From Acidobacteriota bacterium (GTDB lineage Bacteria > Acidobacteriota > Polarisedimenticolia > J045), in assembly GCA_003696075.1 (NCBI GenBank), contig RFHH01000121.1:1-44971 (forward strand): a stretch of DNA of 44,971 nt, given 5' to 3'. Positions 1-44,971 of the stretch are shown here, piece by piece. Each line of letters begins with the position of its first letter. The stretch's first letter is position 1. Both the position numbers and the translations under genes were made by a program. A model generated the notes under the pieces. That model did not search any database. It saw nothing but the letters and a program-made list of their open reading frames with translations, and was not told where the DNA came from.

Positions 1-246
1 GGGCGGTTGGGGGCGCGGCCGCGGGCGCTTCTTCGGCCTCGGCGGCAGGGGCGGCGGCGGCGGGAGCGTCTCCGGCGGGACGCGCACGATCTTCACCTCC
101 CGCGGGACGACCTCCCGCGGTTCCTCGCGCGTCCGGGACAACCGGATCCACTCGGGGGGAAGCAAGAGGAGGGCCGTCGCGACCGAGAGGCAGACGCTGA
201 GGTATCGATACAGGCGCTCCCGGGATTCGCGGGCCCTCGGCGTCAT
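1..246 (-). CDS. TonB-like energy transducer, N-terminal part (runs off the window)
   Basis: An 82-residue N-terminal piece, continuing beyond the left edge. It starts at an ATG whose bases overlap the stop codon of the upstream exbD-like gene (ATGA), so translation is probably coupled. The sequence shows a short basic N-terminus, one hydrophobic segment (about residues 15-32) and then a Pro/Arg/Lys-rich stretch with PPPPPLPPRPKKRPRPRP. This matches the layout of TonB: a cytoplasmic tip, one inner membrane anchor and a stiff proline-rich periplasmic rod. The C-terminal domain that would touch outer membrane receptors is outside the window. The ExbB and ExbD genes just upstream support the call. 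The membrane segment is interrupted by PPEW, which is unusual for an anchor. Confidence 0.7.
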   Translation of the reverse strand, partial: MTPRARESRERLYRYLSVCLSVATALLLLPPEWIRLSRTREEPREVVPREVKIVRVPPETLPPPPPLPPRPKKRPRPRPQPP

Positions 247-725
247 CGTCGAGCCACCCTCGCTTCCTCGAAGATCACCTGCGGGGTGATGCCGCGGTCG
301 AGGCAGGCCAGGATCGCGTTCAGCGCCGCCCCGGCGTACGACTGGCGATCGGTGGTGATGAAGACGTCGACTCCGCGGAGCGCCTTCTCCACCGGAAGGC
401 CGGGACGATGCTCGGCCGCCCAGCTCTCGATCGCCTCGCCGACCTTGCGGTAGGCCTCGACGGAGTTGGGGTCACCGACGGCGATCTCCTCGTGATCCAC
501 GGCGATGCGGGAGTCGCGGTAGATGGTGATGTCGAGTCGATCGCGCTCCTGCGCGCTCGTCGCGACGGCGCGGTCCGGATCGCGCTGCGGGAGGGCGAGC
601 TTCTCGCGGACGGTCTTGTCGAACGACGAGGCCACGAGGAAGAAGATGATGAGCAGGAAAACGACGTCGACAGCTCCCTCGAAGCCGTCTTCGAGATCAA
701 AGCTGTGCCGCCACGACTTTCGCAT
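243..725 (-). CDS. exbD: ExbD/TolR-family proton-channel subunit
   Basis: 160 residues, the usual length for ExbD/TolR. There is a short cytoplasmic N-terminus, then one membrane helix (about residues 17-35, FEGAVDVVFLLIIFFLVASS) carrying the family's essential membrane aspartate in the VDVVFLL motif, and then a periplasmic domain. In the family ExbD and ExbB form the proton-driven motor that powers TonB or Tol. It lies 46 bases after the ExbB-like gene and overlaps the TonB-like gene by four bases, so the three form one unit. The periplasmic part contains DVFITTDRQSYAGAALNAI, typical of the domain that ends ExbD proteins. TolR is an alternative, but the TonB-like neighbour favours ExbD. Confidence 0.85.
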   Translation of the reverse strand: MRKSWRHSFDLEDGFEGAVDVVFLLIIFFLVASSFDKTVREKLALPQRDPDRAVATSAQERDRLDITIYRDSRIAVDHEEIAVGDPNSVEAYRKVGEAIESWAAEHRPGLPVEKALRGVDVFITTDRQSYAGAALNAILACLDRGITPQVIFEEARVARR

Positions 726-771
726 CTGGGCCCTCGCCGGGGCACACCGGGCTCCGCCCGGCCCCGCTTCC

Positions 772-1518
772 TCAGGCGATCAGGCGCTGGTAGGCCAGGG
801 CGATCTGGTCCTCCCGGCGCCCCATCGAGTGAATCACCAGCGTCTTCAGCAGCATGGCGATCGTCTTGATGATCAAGCCGACGACCGTCGTGATGAGAGC
901 GATCTGGATCGCCGTCGCGAGATCCGCGGGCGTCACCGTGTCCAGAATCGAGATCTCGTAGAACGCGGCGACCATCCCGACCGCGGTGCCGAGGAATCCC
1001 ATGGCCGGCGCGAGCACGGACGCGAGCGAGAAGTACATGAGGTTGCGCTTCACCCGCTCGAACTCGTCATCCTGCAGCTCCTGCCACTTGCGCCCCGGCG
1101 CCGCCTCGGCCAGCCCGTTCTCCTGCAGGAATCGCCGGAGGATCTGCCCGAAGAGGGTCCGGTCGCCTTCGAGGGCGCGCTGGGCGGCGGCGATACGCTG
1201 CTCCATCGGCGCAGCGGTGTTACGCAGCTCGGCCGCGACGCGCTGGGCCGCCTCCATGTCGATCAGGTACCGGTCGCGCAGCTCGAACAGGTAGTAGTGA
1301 AGAAAGACCCCCAGCACGAGAGAGATGATCACCGCGAAGCCGAACATGATCATCGCGTTCAGGGGCACCACGAACTCGGTGATCGCGCGAGCGAGCATGT
1401 TGATCATGCTCTCTCCGCGCAGGAAGGAGGAAGCGATCAGCGCCGATGCGCTCACCACGAGGGCCAGCAGGAAAACGGTGCGGGCGGAGCCCGATTGCTC
1501 GTAGCGGGTCGATCTCAT
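772..1518 (-). CDS. exbB: ExbB/TolQ/MotA-family proton-channel protein
   Basis: 248 residues with three membrane helices: one near the N-terminus, one around residues 46-68 (LNAMIMFGFAVIISLVLGVF) and a C-terminal pair around APAMGFLGTAVGMVAAFYEI and ATAIQIALITTVVGLIIKTI. The C-terminal pair, with GTAVGM and the TT in ALITTVVGL, is the MotA/TolQ/ExbB signature. It would form the pentameric inner-membrane channel that works with ExbD. I chose the ATG at 1518 because AAGGTG lies about seven bases upstream. A GTG nine bases earlier is in frame but has no good ribosome site. It sits second in the operon after a secreted protein at 1549-2010. A long cytoplasmic insert between helices is predicted, as is usual in this family. 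Confidence 0.85.
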   Translation of the reverse strand: MRSTRYEQSGSARTVFLLALVVSASALIASSFLRGESMINMLARAITEFVVPLNAMIMFGFAVIISLVLGVFLHYYLFELRDRYLIDMEAAQRVAAELRNTAAPMEQRIAAAQRALEGDRTLFGQILRRFLQENGLAEAAPGRKWQELQDDEFERVKRNLMYFSLASVLAPAMGFLGTAVGMVAAFYEISILDTVTPADLATAIQIALITTVVGLIIKTIAMLLKTLVIHSMGRREDQIALAYQRLIA

Positions 1519-1548
1519 GGATGTCACCTTTTCCCGGCCTACTCCGGG

Positions 1549-2010
1549 TCAGTCGTCACGCGCCACGGGCGTCGTGCGGACGATCGTGATCCGGTACAGA
1601 GGGGAGACGCGGCCGTCGGACGCGTGCGCGCGCACCTCGATGTCGTTCGCCCCCTGGCGGGGAAGGCCGGCGTCCTGAAGCTCGAAGAAGGTTCGGAAGG
1701 GCGCCTCGGTCGCCCCCTCCGGGACCCGCTCGAGCTTCATCAGGTCCTTCGGCTGCGCCGGGCGCGTCGCCGCCACGCGTTCGCCGACCGTCACCCGCTC
1801 GATCGGCGCGTGGGAGAAGACGATGCCGGTGACGGTGACGAATGCGGCATCGGTGCTCTCGGCGGCGTCGAGGAAGACGATCGTCGGCCTGTACATCGAC
1901 GTGTCGAAGACCGGCTGGGAGGAGGCCGTCTCCGCCGGTTCAGCGGAGAAGGCGGCCGTCGCGGCCACGGCGGTCCCCACGGCGAGAACCAAGGACGTCC
2001 AAGCGCGCAC
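1549..2010 (-). CDS. Secreted protein of unknown function, first gene of the TonB-type operon
   Basis: 153 residues with a clear Sec signal (RAWTSLVLAVGTAVAATAAFSAEP) and likely cleavage after AFSA. The start is a GTG with AAGGAG about eight bases upstream. The mature part looks all-beta: IVFLDAAESTDAAFVTVTGIVF, VTVGERVAA, ANDIEVRAHASDGR and SPLYRITIVRT alternate like an immunoglobulin-type fold, similar to the small domains that precede peptidases or bind extracytoplasmic partners. I do not recognise a named family. It lies 30 bases before exbB on the same strand, so it may be a periplasmic partner of the energising complex. That role is inference from position only. Confidence 0.7.
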   Translation of the reverse strand: MRAWTSLVLAVGTAVAATAAFSAEPAETASSQPVFDTSMYRPTIVFLDAAESTDAAFVTVTGIVFSHAPIERVTVGERVAATRPAQPKDLMKLERVPEGATEAPFRTFFELQDAGLPRQGANDIEVRAHASDGRVSPLYRITIVRTTPVARDD

Positions 2011-2053
2011 GGTCTCTCTCCTTTTCGCGGGTGATGCGATCCCGTCCCCCGGG

Positions 2054-2083
2054 CGAATATGGCCCCGGAAGGGCGAAGATCAA
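2054..2083 (-). promoter_or_regulatory. Candidate promoter for the TonB-type operon
   Basis: On the minus strand, TTGATC (2078-2083) and CATATT (2056-2061) are 16 bases apart and match sigma-70 boxes at four of six positions each. They lie about 45-70 bases upstream of the GTG at 2010, in DNA noticeably richer in A and T than its surroundings. No other pair as good is seen in this gap. Confidence 0.35.
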
Positions 2084-2193
2084 GCACCGCGCGCAGCTCT
2101 CGTGGCGCGGGAAAGCTTTGAAACATGTGCGGTTGAAGACGGCCGCGGAGGGCGGCGCGAGGCCCGGTTTCCGATCCCGCAAATCCGCTGACG

Positions 2194-2224
2194 AAAAAGA
2201 TGGCGGACTGTTCCGGAGCGGAAC
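2194..2224 (-). terminator. Candidate terminator after the corC-like gene
   Basis: Read on the minus strand, a six-base perfect hairpin (GTTCCG / CGGAAC, three-base loop, 2210-2224) is followed after eleven bases by five Ts (2194-2198). The T run is further from the stem than usual, so the call is tentative. It lies between the end of the corC-like gene and the TonB-type operon. Confidence 0.35.
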
Positions 2225-2277
2225 GGAGCCCGGAGGGTCCACCGGACCCGAGCGGGGCCCGGCCGGGGACCGGCGCC

Positions 2278-3609
2278 TCAGTCGCCGCGAGGAACCAGCT
2301 CGGCGCGCAGCAGATTGGTGCCCTGAACCACGGTCGCGACCAGTTCGTGTCCGGGGCCGAAGGGGATGCGATCCCCCGCCCGCGGAAGCCGGCCGAGCCG
2401 CTCCTGCATCAGCCCGGCGACGGTGTGGACGCCGGGCGGAGCGGGTGGCGGCTCCGGAACCAGTTCGGCGAGGCGGTCGAGCGGCAGCAGCGGATCCAGG
2501 ACCCACCCTCCTCCCGAGCGTGGGCGGATCGGATCCTGCTCCCCCAGGTCGAACTCGTCGCGGAGCTCTCCGACCAGTTCTTCGAGCACGTCCTCGAGCG
2601 TCACGATCCCGGCGGTGCCCCCGTACTCGTCGGCCACTGCGGCCAGGTGGGCCCGGCTTTGCTGGAACGTCCTCAGCAGCCGGTCCGCGGTCAGCGTCTC
2701 GGGCACCACCGGGCACGGCCGCGCCAGGCGCCGCAGATCGACCCGCGATTCCCCGGCGATGAGCGGCTGGAGCAGATCCTTCACGTGGATCATTCCGATC
2801 ACGTTGTCCAGATCGCCCTCGACGAGGGGATAGCGCGAGAACCCCTCCTCACGGATCCGCTCGAGGAGTTCCGCCACCGGCTTGCCGGCGTCCAACGCCA
2901 CGACCCGCGCCCGGGGAACCATGATCTCCCGGACCCGGCGGTTGGCGAAACGGAAGATGTTGTCGAGGAGGGCGACGTCGATGGCTCCCAGCCGGCCCTG
3001 CTTGAGGCTTCGCCGGAGGATCTGCCGCAACTCTTCGCGCCCGTGCGCCTCTGCCTCCTCGACGTCGCCGATCGGGAAGGGCCTGAGGATCTGGCGCGCC
3101 GAGAAATTGAGGAGCGCCACCAGGGGCCACGAGGCGATCCAGAACAGCCGCAGGGGGAGGGAGACGCCGAGGGCCACCTTCTCCGCCAGGACGATGGCGA
3201 CCGTCTTCGGCACCAGCTCGCCCAGCACCACGTGCAAAAAAGTGATGAATAAGAAGGAGAGGCCCAGAGAGGCCGACAGCGCGACCGTCCCCAGCCACGG
3301 CTCCGCGGGGCCCAGAAGGAATTCGAAGATCGACGCGAAGGCGGGCTCGCCGAGCCATCCGAGCGCCAGGCTGGCGAGCGTGATCCCCACCTGGCAGACC
3401 GAGAGCGCCTGATCCAGGTGCTCGACGAGATGGAGGGCCCTGGCCGCCCGGCGGCTGCCCTTCGCCGACAGCTCTCGGAGCCTCCCGGGACGCACGCGCA
3501 CGAGCGCGAACTCCGCGGCGACGAACAGGGCGTTGGCCAGGACCAGGAGGAGCGCCCCCGCGATCGCGGCCGCGGTCGGTAGCCAGTCGTGCGACGCGCC
3601 GCTCGTCAT
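2278..3609 (-). CDS. CNNM/CBS-domain ion transporter or hemolysin-like protein (CorC/HlyC family)
   Basis: 443 residues in the standard three-part layout. A DUF21/CNNM membrane region (about 10-200) contains LVLANALFVAAEFALVRVRP, LASLALGWLGEPAF and HVVLGELVPKTVA. A CBS pair follows (about 215-335; IMVPRARVVALD, SRYPLVEGDLDNVIGMIHVK and AVADEYGGTAGIVTLEDVLE). A CorC_HlyC domain closes the protein (VHTVAGLMQERLGRLPRAGD). CNNM proteins are linked to Mg2+ or Na+ transport across the inner membrane, with CBS domains sensing nucleotides. The GELVPK motif in the membrane core and the DEYGG motif are both intact. I chose the ATG at 3609; further upstream the frame runs into the rhomboid gene and is low-complexity. 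It lies 13 bases after the rhomboid stop, so the two are likely co-transcribed. Confidence 0.9.
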   Translation of the reverse strand: MTSGASHDWLPTAAAIAGALLLVLANALFVAAEFALVRVRPGRLRELSAKGSRRAARALHLVEHLDQALSVCQVGITLASLALGWLGEPAFASIFEFLLGPAEPWLGTVALSASLGLSFLFITFLHVVLGELVPKTVAIVLAEKVALGVSLPLRLFWIASWPLVALLNFSARQILRPFPIGDVEEAEAHGREELRQILRRSLKQGRLGAIDVALLDNIFRFANRRVREIMVPRARVVALDAGKPVAELLERIREEGFSRYPLVEGDLDNVIGMIHVKDLLQPLIAGESRVDLRRLARPCPVVPETLTADRLLRTFQQSRAHLAAVADEYGGTAGIVTLEDVLEELVGELRDEFDLGEQDPIRPRSGGGWVLDPLLPLDRLAELVPEPPPAPPGVHTVAGLMQERLGRLPRAGDRIPFGPGHELVATVVQGTNLLRAELVPRGD

Positions 3610-3622
3610 CCGCTTCGGCCGC

Positions 3623-4564
3623 TCAGACGGCGGGAGGCGCGGCGGCCGCCGCGACGAAGCCCGCGAGGCAGACAAGCACGGCGACGGCGGCGGCTGCCGT
3701 CCAGGCGCCCTCCAGCCACGCCGAGCGCGCCGGGGGGCCGCCGATCGCCGACCCCAGCAACAGGCCGGCGACGAGGCCGCCGGCGTGCGCCGCATGGTCG
3801 ATCCCCGGCACGAGGAGCAGGATCGCCCCGAACAGGGCCCAGCGCGTGAGCTGACCCGCCAGGCGTCGCGAGCCGCGCAGGTATCCGTGCGCGATGCCGA
3901 AGCCGATCAGCCCGAAGAGCGCCCCCGAGCAGCCGACGCTCAGTGAACCCGGAGCGAACCAGGCCGAGGCGGCGAACGACGCCATACCGGTGGCGACGTA
4001 GATCACGAGGAATCTCCGGCCCCCGACCACCTCCTCCACCACCGGCCCGAGGCTCGCGAGAGCGTAGACGTTGAAACCGACATGGATGATCGACGCGTGG
4101 AGGAAGATCGGGTTCACCAGCCGCCACCACTCGCCGGCCGCGATGAGCGGGGTGTACTTCGCCCCGAATCGCACCAGCATGCGGGTCGGCAGGCTGAACG
4201 GCGAGCCCCCGGGGCCGGCGAGGGCCATCGCCAGGTACAACGCCGCCGTCAGTCCGGCGACCGCCAGCGAAGCCGACCCCAGACCGGGTGCGAGCGCCTC
4301 CAGGAGGCGGTGGGGGCCGCCGGCCGCTCCCCCCCGCATCGCCGCCCCGCACTCCGGGCAGGAACGGGCCCGTCGCGGAACGAGCGCGCGGCATTCGGCG
4401 CACATCTTGTAAGGGGCCCTCGACGGCCGGGCGGGGATGGGCGAGTCCCCGCCGAGCGCCGCGAGGCGCCGGCGGATCCGCTCGCGCCACCAGACCGGCA
4501 GCCCGAGCCGCGTCAGGCCTCGCAGGACCGCCTCCACCGTGTCGGCCAGGAATTTCCGGATCAT
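3623..4564 (-). CDS. Rhomboid intramembrane serine protease with N-terminal zinc ribbon
   Basis: 313 residues. A four-Cys zinc ribbon (C55, C58, C69, C72) precedes a six-helix rhomboid domain. The catalytic serine is S213 in GCSGALFG, the catalytic histidine is H260 in DHAAHAGG, and the stabilising H161 and N165 are in HVGFN. All rhomboid hallmarks are present, so an active membrane protease is expected. Its substrate is unknown. The ATG at 4564 opens the conserved part. The next gene downstream is the CNNM/CBS transporter; a functional link is not known. Confidence 0.9.
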   Translation of the reverse strand: MIRKFLADTVEAVLRGLTRLGLPVWWRERIRRRLAALGGDSPIPARPSRAPYKMCAECRALVPRRARSCPECGAAMRGGAAGGPHRLLEALAPGLGSASLAVAGLTAALYLAMALAGPGGSPFSLPTRMLVRFGAKYTPLIAAGEWWRLVNPIFLHASIIHVGFNVYALASLGPVVEEVVGGRRFLVIYVATGMASFAASAWFAPGSLSVGCSGALFGLIGFGIAHGYLRGSRRLAGQLTRWALFGAILLLVPGIDHAAHAGGLVAGLLLGSAIGGPPARSAWLEGAWTAAAAVAVLVCLAGFVAAAAAPPAV

Positions 4565-4679
4565 CGCGCCCCGCGCACCGTCCGGGCGGATTGTCTCACA
4601 ATCGCACCGCGCCGCCCGCCGCGCCGCCCGGCTCCCCGGCCGGCGTCCGTGGCACAATGCTGGTCGCAGGAGGCGAGAC

Positions 4680-5540
4680 GTGGACGGATCGCAGCGCAGG
4701 AACCCTCTCCCACGCGGGCGGGCGCGGCTGGTGCTCGCCGCCCTTCTGGTGACCCTCGCCGGCGGCGGGAAGCTGTTCCAGGCGCCGGAGCCGGAGGTGA
4801 TCTACAGCGGGACCGCCCCGGGGCTCGAGCCCGGGGTCACGGTCATCCGCGACGACGCGGCTTTCGACCGGCTCGTGGAACCGCTCGACCCCGACTTCGG
4901 CGGGGAGCGGCCGGACCTGAGAAAGCGATCGGTCCTGCTGGTCGTGGGCCGGCCTCGCGAGAACGGGTGCCGCGACACCGCCCTGGCGGCGGTCGAGACG
5001 CGGAACATGAAGGCGAAGGTGACGATCGAGGAGCGGGTCCCGGAGCCCGGGTGCGGCTGCGGGGGTGGGGCGCGGCCTCCCGCCGCGTGGCTGGTGACGG
5101 TGAGCCGGCTGGTGCGGAAGGCCACGGCCGAAACGGTCGAGGCGCCGGCGGAGTGCCGGCCCGCGCCCGGTGCGGAACGCCCCGTACTCCTCTGGGAGGG
5201 AAGCTGGGATCACGCCCCGGGGGCGGAGATCGTCGCGGACGAGGCGGCCTACGCCTCCCTGGCGAAGCGCTCCGGGCTCGAAGGGGAGCCGCCAGCCGTC
5301 GATTTCCACGCGCACCGCGTGGTGGCCGTGACGGGGCGCCCCAGGAGCAACGGCTGCCGCCGGACTCGAGTGGTCGAAACGGAGCTGGACGGAGACGAGG
5401 AAGCGGTCTTCACCCTCGAGGAGGTCTACCCGGGGCCGGGGCAGATCTGCACGCAGCAGTTCCTCCTCCCGAAGCTCTTCGTCTACCGAGTCCCCGCCGG
5501 TGTCGTGCGGGTTCGCACGATCACCCGAGAGCGCCGCTGA
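4680..5540 (+). CDS. Secreted protein with two PrcB-like repeats
   Basis: 286 residues, starting at a GTG with AGGAGG seven bases upstream. A signal peptide (RARLVLAALLVTLAGGGK) is followed by two copies of a domain of about 100 residues. Each copy opens with an Asp-Asp/Glu-Ala-Ala-[FY] segment (IRDDAAFDRLV; VADEAAYASLA). Each then has a hydrophobic strand and a near-identical RPR.NGCR.T motif (RPRENGCRDT; RPRSNGCRRT), and each ends in an acidic strand with a PGxG.C element (EPGCGC; GPGQIC). The strand pattern resembles the PrcB C-terminal domain, where the equivalent position reads xRPTGGY; that link is a judgement by eye. Paired cysteines in each repeat suggest disulfides and hence an extracytoplasmic location. 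A CACAAT box at 4652 could be its -10. Confidence 0.6.
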   Translation: MDGSQRRNPLPRGRARLVLAALLVTLAGGGKLFQAPEPEVIYSGTAPGLEPGVTVIRDDAAFDRLVEPLDPDFGGERPDLRKRSVLLVVGRPRENGCRDTALAAVETRNMKAKVTIEERVPEPGCGCGGGARPPAAWLVTVSRLVRKATAETVEAPAECRPAPGAERPVLLWEGSWDHAPGAEIVADEAAYASLAKRSGLEGEPPAVDFHAHRVVAVTGRPRSNGCRRTRVVETELDGDEEAVFTLEEVYPGPGQICTQQFLLPKLFVYRVPAGVVRVRTITRERR

Positions 5541-5610
5541 GTTCGCCGCGGAGCGGAGCGCGGCACCGGGCGCCCTCGCCCGCCGGGAGGATCCGGTCGG
5601 AGGTGCCGCC

Positions 5611-7197
5611 ATGAAGGTGACGATCATCACGGCGGACGACGAGCGGCGCACGATCGAGCTGCGGGGAGAGCGCATCCGGGTCGGCCGGTCGAGGTCGAAC
5701 GAGATCTGTCTTCTCGACGCCTACGTCTCCCGCGCGCACGCCGAGCTGGCCAGGACCGCTGAAGGCTGGACGATCCGCGACGTGGGAAGCCGCGGCGGCA
5801 CCTACCTCAACGGCGTCCGGGTCACCGCGCCGACGCCGGTCCACGAGGGGGACATCGTGCAGCTGGGGAACAGCGCGCTCGCCTTCGGGGAAGCCGCCGC
5901 GGACGGCTCGGTCACCCTCTCGGAGACGGCGGGTGCAGCGACGGTGCACACCTACCGCTCCGCCGACACGTCGCCCCGCGCTTTCCCCCGGGTCGTGGTG
6001 AGGGCGGTGCGCGAGCTGGCCCACCGCGGACCGAGCGACACCACGCTCAGGGACATCCTGCGCATGGCGGTGGAGGCGGTCGACGGCGACCGGGGAGCTC
6101 TCGCGCTCGCCGCCCCCGACGGCTCGCTCCGCATCAAGAGCGCGGTTCCCTGGGAGAAGCGGGCGGAGATCGTCATACCGAGCACGGTCCACCGGCGGGT
6201 GCTGGAGGCGGGCGAGGCGGTGTTCGCGGAGGACGTCTCGGCCGACCGGGACATGGCCGCGGCGCGATCCGTCGTCAGCCAGGGCATCCGGTCCTTCTAC
6301 TGCGCCCCCGTCGGCTACGAGGAGGAGGTTCGGGGGATCCTTTACATCGACACCCGTTCGCACCGGGCGCACTTTCACCGCTCGCAACTCGAGCTGGTGG
6401 CCACGCTGGCGAGCTTCATCGGCATCGCGCTGGAGTTCGAGCGCGCGCGGCGCGTGGAGGAGAGGAACCGGCGCATGCAGGCCGAGCTGAGCGCGGCGGC
6501 GGAGATCCAGGAGCGCCTCCTCCCCGGCGAGCACCCCCGCCTCGCCGAGGGCTTCGTGGTGGCCGCCCACCACAGGGCGTGTCACACGGTGGGCGGCGAT
6601 CTGTACGACGTGTGGCAGCCGTCGCCCGCCACGGCCGGAATCATGGTCGCCGACGTGGCCGGCAAGGGCCTCGGCGCGGCGCTCATCACCTCGAGCCTCC
6701 ACGCCCTGTGGTACGGCGCGCGCACCTCGGACCTGCCCCCGGAGCGCTGGTTGCCGAGGATCAACGAGCGGCTGCGGCCGCTGATTCCCGAGAACCGGTT
6801 CGCGACGATAGCGTTCGCTCTCGTCGACGCGGAAACCGACCGGCTCCGGCTGGCCGGGGCGGGACACACACCTGCGCTCCTGCTCTCGGGCGGCCGGGTG
6901 GAGGTCCTGAGGTCGCTGGCACCCGCCGTCGGCCTTTTCCCCGACTTCGACTGCCCCATCGCCGAGCGCCCGTTCCGGAGCGGCGATCTCCTCTTGCTGT
7001 GCAGCGACGGGGCTCTGGACCAGCGCGACCCGGGCGGCGATCCGTTCGGCGAGGGCCGCCTGTTGGAGCGGTTCCGGCAGCTGGCGCCGCGCGGCCCGGA
7101 GGAGCTGGTGGAAGGCATGACGTCCGCCATCGAAGAGCACGCGGGCGGCGCCGAGCAGGACGACGATCTGACGCTGGTGGCGCTGGCCAGGAGCTGA
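5611..7197 (+). CDS. FHA-GAF-PP2C phosphatase regulator (RsbU/SpoIIE type)
   Basis: 528 residues. An FHA domain (about 23-92) has VGRSRSNEI, SRAHAEL and GTYLNGVRV, the residues that read phosphothreonine. A GAF sensor domain (about 125-285) and a short helical linker (RVEERNRRMQAELSAAAEIQERLLP) follow. A PP2C/SpoIIE phosphatase domain (about 320-525) has the metal motifs GGDLYDV, VADVAGKGLGAAL, LCSDGALDQRD and DDDLTLVAL. Such proteins usually dephosphorylate anti-sigma antagonists or other phosphoproteins in partner-switching circuits. The FHA module implies control by a Ser/Thr kinase, but none is encoded nearby. The ATG at 5611 directly opens the FHA fold and has GGAGGTG upstream. It lies 70 bases after the PrcB-like gene and six bases before the GIY-YIG gene. 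Confidence 0.88.
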   Translation: MKVTIITADDERRTIELRGERIRVGRSRSNEICLLDAYVSRAHAELARTAEGWTIRDVGSRGGTYLNGVRVTAPTPVHEGDIVQLGNSALAFGEAAADGSVTLSETAGAATVHTYRSADTSPRAFPRVVVRAVRELAHRGPSDTTLRDILRMAVEAVDGDRGALALAAPDGSLRIKSAVPWEKRAEIVIPSTVHRRVLEAGEAVFAEDVSADRDMAAARSVVSQGIRSFYCAPVGYEEEVRGILYIDTRSHRAHFHRSQLELVATLASFIGIALEFERARRVEERNRRMQAELSAAAEIQERLLPGEHPRLAEGFVVAAHHRACHTVGGDLYDVWQPSPATAGIMVADVAGKGLGAALITSSLHALWYGARTSDLPPERWLPRINERLRPLIPENRFATIAFALVDAETDRLRLAGAGHTPALLLSGGRVEVLRSLAPAVGLFPDFDCPIAERPFRSGDLLLLCSDGALDQRDPGGDPFGEGRLLERFRQLAPRGPEELVEGMTSAIEEHAGGAEQDDDLTLVALARS

Positions 7198-7203
7198 TCC
7201 GCG

Positions 7204-8445
7204 ATGAAGGGTCCGGCGCTGGTCGACCGCATCGTCGCCTCTCTCGCGGACGGGCCCCCCCGCAGCACCGCCGACCTCGCCCGCGAGTTTCTCCGCGTGG
7301 GCGTGCTGGACGAGGCGACGGCGGAGTCGCTTCTCGGCGGTCTTCTCGCCGCGGATCCGCGGCTGGAGCGGCTGGGGACGGTCTGGCGCGTGCGCGGTTC
7401 CGCCGCCCGGGGTCTCCCGCTCCGGGCGCCGTTCGCGGCCGTCGTCGCCCCGCACGGGGTTCCGCTCGCCGGTTTCCTGGCGCGCGGGCCGGGGAAGCCG
7501 GCGATGACCGTCTGCGCCGGCGGCGAGGCGGAGGCGGCCCGCTTCGAGGAGCGGACGGGAAGGAAGCTGCCGCGCCCCGTCCTCTCGCTGGCGGAGGTCG
7601 CGAGGCGCCTGCGCGGCCATCGCGGCCGCGCCGACCCCGTGGCGATCGCGGAGTCGCTGGGTTGCCCGCACGTCGAGCCGGTGGAGGGCGCCGGCGGACC
7701 GGCCGCCGACCGACTCGCCGCGGTCGTGGCCGACGCCTGGGCCGCCCTCGTCGAGGAGCTCGCGCTCGAAGGGGTCGGGGACACCCTCGCGCTGCACCGG
7801 ATGCTCGAAGCCGCGCTCGAGCCGGCGGACTTCGAGGGAAAGGCGTTCGGCCCGAGCGATCTGCGGTGTCTCCCGGAGCTGCCCGGGGCCTACCGTTTTC
7901 TCGCCGCGGACGGCACCACGATCTACGTCGGCCAGTCGGCCAACCTCAGGGCGCGGGTCTGCTCCTATTTCGCGGGCTCGCCTCGCGACGAGAAGGACCG
8001 CCTCCTCCGGGCCGAGTCGTTCCGGCTCGAAACCCGGACGGTCGACAGCGTCCCGGATGCGCTCCTGGCGGAAGCGGAATGGATTCGGCGCTTCGAACCG
8101 CGCCTGAACGTGAAGCGGCGCGCCCTCGGCCCCGCCCCGCCGGACGGCGTGCTGGTGGCTCCCGCCCCGTGGCGGGGAGGGGCGGCGCTGTTCTCGATCG
8201 CGGGCGGGCGGCTGGTGCGCCGACGCCTCTTGCTACCCGGCCCCCGCCGGGCGCGGAGGGCCGCCGCGGAGGCGGTCGACGCGGTCCTCTCGCCGCCGCC
8301 GGCGCCCCCGAGAGCCGACCGGGCGGCCCGGCTCCTCCGTACCTGGATGCGACTCCGCGAGGACCGCCGGCTGATCGAACCGGGACGGGACGGCGGCCGC
8401 GAGGAGATGATCGGCCGCGTCCTGCAGCTCTCCGGCGAGCCGTGA
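7204..8445 (+). CDS. GIY-YIG (UvrC N-terminal-like) nuclease with winged-helix and degenerate exonuclease-like region
   Basis: 413 residues. A winged-helix-like N-terminus (about 5-62) is followed by a region (about 72-205) with the helix pattern of DnaQ-type exonucleases (SLAEVARRLRG, ALVEELALEGVGDTLALH). That region lacks the DxE motif that should sit in FAAVVAPHG and lacks the HxAxxD motif. The GIY-YIG domain (about 224-305) looks intact: GAY (228-230), YVG (241-243), Arg in NLRARV, E290 in LLAEAEWI and N302. The C-terminal 100 residues are Arg-rich and unassigned. In the family, Cho or exonuclease-Cho fusions nick DNA near lesions. Here incision by the GIY-YIG half is plausible, while exonuclease activity is not. 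The end is only five bases from the convergent lipA stop. Confidence 0.75.
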   Translation: MKGPALVDRIVASLADGPPRSTADLAREFLRVGVLDEATAESLLGGLLAADPRLERLGTVWRVRGSAARGLPLRAPFAAVVAPHGVPLAGFLARGPGKPAMTVCAGGEAEAARFEERTGRKLPRPVLSLAEVARRLRGHRGRADPVAIAESLGCPHVEPVEGAGGPAADRLAAVVADAWAALVEELALEGVGDTLALHRMLEAALEPADFEGKAFGPSDLRCLPELPGAYRFLAADGTTIYVGQSANLRARVCSYFAGSPRDEKDRLLRAESFRLETRTVDSVPDALLAEAEWIRRFEPRLNVKRRALGPAPPDGVLVAPAPWRGGAALFSIAGGRLVRRRLLLPGPRRARRAAAEAVDAVLSPPPAPPRADRAARLLRTWMRLREDRRLIEPGRDGGREEMIGRVLQLSGEP

Positions 8446-8450
8446 CGCCC

Positions 8451-9380
8451 TCAGCGCGGAACGTGCGCTTCGGCGTGGTACGAGGAGCGCACCAGCGGCC
8501 CGGCCTCCACGTGACGGAATCCCAACCCGAGTGCGAAGCGCCTCCAGCGCTCGAATTCCGACGGCGGAACGTACCGCGCCACCGCCATCTGCTCCGGACC
8601 CGGCCGCAGATACTGGCCGAGCGCGAGGATGTCCACACCGGCCTCCCGGATCCGCCGGAGCGCCGCCGCCACCTGCTCCCGGGTCTCACCGAGGCCGAGC
8701 ATCATCGCGGTCTTGGTGAGGCCTCCGAAGAGAGCCCGCCGCTCCGATGCGCGCCGGAGCAGCGCGAGCGAGTGCTCGAACCGCGAGCCGGGGCGGGCGA
8801 CCCGGTACAGCTCCGGCACCGTCTCCACGTTGTGCGAGAAAACCGCCGGTTTCGCTTGGAGCACGGTCCGGAGCGCACCCTCCGGATCCTGCTTGAAATC
8901 GGGAGTCAGGACCTCCACCGCGCAGCCTGGCGCCGTCCGGTGGATCTCCTCGATGACGGCGGCGAAGTGGGCCGCGCCGCCATCCGGGAGATCGTCGCGA
9001 TCCACCGAGGTGATCACCGCGTGCCGGAGCCCGAGGTCGGCCACCGCGCGGGCCACGCGCCGCGGTTCGTCCGGATCGGGTGGCGCCGGGGGACGGCCGC
9101 TGGACACCGCGCAGAAACCGCACCGCCGGGTGCACACGCTGCCGAGGATCATGAAGGTGGCCGTGCCCGCCGACCAGCACTCGAAGATGTTCGGGCAACG
9201 GGCTTCCTGGCACACGGTGTTCAGCCCGAGCCCTTCCGCCAGCCGCCGGACCCGGTTGTACCGCGGGCCGGTGCGGAGGCGCACTCCCAACCACTTGGGC
9301 TTCGGGCCCTCCGCCCCGCCGCGGCGAGCCCGGCCGGCGGGCGAATCGGGATGCGGACGGTAGCCCGGCAGCCGGCGCAT
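8451..9380 (-). CDS. lipA: Lipoyl synthase
   Basis: 309 residues. Both iron-sulfur cluster motifs are present: the LipA-specific C57-x4-C62-x5-C68 (CQEARCPNIFEC) and the radical-SAM C83-x3-C87-x2-C90 (CTRRCGFC). The C-terminal RSSYHA carries the serine that ligates the auxiliary cluster. LipA inserts two sulfur atoms into octanoyl groups on lipoyl domains. The E2 subunit at 26144-27316 has a lipoyl lysine and is a likely client. The ATG at 9380 gives a short N-terminal extension before GPKPKWLGVRL, normal for the family; its ribosome site is weak. It starts 17 bases after the stop of the conserved unknown gene upstream, so the two are probably one transcript. No octanoyltransferase gene (lipB) is in the window. 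Confidence 0.96.
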   Translation of the reverse strand: MRRLPGYRPHPDSPAGRARRGGAEGPKPKWLGVRLRTGPRYNRVRRLAEGLGLNTVCQEARCPNIFECWSAGTATFMILGSVCTRRCGFCAVSSGRPPAPPDPDEPRRVARAVADLGLRHAVITSVDRDDLPDGGAAHFAAVIEEIHRTAPGCAVEVLTPDFKQDPEGALRTVLQAKPAVFSHNVETVPELYRVARPGSRFEHSLALLRRASERRALFGGLTKTAMMLGLGETREQVAAALRRIREAGVDILALGQYLRPGPEQMAVARYVPPSEFERWRRFALGLGFRHVEAGPLVRSSYHAEAHVPR

Positions 9381-9397
9381 CGTCCCGTGGCCCCCGC

Positions 9398-10021
9398 TCA
9401 CAGCCGAACGTTGGGATCGGACCGGTAGGCGGAGCCGATCTGGCACAGGCGGTCGAGGGTCTCGGCGAACGGCCGGTAGAGGCGGTCGATCTTGTCCGGC
9501 TCGGTGATCCGCCCGTCCGCCTGGAGGTACAGCTCGTCGACCTCCCCCGGAAAGTCCGGTCCGAACCACCCCTCGTCGTCCCGCACCTCCAGGAGTTCCA
9601 CCGGAGCCTCCACCAGATCGCGCCGCAGCCGCTCGCAGCCCAACAGGCGGCGCAGCTCCTCCTTGCTGTTGCCCTGAACGATGAACTCGCGGTCGAATTC
9701 GGGATCCCCGATCTCGACGTCCTCCATGCCGAGATGCTTGGCGAGGTCCAGCATCAGGGAGCGGCGGCGCAGGCGGAAACGGAAGCCGTCGCGGTTCACG
9801 TAGGGCGCGCGGATCCGGGTGATCACGCGCGAACTGAAGCCGGCCACGTCGGCGTGGACGTCGACGACGATCGAAAACGGTCCCGAGCGGACCCGCAGCG
9901 GAGAGCCGTCCCACTCCCCGGGCGCGAACCGGGCGATCGAGTCGAGCAGCTCCGTGCGGATCTCCTCGCGGTGCTCGCGAAAGTGGTCGAGGCAGGGATC
10001 CTGGTCCTTCCGCTCCGCCAT
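9398..10021 (-). CDS. Conserved-looking protein of unknown function, upstream of lipA
   Basis: 207 residues, starting at an ATG with a strong GGAGGTG nine bases upstream. It has no signal peptide and no membrane helix. The sequence is balanced and globular: SGPFSIVVDVHAD, VITRIRAPYVNRDGFRFRLRRR, FDREFIVQGNSKEELRRLL, and an amphipathic C-terminus ITEPDKIDRLYRPFAETLDR. The FDREFIVQGN element is reminiscent of soluble domains in DUF3137-like proteins, but I would not assign a family. It lies 17 bases upstream of lipA on the same strand. Any role in lipoate metabolism is guesswork from position. Confidence 0.75.
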   Translation of the reverse strand: MAERKDQDPCLDHFREHREEIRTELLDSIARFAPGEWDGSPLRVRSGPFSIVVDVHADVAGFSSRVITRIRAPYVNRDGFRFRLRRRSLMLDLAKHLGMEDVEIGDPEFDREFIVQGNSKEELRRLLGCERLRRDLVEAPVELLEVRDDEGWFGPDFPGEVDELYLQADGRITEPDKIDRLYRPFAETLDRLCQIGSAYRSDPNVRL

Positions 10022-10285
10022 GGGACACCTCCGGCCGCCCGGGAGACGGCGTCACGCCGCCCATCATCCGCAACGGCCGCGGCCTCGGCAACCTCGGACC
10101 GCCGGGGGGCACCGGAGCGCTTCCCCGCCGGCGGGCACTCCGGAGTCCCGGCCGGCGGAGGGGTCCGCCGCCGAGCCGCCGGCCGCGACCGGCGAGGAGC
10201 CGGGAGCGTCCCTTTCCCCCGAACGCCTCCCGTGCGAGGATGAGCGCCCGGGAGTCCGCAGCGCCAGGCCTCAGGAGGTCACAGG

Positions 10286-11815
10286 ATGCGGATCGAGTGC
10301 GAGGTCGCCGGACCCCGTCCCGAACCGGCGGCGGGCGAGCGGCCCGAGCCGTGCGCGCTGATCCTGTTCGGAGCGACGGGGGATCTGGCGCGCCGGAAGC
10401 TGTTCCCCGCCCTGTTCCGGCTCGCGTGCGACGGGCTCATGCCCGAGCGGTTCGCGATCCTCGGGGCCGCCAGGACACGGATGGAGCGGGACGCCTTCCT
10501 CGAGTCGCTCCGCCCGAGCGCTTCCGATGTCCCCGAGGATCGGTGGGGCGAGATCGCCGAGGCGATCGACTACGTGGCCCTGTCCGAGGAGGACGGGTAC
10601 GCGCGGCTCGCCGCAGCCCTCGCCGAACTCGAGCGCAAGAGGGACACGGGCGGCAACCGGATGTTCTACCTGGCCACGCCGCCCTCCGCCGTCGAACCGA
10701 TCCTCCGGACTCTTTCGGGGATGAACCTGCTGCACCGCACGGGGCGGGAGTCCCCGTGGACGCGGGTGGTGATCGAAAAGCCGTTCGGCCGGGACCTGGA
10801 GTCGGCCCGGAGGCTCAACCGCACGCTGAGCGAGTTCCTCGACGAGAGCCAGCTCTACCGGATCGATCACTATCTCGGGAAGGAGACCGTTCAGAACATC
10901 CTCGTCTTCCGCTTCGGCAACGCCCTGTTCGAGCCGCTGTGGAACAGGAAGTACGTGGATCACGTGCAAATCACGGTGGCCGAGCCGATCGGCATCGGGA
11001 ACCGCGGTGCCTTCTACGACCGCACGGGCGTGGTCAGGGACATCGTCCAGAACCACATCCTCCAGCTCCTCTCCCTGTGCGCGATGGAGCCGCCGCTCTC
11101 CTTCCACGCGGACGACGTGCGTGACGAGAAGGTGGCCGTTCTCCGGGGCCTCCGCCCGATCAAGGGAGACGACGTCGCCAGGGCCGTCGTCGCCGGACAG
11201 TACGAAGGGTATCGGCAGGAGAAGAATGTCGATCCGGAGTCCAACACCGCCACCTACGTGGCGATGAAGGTCTTCATCGACAACTGGCGGTGGCAGGGAG
11301 TCCCCTTCTATCTGCGGACCGGGAAGAAGCTCGCCGGCAAGCTGACCGAGGTGGTGATCGTCTTCCAGGAGGTTCCCCTGTGTCTGTTCGACACGGGCGA
11401 CACCTGCCGCCGGATGCGCCCGAACGTGCTGACGTTGAGGATCCAGCCGGACGAGGGCATCACCTTGTCCTTCACCTGCAAGGCGCCGGGACATGCCACC
11501 GACGTGAGGGAGGTCACCATGGACTTCTCCTACGCCCGGGCCTTCGATGTCCCGCTCCACGACGCCTATCACCGGCTCCTCCTCGACGTGATGCGCGGCG
11601 ACCAGACGCTGTTCGACCGTCAGGATGCGGTCGAAGCGGCATGGCGGTTCGTCACGCCGATCGTCGAGCGGCTGGAGTCCGGCGAGCTTCCGCCGCCGCA
11701 TCTCTACCGAGCGGGCAGCCAGGGTCCCCCGGCGGCGGACGAGCTGCTCACCGACGACGGGCGGGCGTGGCGCCCGATCCCGCCGGCTCCCCGCACGCGG
11801 GAGACCTCGCGATGA
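10286..11815 (+). CDS. zwf: Glucose-6-phosphate 1-dehydrogenase
   Basis: 509 residues, the usual size. The NADP-binding motif GATGDLA (29-35) and the substrate-site motif RIDHYLGKE (about 191-199) with its catalytic His are intact, as is the EKPFGRDL segment. It oxidises glucose-6-phosphate to 6-phosphogluconolactone, making NADPH, in the cytoplasm. AGGAGG lies about eight bases before the ATG. Its last codons overlap the start of gnd (ATGA), the first of three coupled junctions. The N-terminal 22 residues before the Rossmann strand are a variable extension. Confidence 0.97.
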
Positions 11816-13230
11816 CGGCGCGCGATGAGCGCCCCGCGCTCGGCGCCTTCGGCCTCGTGGGGCTGGGCGTGATGGGGCTCAACCTCGCGCGGAACATGAT
11901 CGATCACGGCGTTTCGGTCGTCGCGTGGGATATCGACCGGGAGCGCGTGGCCCGGTTCGGCAGAGAGGAGCCCGCCGGGCGGGCCGTTGGAGCCGAGGAT
12001 CTCGAGGATCTCGTCGCGCGGCTGCCGCGGCCGCGCCGCATTCTCGTCATGGTGCCGGCCGGGCGGGCGGTGGACTCCGTTCTCGACCGGCTCGCTCCCC
12101 TGCTCGACCGGGGAGACGTCGTGATCGACGGCGGAAACTCCTACTACGGCGACACCGAGCGCCGCCAGCGCTCCCTCGACGCGCGCGGCGTGTCGCTCGT
12201 GGGGCTGGGAGTGTCGGGGGGAGAAGAAGGCGCCCGGCACGGCCCGTCGCTGATGGCAGGAGGAGATCTCCGGGCTTACCAGCTCGTGGCGCCCGTCCTC
12301 GAGGCGATCGCGGCACGAAGCGGGCACGGCCCCTGCGTCGCCAGGCTCGGACCGGGGGGGGCCGGCCACTTCGTGAAGATGGTCCACAACGGGATCGAGT
12401 ACGGCGACATGCAGGTGATCGCCGAGATCTACGACCTCGCGCGGCGGGGCCTCGGCCTGGCCCCGGCGGAGGTGGCGGATCTCTTCGACCGATTCGGCGA
12501 GGGCCGCCTCGCCTCCTTCCTGACCGAAGCGGCGGCCGCGGTCCTGCGGGCCACCCACGTAGAGCAGCCACTCGTCGACGCCATCGTCGACGAGGCGGGG
12601 CAGAAGGGCACGGGGCGATGGACCGCCCGGGACGCCATCGACATGGGAGAGGCGGTGCCGACGCTCACGGCCGCCGTCGATGCCCGCGTCCTCTCGTCGG
12701 CGGGGTCGCTGCGCCGCGCGCTCGCGGCGCGGCTCGGCACGCCGGCGGGCCCGGTCGAACTCGCCCCCGGCGATCTCGAGCAGGCGTTCTTCGGGGCCCG
12801 CCTGTGCGCCTATGCCCAGGGGTTCCGCTTCATTCGGCTCGCGAGCGACGAGCACGGCTGGGGGATCGATCCCGGGACCGTGACGCGGGTGTGGCGGGCG
12901 GGCTGCATCATCCGCGCCGCGCTGCTGGACCGGATCGCCGAGGCGTTCGCAGGCGATCCGGAGCTCCCGCACCTGTTCTTGCACCCGCCGCTGGCGCGCG
13001 AGATCGGAGAGGCGCTGGCGGGCTGGCGGCGGACCGCCGCCGCCGCGGCCTCGGCCGGCATTCCGGCGCCTGCGATCGCCTCTTCCCTCGCCTACGTCGA
13101 CGCCCTGCGCTCGGAGAGGCTTCCCCAGAGCCTCACGCAGGGGCAGCGCGACTACTTCGGAGCGCACGGCTTCCGCCTGCGTGGCGATCCCGAGGACGCA
13201 CCGCTCCGGCACGGGACCTGGCGGCGGTGA
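11812..13230 (+). CDS. gnd: 6-phosphogluconate dehydrogenase, decarboxylating
   Basis: 472 residues, the length of the classical NADP-type enzyme. The cofactor motif [13 protein letters not shown] lies near the N-terminus. The substrate motif [20 protein letters not shown] contains the catalytic Lys and Glu. [23 protein letters not shown] marks the large helical domain. It converts 6-phosphogluconate to ribulose-5-phosphate with release of CO2 and NADPH. The ATG at 11812 overlaps the zwf stop by four bases, and its own stop overlaps the GTG of pgl. The C-terminal half is rich in Ala and Arg but has no break. Confidence 0.96.
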
Positions 13231-13946
13231 AGCCGAGACTCCTCGTCTGCGACGGCGCGGAGGCGTTCCGCCGGGAAGCCGCCCGCGAGCTGGCTTCCCT
13301 CGTCGCCGGAGCGATCGCGCGGGAGGGCCGCTGCCGTCTGGGACTCGCGGGTGGACGCACTCCCCGACCCGTCTACGAATCGCTGGCCGCCGGCTGCGGC
13401 CTGCCGCCGATCGACTGGGACCGCGTCGAGCTGTTCTTCGGTGACGAGCGGTGCGTCCCACCGGACGATCCGGAGAGCAACTTCCGCATGGTCCGCGAGA
13501 GCCTTCTCGACCGGCTGCCGCGCCCGCCCCGCGCCGTCCTGCGCATGGAGGGAGAGCGCTGCCCCGAGGCCGCCGAGCGCTACGAGGCGCGGCTTCCCGA
13601 CCGGCTGGACGTGCTCGTCCTCGGCATGGGAGCGGACGGCCACACCGCGTCGCTGTTCCCCGGGTCGCCGGCTCTCCACGAGCGGCGGCGCCGCGTCCTC
13701 TGCGTGCGCGCGCCGGTGCCGCCGGAGCTCCGGCTCACCGTGACGCCGCCGGTGATCGAGGCGGCTCGGGAGATCGTCCTGCTGGCGGCGGGCCGCTCGA
13801 AGGCGGAGGCTCTCGCTCGAGTCATGGCCGACGAGGGGCGGGTCGAGCGGACGCCCGCCCGCATCGCCCGCCGCGGTCTCATCGTCACCGACGCCGACGC
13901 AGCGGCGCTCGTTCCACCGTCGCTCGTCTCCAGGAGGCGCCCATGA
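13227..13946 (+). CDS. pgl: 6-phosphogluconolactonase (DevB type)
   Basis: 239 residues, typical for the DevB family. Conserved pieces are [16 protein letters not shown], the [19 protein letters not shown] motif and [19 protein letters not shown]. It hydrolyses the lactone made by Zwf, so the operon holds all three oxidative steps. The start is GTG at 13227, overlapping the gnd stop by four bases (GTGA); no other start fits the conserved N-terminus as well. Its stop overlaps the transketolase ATG. Confidence 0.94.
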
Positions 13947-15943
13947 GCTATCGACCGGACGATCTGGATCTGCTCGCGGTCAACACGATCCGAGGCCTCG
14001 CCATCGACGCCATCGAGAAGGCCCGGTCCGGGCATCCGGGGCTGCCGCTCGGAGCCGCTCCGATGGCCTACGTCCTCTGGCAGCGCCACCTCCGGTTCGA
14101 TCCCTCGGATCCCGAGTGGCCGGACCGCGACCGCTTCGTTCTGTCCGCGGGACATGGCTCCATGCTTCTCTACGCGCTGCTTCACCTGTACGGCTTCGAT
14201 CTGCCGCTCGAAGAACTCGAGAGGTTCCGCCAGTGGGGAAGCCGCACGCCCGGCCACCCCGAACGGCATCTCACGCCCGGTGTGGAGGCGACGACGGGCC
14301 CCCTCGGCCAGGGCACGGCGGTCGCCGCGGGGATGGCGGTCGCGGAGGCGATGCTGCGCGCCCGCTTCGGGCCGGCCCTGGTCGGCCACCGGACCTACGC
14401 TCTCGTCTCCGACGGCGACCTGATGGAGGGCATCTCCTCGGAGGCCGCCTCCCTCGCCGGCCATCTGCGGCTTGGCCGGCTGATCTACCTCTACGACTCG
14501 AACGGCATCTCGCTCGACGGTCCGACGTCGATGACCTTCACCGAGGACGTCTCGGCGCGGTACCGCGCCTACGGCTGGCAGGTGCTCGAGGTGGCGGACG
14601 GCGACGGGGATCTCGCGGCGATCGACCGCGCGATCACCGAGGCCGAAGAGGACGAGGAGCGGCCGTCGTTGATCGTGGTCCACACGACGATCGGATTCGG
14701 CTCGCCCCACAAGGCGGGAACCCACGCCGCCCACGGCTCGCCGCTCGGCGAGGAAGAAGCCCGGCTGACGAAGGCGGCGCTCGGTCTCGACCCGGATCGC
14801 CGCTTCGCGGTCCCGGACGAGGTTCGATCGCGCTGCGCCGAGGCGGCGGAGCGCGGCCGGCGCGCGCACGCCGCGTGGCGCGAGCGGCTCGAGCGCTCGG
14901 AGCGGCGCGAGGAGTTCCGGAGATTCCTCGAGCAGCCCGCCCCGGTCGAGCTCGCCGAGCGCCTGCCCCGCTGGCGCGTGGGGGAATCGCTGGCCACCCG
15001 CGCCGCGGCCGGCAAGGCGCTGCAGGCGGTGGCGGCGGCGCTGCCCTGGCTCGTCGGGGGCGATGCCGATCTGTCGGGATCGACGAAGACCGAGATCGCC
15101 GGCGCGGGGTGGGTCGCACCGGGCGAATGGGAGGGACGGAACGTCCACTTCGGCGTGCGCGAGCACGCGATGGGTGCGATCGCGAACGGTCTCGCATACC
15201 ACGGGGGGCTGCGGCCGTTCGTGGCCACGTTCCTGGCATTTTCCGACTACATGCGTCCGCCGGTGCGGCTGGCCGCGCTCGATCGGCTGCCGGTCGTCTA
15301 TGTCTGGACGCACGATTCGATCGGCGTCGGGGAGGACGGCCCGACGCACCAGCCGGTCGAGCAGATCGCCGCGCTGCGGGCGATTCCCGGACTGCACGTC
15401 GTTCGCCCCGGCGATCCGAACGAGGCCGCGGCGGCCTGGCTCTACGCCGCACGGCGAACGGACGGTCCGACGGCGCTGGTCCTCTCCCGGCAGAAGCTTC
15501 CGGTCTTGGAGGGCACGCTCGAGCGCGCTTCGCAGGGGCTCCCGCGCGGTGCGTACGTCCTCGCGGAGGCGGAGGGCGGAACGCCCGACGCGATCGTCAT
15601 CGCGACCGGATCGGAGCTCCAGCTGGCGCTCGCCGCCCGGACGTCGCTCGCCGCGGAGGGAATCCGCGTGCGCGTCGTCTCGATGCCGTGCGCCGAGGCC
15701 TTCGAAGAGCAGGAGGACGCCTACCGGAAGGAGGTGCTGCCGCCGGCGGTCACCGCCCGCGTCGTGATCGAAGCGGGCCGCAGCTTGGGCTGGCACCGCT
15801 GGGCGGGCGACCGGGGTGTCGTGATCGGCGTCGATCGCTTCGGCGCCTCGGCGCCGGGCCCGGTGGTGATGGAAAAGCTCGGCATCACCGAGAAAGCGGT
15901 CGTCGAGAGCGTCCGCTCGCTGGTGGCCGGGGCGCGGGGCTGA
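13943..15943 (+). CDS. tkt: Transketolase
   Basis: 666 residues, full length. Thiamine diphosphate site features are present: [41 protein letters not shown] and DSNGISLDG. The pyrimidine domain has [13 protein letters not shown], and the C-terminal domain has [12 protein letters not shown]. It moves two-carbon units between sugar phosphates, joining the oxidative pentose phosphate steps to glycolysis. AGGAGG sits seven bases before the ATG, which itself overlaps the pgl stop. Epimerase, isomerase and transaldolase genes are not in the window. No clear terminator follows. Confidence 0.96.
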
Positions 15944-16003
15944 ACCGGGCGGCGCCGGGAGGCCTCCGCCGTCGCGCCGGTGGCGCTTGCGATCGCGCCG
16001 CGC

Positions 16004-16222
16004 TCACGGGCCCCCGAGGACCCTTTCCAGCTCCCGGGCGTGCCGGGAGGTCGTCCGGTCCATCTCCTGCAGCTTCTCGCCGATCGCGGCGCCGTCGAGC
16101 GCCGGCGGCGTTTCCGGGGGCACGTGCGACCGCCAGGCCCGGGCCGACAGCAGCAGCACGACCGTGAGGACGACGACCAGGGCGACGAGACCCGATCCGG
16201 AGGGCATCCGCTGCATCTTCAT
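16004..16222 (-). CDS. Small single-pass membrane protein of unknown function
   Basis: 72 residues. The ATG at 16222 has GGGAGG about ten bases upstream. A short basic N-terminus leads to one membrane helix ([20 protein letters not shown]) and then an amphipathic, probably helical tail ([19 protein letters not shown]). It lies alone on the minus strand between tkt and the crotonase gene. No family is recognised. The membrane helix and the ribosome site make a real gene likely, but it could be spurious. An in-frame ATG 51 bases upstream gives a longer, less convincing version. Confidence 0.5.
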
Positions 16223-16379
16223 CGAGGCGACGCCTCCCGGATCGAAGCTCGCTCTTTCCGACCGCGGCCGCAAGTTCCCGGAAAGCCCAGCCTCGACAGC
16301 GATCGGCGGGCGGGATAGCCTCCGTCCCCGCGCCGGGCGGGGCGGCCGCTCCGGCGCACCGCTCGAGGAGGACGGGCCG

Positions 16380-17138
16380 ATGATCGAACCGGGCCGGGTC
16401 GAAGTGAACGTCGAGGGCGGTGTCGCCCGGGTGACCTTCTCTCACCCGAAGGGAAACTCCCTTCCCGGAGCGACGCTCGCGGAACTCGCGGCCGCGGTGC
16501 GGAGAGCGTCGGACGACCCCGCAGCCCGTGTCGTCCTGCTGCAGAGCGCCGGCGAGCGGGCGTTCTGCGCGGGGGCGTCGTTCGACGAGTTGCTGGCGGT
16601 GAAGGACGAGGCAGCGGCCACGGAGTTTTTCATGGGCTTCGCGCGGCTGATCCTGGCGATGCGAAGCTGCCCCAAGTTCGTCGTCGCGCGCGTGCAGGGC
16701 AAGGTCGTCGGCGGTGGAGTCGGAGTCGTCGCCGCATCCGACTATGCGCTCGCCACGCGAGCCGCATCGATCAGACTCAGCGAACTCGCTCTCGGCATCG
16801 GGCCGTTCGTCATCGGTCCGGTGGTGGAGCGGAGGATCGGTCCCGGTCCTTTCGCCGCCGCCGCCGCCGACGCCGACTGGCGCGACGCGGACTGGGCCGA
16901 ACGGCACGGCCTGTACGCCCAGGTCCATGACTCGATCGAGGAGCTGGATGCCGCGGTGTCCGCGCTGCTCGAGCGTTTGGCCGGCTTTTCGCCCGAGGCG
17001 ATGGCGGAACTCAAGCGCGTGTTCTGGGAGGACACGACGGGCTGGGAACGGCTCCTCGAGCGGCGCGCCGCGATCAGCGCCCGCCTGGTGCTGACCGACC
17101 GGGCGCAGCGAACGATTCAGGGAATGCGCGGCCGCTGA
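16380..17138 (+). CDS. Enoyl-CoA hydratase/isomerase family protein (crotonase fold)
   Basis: 252 residues; AGGAGG lies eight bases before the ATG. The oxyanion-hole segments FCAGASFDELL and GKVVGGGVGVVAASDYALA are present. One catalytic Glu is kept (E135 in IRLSELALG). The other, in the GGGxE segment of classic hydratases, is Gly here (G115), as in hydratases carrying a GGGVGLVAA-type motif such as methylglutaconyl-CoA hydratase. That enzyme acts in leucine breakdown, which would fit the oxo-acid dehydrogenase nearby, but the exact substrate cannot be read from sequence. It faces the paa operon from the opposite strand. Confidence 0.82.
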   Translation: MIEPGRVEVNVEGGVARVTFSHPKGNSLPGATLAELAAAVRRASDDPAARVVLLQSAGERAFCAGASFDELLAVKDEAAATEFFMGFARLILAMRSCPKFVVARVQGKVVGGGVGVVAASDYALATRAASIRLSELALGIGPFVIGPVVERRIGPGPFAAAAADADWRDADWAERHGLYAQVHDSIEELDAAVSALLERLAGFSPEAMAELKRVFWEDTTGWERLLERRAAISARLVLTDRAQRTIQGMRGR

Positions 17139-17334
17139 CCGCCCGCGGCCGCCGTCCCGTTCCCGGGGCCGCGTCGGGCCGGCTCCCCGCCTGTAGCCGG
17201 CGTCCGCAGCGAAACGAGCCGCTGCCACCGGAAGCTCGGAACGGATCCCCTGGATCGGCCGGCCCGCGGCAGCCCCGCAGAGGAAAAGTCGCCGCGCCCC
17301 CGGTCGCACGGAGCGGCCGCCCCGCGCGGCGGAG

Positions 17335-17353
17335 GGCCGGCGGGGAGCCGGCC
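17335..17353. terminator. Hairpin between convergent genes
   Basis: A perfect seven-base stem (GGCCGGC / GCCGGCC, five-base loop) lies between the convergent crotonase and amino acid dehydrogenase genes. There is no T run on either strand, so it would be a weak or non-standard terminator. The rest of the 239-base gap shows only GC-rich sequence with no supported gene. Confidence 0.3.
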
Positions 17354-17377
17354 GTGCGAATGCGCTCCCGCGGTGCG

Positions 17378-18568
17378 TCAACCGAGAGGGTTTTCCCCGT
17401 AGACCTCGCGAACCGCGTCGGCGAAGGTGCAGTCGAAGTTCCGCTCGACGAGCCGTGACATGCCCCGCCGCCCGATCGGCTCCAGCCCGCGGGCGGCCTC
17501 GAACATGACCTCCACCCCGTAGCGCACCCCCCGGGCGCGGGAGAGGTATTCCTCGACCGCCGTCAGGTAGCCGAGCATCCCGCACAGCTCCGTCGGCATG
17601 TAGGCCGTCTTCGCGCGCCGCAGCCGTTCGACACCCTGCGGATCGGTCATGGCGAGGTTCTCGCAGCCGCAGACGACCCTGAGCCGCTCGTTCTCGCACG
17701 CTGCGCTGACGGTGGGCTCGTCCAGGCTTCCCCCGGCGGCGTTGACGACGAGCGCGTCGATCGGCGCCTGGACCAGGCGGGCCTTTTCCCCGGCGCGGAA
17801 GGTGGCGACGCCCCGCTCCGAGAGTTCCCTGAGCCGATTCTCGTCGATGTCGAGGGCGAGCAGACGCGCTCCCGCGTCGTGCAGCCGGTCGAGGACGTGC
17901 ATGCCCACGTTGCCACACCCGATCAGCCCCACGCTCGCCTTGTGAATCGGTATGCCCAGGGCATCGAGGGCGCCCCGCAGGATCCAGTAGTTCCCTTCCC
18001 CCGTCGGCTTCGACGTGTCCTCGAGCACGCTGCCGGCGAATCGCTCGTGAAGGTATTCCAGCGACGTCGTCCGCCCGTCGGACATGACGCCGTGGCCCAT
18101 GTCCTGCCCGGTGATCAGGTGGACGCCGGCCCGGCGCTCCACCTCGAGGCAGCAGGAGACGCCCCAGTCGAGCAGCTCGAAGTCGCCCTTCTCCCCGACA
18201 CGGAAACCCGGGGTCGGCAGCAGGACGCACTTCCCGCCGACGATCCGGTCGAGCTCCCGCAAGCCGAGGGGGCCCCCGACGCGGGTCAGCCGCGACCAGG
18301 CCGCCTTTTCGCCCATCCCCTGGGCCAGGCCGATCGCCTCCCGCTCCGGCGAGAACCCGGGAGCCGCGGCTCGGGCCTCCGGCACGATGCGAAAGCCGCC
18401 GAGCGAGAGCTTGCCGCTCCCCGGTTCGCCCTGGGTCGCGATGCACATGATCCATCCGTGCTCGGTGTGCTCGAAGCGATAGAGCCAGACCGGCGCGGTG
18501 AGGCGGGGGACGAGGTCCCGCGTCGCCTCCGGTTCGAGAACCTGCATGCGCGTTCGAGGGTCGTTCAT
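17378..18568 (-). CDS. Glu/Leu/Phe/Val-type amino acid dehydrogenase
   Basis: 396 residues, somewhat longer than leucine or phenylalanine dehydrogenases. LGGFRIVPEA and GLAQGMGEK (K88) match the substrate-binding start of the family. GGKCVLL (K113) fits the catalytic-lysine motif GGGKAVI, and LITGQDMG (D156) fits the catalytic Asp motif. The Rossmann motif GCGNVG (217-222) is intact, followed by an acidic strand end (LALDIDEN) that favours NAD. About 12 residues seem inserted before K113 compared with leucine dehydrogenase. The enzyme would deaminate an L-amino acid to a 2-oxo acid. It is the last gene of the paa operon, overlapping paaZ by four bases, so phenylalanine is a reasonable substrate guess. 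Confidence 0.8.
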   Translation of the reverse strand: MNDPRTRMQVLEPEATRDLVPRLTAPVWLYRFEHTEHGWIMCIATQGEPGSGKLSLGGFRIVPEARAAAPGFSPEREAIGLAQGMGEKAAWSRLTRVGGPLGLRELDRIVGGKCVLLPTPGFRVGEKGDFELLDWGVSCCLEVERRAGVHLITGQDMGHGVMSDGRTTSLEYLHERFAGSVLEDTSKPTGEGNYWILRGALDALGIPIHKASVGLIGCGNVGMHVLDRLHDAGARLLALDIDENRLRELSERGVATFRAGEKARLVQAPIDALVVNAAGGSLDEPTVSAACENERLRVVCGCENLAMTDPQGVERLRRAKTAYMPTELCGMLGYLTAVEEYLSRARGVRYGVEVMFEAARGLEPIGRRGMSRLVERNFDCTFADAVREVYGENPLG

Positions 18569-20658
18569 GGCTCCTGGCTCCGCCCGGGGCCGCGCGCGTC
18601 TCGAGCTTCCGTCGGCGATTCCGATCGGCACTTGACCAGCGTCAGGATCGTGTAGGCGGCGACAACCTCCTCGTCCTGGTTGGTGACCTCCACGTCCCAC
18701 GCCACGACGCCTTGGCGCGGCTCGCCTTCCCGGGGGGGTTTCGGCGTCTTGCGCTTGCAGGTCAAGCGCGCCCTTATTGTATCCCCGATGTAGACCGGCT
18801 TGATGAAACGAAGTCCTTCCAGGCCGTAATTCGCCAGCACAGGCCCCGGCGCCGGATCGACGAAGAGGCCGGCCGCGACCGACAGCACGAGATACCCGTG
18901 CGCGACCCGCCGCTCGAACATCGATTCGCGAGCGGCGATCTCGTCGGTGTGGGCGTAGAAGAAATCGCCGCTGATCCCGGCGAAGTTGACGACGTCGGTC
19001 TCGGTGATCGTGCGGCGATGGGTGAGGATCTCCTCACCGATCTCCAGGTCTTCGAAGTGCTTGCGGAAGGGATGTTCGGAGCTCCGCCGCCCGCGCGCTC
19101 CGGGATGCCTCTCCCGGCAGATCAGCGTGAGCGCCTCCGGGGAGCCCTGGAGCGCGGTGCGCTGCATGTAGTGCAGCACGGCGCGCGCCCCGCCGAGCTC
19201 CTCTCCGCCGCCCGCGCGCCCGGGACCGCCGTGAACGAGGTGCGGCAGCGGCGAGCCGTGGCCGGTCGACTCGGCCGCGCAGTGCCGGTCGACGACGAGC
19301 AGGCGCCCGTGATGCGAGGCGGTGCCCAGCACCACCCGGCGGGCCACCTCTCCGTCCGCCGTGAAGATGGATCCGACGAGGCTCCCGCGCCCCCTCCGCG
19401 CCAGCTCGAGGAGTTCGTCCAGGTCCCGGTACGGCATGATCGTGTTGACGGGCCCGAAGGCCTCCACCTCGTGTGGCGCCGCGCGCTCGAGCGGGTCGCT
19501 GCACGCGAGGAGCAGCGGGCCGAAGAAGGCGCCCTTTTCGGGATCGGCTCCCTCCGGCTCGCACGAATCGGGATCTCCGAGGATCGGCCGGCACTCCTCC
19601 AGAAGACGAGCCGCGTTCGCGCGCACCTCCCGCCGCTGCTCGAGGCCGACGAGCGGTCCCATTTCGACGCCCTCGATTCTCGGGTCGCCGACGCGCACTC
19701 GGGCCAGCGCCGCCGAGAGTGCCTCCGCCGCTTCGTCGAACAGCTCCGCCGGCACGAGCGTCCTGCGGATGGCCGTGCAGCGCTGGCCCGTCTTGATCGT
19801 CATCTCCCGCACGACTTCCTGAACGAAGAGGTCGAACTCCTGGGTGCCGGGGCGGGCGTCCGGCCCGAGGATGCAGAAGTTCAGGGAGTCCGCCTCCATG
19901 TTGAACCGCACCGAGTTCTCCACGACCGACGGGTGGGCCTTGAGCCGGCGTCCGGTGACGGCCGACCCGGTGAACGTCACGACATCCTGGTGCGTCAAGT
20001 GGTCGAAGATGTCTCCCACCCCCCCGCAGATGAGCTGCAGGGCGCCCTCCGGCACGATCCCCGATTCGACGATCAGCCGCACGAGCTTCTCCGCCACGTA
20101 GGAGGTCACGGTCGCCGGCTTCACGATCGCCGGCACGCCCGCCAGCCAGGTGGGAGCCGTCTTCTCCAACAGCCCCCAGCACGGGAAATTGAAGGCGTTG
20201 ATGTGCAGCGCGGCGCCCTCGAGGGGGACGCAGATGTGGCGGCCGATGAACGTCCCCTTCCGGGAGAGGATCTCCGGCGTGCCTTCCACGTGGAAGGTCT
20301 CGTCGGGAAACTCGCGGCGAACTTTGCTCGAAAACGCGAAGAGCGTGCCGATGCCGCCGTCGACATCGAACCACGCGTCGCGCTTGGTGGCACCCGTCCG
20401 GTACGAGAGTTCGTACAGCTCCTGCTTGCGGTCGAGGAGGAATCGGGCCAGCTCCTTCAGCATCGCGGCCCGCTGGTGGATCGTCATCGCGCGGAGCCGC
20501 GGCCCGCCGACTGCCCGCGCGTAGCGGAGCATTCCGGCGAAGTCCAGACCCTCGCTGCTCACCTCGGCCACCGGATCGCCGGTGACCGCATCCCGGACCA
20601 CGACCGGGGTGCCCCGGCCCTCGATCCACTCTCCCTGGGCGAAACTCGCGACTCTCAT
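18565..20658 (-). CDS. paaZ: PaaZ-type bifunctional aldehyde dehydrogenase / enoyl-CoA hydratase (oxepin-CoA ring cleavage)
   Basis: 697 residues in two domains. The aldehyde dehydrogenase part (about 1-525) has NAFNFPCWG (N156), NMEADSLN (E255) and GQRC (C294). These lie at almost the same positions as E256 and C295 of the E. coli enzyme. The MaoC hydratase part (about 545-690) has SGDFFYAH with D565 and H570, the expected five-residue spacing. In the phenylacetate pathway it hydrolyses the oxepin-CoA ring and oxidises the resulting aldehyde. The ATG at 20658 opens the conserved part. It lies 14 bases after paaJ. Without paaABCDE nearby, a broader aldehyde role cannot be excluded. Confidence 0.92.
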   Translation of the reverse strand: MRVASFAQGEWIEGRGTPVVVRDAVTGDPVAEVSSEGLDFAGMLRYARAVGGPRLRAMTIHQRAAMLKELARFLLDRKQELYELSYRTGATKRDAWFDVDGGIGTLFAFSSKVRREFPDETFHVEGTPEILSRKGTFIGRHICVPLEGAALHINAFNFPCWGLLEKTAPTWLAGVPAIVKPATVTSYVAEKLVRLIVESGIVPEGALQLICGGVGDIFDHLTHQDVVTFTGSAVTGRRLKAHPSVVENSVRFNMEADSLNFCILGPDARPGTQEFDLFVQEVVREMTIKTGQRCTAIRRTLVPAELFDEAAEALSAALARVRVGDPRIEGVEMGPLVGLEQRREVRANAARLLEECRPILGDPDSCEPEGADPEKGAFFGPLLLACSDPLERAAPHEVEAFGPVNTIMPYRDLDELLELARRGRGSLVGSIFTADGEVARRVVLGTASHHGRLLVVDRHCAAESTGHGSPLPHLVHGGPGRAGGGEELGGARAVLHYMQRTALQGSPEALTLICRERHPGARGRRSSEHPFRKHFEDLEIGEEILTHRRTITETDVVNFAGISGDFFYAHTDEIAARESMFERRVAHGYLVLSVAAGLFVDPAPGPVLANYGLEGLRFIKPVYIGDTIRARLTCKRKTPKPPREGEPRQGVVAWDVEVTNQDEEVVAAYTILTLVKCRSESPTEARDARGPGRSQEP

Positions 20659-20672
20659 CGGCCGGGGCCTCC

Positions 20673-21881
20673 TCACACGCGTTCGATCAGGGTCGCCATC
20701 CCTTGACCCACGCCGACGCACATCGTGCACAACGCGTACCTCGCGCGCCGCTGCTCCAGCTCCACCATGGCCGTGGTCAGCAAGCGGGCGCCGGACATGC
20801 CGAGCGGGTGTCCGAGCGCGATCGCGCCGCCATTCGGGTTCAGGCGGGGGTCGTCCGGCGAAAGGTCCAGTTCGCGGAGACAAGCGAGAACCTGCACGGC
20901 GAACGCCTCGTTCAGCTCGATCACGTCGATTCGATCCAGGCTCACCCCCGTGCGCTCCAGAAGGCGGCGCGTGGCGCCCACGGGACCGATCCCCATGATC
21001 CGCGGCTCGACGCCGACGACGGCCGAGCCGACGATCCGCGCGCGCGGGGTCAGGCCGAACCTCTTGGCCGCCTCCTCGGAGGCGACGACAAGCGCGCAGG
21101 CGCCGTCGTTGAGGCCGGATGCGTTTCCGGCGGTGACGGTGCCACCCTCGCGGAACGCCGGCTTGAGCCGCGCGAGCGCCTCCATCGACGTGTCCGGGCG
21201 GATGAACTCGTCGTGCTCGAACAGAAGCGGCTCGCCCTTGCGCTGGGGGATCTCCACGGGAACGATCTCGAGGGCGAGCCGGCCCGACGCCCGCGCGGCG
21301 GCGGCCTTCTGCTGTGACCGGAGGGCGAAGCGGTCCTGCTCCTCCCGGGAGATGCCGTACTTCTCGCGCAGGTTCTCGGCGGTCTCCCCCATGGAGTCGA
21401 CGCCGTAGCGGTCGCGCATCTTCGGGTTAACGAACCGCCAGCCGAGGCTGGTGTCGTAGAGCCGCTGGTCGCGGCCGAACGCCCGCTCAGCCTTCGAGAG
21501 CACGAGGGGAGCGCGCGTCATGTGCTCGATCCCGCCGGCGAGATACAGGTCGCCGTCGCCGAGCCGGATCGCGCGCGCGGCGTGGATGACGGCGCTCATC
21601 CCCGACGCACAAAGCCGGTTGACCGTCTCGCCCGGCACGGACGGGGGAAGCCCGGCGAGCAGCAGCGCCATCCGAGCGACGTTGCGATTGTCCTCACCCG
21701 CCTGGTTGGCGCATCCGAGGATCACGTCGTCGATCGCCGCCGGATCGATTCCGGCGTTCCTCTCGAGCAGCCGGGCCAACGGCAGCGCCGCCAGGTCGTC
21801 GGCCCGGACGGGCGCCAGCGATCCCCCGAGCTTTCCGATCGGCGTTCTGACTGCATCGACGAGGAAAGCGTCTCTCAGCAC
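20673..21881 (-). CDS. paaJ: Thiolase, 3-oxoadipyl-CoA / 3-oxo-5,6-dehydrosuberyl-CoA type
   Basis: 402 residues, the size of PaaJ/PcaF. The nucleophile is C91 in NRLCASGM. The second active-site pair is H358 in [14 protein letters not shown] and C388 in TMCVGVGQG. The [21 protein letters not shown] run and the [12 protein letters not shown] ending are characteristic of the PaaJ/PcaF branch rather than simple acetoacetyl-CoA thiolases. It cleaves the last intermediates to acetyl-CoA and succinyl-CoA. Its start overlaps the end of the 3-hydroxyacyl-CoA dehydrogenase gene by seven bases. Confidence 0.92.
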
Positions 21882-23083
21882 GATCCACCTCGCTTTCCGC
21901 GCATGCCGGCCTCTGTCAGCGTGGTTCCCTCGCGCACGGCGCGGCGCAAGAGAGGGCTGGCGCGGTACCGCTCTTCGCCGTAGTCGGCCCGGAGGCGGTC
22001 GAGCTCGTCGAGAACCGCCGCAGGCCCGATCTCGTCCCCCCAGCGCAAGAGTCCCTTCGGATAGTTGACCCCCTTGGTCATGGCGAGATCGGCCTCCTCC
22101 GGGGTGGTGACGCCCCAGAAGACGGCGTCGGCGGCTTCGTTGACGAGCATCACGAGGATGCGGCGGAAGATGCGCCGGCCGAGCTCCTCGTCGCCCGACG
22201 GGCGCGGGCGGACCGCGCCCTCGCGGTAGTCGTAGAAGCCGATGCCCGACTTCCGGCCCAGCCGCCCCGCTTCGACCATCCGCTTTTGCGTGATCGACGG
22301 CCGGTATCTCGGTTCGCCGTAGAAGGCGTGGAACATCGTCTCCGTCACGGTGAAGTTCACGTCGTTGCCGATGAGGTCCATCAGCTCGAACGGTCCCATC
22401 CGGAACCCGCCGAACTCCTTCATCGCCCAGTCGACGGTCGCCGCGTCCGCGATGCCCTCGTCGAGGATCCGCAGCGCCTCCCCGTAGAACGGACGGGCGA
22501 TGCGGTTGACGATGAAGCCCGGCGTGTCCTTGGCGACGACGGGCGTCTTCCCCCAGGCGCGCGCGAGCGTCACGGCCCGCCGAACCGTCTCCGGGCGGGT
22601 GGTCAGGGCGGGGACCACCTCGACCAGCTCCATCGCCGGCGCCGGATTGAAGAAGTGCATCCCTAGGAAGCGACCGGGATCCGAAAGCCCGGCTCCGATC
22701 CCCGCGATCGACAGCGACGAGGTGTTCGTCGCCAGGAGCGCATCGCGCTCCGCCACGCGCTCCACCGCGCGCAGGACCTCGCGTTTCACTTCCAGGCGCT
22801 CGGCCACCGCCTCGATGACCACGCCGGCGCCTTCGAGGTCCGCGAGCCCGGCGGCGGTGCCGATCCGGGAGCCGATCCTCTCGGCTTCCTCGACCGTCAA
22901 GCGCCCGCGGGCGGCGCGGCGGGCCAGCGCCTGTTCGATCCTCCCCCGGGCCGCGGCGAGTGCGCCCGCGTCGGCGTCATGGAGCACCACGGAGTGCCCG
23001 GCCGCGGCGGCGACGAGGGCGATGCCCCCGCCCATCGTCCCGGCTCCGACGATCCCCACCCGCGGCTTCCCGGACTCGGCCAT
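21875..23083 (-). CDS. paaH: 3-hydroxyacyl-CoA dehydrogenase (PaaH-like)
   Basis: 402 residues; E. coli PaaH is about 475, so this is a shorter form. The NAD motif GAGTMG is at 13-18. [17 protein letters not shown] holds the conserved region with the catalytic His. A second helical domain carries [19 protein letters not shown], the duplicated C-terminal dimer domain. It would oxidise 3-hydroxyadipyl-CoA in phenylacetate breakdown. It lies three bases after paaG and overlaps paaJ, which supports the pathway call. Confidence 0.9.
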
Positions 23084-23086
23084 CGA

Positions 23087-23875
23087 TCACGTCCCCGAGA
23101 ATCGCGGCTCTCGCTTCTCCCGGAAGGCGCGCACGCCCTCCGCGAAATCTCCGGTGCGCGCCGCCTCGGCCTGGAGCCGCGCCTCGAGTTCGAGCTGCGA
23201 TTCGAGATCGTTGCCCAGCGATTCCGCGAACGCCTCCTTGATCATGCCGAGGGCGCGGGTGGGCATGGCGGCGAGCCGGCGGGCCAGGGCGAAGGAACGC
23301 TCCTCCAGTTCCCCGGCGGGGCAGACCTCGTGGATGAGGCCCCACTCGAAGGCCTGCCGGGCGGGCAGGCGCTCGCCGAGCATCGCGAGCGCCCGGGCCC
23401 GGGCGAGCCCGGCCAGGCGTGGCAGCAGATAGGTGCCCCCCGTGTCCGGCACGAGACCGATCCTGACGAAGGCCTGGATGAAGACGGCTTCCTCGGCGGC
23501 GATCACGAAATCGCAGGCGAGCGCCAGGTTGGCTCCGGCGCCCGCGGCGACGCCGTTGACCGCGCAGACGACCGGTTTGCTCCCTCTCACGATACGAAGC
23601 ACGAGCGGGTTGTAGCTCTCCCGAACGATCCCATCGATCGGCGGCGCCTCGCCCTGCTCGGGGAGCGCCTCGGCCAGATCCTGTCCCGCGCAGAAGGCGC
23701 GGCCCGCGCCGGTGAGAAGCACCGACCGGACCGCCGGATCGGACTCCGCATCGTCGAGCGCGGCCTGCAGCTCTTTCGCCATGGAACGGTCGAAGCTGTT
23801 GAGGACCTTCGGGCGGTCGAGCACGATCCGGGCGACGGCGTCCCGGCGCTCATAACGAATCGATTCGTAAGCCAT
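23087..23875 (-). CDS. paaG: Enoyl-CoA hydratase/isomerase, PaaG type (epoxyphenylacetyl-CoA isomerase)
   Basis: 262 residues, the same length as E. coli PaaG. FCAGQDLAE and AGAGANLALACD form the oxyanion hole. Both hydratase glutamates are replaced, while D144 in VPDTGGTYLLPRLAG is kept, the pattern of PaaG isomerases. It would convert the ring epoxide of phenylacetyl-CoA to the oxepin. It heads the operon paaG-paaH-paaJ-paaZ-dehydrogenase. The ATG at 23875 has GGGAG upstream and gives the family's normal N-terminus; a longer start 63 bases upstream is low-complexity. Confidence 0.88.
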   Translation of the reverse strand: MAYESIRYERRDAVARIVLDRPKVLNSFDRSMAKELQAALDDAESDPAVRSVLLTGAGRAFCAGQDLAEALPEQGEAPPIDGIVRESYNPLVLRIVRGSKPVVCAVNGVAAGAGANLALACDFVIAAEEAVFIQAFVRIGLVPDTGGTYLLPRLAGLARARALAMLGERLPARQAFEWGLIHEVCPAGELEERSFALARRLAAMPTRALGMIKEAFAESLGNDLESQLELEARLQAEAARTGDFAEGVRAFREKREPRFSGT

Positions 23876-23933
23876 CGGTCTCGCTCCCGCCGGCAGGCCG
23901 CGCGGCGGCGCGTGCGGCGCGCCAGGGCTCCGG

Positions 23934-23939
23934 TACAAT
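23934..23939 (+). promoter_or_regulatory. Candidate -10 box for the oxo-acid dehydrogenase operon
   Basis: TACAAT, five of six to the sigma-70 consensus, stands out in very GC-rich DNA 91 bases before the E1 start. No good -35 box is visible. On the opposite strand TATTCT (23968-23973) could serve the paa operon. The 155-base gap between the two operons is therefore a plausible divergent control region. Confidence 0.35.
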
Positions 23940-24030
23940 CGCCGCGCCCCGCCCGGGCGGACGCCGAGAATACACCGGAGCGCCCGGCCCGGCGCGATCC
24001 CCGCGCCGGGCGACGCGGGACGGAGCCCCC

Positions 24031-26130
24031 ATGCCGAACCGCGGGACCAGCAGCGAACCGGCGGCCGCCGATGCGGCGATCGACTGGCTGCGAGTCGCGC
24101 GCGTCGTGCTGCGGTCGCGGGCCCTCGACGAGATCGAGGAGACGGAACTGGTCCCGCGGAAAGAGGTCCTCTACCAGTTCTCGGCGCGGGGACACGACCT
24201 GTCGCAGGCGATCCTCGGCAGCCTGCTGGACGACCCGCACGACGGGATCGGAGCCTACTACCGCTCCCGCCCGTTGCTCCTGGCGCTCGGCCTTCCCCTC
24301 GAGGACGCCGCGGCCGCGCCGATGGGGCGGTCGGGGGGCTTCAGCGACGGGCGCGACATCGGCGTGGTGTGCAACCTGCCGGGCGACGGCGGCCCGACCG
24401 TGCTGCCCATGTCGGGGGAGGTCGGCTCGCAGTACACACCCGCGGCAGGCTGGGCGCAGGCGATCGAGTACCGGCGGCGGGTCCTGGGCGACTCGACCTA
24501 CGACCGCTCGATCGCGGTCGTGCACGGGGGAGACGGGTCGGTGGCGACGAACGGTTTCTGGTCCGCTCTCACCATCGCCACGACGCTCGAGCTGCCGCTC
24601 CTCTTCTACATCGAGGACAACGGCTTCGGCATCTCGGTTCCCAACACGATGCAGACCCCGGGCGGAAACATCGCCGCCAACCTCGCCTCGTTCAGGAACC
24701 TCACCGTGATGGAGGGGGACGGAACCGATCCCGCCGGGTGCGCGGCGCTCGTGCGCCGCGCGGTCGGCCACGTCCGCTCGCGCCGCGGCCCGCTGCTCCT
24801 GCGCCTGACCGTGCCGCGCCTTTCGGGGCACTCGGGCCAGGACACCCAGGCCTACAAGCCGGAACACGTCCTGCGCCGGGAGCGCGAGAACGATCCCCTG
24901 CCGAAATTGCGGCGCCACCTGGTGCCCGGGCTGATCTCCGAGGACGAATGGGAGGCGCTGGCGCGCGAAGCGGTGGCGGACGTGGAGCGCGCGGTGGAGG
25001 CCGCGCGGCGCCGGCCGCGGCCCGATCCGGCCAGCGTCACCCGCTATCGCTTCGCCGAGCGCGGACCCTCGGGCGCTTCGCTGCCGGCCCAGGCCGGAGG
25101 GCTCGCGGCCGAGGGCGTGGAGCTGCCGCGCGGTACGGACGTCCCGTCCCCGGAACCGCCGCGGATCAACATGCTGACCGCCATCCGCCGGACGCTGGAA
25201 CACGAGCTGCGCGTCAACCCGCGGCTGCTCGTCTTCGGGCAGGATGTCGCGCCGAAGGGAGGGGTCCATGCCGCCACCATGGGCCTCCAGGCGAAGTTCG
25301 GGCCGGAGCGTGTGTTCGACACGAGCCTCTCCGAGGAAGGGATCGTCGGCCGAGCCGTCGGGATGGCGATCGCCGGCCTCGTCCCGGTGGCCGAGATCCA
25401 GTTCCGCAAGTACGCCGATCCGGCCACCGAGCAGCTCAACAACTGCGGAACGATCCGGTGGCGGACCGCGAACCGCTTTGCCGCTCCCATCGTGGTGCGC
25501 ATGCCCGGGGGGTTCGCCAAGTGCGGCGATCCGTGGCACAGCGTGTCGGGGGAGGCGGTCTTCGCCCACGCCGTCGGGTGGCGCGTCGCGATACCGTCCA
25601 ATGCAGAGGACGCGGTGGGACTGCTGCGAGCCGCCATGCGCGGAGACGACCCGACGATCTTCTTCGAGCACCGGGCTCTCCTCGACGCCGCATGGGCGCG
25701 CCGCCCCTATCCCGGCGACGACTTCGTCCTCCCGTTCGGGCGCGCGCGGCGGGTCCGCGAGGGAGGAGACCTGACCGTCGTCTCGTGGGGGGCGATGGTG
25801 GAGCGCTGCGAGCGCGCGGCGGAGAGGGTGGAGGCCGGAATCGATTTGATCGATCTCCGCACCATCTCTCCATGGGACAAGGACGCGGTGCTCCAGTCCG
25901 TGTCGCGCACGAAACGCTGCCTGATCGTTCACGAGGACGGACTGACCTGCGGCTTCGGCGCCGAGATCGCCGCGACGCTCGCCGAGGAAGCTCTGTTCGA
26001 CCTGGACGCCCCGGTGGTGAGACTCGCGGTCCCGGACGTCCCGATCCCCTACGACACCGGGCTCATGGAAGCGGTCGTGCCCACCACGGAGCGGATCGAG
26101 GCGAAGATGAGAGAGCTGCTCGCCTTCTGA
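24031..26130 (+). CDS. 2-oxo-acid dehydrogenase E1, alpha and beta subunits fused
   Basis: 699 residues. The alpha half (about 15-340) has the thiamine diphosphate motif GDGS (167-170) ending in EDNGFGIS (195-202). The beta half (about 378-699) has LTAIRRTLEHELR, GQDVAPKGGVHAAT, FDTSLSEEGIVGRAVGMA and PVAEIQFRKYADPATEQ, typical of transketolase-like beta subunits. In branched-chain 2-oxo-acid dehydrogenases the two are usually separate genes. The linker (RRRPRPDPASVTRYRFAERG to PSPEPPRIN) is Pro/Arg-rich. It decarboxylates a 2-oxo acid and passes the acyl group to the E2 encoded 13 bases downstream. Branched-chain acids are the default substrate; phenylpyruvate is an attractive alternative given the divergent paa operon. 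Confidence 0.9.
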   Translation: MPNRGTSSEPAAADAAIDWLRVARVVLRSRALDEIEETELVPRKEVLYQFSARGHDLSQAILGSLLDDPHDGIGAYYRSRPLLLALGLPLEDAAAAPMGRSGGFSDGRDIGVVCNLPGDGGPTVLPMSGEVGSQYTPAAGWAQAIEYRRRVLGDSTYDRSIAVVHGGDGSVATNGFWSALTIATTLELPLLFYIEDNGFGISVPNTMQTPGGNIAANLASFRNLTVMEGDGTDPAGCAALVRRAVGHVRSRRGPLLLRLTVPRLSGHSGQDTQAYKPEHVLRRERENDPLPKLRRHLVPGLISEDEWEALAREAVADVERAVEAARRRPRPDPASVTRYRFAERGPSGASLPAQAGGLAAEGVELPRGTDVPSPEPPRINMLTAIRRTLEHELRVNPRLLVFGQDVAPKGGVHAATMGLQAKFGPERVFDTSLSEEGIVGRAVGMAIAGLVPVAEIQFRKYADPATEQLNNCGTIRWRTANRFAAPIVVRMPGGFAKCGDPWHSVSGEAVFAHAVGWRVAIPSNAEDAVGLLRAAMRGDDPTIFFEHRALLDAAWARRPYPGDDFVLPFGRARRVREGGDLTVVSWGAMVERCERAAERVEAGIDLIDLRTISPWDKDAVLQSVSRTKRCLIVHEDGLTCGFGAEIAATLAEEALFDLDAPVVRLAVPDVPIPYDTGLMEAVVPTTERIEAKMRELLAF

Positions 26131-26143
26131 GAACGGAGCGGCC

Positions 26144-27316
26144 ATGACCGTCGGGGAAAGCAGGCGCATCGACATCGTGGTTCCGGCCGACGAGGCGGAG
26201 GGAGCGCGTTCCGTCGTCGCCCGGTGGCTCAAGCGCCCGGGAGAGTCCGTCCGCCTCCACGAGCCGCTCGTCGAGATCGCCACCGACAAGGTCACCCTGG
26301 AGGTGCCGGCGCCCGCCGGCGGCGTCCTGTGCGAGGTGCTCGTCGACGAGGGAGAGGAGGTCGCGCCGGGAGCGATCCTCGGGCGGATCGACGCCGCCGC
26401 CCGGGAACCGGCGCCGCCCCCCGCGCCGGCCGTTGCGCCGCCCACCGCGGAAGGCGCGCCGCGTCTCAGCCCCGCCGTGCGGCGACTGGTCTCGCAGCAC
26501 GGCCTCGACCCGAAGGCGATCCGCGGTACGGGCCGCGGCGGCCGGATCACCCACCGGGACGTGCTCGAACATCTCGAGCGGGCATCGGCTCCCGCCGACG
26601 AAGCCCGGACGCCGGCGCCCGCCCCCACCGGCCGCAAGCGGCCGCATTCGCCGATGCGGCTGGCGATCGCGCGGCACATGGTGGAGTCGGTCCGGGCGGC
26701 CCCCCACGTGACGGCTGTCTTCGAGGCCGACATGTCGGCGGTCCTCGCGCATCGCAAGGCGCACGTGGAGGAGTTCGCGCGCCAGGGCGCCCGGCTCACC
26801 CTCACCGCCTATTTCGTCGCGGCCGCGGCGCGGGCGGTCGCGGAGGTCCCGGCGGTCAACAGCACCTGGCACGACGACCACCTCGAAGTGTTCGAGGACG
26901 TGAACGTCGGCGTGGCGACGGCGCTGGGAGACGAGGGCCTCGTCGTGCCCGTGCTCCACCGGTGCCAGCAGCTCGATCTCCTGGGCATCGCGAGGCGGCT
27001 GACCGACCTCGCCGCCAGGGCCCGCGCCGGCCGGCTCCGGCCGGAGGAGCTTCAGGGCGGGACGATCTCGATCTCGAACCACGGCACCACCGGAAGCCTG
27101 ATCGCGACGCCGATCATCCATCGGCCCCAGTCCGCCCTGATCGGCGTCGGCAAGCTGCAAAAACGGGTCGTCGTCGTCGACACTCCCGAGGGGGACGCCA
27201 TTCAAATCCGGCCGATGGTCTACGTGACCCTCACGATCGACCACCGGGCCCTCGACGGCTTCACCGCGAACCGATTTCTCGGCGCGCTCGTCCGCGCGCT
27301 GGAGGAGTGGCGTTGA
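26144..27316 (+). CDS. Dihydrolipoamide acyltransferase, E2 of the 2-oxo-acid dehydrogenase
   Basis: 390 residues with one lipoyl domain (about 8-82; lipoylated K49 in ATDKVTLEV). A Pro/Ala linker and a peripheral subunit-binding domain follow (about 106-142; SPAVRRLVSQHGLDP and GTGRGGRITHRDVLEHL). The acyltransferase domain has TISNHG-type strands (ISISNHGTTGS) and the catalytic HRALDG (367-372). It takes acyl groups from E1 and makes acyl-CoA. No E3 gene (lipoamide dehydrogenase) is in the window, so a shared one must be elsewhere. Its stop overlaps the TTG start of the dipeptidase gene. Confidence 0.94.
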   Translation: MTVGESRRIDIVVPADEAEGARSVVARWLKRPGESVRLHEPLVEIATDKVTLEVPAPAGGVLCEVLVDEGEEVAPGAILGRIDAAAREPAPPPAPAVAPPTAEGAPRLSPAVRRLVSQHGLDPKAIRGTGRGGRITHRDVLEHLERASAPADEARTPAPAPTGRKRPHSPMRLAIARHMVESVRAAPHVTAVFEADMSAVLAHRKAHVEEFARQGARLTLTAYFVAAAARAVAEVPAVNSTWHDDHLEVFEDVNVGVATALGDEGLVVPVLHRCQQLDLLGIARRLTDLAARARAGRLRPEELQGGTISISNHGTTGSLIATPIIHRPQSALIGVGKLQKRVVVVDTPEGDAIQIRPMVYVTLTIDHRALDGFTANRFLGALVRALEEWR

Positions 27317-28533
27317 CGGCGGCGCGGCCGCTGTTCGCCGGAGCATTCGCTCTTCTGCTGGCCGGGGTGTGGGCGTGCGTGCACCCGCGTGGCGACGCCG
27401 GCGAGGCGGTGCGAATCGCGCACGCGGTGCCGATCGTGGATACGCACATCGACCTCCCCTACCGCCTTTATCGGAAACCGGAGGACATCTCCCGGCGCAC
27501 GCCGAGCGGCGACTTCGACTACGTGCGCGCGCGCGAGGGTGGCCTGGACGCCGCGTTCATGTCGATCTACGTGCCGGCGCGGTACCAGGAGTCCGGCGGA
27601 GCGAGGCGACTGGCCGACGAGCTGATCGACATCGTCGAGGGGATCGCCGCGCAGCACCCGGACAAGTTCGCGCTGGCGGCGAGCGCGGAGGACGTGGAGA
27701 GGAACTTCCGCCAGGGTCGATTCTCTCTCCTGCTGGGGATGGAGAACGGCGCTGGAATCGAAGGCGACATCGGGAATCTGACCCACTTCTACGAGCGAGG
27801 CATCCGATACATCACGCTCGCCCACTCGCGGAACAACCTCATCGCCGATTCCTCGTACGACGAGCAGCCGCGCTGGCACGGCCTCAGCCCGTTCGGTGAA
27901 GAGGTCGTCCGGGAAATGAACCGCCTCGGGATCCTGATCGACGTCTCTCACCTCACCGACGACGCGGCGCGGCGCGTCCTCGAGATCAGCCGCGCTCCCG
28001 TGATCGCCTCGCACTCCTCCTGCCGCCGGTTCACTCCGGGCTGGCAGCGGAACCTCAGCGACGAGCTGATCCGCGGGATCGCGAGATCCGGAGGGGTCGT
28101 CCAGATCAACTTCGGGTCGTCCTTCCTCGACGATGGGATCCGGAGGCGGCAGGAGTCGCTCCGGAAGGCCCTGGAGGCGTGGCGGGTCGAGCGCGGACTG
28201 TCCCGGGACGATCCCGAATTCCGCGAGCACGCCGCAGCCTACCGGAAGGCCCACCACCCCGGCTACGCCGACGTCGCCGACGTCGCCGACCACATCGACC
28301 ACGTGGTGTCGCTCGTCGGCGTCGATCACGTCGGGTTCGGCTCCGACTTCGACGGCGTCGGTGATTCCCTGCCCCGCGGTCTCGAGGACGTCTCCCGGTA
28401 TCCGAACCTGATCCGGGTCCTGCTCGAACGCGGGTACGGCGAGGACGAGATCCGCAAGATCGCCGGGGGGAACATCCTGAGGGTGATGCGCCGCGCGGCA
28501 GAGGTGGCGCGAGACCTGCAGCAATCTCAGTGA
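27313..28533 (+). CDS. Membrane-type (renal) dipeptidase, probable lipoprotein
   Basis: 406 residues. The start is a TTG at 27313 overlapping the E2 stop (TTGA), and it yields a signal of lipoprotein type (LFAGAFALLLAGVWAC, Cys about 22; Trp at -2 is unusual). The zinc ligands of peptidase family M19 are visible: HID in VDTHIDLPY, Glu in GMENGAGIEG, His in DVSHLT and in ASHSSCR. VGFGSDFDGVGDSLPRGLED and IAGGNILRVM are also typical. It would cleave dipeptides at the cell envelope, feeding the amino acid catabolic genes. Its 3' end overlaps the convergent permease gene by seven bases. Confidence 0.9.
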   Translation: MTAARPLFAGAFALLLAGVWACVHPRGDAGEAVRIAHAVPIVDTHIDLPYRLYRKPEDISRRTPSGDFDYVRAREGGLDAAFMSIYVPARYQESGGARRLADELIDIVEGIAAQHPDKFALAASAEDVERNFRQGRFSLLLGMENGAGIEGDIGNLTHFYERGIRYITLAHSRNNLIADSSYDEQPRWHGLSPFGEEVVREMNRLGILIDVSHLTDDAARRVLEISRAPVIASHSSCRRFTPGWQRNLSDELIRGIARSGGVVQINFGSSFLDDGIRRRQESLRKALEAWRVERGLSRDDPEFREHAAAYRKAHHPGYADVADVADHIDHVVSLVGVDHVGFGSDFDGVGDSLPRGLEDVSRYPNLIRVLLERGYGEDEIRKIAGGNILRVMRRAAEVARDLQQSQ

Positions 28534-29540
28534 CGCGTCCGGCTGCGATGGAGAAGGAAGAGGAAGAAGGGCACGCCGAGCAGGGCGGTCACCACCCCCA
28601 CCGGCACCTCGAACCGCCGCGAGGCCGTCCGGGCGAGCAGATCGGCCGCGACGAGGAGCGCCGCGCCGCCGATCGCGGAGGCCGGGAGAAGGGCGCGCGC
28701 CGCCGCGCCGGTCAGCCCGCGAAGCATGTGCGGCACCATCAGACCGACGAAGCCGATCGGGCCGACCACGCTGACGGCCGATCCTGCGGTCAGCGACACC
28801 GCCGCTAAAAGAACCGCCCGGCCCTTGAGGAGATCGACGCCGACCCCCGCGGCGTGCTCTTCCCCCAGGGCGAGGGCGTCCACGAGGCGCCCGAGAGCGA
28901 GCAGCGCCCCCAGGCCGGCGAGCACGGGCAGCGTGGCGAGGCGCACCTCGTCCCAGCTCGCCCCCTCCGCCGACCCCAGCAGCCAGGCGAAGATCTCGTG
29001 GACGCGGTGGCTCCCGGTGGAAAGGAGCATGACCGACACGAGCGAGGAGGCCAGGCTCCCGACCGCGACGCCGGTGAGCAGCAGCGTTCCGGTCGTGGGC
29101 CGTCCGGCGGCGTGCGCCAGGGCGTACACGACCGCGACCGCCGCGAGCGCGCCCCCGAACGCGGCGGCCGGCACCGAGGCGGGCCACCGTGCCGCAAGGC
29201 CGCCGGCGTGGGCGGCCACCGCTCCCACGGCCGCGCCTCCCGACAGGCCGAGAAGTCCGGGGTCGGCGAGCGGGTTCTCCAGACACGCCTGCAGCGCCGC
29301 GCCGGACGCCGCCAGCGCGGCACCGGCCAGCGCGAGGAGGAGAACCCTCGGAAGGCGCACCTCGAAGAGCAGCGCGCGAGCGATCGGGTCCGGCGGCGCC
29401 TGCCCGGCGATCGCCGCGACGATCTCCGCCGGCCCGACACCCGGTGCCCCGCCGAAGAGAAGACCGGCGGCCGCCGCGACGGCGAGCAGCGCGGCGAGCC
29501 CCGCGGTGACAGCGGCCGGGTGGAGGCGGTCCGCTCTCAC
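28527..29540 (-). CDS. btuC: BtuC/FecCD-family ABC transporter permease
   Basis: 337 residues, about ten membrane helices. Family motifs are present: RLPRVLLLALAGAALAASGAALQACLENPLADPGLLGLSGGA has the permease pattern R-L-P-R then Q-A-x-x-x-NPLA.P..LG, and GPIGFVGLMVPH and PVGVVTALLGVPFFLFLL mark the C-terminal half. The start is a GTG overlapping the stop of the binding-protein gene (GTGA). In B12 or siderophore import the permease pairs with an ATPase (BtuD); none is encoded here, so it must be elsewhere. The adenosyltransferase upstream favours B12 over iron. Confidence 0.88.
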   Translation of the reverse strand: MRADRLHPAAVTAGLAALLAVAAAAGLLFGGAPGVGPAEIVAAIAGQAPPDPIARALLFEVRLPRVLLLALAGAALAASGAALQACLENPLADPGLLGLSGGAAVGAVAAHAGGLAARWPASVPAAAFGGALAAVAVVYALAHAAGRPTTGTLLLTGVAVGSLASSLVSVMLLSTGSHRVHEIFAWLLGSAEGASWDEVRLATLPVLAGLGALLALGRLVDALALGEEHAAGVGVDLLKGRAVLLAAVSLTAGSAVSVVGPIGFVGLMVPHMLRGLTGAAARALLPASAIGGAALLVAADLLARTASRRFEVPVGVVTALLGVPFFLFLLHRSRTRH

Positions 29541-30436
29541 CGTTCGATCCCGCCATGGCGCGCCACGCGTCCGGAACCGAGGGCCGCGGCCAGACGCTCG
29601 GCACCTTCGATCAAGTGCGGGCTCACCGTGGTGAGCAGGCGCGGGGGCAAGACCACGACGCGTCCCTCCCTGACCGCGCGCATCGACGCGAGCGCCGGCG
29701 TGGAGGCGAGCGCGGCGTCCGGCGATCCCCCCGGATCGAACCCGAGCAGCAGCACGTCGGGATCGATCGCCAGGATCCTCTCCACGGAGAGCTTGCGGTG
29801 CCCCGTCACGCCCGCCTCCGCAGCCGCATTCCTCCCGCCCGCGGCGCGGATCAGGGCGTCGACCGTCGTTCCCGCTCCGGCGACGACGGAGTGCGAGAGG
29901 GAGAGCACCCGGGGCCGCGCGCCGGGCTCCGGCCGCCGGCTCCTGAGCGCCTCCAGGCGACGGTCGAGATCGGCGACCACGGCGCGGGCCCGCTCGGGCT
30001 CCCCGAGGCGCTCCCCGAGGCGAACGACGAGCGCCCGCAGCCCGTCGAAGTCGCGGACCTCGTCGAGCACCAGCGACGGGATGCCGGAACGGGCGAGCAG
30101 GCGAAGGAACCCGCCCTCGTTCCAGGGGGCGGCGACCACGAGATCCGGTCGCGAGGCGATCACGGGCTCGATGTTGGCGGACAGCCGCGGGATCGCTGGC
30201 GGATAGAACCCGGCCACGTTGCTCGTCTCGGGGTCGTCCGCCAGCGCCGATACGCAAACGACCCGTTCCACCGGCACCAGGAGCGCCAGCAGCTCGTCGC
30301 CCGCGAGGCTGACCGAGCAGATCCGCTCGGGTCGCGCCGGCGCCTGCGGCACTCCCCCGGCCGCGCAGCCGGCCAGCCACAGCGCGGCGAGCGCCGTCAG
30401 GAGGAGGCGGTCAGACCTCCGTGTCCCACAGGACAT
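29537..30436 (-). CDS. btuF: Lipoprotein solute-binding protein for B12/siderophore import (BtuF-like)
   Basis: 299 residues. A lipoprotein signal ends in LAALWLAGC with Cys24, so the protein is probably anchored on the outer face of the inner membrane. The two-lobe class III binding protein pattern is visible: RICSVSLAGDELLALL, RPDLVVAAPWNEGGFLRLLARSGIPSLVLDEVRDF, and ILAIDPDVLLLGF followed by AVREGRVVVLPPRLL. It would deliver ligand to the permease just downstream. It overlaps the adenosyltransferase gene by 26 bases, so the three genes are one unit. Heme or iron-siderophore is possible, but context supports B12. Confidence 0.85.
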   Translation of the reverse strand: MSCGTRRSDRLLLTALAALWLAGCAAGGVPQAPARPERICSVSLAGDELLALLVPVERVVCVSALADDPETSNVAGFYPPAIPRLSANIEPVIASRPDLVVAAPWNEGGFLRLLARSGIPSLVLDEVRDFDGLRALVVRLGERLGEPERARAVVADLDRRLEALRSRRPEPGARPRVLSLSHSVVAGAGTTVDALIRAAGGRNAAAEAGVTGHRKLSVERILAIDPDVLLLGFDPGGSPDAALASTPALASMRAVREGRVVVLPPRLLTTVSPHLIEGAERLAAALGSGRVARHGGIER

Positions 30437-30968
30437 CGGCGACCCCCCGCTCCCGGTTCTCGTACCGCGCCATGATGAACAGCAGGTCGGACAGGCGGTT
30501 CACGTAGCGCAGCGCCACGTCGGGGACGGCCACCTGCCGCGAGAGGCTGACGATGGCGCGCTCGGCCCGCCGGCAGACCGTCCGCGCCACGTGCAGCGCC
30601 GCCGCGGCGGGCGTTCCTCCCGGGAGGATGAAGTTGCGCAGCGGCCCCAGCTCCGCGTTGAGGCGGTCGCACGCCGCCTCGAGAGCGTCCACGTGCGCGT
30701 CCGCGATCGCGGGGCCGGCCCCGCCCTTCCCGCCGAGCGTCGACAACACCGCCCCGAGGTTCAGCAGCTCGCTCTGGATCCGCCGCAGCTCGGTCGCGAC
30801 CGCCTCCGCGGGACGCTGCGCGAGCGCGAGCCCGATCGCCGCATTGAGCTCGTCGATCGTCCCGTAGGCCTCGACCTGGGGATCGTCCTTGGGAACCCTC
30901 TCCCCGGTGCCGAGGGCCGTCGAACCGTCGTCCCCGGTACGGGTATAGATTCTGGTCAGGCGCGGCAT
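30411..30968 (-). CDS. pduO: Cob(I)alamin adenosyltransferase, PduO type
   Basis: 185 residues. The N-terminal ATP motif TRTGDDGSTALGTGERV and YGTIDELNAAIGLA are diagnostic, as are LRNFILPGGTPAAAALHVARTVCRRAER and YVNRLSDLLFIMARYEN in the later helices. It adds the adenosyl group to reduced B12 to make coenzyme B12. It heads the cluster with the BtuF-like and BtuC-like genes. A TAGAAT box lies 21 bases before the ATG on the minus strand (30989-30994). Confidence 0.95.
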   Translation of the reverse strand: MPRLTRIYTRTGDDGSTALGTGERVPKDDPQVEAYGTIDELNAAIGLALAQRPAEAVATELRRIQSELLNLGAVLSTLGGKGGAGPAIADAHVDALEAACDRLNAELGPLRNFILPGGTPAAAALHVARTVCRRAERAIVSLSRQVAVPDVALRYVNRLSDLLFIMARYENRERGVADVLWDTEV

Positions 30969-30988
30969 GGCGGGTCTCCGTCACGCCG

Positions 30989-30994
30989 ATTCTA
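30989..30994 (-). promoter_or_regulatory. Candidate -10 box for the B12 cluster
   Basis: TAGAAT on the minus strand matches the -10 consensus at five of six positions. A perfect TTGACA lies upstream at 31017-31022, but the 22-base spacing is longer than the usual 16-18, so only the -10 part is offered. The same gap holds the start of the divergent sigma factor gene. Confidence 0.35.
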
Positions 30995-31063
30995 CAGGCC
31001 GGGGCGCGGAGCGCCGTGTCAACCCCGGGGCGATCCGGCCGTCCTGTCTCACGGAGGCGGAAC

Positions 31064-31663
31064 TTGGCGACGAAGCGCTCCGCGGGCGATCCCGACCTCG
31101 TGCGAAGCTCGCGCCGCGGCGATCTCGAGGCGTTCTCGGAGCTGGTTCGCCGCTACCAGCGCCCGCTCACCGCGGTGGCGCTGCGCTCGACGGGGGATCT
31201 CGCCGATGCCGACGACCTGGTCCAGGAGACGTTCCTCCGCGCGTTCGACCGGCTCGACCGCCTGGAGGATCCGGATCGGTTCGGACCGTGGCTGTTCCGG
31301 ATCCTCCGGAACCTCCTGGCCGACCGGGGTCGCCGCGCGGGGCGCGAGGTTTCCGGCGAGGAAGCAGCCGCCGAGATGCCGGACACGGCGCCCGGCGCCG
31401 AGGCCGAGCTGCTGGCGCGGGAGGCCGCACGAGCGGTCCGCGAGGCGATCGACGCGATCCCGCCGGGCAGGCAGCGGGAGGTGTTCGAGATGAGATACCT
31501 CGAGGGGCTCCCGGTCCAGGAAATCGCCCGCCGCCTGGGGGTGCACACCGGGACGATCAAGGTCCACCTCCACCGGACCGTCCGGAGACTCCGGAAGGTG
31601 GTGGGCGCGAGGCTCGCCGGCGCCACGGGCGCCTGGGCCGCCGGGCCCGGGGAGGCGCCGTGA
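31064..31663 (+). CDS. ECF-type RNA polymerase sigma factor
   Basis: 199 residues. Region 2 (about 10-80) has FSELVRRYQRPLTAVALR and DADDLVQETFLRAFDRLDRL, the -10-binding and core-binding part. Region 4 (about 130-185) has IPPGRQREVFEMRYLEGLP and VQEIARRLGVHTGTIKVHL, the -35-binding helix-turn-helix. The TTG at 31064 has GGAGG six bases upstream and is preferred; a GTG 48 bases earlier lacks a ribosome site. The stop overlaps the GTG of the next gene, a single-pass membrane protein that is a candidate anti-sigma factor. The divergent orientation from the B12 genes gives no clue to its regulon. Confidence 0.93.
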   Translation: MATKRSAGDPDLVRSSRRGDLEAFSELVRRYQRPLTAVALRSTGDLADADDLVQETFLRAFDRLDRLEDPDRFGPWLFRILRNLLADRGRRAGREVSGEEAAAEMPDTAPGAEAELLAREAARAVREAIDAIPPGRQREVFEMRYLEGLPVQEIARRLGVHTGTIKVHLHRTVRRLRKVVGARLAGATGAWAAGPGEAP

Positions 31664-32019
31664 CGCGGGACTCCGAGGTCGATCGGTTCTTCGATCGCCA
31701 GCGCCGGGAGGTGCTCGATCGGATCGCTCAGCGGCGGCGCACCCGGCCGGCGGCGTGGCTCGCCGCTCTCGCCGCGGCGGCGCTCCTCGCGGCGGGGGCG
31801 GGGCTCGCGCTCCTGACCGAGCCGCCGGAGGTAACGACCGCCACCGCCTGGCTGTGGGAGCTGCCCCTCCCCGAGCCGGACGCCGAGGCCGGCGACGATC
31901 TCCTGGCCGCGTTCGGCCCGTGGGAGCTGGCGGAAGAGCCGCCGGAGAGCGTGCCTCTTCCGCCTCTGTTCGAAGAGGATCCGGAGGTCGAGACGGACCT
32001 CCTGGAAGCGGTTCTGTGA
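31660..32019 (+). CDS. Single-pass membrane protein, candidate anti-sigma factor
   Basis: 119 residues, GTG start overlapping the sigma factor stop (GTGA). A charged cytoplasmic N-terminus (about 1-34; EVDRFFDRQRREVLDRIAQRR) could bind the sigma factor. One membrane helix (about 35-55; AAWLAALAAAALLAAGAGLAL) leads to an acidic, Pro-rich outer tail (PLPEPDAEAGDD, EEPPESVPLPPLFEEDPE). There is no zinc-binding HxxxCxxC motif as in common ZAS anti-sigma factors. The layout resembles CnrY-type membrane anti-sigma factors. Position and topology support the role; the sequence alone does not prove it. Confidence 0.65.
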   Translation: MTRDSEVDRFFDRQRREVLDRIAQRRRTRPAAWLAALAAAALLAAGAGLALLTEPPEVTTATAWLWELPLPEPDAEAGDDLLAAFGPWELAEEPPESVPLPPLFEEDPEVETDLLEAVL

Positions 32020-32052
32020 CGCTGGTGCCATCCGCACAGCAAGGAGACGACG

Positions 32053-32547
32053 ATGAGATCCAGCACGAACACCAGGAACGGACACAGCGGCCTCCTGCGG
32101 CCGCTGGTCGCCGCGGCGGTGGGACTCGCCGCGATCGCGGCGGCCTTCGGCGCTGCGCCCGCGAGGGGACGCGAGCTCGGCCAGCGCTGGTGGAAGAACC
32201 CGGAGGCCGTCGAGCGCCTGGGGCTCACGCCCGAGCAGGTGGAGCAGATCGACCGCGTCGCCTACGAGGCGGCCGATCGCATGATCGAGCTGCGGGCCGC
32301 GCGGGAAAAGGCGCGGATGGCGCTGATGCGCCTGCTGGAGAAGGAAGAGCTCGACGACGCGGCGATCGCCGATGCGATCGAGAAGGTCGAGAAGGCGGAG
32401 TGCGAACTCGCCAGCGTCCAGCTCCGCGCCCGCGTGGATATCGCGCGCCTGCTCACCCCCGAGCAGCGGTCGATGGTGCGGCGGCGCTTCGAGCGCGCGC
32501 GGCGCCAGGCCGACCGGGACCGCCCGGCTTCCCGGCACGATCGCTGA
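32053..32547 (+). CDS. Spy/CpxP/CnrX-like periplasmic protein with LTxxQ motifs
   Basis: 164 residues with a signal peptide (LLRPLVAAAVGLAAIAAAFGAAPARG). The mature part is nearly all helical and basic. It carries two LTxxQ-type motifs, LGLTPEQVEQI and LLTPEQRSMV, separated by a helical hairpin (LRAAREKARMALMRLL; AIADAIEKVEKAECELAS). This is the signature of the Spy/CpxP/ZraP/CnrX fold, which senses metals or unfolded proteins or acts as a chaperone. It lies 33 bases after the candidate anti-sigma gene. A single Cys (in KAECELAS) is present, and no His/Cys-rich metal cluster is obvious. Confidence 0.8.
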   Translation: MRSSTNTRNGHSGLLRPLVAAAVGLAAIAAAFGAAPARGRELGQRWWKNPEAVERLGLTPEQVEQIDRVAYEAADRMIELRAAREKARMALMRLLEKEELDDAAIADAIEKVEKAECELASVQLRARVDIARLLTPEQRSMVRRRFERARRQADRDRPASRHDR

Positions 32548-32573
32548 GGACGCCGGGCGATCCGCGGAGCGGG

Positions 32574-34676
32574 CTACCGGGGGCGTCCTGAGGCCGCGCG
32601 TGCCCGGGCGAGAAGGGCGCGCGCGGCCGGGTCGTCCCGCAGGGCGAGTCCCCGCTCGAGCGGCTCCACCGCTTCGTCCGGCCGGCCCGCCAGCAGCAGC
32701 GCGCGTCCGAGGTTGAACAGGCTGGGGACGTGGTCGGGCCGCGCGGCGAGGATCTCCCGGAAGAGCTCCGCGGCCTCGTCGTACCGGCTCTCACGCTCCA
32801 GCTTCATCGCCTGTTCGTGGCGGCGCCGGAGGAGTTCCGGATCCTCGCGGAGGGCGATGTCGAACTGCTCGCGGGCTTCGTCAGCGGCCCCGGCGCGGTG
32901 CAACACGAGCGCGGCCAGGAACCGTCCATCCGGCGGTAGCGGGGACAGGCCGGCCGCCTCCCGGGCGAGAGCCACGGCCTCCTCCGCACGCCCTTCCCCG
33001 AGCCGCTTCTGCGCGACGCGCAACAGCGCCTGGGCGAAGGCGACGGTGGCCGTTGCGTCGTCCGGGCGCAGTTCGTGGGCGCGGCGGAGCGCCGAAAGCG
33101 CCCGCTCGAAGTGGCCGGCCTTGAGCTCGACCCGCCCGAGTCCCCTCCACAGCGGCTCCAGGTCGGGAGGAGAGAGCTGGAGGGACCGGCGGTAGGCCCG
33201 CGCCGCCTCCTCGAGCCGTCCGAGGCGCCCGAGGGCCACCGCGTAGTTCTTCCAGACCATCGGGTTGCGGTCGTTGATCGCCAGCGATCTCTCGAACGCC
33301 TGGGCCGCCTCGGCATCCCTCCCCTGTCTTCCCAGCGCTTGGCCCAGCAGGTACCACGGCACGTCGGCCTCGGGGTACCAGGCGAGCGCGGCGCGCGCCA
33401 GGCTCTCCTCCGATCGCCAGTCGCCGACCCTCCGGTCGGTCCCGGCGGCGAGAAGGACGGCCGCGACGCCGACCGCCGCCCACACGATCGCCGGCCGCTC
33501 CCTTTTCCGGTCGAACCACCACCGGAGCGCCAGCCCCGCGAGCAGAGCCAGCCCGGCGGTCGGCAGGTAGAGAAAGCGCTCGGCGAGCAGCACACCGGCC
33601 AGGCTCACGGTGTTGAGGGAGGGGGCGAGGGGAAAGAAGAAGAGTGCGAAGGCGATGGCGGGTACGGGCTGCCTCCGGCGGTGGAGCGCCCATCCCGCGC
33701 CGGCGGCGAGACCGGCGAGCAGGGCCGCGCCGGCGAGCGCGCGCGGCTCCAGAAAGCTCCGCGCGATGGCGAGCGCGCCGTAGCCCTGATGGAAGGCGCT
33801 CAACGCGATCGGCACGAGCACCAGCCGGAACGCGTGGACGAACATCCAGAGCGCGGTGGCCCACCGCACGGAGAGCGGCTGCCCGTACAGCGGGTGGTTC
33901 GCCGGGCCCAGCATCGGCACGCCGCCGACCGCCCCGATCAGCGCGTAGCGGAGCCCGAGGTAGCCCCCGAGCAAGGCCAGCATCGCGCCCCAGCCCGGGA
34001 CGAGGCGGCGCCAGTCGGGACGAGTCCCCGCCGCCCGAGCGGCGATCAGATCCGCGGCCGCCAGGAGAAAGGGGAAGGAGACGGCGTACTCCTTGCACAG
34101 CAGTGCCGCCCCGACGAGGGCCGCCGAGGCGGCGTCGGCGACCGCACGCCGCCGGACGCGAAGGCGCACGAGGAGTGCCGCGAGAAGGGCCACCGAGGCC
34201 ATCAGGTCGGCGCGACCGACTCCCGACACCACCGCCTCGCTCAGCACGGGGTGGACGCCGAACAGGATCCCCGCCGCGAGAGCCGCCCTCGGGTGCCGGA
34301 GCAGGGCTCCCGCGATCAGCGCCACCAGCACCGCCCCCACGCCGTGGAGCGCCATGTCGGTCAGGTGCAGCACCCTCGGGCTGTAGCCGAAGGCGCGCAC
34401 CTGGAGGGCCCAGGAGAGCGTCACCAGCGGCCGGTAGGAACCGGTGGCGTAGCGCGCATCGAGGGGGGAACCCCAGAAGTCGACGCCGAAGATCTCGCCG
34501 AGGGGCCGCTCCCGAACGTAGGGGTTGTTCTCGATGGCGATGTGGCAGTCGCTCAGAAGAGGTATGGACGGGACGCGCACGTAGGGGACGAGAGCGACGA
34601 GGAAGACGGCGAGGAGCGTTCCCGCCGCCGGGCGCGCGGCGGGTTCCGTCGGTCGGGTCGCGGAGCGGCGGTTCAT
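32574..34676 (-). CDS. TMTC-like membrane protein with TPR repeats (probable protein O-glycosyltransferase)
   Basis: 700 residues. The N-terminal half (about 20-415) has some ten membrane helices with conserved loops of the TMTC family: ALHGVGAVLVALIAG, GILFGVHPVLSEAVVSGVGR followed by ADLMAS, LLCKEYAVSFPFLL, and AERFLYLPTAGLALLAG. The C-terminal half (about 430-695) contains seven or so TPR units such as PWYLLGQALGRQGRDAEAAQ and PSLFNLGRALLLAGRPDEA. In animals TMTC enzymes transfer mannose to proteins; bacterial relatives are common but poorly characterised. Here it may modify envelope proteins using a lipid-linked sugar, which is inference. It is divergent from the histone-fold gene. Confidence 0.85.
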   Translation of the reverse strand: MNRRSATRPTEPAARPAAGTLLAVFLVALVPYVRVPSIPLLSDCHIAIENNPYVRERPLGEIFGVDFWGSPLDARYATGSYRPLVTLSWALQVRAFGYSPRVLHLTDMALHGVGAVLVALIAGALLRHPRAALAAGILFGVHPVLSEAVVSGVGRADLMASVALLAALLVRLRVRRRAVADAASAALVGAALLCKEYAVSFPFLLAAADLIAARAAGTRPDWRRLVPGWGAMLALLGGYLGLRYALIGAVGGVPMLGPANHPLYGQPLSVRWATALWMFVHAFRLVLVPIALSAFHQGYGALAIARSFLEPRALAGAALLAGLAAGAGWALHRRRQPVPAIAFALFFFPLAPSLNTVSLAGVLLAERFLYLPTAGLALLAGLALRWWFDRKRERPAIVWAAVGVAAVLLAAGTDRRVGDWRSEESLARAALAWYPEADVPWYLLGQALGRQGRDAEAAQAFERSLAINDRNPMVWKNYAVALGRLGRLEEAARAYRRSLQLSPPDLEPLWRGLGRVELKAGHFERALSALRRAHELRPDDATATVAFAQALLRVAQKRLGEGRAEEAVALAREAAGLSPLPPDGRFLAALVLHRAGAADEAREQFDIALREDPELLRRRHEQAMKLERESRYDEAAELFREILAARPDHVPSLFNLGRALLLAGRPDEAVEPLERGLALRDDPAARALLARARAASGRPR

Positions 34677-34806
34677 CGGCCACCTAGGCTAACCCGGATG
34701 CCCGGCCTCGCGCCGAGGAGGGGAGAAGGGGTGCGGCCGAACGCCGCCGGCGAAGGTCGCGCGGCCCGGATCGCCCGAAAAATGGCAAAAAAAGCCCGTT
34801 TCCGGG

Positions 34807-34835
34807 TTGATCCGTTTTGTTTTCGGTGCTACCTA
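34807..34835 (+). promoter_or_regulatory. Weak candidate promoter of the histone-fold gene
   Basis: TTGATC (34807-34812) is followed after 17 bases by TACCTA (34830-34835), preceded by TGC as in extended -10 elements. The -35 matches four of six; the -10 match is poor. The whole stretch 34777-34836 is strikingly richer in A and T than the surroundings, as promoters in such genomes often are. Confidence 0.3.
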
Positions 34836-34852
34836 TGCGTGCGGATCGGGCG

Positions 34853-34885
34853 GAAACGGCCGTTTCGAGGGTAAACGGGGCGTTT
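34853..34885. promoter_or_regulatory. Palindrome pair upstream of the histone-fold gene
   Basis: A perfect 14-base palindrome, GAAACGGCCGTTTC (34853-34866), is followed by a second inverted repeat with the same half-site, AAACG-GGG-CGTTT (34873-34885). Both end before the ribosome site at 34897. They could be an operator or, if transcribed, small hairpins in the leader. The related string CCCGTTTCCGGG lies at about 34797-34807. Confidence 0.45.
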
Positions 34886-34915
34886 CGGGTCCCGGTGAGG
34901 AGGAAAGCAAAGCCG

Positions 34916-35182
34916 ATGGCCAGAAAAGCGAAGAAGAAGACCAGCCGGTCTGCCAGCCGTTCGAAGAAGACCTCCCGCTCCCGCGCGAAGAAGAGCGCGG
35001 AGATGCTCATGGTGGCGAGCAAGGTCAAGCAGGCGCTGCGGGAGAACAACGTCAACGTCGCGTCCGACGCGGTGGAGTCGCTGAACAACGTGGTCCACTG
35101 GTACATCCAGCAGGCCGCCGCCCGGGCGTTGGCCAACGGGCGGAAGACGGTCCGGGGCCACGACTTCCTGGTCGGCAACTGA
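34916..35182 (+). CDS. Histone-fold DNA-binding protein with basic N-terminal tail
   Basis: 88 residues. The tail (1-28) has 13 Lys/Arg plus many Ser and contains KKTSRS twice (7-12 and 17-22). The rest fits one histone fold. Alpha-1 is VASKVKQALRE, loop 1 is NNVNVA, and the long alpha-2 is SDAVESLNNVVHWYIQQAAA. Loop 2 is RKTV, followed by a short alpha-3. R76-K77-T78 and D83 reproduce the R-K-T and the Arg-to-Asp spacing of seven seen in archaeal histones (RKTIKAED in HMfB-like proteins). Bdellovibrio-type bacterial histones also have such a core and a short end. It probably compacts or marks DNA. The ATG at 34916 has GAGGAGG 12 bases upstream. An earlier in-frame start would add 33 residues running through the palindromes and is less likely. 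Confidence 0.85.
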   Translation: MARKAKKKTSRSASRSKKTSRSRAKKSAEMLMVASKVKQALRENNVNVASDAVESLNNVVHWYIQQAAARALANGRKTVRGHDFLVGN

Positions 35183-35195
35183 GCGAGCACACCGG

Positions 35196-35227
35196 CGTGG
35201 GGCGGTCCGCGGAGCGGCCGCCCCACG
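35196..35227 (+). terminator. Hairpin after the histone-fold gene
   Basis: A ten-base perfect stem (CGTGGGGCGG / CCGCCCCACG, 12-base loop) starts 13 bases after the stop codon. No T run follows, so efficiency as an intrinsic terminator is uncertain. Its position suggests the histone-fold gene is transcribed alone. Confidence 0.45.
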
Positions 35228-35344
35228 GCGTGCGCCGGGCTGCCTTCCCCGGCCGCGGCCCGGAATGACCGTGGATGCGCCCGGCTGCGTCCTCCCGCGC
35301 GCCGGACGCGGGGCGGGCCGGTGGCGCGACCCGGGGGCGCATCC

Positions 35345-36061
35345 GTGAGTTCCTCCCCCACCGCCGCGATCCTTCTCGTCGGGAACGAGCTCCTGTCGGG
35401 GCGCGTGCGGGACGAGAACCTGCCGTTCCTCGCCGCGGAGCTGTGGAGAAGAGGCGTGCGGGTCACCCGCGCCCTGGTCGTCCGGGACGATGTGGAGGCG
35501 ATCGCCCGCGCGGTCCGGGAGCTCTCCGGGGAACACACCTATGTCATCACCACCGGGGGCATCGGCCCCACGCACGACGACCGGACGATCGCCGGGGTCG
35601 CGCAGGCGTTCGGGTTGCGGGTCGTCGAGGATCCCACCCTCGCCTCCCTGATCCGGAACCACCTCGGAGACCGGGCGACGCCGGCTCACTTCCGGATGGC
35701 GAGGATCCCCGAGGGCGCCGCGCTCGAGCGGGAACCGGGCTCCCGCTGGCCCGTGGTCAGGGTGCGGAACGTCTTCCTCCTTCCGGGGGTTCCGGAGTTG
35801 GTGAGGCGCAAGTTCGCGGCGATCGCCCCGCGGTTCAGCGGCCGCCCCCTGCATCGCGGCCAGATCGAGCTGGCCGCGGAGGAGGCGGAGATCGCCCCCG
35901 TCCTCGACCGCTTCGCGGAAGAACACCCCGATCTCGAGGTGGGGTCCTATCCGGACGGGCCGGTGGTGCTCGTGACGGTCGAGGGGCCCGACCGGGAAGG
36001 TGTCGAGCGGGCGGTCGAGCGCCTCCGCCGGCTCACGAGCCGCTGGCGCGCACCCTCCTGA
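35345..36061 (+). CDS. CinA-like molybdopterin-binding domain protein
   Basis: 238 residues from the GTG at 35345; another GTG at 35321 is also possible, and neither has a strong ribosome site. It carries the MoCF-biosynthesis/CinA N-terminal fold: ILLVGNELLSGRVRDEN, the nucleotide-loop motif TTGGIGPTHDD, RMARIPEGA and VFLLPGVPELVRRKF. The C-terminal PncC (nicotinamide nucleotide amidase) domain of full CinA is missing. Stand-alone forms are common and may act as pyrophosphatases on damaged nucleotides; the substrate here is unknown. Confidence 0.88.
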   Translation: MSSSPTAAILLVGNELLSGRVRDENLPFLAAELWRRGVRVTRALVVRDDVEAIARAVRELSGEHTYVITTGGIGPTHDDRTIAGVAQAFGLRVVEDPTLASLIRNHLGDRATPAHFRMARIPEGAALEREPGSRWPVVRVRNVFLLPGVPELVRRKFAAIAPRFSGRPLHRGQIELAAEEAEIAPVLDRFAEEHPDLEVGSYPDGPVVLVTVEGPDREGVERAVERLRRLTSRWRAPS

Positions 36062-36118
36062 CCCCCGTTTGCCCGCCGCGCCCGGCGGCACGAGATTCCC
36101 CGGCGGAGGTTCACCGCC

Positions 36119-36649
36119 ATGAGGGGACGCACCACTCTGCCGCCGCGCTCATGGGGCCACGCGGCCGTCTTCGAGCGCTGGTACCGCCTGGGGGTCGAGC
36201 TGGCTCGCTCGGGGGAATACGCCCAGGCGCTCGATCCGCTGGAGCGCGCCCTGGCGCACGCGAGGCTCCAGCCGGGCCTCGGCGTCACTCCGCACCTGCG
36301 CTCGTTCTACGGCCTGGCCCTGGCGCACGCGGAGGGCGACCTGGACCGGGGAAGGCGCCTGTGCGAGGAGGCGGTGCGGGCCTGCCCGATGGAGGCGGAG
36401 TTGTACGTGAACGCGGCCCGCGTCTATCTCCTCCTCCCGCGCAAGGACCTCGCGGTGGAGGCTCTCGAAACGGCGCTGGCGCTCGAGCCCGACTGCGCCC
36501 CGGCCCAGCGGCTCCTGGCCTCTCTCGGACGTCGCCGGCCCCCCGTCTTCTCTTTCCTCCCGCGCCAGCACCCTCTCAACCGCTACGCCGGGCTTCTGCG
36601 CGCCCGGCTGCTTCCCTCCAGCCGGCAACGCCCCGGGCGCAGCTCCTGA
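36119..36649 (+). CDS. TPR-repeat protein
   Basis: 176 residues with about three TPR units: FERWYRLGVELARSGEYAQA, HLRSFYGLALAHAEGDLDRG and AELYVNAARVYLLLPRKDLA, the last followed by ETALALEPDCAPAQ. The Arg-rich tail RRRPPVFSFLPRQHPLNRYA is not a TPR and may be a docking motif. There is no signal peptide, so it is likely cytoplasmic. It lies 57 bases after the CinA-like gene on the same strand and faces the S46 peptidase gene. The 88-base gap after it holds only GC-rich inverted repeats. Confidence 0.75.
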   Translation: MRGRTTLPPRSWGHAAVFERWYRLGVELARSGEYAQALDPLERALAHARLQPGLGVTPHLRSFYGLALAHAEGDLDRGRRLCEEAVRACPMEAELYVNAARVYLLLPRKDLAVEALETALALEPDCAPAQRLLASLGRRRPPVFSFLPRQHPLNRYAGLLRARLLPSSRQRPGRSS

Positions 36650-36737
36650 GAGGCCGTCCCGGCGACCGCCGCCGGCGCCGGCCGGCCTGCGGCCCCGGTG
36701 CGGGCGGCGCCCCGCGGACAGGCGCGGGCCGCGAACG

Positions 36738-38867
36738 TCACAGGCCGAGTTCCGCGGCGAGATCCACCGCTCCGTACACGCTGAGCATGACGTGCAGGAT
36801 CGCCCGGACGTCGACCATGATCGACCGATCGTGCTCGCCGTCGTAGGCCAGGTCGGAGGCGAGCCCCTCGAAGTTGCCATCGAAGAGGACGCCCAGGACG
36901 CGGCCCGTGCCGTCGAGGACGGGGCTGCCCGAGTTGCCGCCCGTGGTGTCGATGTCGGCCACGAAGTCGATCGGGAGGTTGCCGAGGAAGGGGTCGACGA
37001 GCAGGTCGAGCTTCCGGCCGGCGAGCTGCGCCTTCACCTCGTCGCGCAGCGCGTAGTCGGGGTGGTCGGTCACCGCCGCCATCATCGATCCGGCCGTGGT
37101 CGCGTAGCCGAGCCGGCTCCCGCGGCCGTAGGGGAAGTAGCCGAGGACACGCCCGTGCGTGAAGCGCAGGGTCGCGTTGGCGTCGGCGTAGAGGTTCCCG
37201 CCGCGGAACTCCATCAGTGCCGCCGCGTAGCGGCGTGACAGCTCCTCCGCGGGCGCTGTGATCTCGCGGTCGAGGCGGTCCTCGAAGGGCCGCCGCTGCG
37301 CGTGCAGGTCGGCGGCGAAGAGGATCATCGGATCGCCGCTGTCGAGCAGGTCCTTCTTGCTCGCCTCGAAGTAGCGCCGCCTGGTCTCCGGATCGCCGAC
37401 TTTCGTCCCCGACACCAGCTCCGCCGCGATCCGCCGCGCCACCTCCTCGGGCGTGCCCTCCCGCCCCTGCGCCCGCTTCGCGACGGCGTCGATGCGCTGA
37501 TCCTCCGGCAGCCGCAGGGCGTCGGCGATGAAGCCGGCCAGCAGCTCCTCGTCCGCCTGCGGGACCATCTTGCGAGGCGTCTCCACGATGCGCAGCCGGA
37601 GCGCGGGTTCTTGCCGGTCGTGGTAGGGGTCGTGCCTCTGGTCGTCCGGGAGTTCCCGTTCCACGCTCCGCTCGTAGAGCGCGTAGGCCCATCCGAGGGA
37701 TCGGATCCACCCGGCGCGCGAGAACAACATCTGCCGCTCGACCGTCTCCCGCTGGCGCCGTGCGAGGTCTTCGATGGCGGGAAGCAGGTCACCATACCGC
37801 TTCCGGCGCTCCGGATCCGCGGCGATCCAGGCCGCGAGGTCCTCCTCCATCCGCCGCCTCTGCCGGTCCGGATGCATCCGCTGCAGTCCCGCCAGCATCC
37901 CGGAGTAGTACTTCTCCGCGTTCGCCAGACCTCTGATGGAGTCGATCAGCGCCAGCCGCGTGGCCTCGTCCCTCGCCGCGTGCTTGCGGTAGACCGCGAG
38001 GACGGAGCGGATGCGGTCCAGGACGCGGGGAGCGAATTCCTCGGTCTGGAACGCGAGCTCGGCCGCCGGGAGGTAACGGCGGGTGGAGCCCGGGTAGCCC
38101 AACGCCATCACGAAGCTGCCCTCGGTGTAGCCGGAGAGCGAGATCTTCAAGCTGACGTCCGGGTGGAAGGGCGCGCCGCCTGCGTCATAGGCGCGCAGCA
38201 GCGAGTAGTCGAGCGTGTGCCGCGGCCATTCGAAGTTGTCGATATCCCCCCCGAACACGCCGAGTGCCCGCTCCGGCGCGTGGACGAGCCGGACGTCCCG
38301 GATGACCTGATACCGGACGAGCATCTCCTGCGCACCGCCGTAGAAAGGAACCACCTGACACCGCCGGTCCTCCCGGCCGCCTTGGCACTCGGTGGCGAGC
38401 CGATTGCGACGCGCCTCCCGCTTCTTGTACCGCTCGAACGGATCGAGCGAGGCGTCTTCCGGCTTCTGAACCTCGCTCGTGACGTCGCGCATCGAAAGGG
38501 CGCGCAGGACCTCGAACCCGCGGCAGGGGATCTCCTCTTCCCTCGATTCCGCCAGGAATCCCTTCTCGAGAAGGTTCTCCTCGACGTCCGAGTTCGTCGA
38601 GATGCACTGGTGCGCGACGTGGTGGTTGGTGAGGATCAGCCCCTGGTCCGAGACGAACGATCCGGTGCCGTAACCGCGTCCCATCGAGATCTTCACCACG
38701 GCCCGGGCGAGGCCCCGGACCTCCTCCGGCCCCAGGCGCAGGCCCCTGGCCTTCATCGCATCCCAATCGAGCTGCTCGAGCTGATCGAGACGCCACATCC
38801 CCTCGTCGGCGGGGACCGCCGCGAGCGAAAGCGCAAGAACGGCAAGAAGAACAGGGAAGCGGCGCAT
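36738..38867 (-). CDS. S46-family dipeptidyl-peptidase (DPP7/DPP11 type)
   Basis: 709 residues with a signal peptide (MRRFPVLLAVLALSLAAVPA). The chymotrypsin-like triad is visible: H83 in LTNHHVA, Asp in FGGDIDNFEWPRHTLDYS, and S646 in GGNSGSPV. The residue 18 after the serine, which in the family separates DPP11 (Arg, acidic substrates) from DPP7 (Gly, hydrophobic substrates), is G664 in VLFDGNFEG, so DPP7-like specificity is expected. It releases N-terminal dipeptides in the periplasm, which the M19 dipeptidase could then split. A TACAAT box at 38902-38907 is a good -10 candidate. Confidence 0.93.
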   Translation of the reverse strand: MRRFPVLLAVLALSLAAVPADEGMWRLDQLEQLDWDAMKARGLRLGPEEVRGLARAVVKISMGRGYGTGSFVSDQGLILTNHHVAHQCISTNSDVEENLLEKGFLAESREEEIPCRGFEVLRALSMRDVTSEVQKPEDASLDPFERYKKREARRNRLATECQGGREDRRCQVVPFYGGAQEMLVRYQVIRDVRLVHAPERALGVFGGDIDNFEWPRHTLDYSLLRAYDAGGAPFHPDVSLKISLSGYTEGSFVMALGYPGSTRRYLPAAELAFQTEEFAPRVLDRIRSVLAVYRKHAARDEATRLALIDSIRGLANAEKYYSGMLAGLQRMHPDRQRRRMEEDLAAWIAADPERRKRYGDLLPAIEDLARRQRETVERQMLFSRAGWIRSLGWAYALYERSVERELPDDQRHDPYHDRQEPALRLRIVETPRKMVPQADEELLAGFIADALRLPEDQRIDAVAKRAQGREGTPEEVARRIAAELVSGTKVGDPETRRRYFEASKKDLLDSGDPMILFAADLHAQRRPFEDRLDREITAPAEELSRRYAAALMEFRGGNLYADANATLRFTHGRVLGYFPYGRGSRLGYATTAGSMMAAVTDHPDYALRDEVKAQLAGRKLDLLVDPFLGNLPIDFVADIDTTGGNSGSPVLDGTGRVLGVLFDGNFEGLASDLAYDGEHDRSIMVDVRAILHVMLSVYGAVDLAAELGL

Positions 38868-38901
38868 GTCGGATCCTCCGGCGCGAACGGGCGGGCGCGC
38901 G

Positions 38902-38907
38902 ATTGTA
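38902..38907 (-). promoter_or_regulatory. Candidate -10 box for the S46 peptidase gene
   Basis: TACAAT on the minus strand, five of six to consensus, 35 bases before the ATG at 38867. It lies in a 79-base divergent gap with a second box for the opposite gene. No convincing -35 is seen. Confidence 0.4.
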
Positions 38908-38931
38908 CAGCGGCCTCCCGGCAGCGTCCGC

Positions 38932-38937
38932 TATCAT
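38932..38937 (+). promoter_or_regulatory. Candidate -10 box for the uracil-DNA glycosylase gene
   Basis: TATCAT, five of six to consensus, ends only nine bases before the ATG at 38947. Transcription would begin at or within about three bases of the start codon, and no ribosome site is visible, so the message may be leaderless. Confidence 0.4.
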
Positions 38938-38946
38938 CGGCGGCCG

Positions 38947-39636
38947 ATGCGCGAATCCTTGTCCGAGGTCGAGCGCGACGTGGTCCGCTGCGCCGAATGC
39001 CCGCGCCTGGTGCGCCACCGGGAGGAGATCGCGCGCCGCAAGCGCCGGGCGTACGCGGGCGAAACCTACTGGGGCCGGCCGGTCCCCGGTTTCGGCCGCG
39101 GAGGCGCGAGGCTGGTCGTCGTGGGCCTCGCGCCCGGCGCCCACGGTTCGAACCGCACCGGAAGGATGTTCACCGGGGATGCGTCGGGGGATCTGCTCTA
39201 CCGGACCCTCCACCGGTACGGGTTCGCCAGCCAGGCGCGGGCGGTCTCCCGCGACGACGGCCTCGAGCTGCGGGACTGCTTCGTCACCGCGATCGTCCGC
39301 TGCGTTCCCCCCGGGAACAGGCCGAACCGGGAGGAGATCGCCCGGTGCCGCCCGTTTCTCCTGCGCGAGCTGCGCCTGCTGCGCCGCGCCCGCGTCTACG
39401 TCGCCCTCGGCCGGCTGGCCTTCGACACGCTCGTCCCCGCGCTACGGGAGATCGGCCGGCCGCCCTTGGAGGAGAGGCCGCGCTTCCGGCACGGGGCGCG
39501 GTTCGACCTGTCCGGCGGGAGGCTGCTGCTGGCCTCTTACCATCCGAGCCGGCAGAACACCCAGACAGGACGTCTCACCGAGCCGATGTTCCGCGCGGTC
39601 TTCCGCGCGGCCCGGGAAGCCGTCTCGGGAGCCTGA
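38947..39636 (+). CDS. udgB: Type 5 uracil-DNA glycosylase (UdgB)
   Basis: 229 residues. The iron-sulfur cysteines are C15, C18, C119 and C134. Motif GLAPGAHGSNRTGRMFTGD (60-78) is that of family 5, which has Ala rather than an acidic residue in the first motif and accepts broad substrates. The second motif is SYHPSRQNTQTGRLT. It removes uracil and some deaminated purines from DNA, an important task in a GC-rich genome. The ATG at 38947 opens the family's normal N-terminus. It converges with the chalcone-isomerase-like gene 21 bases away. Confidence 0.93.
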   Translation: MRESLSEVERDVVRCAECPRLVRHREEIARRKRRAYAGETYWGRPVPGFGRGGARLVVVGLAPGAHGSNRTGRMFTGDASGDLLYRTLHRYGFASQARAVSRDDGLELRDCFVTAIVRCVPPGNRPNREEIARCRPFLLRELRLLRRARVYVALGRLAFDTLVPALREIGRPPLEERPRFRHGARFDLSGGRLLLASYHPSRQNTQTGRLTEPMFRAVFRAAREAVSGA

Positions 39637-39657
39637 CCGTGCCGGGGCGCCGGCGAT

Positions 39658-40209
39658 TCAGCCGCCGAGCAGCCCCGCCTTGAAGCCCTTGCCGGGCGGG
39701 TTCGGACCGATCCAGCAGGCGAACAGGGCGTCGGCGAACTCCTTGCCCGGGATCGTTCCCTTGACGGCCCCCTTGACGCGCACCTCGGTTCCCTTGCCCG
39801 GGACGTAGGTGAACACGAAGCGATCCCCCGCAGCCACGTCCTCCATGTAGCCGCACAGGGTCTCGAAGGCCTGCTTCACCGATTCCGGGGCGTCCGGGCT
39901 GTTGTTCGCCAGACCTTCCCGCCAGCCGCCGCAGATCCTGCCCTTGCCGACGGAGCGCACGAACTCCATCACCATCCGCCGCGGCGTGTCGGAGGCGAGA
40001 ATCTCCTCCGCGTCCGCCATCTTCCGGGGCAGGTACAGCCCGGCCACGTAGACGTCGATCCAGAGCTTCTCCCGCAGGCCGAGCCCGTTGAGGACGAGGA
40101 TCTGGCCTTCGACCTCGACCGAGTCCTCCATCTTCACGCCCGCGAGTTCGGCCGCCTGAGCCGGCAGCAGGGTGATGGCGACCAGTACAGCGGCGATCGT
40201 CCAGCGCAT
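39658..40209 (-). CDS. Chalcone-isomerase-like secreted protein
   Basis: 183 residues with a signal peptide (RWTIAAVLVAITLLPAQAAE). The mature part fits the bacterial chalcone-isomerase-like family: LNGLGLREKLWIDVYVAGLY, ASDTPRRMVMEFVRSV and GTIPGKEFADALFACWIGPNP, plus VFTYVPGKGTEV. Plant-type catalysis is not implied; bacterial members are periplasmic and of unknown or lipid-binding role. The ATG at 40209 has GGAGG about eight bases upstream, and a TATGCT box lies a little further up on the same strand. Confidence 0.85.
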   Translation of the reverse strand: MRWTIAAVLVAITLLPAQAAELAGVKMEDSVEVEGQILVLNGLGLREKLWIDVYVAGLYLPRKMADAEEILASDTPRRMVMEFVRSVGKGRICGGWREGLANNSPDAPESVKQAFETLCGYMEDVAAGDRFVFTYVPGKGTEVRVKGAVKGTIPGKEFADALFACWIGPNPPGKGFKAGLLGG

Positions 40210-40544
40210 GACGCGTCCTCCGGTGAGTGCCGCGGCGAGCATAGTGGATGCACCCGTCGCGGGAAAGCGGCTCCGCGCCGTGCCTTTCCCGGCGGAGCAC
40301 CCGGTTCCGGAAAGCGCCCGGGCGGCGCGGGGTCCCCGCGGTCGCCGGCGCCGTCCGGCCGGCGCCGCCCCCCGGCCGCGTCCGCACCGCAGCGGCCCGG
40401 CCACGCCATCCGCGGGGCGCCGGCCCTGTCCGCGGCCGGCCGCCGGAGCGGCGTCCCTGTGGAAACGCCCCGGAACGCGTGTTCCAATGCCACGACCGGC
40501 GCGGGTTTCCGAGGGGTGGCCGCGCCGGGCGGGGCAGGCCGCTG
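40210..40544. other. Intergenic DNA between divergent genes
   Basis: 335 bases, very GC-rich. Open frames here are low-complexity Arg/Pro/Gly strings with no ribosome site. It must hold the promoters of the chalcone-isomerase-like and Lnt-like genes, but only the TATGCT box near 40240 (minus strand) is worth naming. No RNA gene or repeat seen. Confidence 0.4.
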
Positions 40545-42191
40545 ATGGTGGTGTCTTCGCAGGCTGGAGCGGCAAGCGGCGGTCTTCGCGGCCGGCGGCG
40601 TCTGCTGGAGGTCCTCGCGGTGTCCGCGCTGGGTGGCGTCGTGCTGTATGCCGGCGTGCGCTGGCCCGCGGCCGGCCCCCTCGTCGGCGCCGGCTACGCC
40701 ATCCTCCTTCTCCCCGCGATCTGTGACCGGTGGCGCGCGCCCATCCTCGGCTTCGTGCCGGGGCTGATGGGCTACGCCGTCTCGATGCACATCGTGCTCA
40801 AGAAGTTCGCCTGGTTCGCCCCGATCCTTCTCGCTCCCGCCCTGTCGTGGCACTTCGCGATCATGGGGGTCCTCGCGTACGCCCTGTGGCGGGCGACCCG
40901 GTGGCCGGCGTTCGTCGTCCTGCCGCTGGCGATGGGCGCGGAGGATTGGCTCCGCCCGCTCGTGGGAGTGGGCAACTTCACCATGTACCAGGTGGGGACC
41001 TTCCTGTACGACTACCCCCTGCTGATTCAGCTTGCGGACGTGGTCGGCGCGCGCGGCCTGACCGTGCTGTACGGAGTGGTCCTCGGCACGATGGCCGAGG
41101 CGGCGCGCGCGTGGATCGACGGGCCGCCGCCGGACCTCCGACGCCGGCTCCGCCTGGGGGCGGCCCTCTCCGCGGCGATCGTCGCGGTCGCCACGGCTTA
41201 CGGGGCGTGGCGGCTTGCCACCGAGCGGCTCGAGCCAGGCCCGCGGCTCGCGGTGATCCAGCCCAGCCAGGACCACGCGCCGGAGCTGACCGACCGGACC
41301 GTCCAGTTCCAGCAGCGCTTCACCGCCGAGCACGTGCCGCCGGGCGCGGCGGACATGATCGTCTGGCCGGAAAACTCCGTCATGCTCCCGTACGAAACGC
41401 ACCCCGTCTACCAGCAGGTCGTCACCTGGCTGGCGTCGACCCGCAAGGCCTACATGCTGATCGGCACGCAGGGGACGCGAGGCGGGGGGAAGCATCCGAG
41501 CGCGCGGTCGCTCCTGATCGATCCGGGCGGCGCGATCCTAGGCCGCTACGACAAGATCTATCTCTTCCCGTTCACCGAAAGGCGCGCCTTCATCTTCCTG
41601 GACGAGATCTTTCCCTGGCTGGCGCGTCAGATCGACCGTCTGGTGGTGATGGCCTGGGGCCACGCGCCCGACGGGCTCCCGGGGCGGGAAGCGACGGTGT
41701 TCTCGATCGAGGTGGACGGAAAGACCTACCGCTTCTGGACGCCTCTGTGCTACGACGTCGACTACGCGGACAGCGCGAGGGAGGCGGCGCGGAACGGCGC
41801 TCAGTTTTTCGTCAACATGACCTCCGAGGGGTGGCTCGGCTGGGGCGTCGCCCACAACCAGCTCGCTTCCAGCATCATGCGTGCCGTCGAGTCGCGGGTG
41901 GGGGTGGTGCGCGTCGGGAACACCGGGATTTCGGGCTTCATCCTGCCGAGCGGGCGCGTGGATCGCTTCCTCGTCGGCACCTCCGAGCATTGGAGGCCGA
42001 TGGACGACCCGAGAATCCTCGTCAAGGGAGCGCTGACGCGGCGGGTGATGCTGGATCCGGATCGGCCGACCGTCTACACCCGCTTCGGCGGGATCATCGA
42101 TCTCCTCTGGCCGGCGGCCTGGCTTGTCGGGACGGTCGCGGGGCTCCTCCGCCGCCGGCGGGCGGAGCAGCCGGTGCCCACCGGAGCGTAG
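40545..42191 (+). CDS. Apolipoprotein N-acyltransferase-like membrane protein
   Basis: 548 residues. The N-terminal half has about six to seven membrane helices. The nitrilase-type domain has its Glu-Lys-Cys triad: E276 in IVWPENSVM, K337 in RYDKIYLFPFTE and C402 in TPLCYDVDY. The lid region keeps E in PFTE, and the late motif RVGNTGISGFILPSGR is typical of Lnt. E. coli Lnt has CYE where this has CYD. Lnt adds the third acyl chain to lipoproteins in the inner membrane, and several lipoproteins are encoded nearby. The ATG at 40545 is the best start, though its ribosome site is weak. The 3' end overlaps plsC by 98 bases. Confidence 0.8.
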   Translation: MVVSSQAGAASGGLRGRRRLLEVLAVSALGGVVLYAGVRWPAAGPLVGAGYAILLLPAICDRWRAPILGFVPGLMGYAVSMHIVLKKFAWFAPILLAPALSWHFAIMGVLAYALWRATRWPAFVVLPLAMGAEDWLRPLVGVGNFTMYQVGTFLYDYPLLIQLADVVGARGLTVLYGVVLGTMAEAARAWIDGPPPDLRRRLRLGAALSAAIVAVATAYGAWRLATERLEPGPRLAVIQPSQDHAPELTDRTVQFQQRFTAEHVPPGAADMIVWPENSVMLPYETHPVYQQVVTWLASTRKAYMLIGTQGTRGGGKHPSARSLLIDPGGAILGRYDKIYLFPFTERRAFIFLDEIFPWLARQIDRLVVMAWGHAPDGLPGREATVFSIEVDGKTYRFWTPLCYDVDYADSAREAARNGAQFFVNMTSEGWLGWGVAHNQLASSIMRAVESRVGVVRVGNTGISGFILPSGRVDRFLVGTSEHWRPMDDPRILVKGALTRRVMLDPDRPTVYTRFGGIIDLLWPAAWLVGTVAGLLRRRRAEQPVPTGA

Positions 42192-42819
42192 GTGCGGAGG
42201 CCGGGCCGGACTGTCCGGCGAGGCGGCGGATCTCCTCGAACACGCGCGTCCGGAAGCGCTCCGCCAGCTCCCGCGGCGGGGGCGTCGGCCACGGCGCGCC
42301 TTCGAAGACGAGCGGCACGCCGACGTGGACCTTGACCTCGCGGGGACGCGGCACGCGTGCGGTCTTGGGGAAAGCCTCGTACGCGCCACGGATCGCCACG
42401 GGAAGCACGGGGGCTCCGCTCAGGGCGGCGATCCTCGCCAGGCCAGGCCGGAACGGCTGCAACCGGCCGTCGAGCGAGATCCGGCCCTCGGGAAAGATCC
42501 CCACCACCTCTCCCCGCCGGAGGATGCCGCAAACCGCCTCGATCGTCTCGCGCGACCGGCTCCGCACGGGCTCGGTGCCCCAGGCGCGGAAGAGCGCCCG
42601 CCAGAGCGGGGAGCGGTGATACCACTCGCTGTTGATCAGGTACCGGATCGGACGCGGGAAGACGATTCCGATGAACCAGGGATCGAGATAGGACTGGTGA
42701 TTCGCCGCGACGATCAGCGGGCCCTCCCGCGGGATGGCCTCCACGGCTCCCGTCAGCCCGAGCCGCCAATAGGGGCGTACGAGCTGGCCGACGGCGGCGT
42801 TGACGCGGTACAGCCACAT
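42094..42819 (-). CDS. plsC: 1-acyl-glycerol-3-phosphate acyltransferase (PlsC family)
   Basis: 241 residues. The catalytic motif NHQSYLD (40-46) and the phosphate-binding motif FPEG (109-112, in VVGIFPEGRIS) are intact, with SGAPVLPVAIRGAYEAFP following. It transfers an acyl chain to lysophosphatidate, the second step of phospholipid synthesis, or acylates a related lipid. The last 40 residues (from about RLAGQSG) are low-complexity Pro/Ala/Gly/Arg and lie in the 98 bases that overlap the Lnt-like gene on the other strand. The true C-terminus could be a drifted stop codon. Confidence 0.9.
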   Translation of the reverse strand: MWLYRVNAAVGQLVRPYWRLGLTGAVEAIPREGPLIVAANHQSYLDPWFIGIVFPRPIRYLINSEWYHRSPLWRALFRAWGTEPVRSRSRETIEAVCGILRRGEVVGIFPEGRISLDGRLQPFRPGLARIAALSGAPVLPVAIRGAYEAFPKTARVPRPREVKVHVGVPLVFEGAPWPTPPPRELAERFRTRVFEEIRRLAGQSGPASAPTLRWAPAAPPAGGGGAPRPSRQARPPARGDR

Positions 42820-43217
42820 CGCGGTCCGAACCCGAAGAAAACGATCCTAGCGCGCCGCACCGGTCGCGTCATGGCGGACGGCGATTCAACGGTCCACCCG
42901 GCAACGTCTTGCGGCGGGACGACGCGGCAACGCTCGGCGGCGGGTCTCGCGACCGCGGCACCGGGTCTGTCCCTTGGGGCTGAGATCGACGTTCTCGGCC
43001 CGCGCCCCGGTCTCGCCGCTTCTCGGACGCCGGGGCTCGGCCCGCGGTTTCCTCGCGGCCCCCTCGGCACGGTCGGGCCGCAAGCGGAACCCTTCACGAC
43101 CGGTCCGGTGCGCGCCGCGAGGAGCTCCGGGCGGTGCGCGCTCCGGAATCCGCCCGATCCGGCTCCGGTACCTCGCGAACAATCCCGCACGGCTGCGCGC
43201 GGCTAGAATGAAGCATC
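42820..43217. other. Intergenic DNA without a supported gene
   Basis: 398 bases between the divergent plsC and lipoprotein genes. Open frames on both strands are compositionally biased and lack ribosome sites. The only clear element is the TAGAAT box at its right end. No tRNA-like fold or repeat array was seen. Confidence 0.4.
43204..43209 (+). promoter_or_regulatory. Candidate -10 box for the lipoprotein gene
   Basis: TAGAAT, five of six to consensus, ends nine bases before the ATG at 43218. There is no ribosome site between, so the transcript may be leaderless, as suggested for 38947. Confidence 0.4.
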
Positions 43218-44339
43218 ATGGCCTCCAGGGCGGATCCCGCACCGCTTCGGACCACGCGCTGCGTCGCGCTGGCCCTTGCGGCCGTCGTACCCCTGCTCGA
43301 TGGTTGCTTCCCGACGCCGCCGCTCCAGGAGGGCATGACGATCTCGCTCTCGCGGGACGGGAGTTTCGAGGTCGAGATCGTCCAGCGCATCGCGCCGGGC
43401 GGTGACGCGCCGCGCGCCGTCGCGAGGAGGCTGGAGAACCTGCGCTCCGCCGCCGCCCGCGGCGAGGACGACTGGTCCCGGCGCCTCGAGAGGGCCGAGC
43501 CGGTGCGGTGGACCACGGCCATCGACCGCGCGGGCGGGGAGATCCGGGAAGTCCGGCACAAGGCTTCGTTCGAACGCCTCGAGGACTTGGGGCCATTGTT
43601 CGACGGAAGCGACGTCCGCGTCGAGGTCGAGCGCGAGGCGGGCGAGATCGAGCTGGTTTTCCTCGCCGACCGTTCCCGCCGCGCGACCTTCAGCCAGCGG
43701 GAGGCCCTCGACGAGGCTCTGGACGAGTGGATCGCGGCGCTGAGCGACTACCTTCGCGGCCTCGCCGAGCTGTACCGCTACCTCGAGCGCCGCCCCGGCC
43801 GAAGCCGCGCCGTGCTGGGCGCGATTCTTGCCGACGCCCTCGAGGATTCCGAGCGGGAGCGGCTTCCCGAGCCGGACGAGCGCGAGCGGGAGATCCTCGA
43901 TCGCATCGGTCAGACGATGACCGCCCTCGCGGGCATCTTCACCGTTCCGGAAGGCGAGCCTTACACGCTCGAGGAGATCTTGGCGCTGGCGCACGACCCC
44001 TTCCCCGCGCCGCTCGAGATCGTCGCGCCGTTCGGGATCGAGGAGGCGTCCGGGTTCGCCGAACGGGACGGACGGTTCGTCGTGCCGGGGCTGAGCCTGT
44101 TCCGGGCCTGGAAGGGGCTCGCGCCCGAGTTCGCCTCGCCCGATCCCTTCTCGCTCCTCGTCCCCTACGTGATCCTCGGCGCGAGCGAGCCGCTTTCGCT
44201 GGACGCGGTCCTGGCGGAGCCGCGCCACGCCGTGGCGGCGTCCGAATCGGAGCTCCGCAGGCGGCTGCTCGACGCGCTCACGCCGGCATCCGCCTACCGC
44301 CTGCGCTGGAAGGTGGAGGGCGATGCGCCGGCCCGGTGA
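43218..44339 (+). CDS. Lipoprotein of unknown function
   Basis: 373 residues. A signal of lipoprotein type (CVALALAAVVPLLDGC, Cys about 30) is followed by a mature part starting FPTPPLQEGMTISLSRDGSF. An N-terminal beta-rich section (SLSRDGSFEVEIVQRI, VRVEVEREAGEIELVFLAD) leads to a long, acidic helical section (ALDEALDEWIAALSDYLRGL, RYLERRPGRSRAVLGAILAD, EREREILDRIGQTM). A mixed C-terminus follows. I recognise no family; the charged helices suggest a membrane-anchored scaffold or inhibitor-like protein. No ribosome site is visible; a TAGAAT box sits just upstream. Confidence 0.75.
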   Translation: MASRADPAPLRTTRCVALALAAVVPLLDGCFPTPPLQEGMTISLSRDGSFEVEIVQRIAPGGDAPRAVARRLENLRSAAARGEDDWSRRLERAEPVRWTTAIDRAGGEIREVRHKASFERLEDLGPLFDGSDVRVEVEREAGEIELVFLADRSRRATFSQREALDEALDEWIAALSDYLRGLAELYRYLERRPGRSRAVLGAILADALEDSERERLPEPDEREREILDRIGQTMTALAGIFTVPEGEPYTLEEILALAHDPFPAPLEIVAPFGIEEASGFAERDGRFVVPGLSLFRAWKGLAPEFASPDPFSLLVPYVILGASEPLSLDAVLAEPRHAVAASESELRRRLLDALTPASAYRLRWKVEGDAPAR

Positions 44340-44864
44340 ATCCGTGCGAAGCTCCGCCGCGCGGGCTCCGATCCGGCCCGAGCCATCGAAGAGCGTGGAG
44401 GCCGGTTGGAAATCGGCCGCCCGGAGCGACCCGAGCCGGCAACGTCCGCGCCGGCATCGACTCCAAAAGGACAACGGACCGCAGGGGCGCACCCCGAACC
44501 GAGCGTAGGGGACCCGCGGAGCGCGGGCGGCATCTTCGCAGAAAGAAGGCCAGGCGTTTCGATCGGCCGGCCGATCTTCCCCGGCGGAGTCGGCGGATCC
44601 CTTGGCGCCTGCTCGGCGCTCACCGCGGGCCCTGCGCCCACCGCCACGCGGGGGCGGTGCGCGTGGCGAGGAGCGACGCCCCGCCCGGGGGTTTCGCCCC
44701 CCCATCCCGGCCCGGGACGGAAGGCGGGGTGGCGGGGCGCGCGGGAGCGGAACCCGTCGGCATGAGCGCCCGCGCCGGCGCGGGGCATGCCTCGCCGCGC
44801 GGCCGTCAGACGGGGCGAGCCTCGCGCGCTGTAGAAGCCGGCCGCGCAGGGACCGGCCGCCGCC
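44340..44864. other. Intergenic DNA between convergent genes
   Basis: 525 bases. Open frames on both strands are Arg/Pro/Gly/Ala-rich with no ribosome site or domain. The only marked feature is the stem-loop at 44677-44739, listed separately. No RNA gene was recognised. Confidence 0.4.
44677..44739. terminator. Large GC-rich stem-loop between convergent genes
   Basis: Outer arms CGCCCCGCC (44677-44685) and GGCGGGGCG (44731-44739) pair perfectly. Inside is a second hairpin, GGGGG-TTTCG-CCCCC (44687-44701). No T run is present on either side. It could terminate one or both flanking genes or simply be a GC-rich repeat. Confidence 0.3.
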
Positions 44865-44971
44865 TCACTCCGACGCCGGCAGCAACGTGCCGCTGCACTC
44901 GCCGAAGCCGATACGCAGCCCCTCCCTCTCGCACCACCCCGTCATGATCACCGTGTCCCCGTCCTCGAGGA
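44865..44971 (-). CDS. fahA: Fumarylacetoacetase, C-terminal end (gene continues beyond the window)
   Basis: The last 35 codons before a TGA at 44865 read [12 protein letters not shown], then [11 protein letters not shown], then [11 protein letters not shown]. The pattern F-L-E-D-G-D, then G-x-C, then G-x-G-x-CSG-x-x-LPA is the known C-terminus of fumarylacetoacetase, which splits fumarylacetoacetate in the last step of tyrosine and homogentisate breakdown. The start and the active-site part are outside the window, so function rests on the tail alone. It agrees with the aromatic amino acid theme of 17378-28533. Confidence 0.75.

Follow-up and report, generated by a model that had tools for sequence, protein, structure and literature searches.

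The open reading frame at positions 34916-35182 on the forward strand of the window (the whole 44,971-nucleotide stretch of DNA analyzed here) encodes a genuine bacterial histone, as judged by sequence and profile comparisons and by the predicted fold. The product, MARKAKKKTSRSASRSKKTSRSRAKKSAEMLMVASKVKQALRENNVNVASDAVESLNNVVHWYIQQAAARALANGRKTVRGHDFLVGN, can with good confidence be read as a face-to-face (FtF) histone that would form tetramers and wrap roughly 60 bp of DNA, both the assembly and the wrapping being proposed by analogy with HLp, a histone from Leptospira perolatii. A first-pass annotation of this DNA had described the product as a bacterial protein with a histone fold and a Lys/Arg/Ser tail, a description borne out by sequence, profile, and predicted fold. 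Proteins of this kind are already known; the present one extends the FtF histones into the Acidobacteriota.

Fold and Family Assignment

When a profile of 25 relatives was compared with solved histones, as the first-pass annotation had proposed, histones were indeed matched, with HLp the best (E = 6.5e-19), followed by HBb from Bdellovibrio bacteriovorus (E = 5e-12), the archaeal FtF histone HTkC (E = 6e-11), and HMfA (E = 0.06). With the single sequence as the phmmer query against solved structures, the values for HLp (9QT0, E = 2e-5) and HBb (8CMP, E = 3e-5) were close. Neither the single-sequence nor the profile match can be put down to chance. Matches to gp41 in the PDB search were dropped; no stretch passed alone, and their source was repeated helices.

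The AlphaFold2 model of the single chain contains three helices (residues 34-42, 50-73, and 81-84), with core pLDDT values above 90 and a tail of low confidence, and thus has the three-helix histone fold for which a structure prediction had been suggested. Alpha-3 amounts to one turn in the model, in agreement with the short alpha-3 read from the sequence; this is a known state in HLp and HBb. The top Foldseek match was DNA-bound HLp (9QT1; rmsd 0.7 Å over 56 columns, target TM 0.94), which preceded HBb and HTkC. The kinship to archaeal histones proposed earlier holds at the level of the histone family, but the closest protein is the bacterial FtF histone HLp, and HMfA was matched only at E = 0.06. 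Scores against the archaeal nucleosomal histone models fell short of their cut-offs (PF00808, 15.9 bits versus 21.4; NF043032 from NCBIfam, 19.9 versus 50). Assignment to that class was rejected, and annotation with those models would overlook the histone. A DUF1931 pseudodimer histone, which would carry two histone folds per chain, was also rejected, given that the 88 residues comprise a single fold.

The diagnostic residues within the histone fold are the R70/N74 tetramer pair and the R76-D83 clamp. The R76-K77-T78 stretch with D83 seven residues after the arginine is present as first described, and R76, T78, and D83 (RxTxxxxD, the RD clamp of loop 2) are invariant in 25 aligned relatives. 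N74, R76, and D83 are found in all 28 family sequences and R70 in 27 of the 28. Alpha-1 basic residues K36 and K38 are present and conserved among the aligned relatives, and the loop-2 position of K77 (RKT) is occupied by Lys or Arg throughout the family sequences listed. From the residue roles established for HLp (PMC12701072), K36, K38, R42, K77, and T78 are the expected DNA contacts. The Asn-Asn pair of loop 1 that had drawn attention, N44-N45, is present but specific to the window's genome; the conserved residue is N47.

What distinguishes bacterial FtF histones from the bacterial dimers is an Arg and an Asn, four residues apart, where two dimers meet; in the FtF profile, this conserved pair is R48 and N52, and the conserved basic residues of alpha-1 are K16 and its neighbors (PMC11390915). 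The tetramer interface of HLp is formed by R49, N53, and R55 (PMC12701072), which align without gaps with R70, N74, and R76. Given that R70 and N74 are both present, the protein groups with the FtF histones and not with the bacterial dimers, and membership of the HBb type, which has no such pair, was rejected. It is thus unlikely that the protein is a “bacterial dimer” histone like HBb, which would stay dimeric and bend or coat DNA, with the tail adding affinity. HBb is the second-best known match in the searches and has the RKTV loop in common with the window's histone (RTTV in HLp); however, it carries Ser and Asp at the positions of R70 and N74, a pair almost invariant in the window's family, and both profile and structure scores favor HLp. 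A core tree that included HLp and HBb was left out of the classification because it rests on 60 sites, most of its forks are open, and both references sit on very long branches, so that the attachment of HLp and HBb is not settled by it.

Gene Locus and Flanking Elements

The histone gene stands alone, as had been noted, between a divergent TPR membrane protein gene on its left and a MoCF/CinA-like gene after it. This order, which continues with a second TPR gene, is mostly kept in the family. At one locus (L058, genome G008), the MoCF/CinA-like neighbor is absent and the histone adjoins the second TPR gene. Table 1 lists the features of the locus.

Table 1. Features of the histone gene and its flanks (window coordinates)
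Feature	Position	Strand	Basis
Histone gene, FtF type, 88 aa	34916..35182	+	Sequence searches, alignment, structure match
N-terminal tail, residues 1-28	34916..34999	+	Low model confidence, pLDDT about 55-69
Histone fold, residues 29-88	35000..35179	+	Model and alignment with HLp
A-tract, UP-element-like, upstream of the -35-like hexamer	34787..34793	+	Position kept at 7 of the 8 loci of the family
Conserved element resembling an extended -10 promoter: TTGATC, 17 nt, TACCTA with TG ahead of it	34807..34835	+	Found at 6 of the 8 loci of the family, changed at the remaining 2
14-bp palindrome GAAACGGCCGTTTC in the 5' leader	34853..34866	+	Similar hairpin in the nearest relative (L027) alone
Shine-Dalgarno AGGAGG, 12 nt upstream of the ATG	34898..34903	+	Same sequence and similar spacing in L027
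GC-rich terminator-like hairpin without T run, just 3' of stop	35197..35228	+	-38.2 kcal/mol, z -3.0

The family consensus upstream of the gene comprises an A-tract, TTGAT, about 15 nt, and TGCTACC(A/T)A, and the pattern has a single match in the window's genome, at the histone gene. The promoter-like element with its A-tract (34787-34835) is located at the same place in L027, L031, L034, L035, L036, and L037. It was not scored by a generic sigma-70 scan. It could indicate a lineage-specific strong promoter. The palindromic upstream DNA reported in the first-pass annotation was found, but as a hairpin it is recognizable only in the nearest relative; since nothing comparable is seen beyond that genome, its interpretation as a conserved operator was rejected. 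The strong hairpin reported beside the gene was also recovered, and similar GC-rich hairpins occur 3' of the histone gene in relatives.

Distribution and Other Nucleoid Proteins

The host is an acidobacterium from the class of Ca. Polarisedimenticola. The histone type is present in 12 of 41 genomes of this class, with one copy each, and a more divergent type is present in 2. Across the phylum, matches were obtained in 17 of 396 genomes, three of which lie outside the class. No further PF00808 or DUF1931 (PF09123) histone was found in the window's genome. A single scan for viral relatives, based on just one weak pattern, gave no match and is uninformative. A near relative with 57% identity (L015) is located in a MAG labeled Zetaproteobacteria, through either horizontal transfer or an error in binning.

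A second group of histones, divergent in sequence, was also observed (L023, L024, L025, and L026, and genomes G017 and G018 in the host class). These proteins end in RRTLRPQDL or similar, have an alpha-1 helix three residues shorter, and have lost the alpha-1 lysines; they may bind DNA differently. At the four Planctomycetota-type loci of the group, the tails are 25-39 residues long with repeated KKA/KKT units.

A count of HU and histone genes, proposed at the outset, gave four HU/IHF-family proteins and one histone in the window's genome; a reading with the histone in place of HU does not apply here. The fourth HU/IHF-family protein (L007) is divergent, with a low score (57 bits), and is possibly specialized. 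In one relative (genome G009, locus L065), the TPR and MoCF genes are adjacent and lack an intervening histone gene, and the rest of that genome yielded no histone either; this locus is a natural empty site, arising from loss or predating gain. Given the four HU/IHF-family proteins of the host and the lack of a histone at the same locus in G009, the histone is probably not the host's sole or essential packaging protein. Both observations would also suit a protein that retains the histone fold but has given up broad DNA packing, a task for which HU/IHF proteins are available, and that has a local regulatory role. Such a role is very unlikely, however, because the positions through which HLp contacts DNA in alpha-1 and loop 2 are basic or conserved here, and because the tail adds +13.

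The N-terminal Tail

The tail (residues 1-28) contains 8 Lys, 5 Arg, 7 Ser, and 2 Thr but neither Asp nor Glu, giving a net charge of +13, and the remaining 60 residues carry +2. The motif KKTSRS occurs twice, as originally observed, at residues 7-12 and 17-22. When the tail residues were shuffled, a repeat six residues long arose in ∼1% of cases. The DNA encoding the two copies differs at 4 of 18 positions, all synonymous, and GC3 amounts to 0.86 for the tail, compared with 1.0 for the core.

The tail had been considered unusual. By contrast, Schwab et al. 2024 (PMC11390915) describe tails as a frequent feature of bacterial FtF histones, for the most part positively charged and without sequence conservation. 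Each of the 12 class members compared carries an in-frame, Lys-rich tail 20-34 residues long, and 11 of these tails lack acidic residues. Myxococcota relatives are almost tailless. The tail of the nearest relative is MAKRTKKKAGKRRAKTKARSKKAPSF, and among the relatives compared, the Ser/Arg-rich repeat was seen only in the window's genome; the Ser/Arg tail of the window's histone is somewhat unusual. Values of pN/pS were 0.7-1.2 for the tail, the alignment of which is uncertain, versus 0.2-0.6 for the core, and the core value of 0.21 against L027 indicates purifying selection on the core. Judging from these sequences, the tail remains basic and almost acid-free despite large sequence drift. No SET-domain protein was found in the window's genome. 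One Hist_deacetyl-family protein is present, but the family also occurs in 9 of 14 control genomes, including Bacillus subtilis, and is therefore uninformative on tail modification.

That the tail is not made, with translation starting at M30 or M32 to yield a bare histone fold, is highly improbable: both are in-frame ATGs, with GGAG 6 nt before that of M32, the start of HLp was likewise ambiguous, and the tail sequence is poorly conserved, yet AGGAGG precedes the first ATG in both the window and L027, the tails of all 12 class members are read in frame from the start without stops, and their basic, almost acid-free character persists through large sequence change.

Proposed Mechanism and Significance

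In the mechanism proposed for the tetrameric FtF histone, two chains would pair via the long alpha-2 helix to give a handshake dimer, and two dimers would join at both ends via R70, N74, and R76 to give a ring-shaped tetramer, the assembly by which FtF histones are structurally defined. DNA would wrap the positive rim of this ring, by analogy with the HLp tetramers, for which wrapping of ∼60 bp has been measured (PMC12701072), and would be contacted by A34-S35-K36, K38, R42, and T78, and additionally by K77. The 28-residue tail would be disordered, contributing +13 per chain and +52 per tetramer. It would most likely bind the backbone of wrapped or neighboring DNA, outside the core, adding compaction and bridging that depend on charge rather than sequence. 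The histone would act as one among several nucleoid proteins, alongside HU/IHF. A more speculative proposal, to which we give little weight, is that an Acidobacteriota lineage combines tetramer-forming histones bearing long Lys/Arg/Ser tails with a full HU/IHF set, and that the tail, especially the Ser/Arg-rich one described here, is a modifiable or charge-driven element for condensing chromatin, with an evolutionary origin separate from that of eukaryotic histone tails.

Histones are rare in bacteria, with a frequency of 1.86% of genomes (PMC10627809), and few of them have been studied so far. The present group adds the Acidobacteriota, a phylum unnamed in the main text of the histone papers cited, joins the tetramer residues of FtF histones with the loop lysine (RKT) known from nucleosomal ones, and has retained a basic tail in which the sequence drifts and the charge stays. 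No text combining “Acidobacteriota” with “histone fold” came up in a literature search that left aside the main survey's supplementary tables, and absence from the literature is not thereby established. The group offers a simple system for asking how a histone tail functions where the eukaryotic machinery is absent and how a nucleoid is divided between histones and HU/IHF.

Comparison with Known Histones

The closest known system is HLp (9QT0/9QT1/9QT2; PMC12701072), with which the window's histone shares a gap-free 57-residue core (22 of 57 residues identical), the RD clamp, the R/N tetramer pair, the alpha-1 A-S-K and K38 contacts, and the one-turn alpha-3. The tail is very short in HLp, in contrast to the long Lys/Arg/Ser tail here; loop 2 reads RTT in HLp and RKT here, and a loop-1 Met in HLp corresponds to N47. 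Residues S52, T56, and T61 of HLp are replaced by Ala, Lys, and His, so the interface is not identical to that of HLp. L. perolatii and L. interrogans are reported to have no HU (PMC12701072), whereas the window's host retains HU/IHF.

B. bacteriovorus HBb (Bd0055; 8FVX, 8CMP, 9EZZ) resembles the window's histone in its fold, short alpha-2 and alpha-3, RKTV loop, and alpha-1 Ser-Lys motif, but is a dimer without the R/N pair or a long tail, and its loop 1 is longer by one residue. The archaeal nucleosomal histones HMfA/B share the loop-2 RKTxxxxD but are matched weakly in sequence (E about 0.06), have longer alpha-2 and alpha-3 helices and a single dimer-dimer interface, and are usually tailless.

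With the tailed bacterial FtF histones (PMC11390915), the likeness extends to the FtF core motifs and to a positive, non-conserved N-terminal tail. The main text of that survey gives Spirochaetota, Planctomycetota, Bdellovibrionota, and Myxococcota as the main FtF phyla and does not name the Acidobacteriota, the host phylum here. According to Schwab et al. (PMC11390915), FtF histones have no strongly conserved loop-2 lysine; by contrast, the window's family keeps the Lys (or Arg) of RKT.
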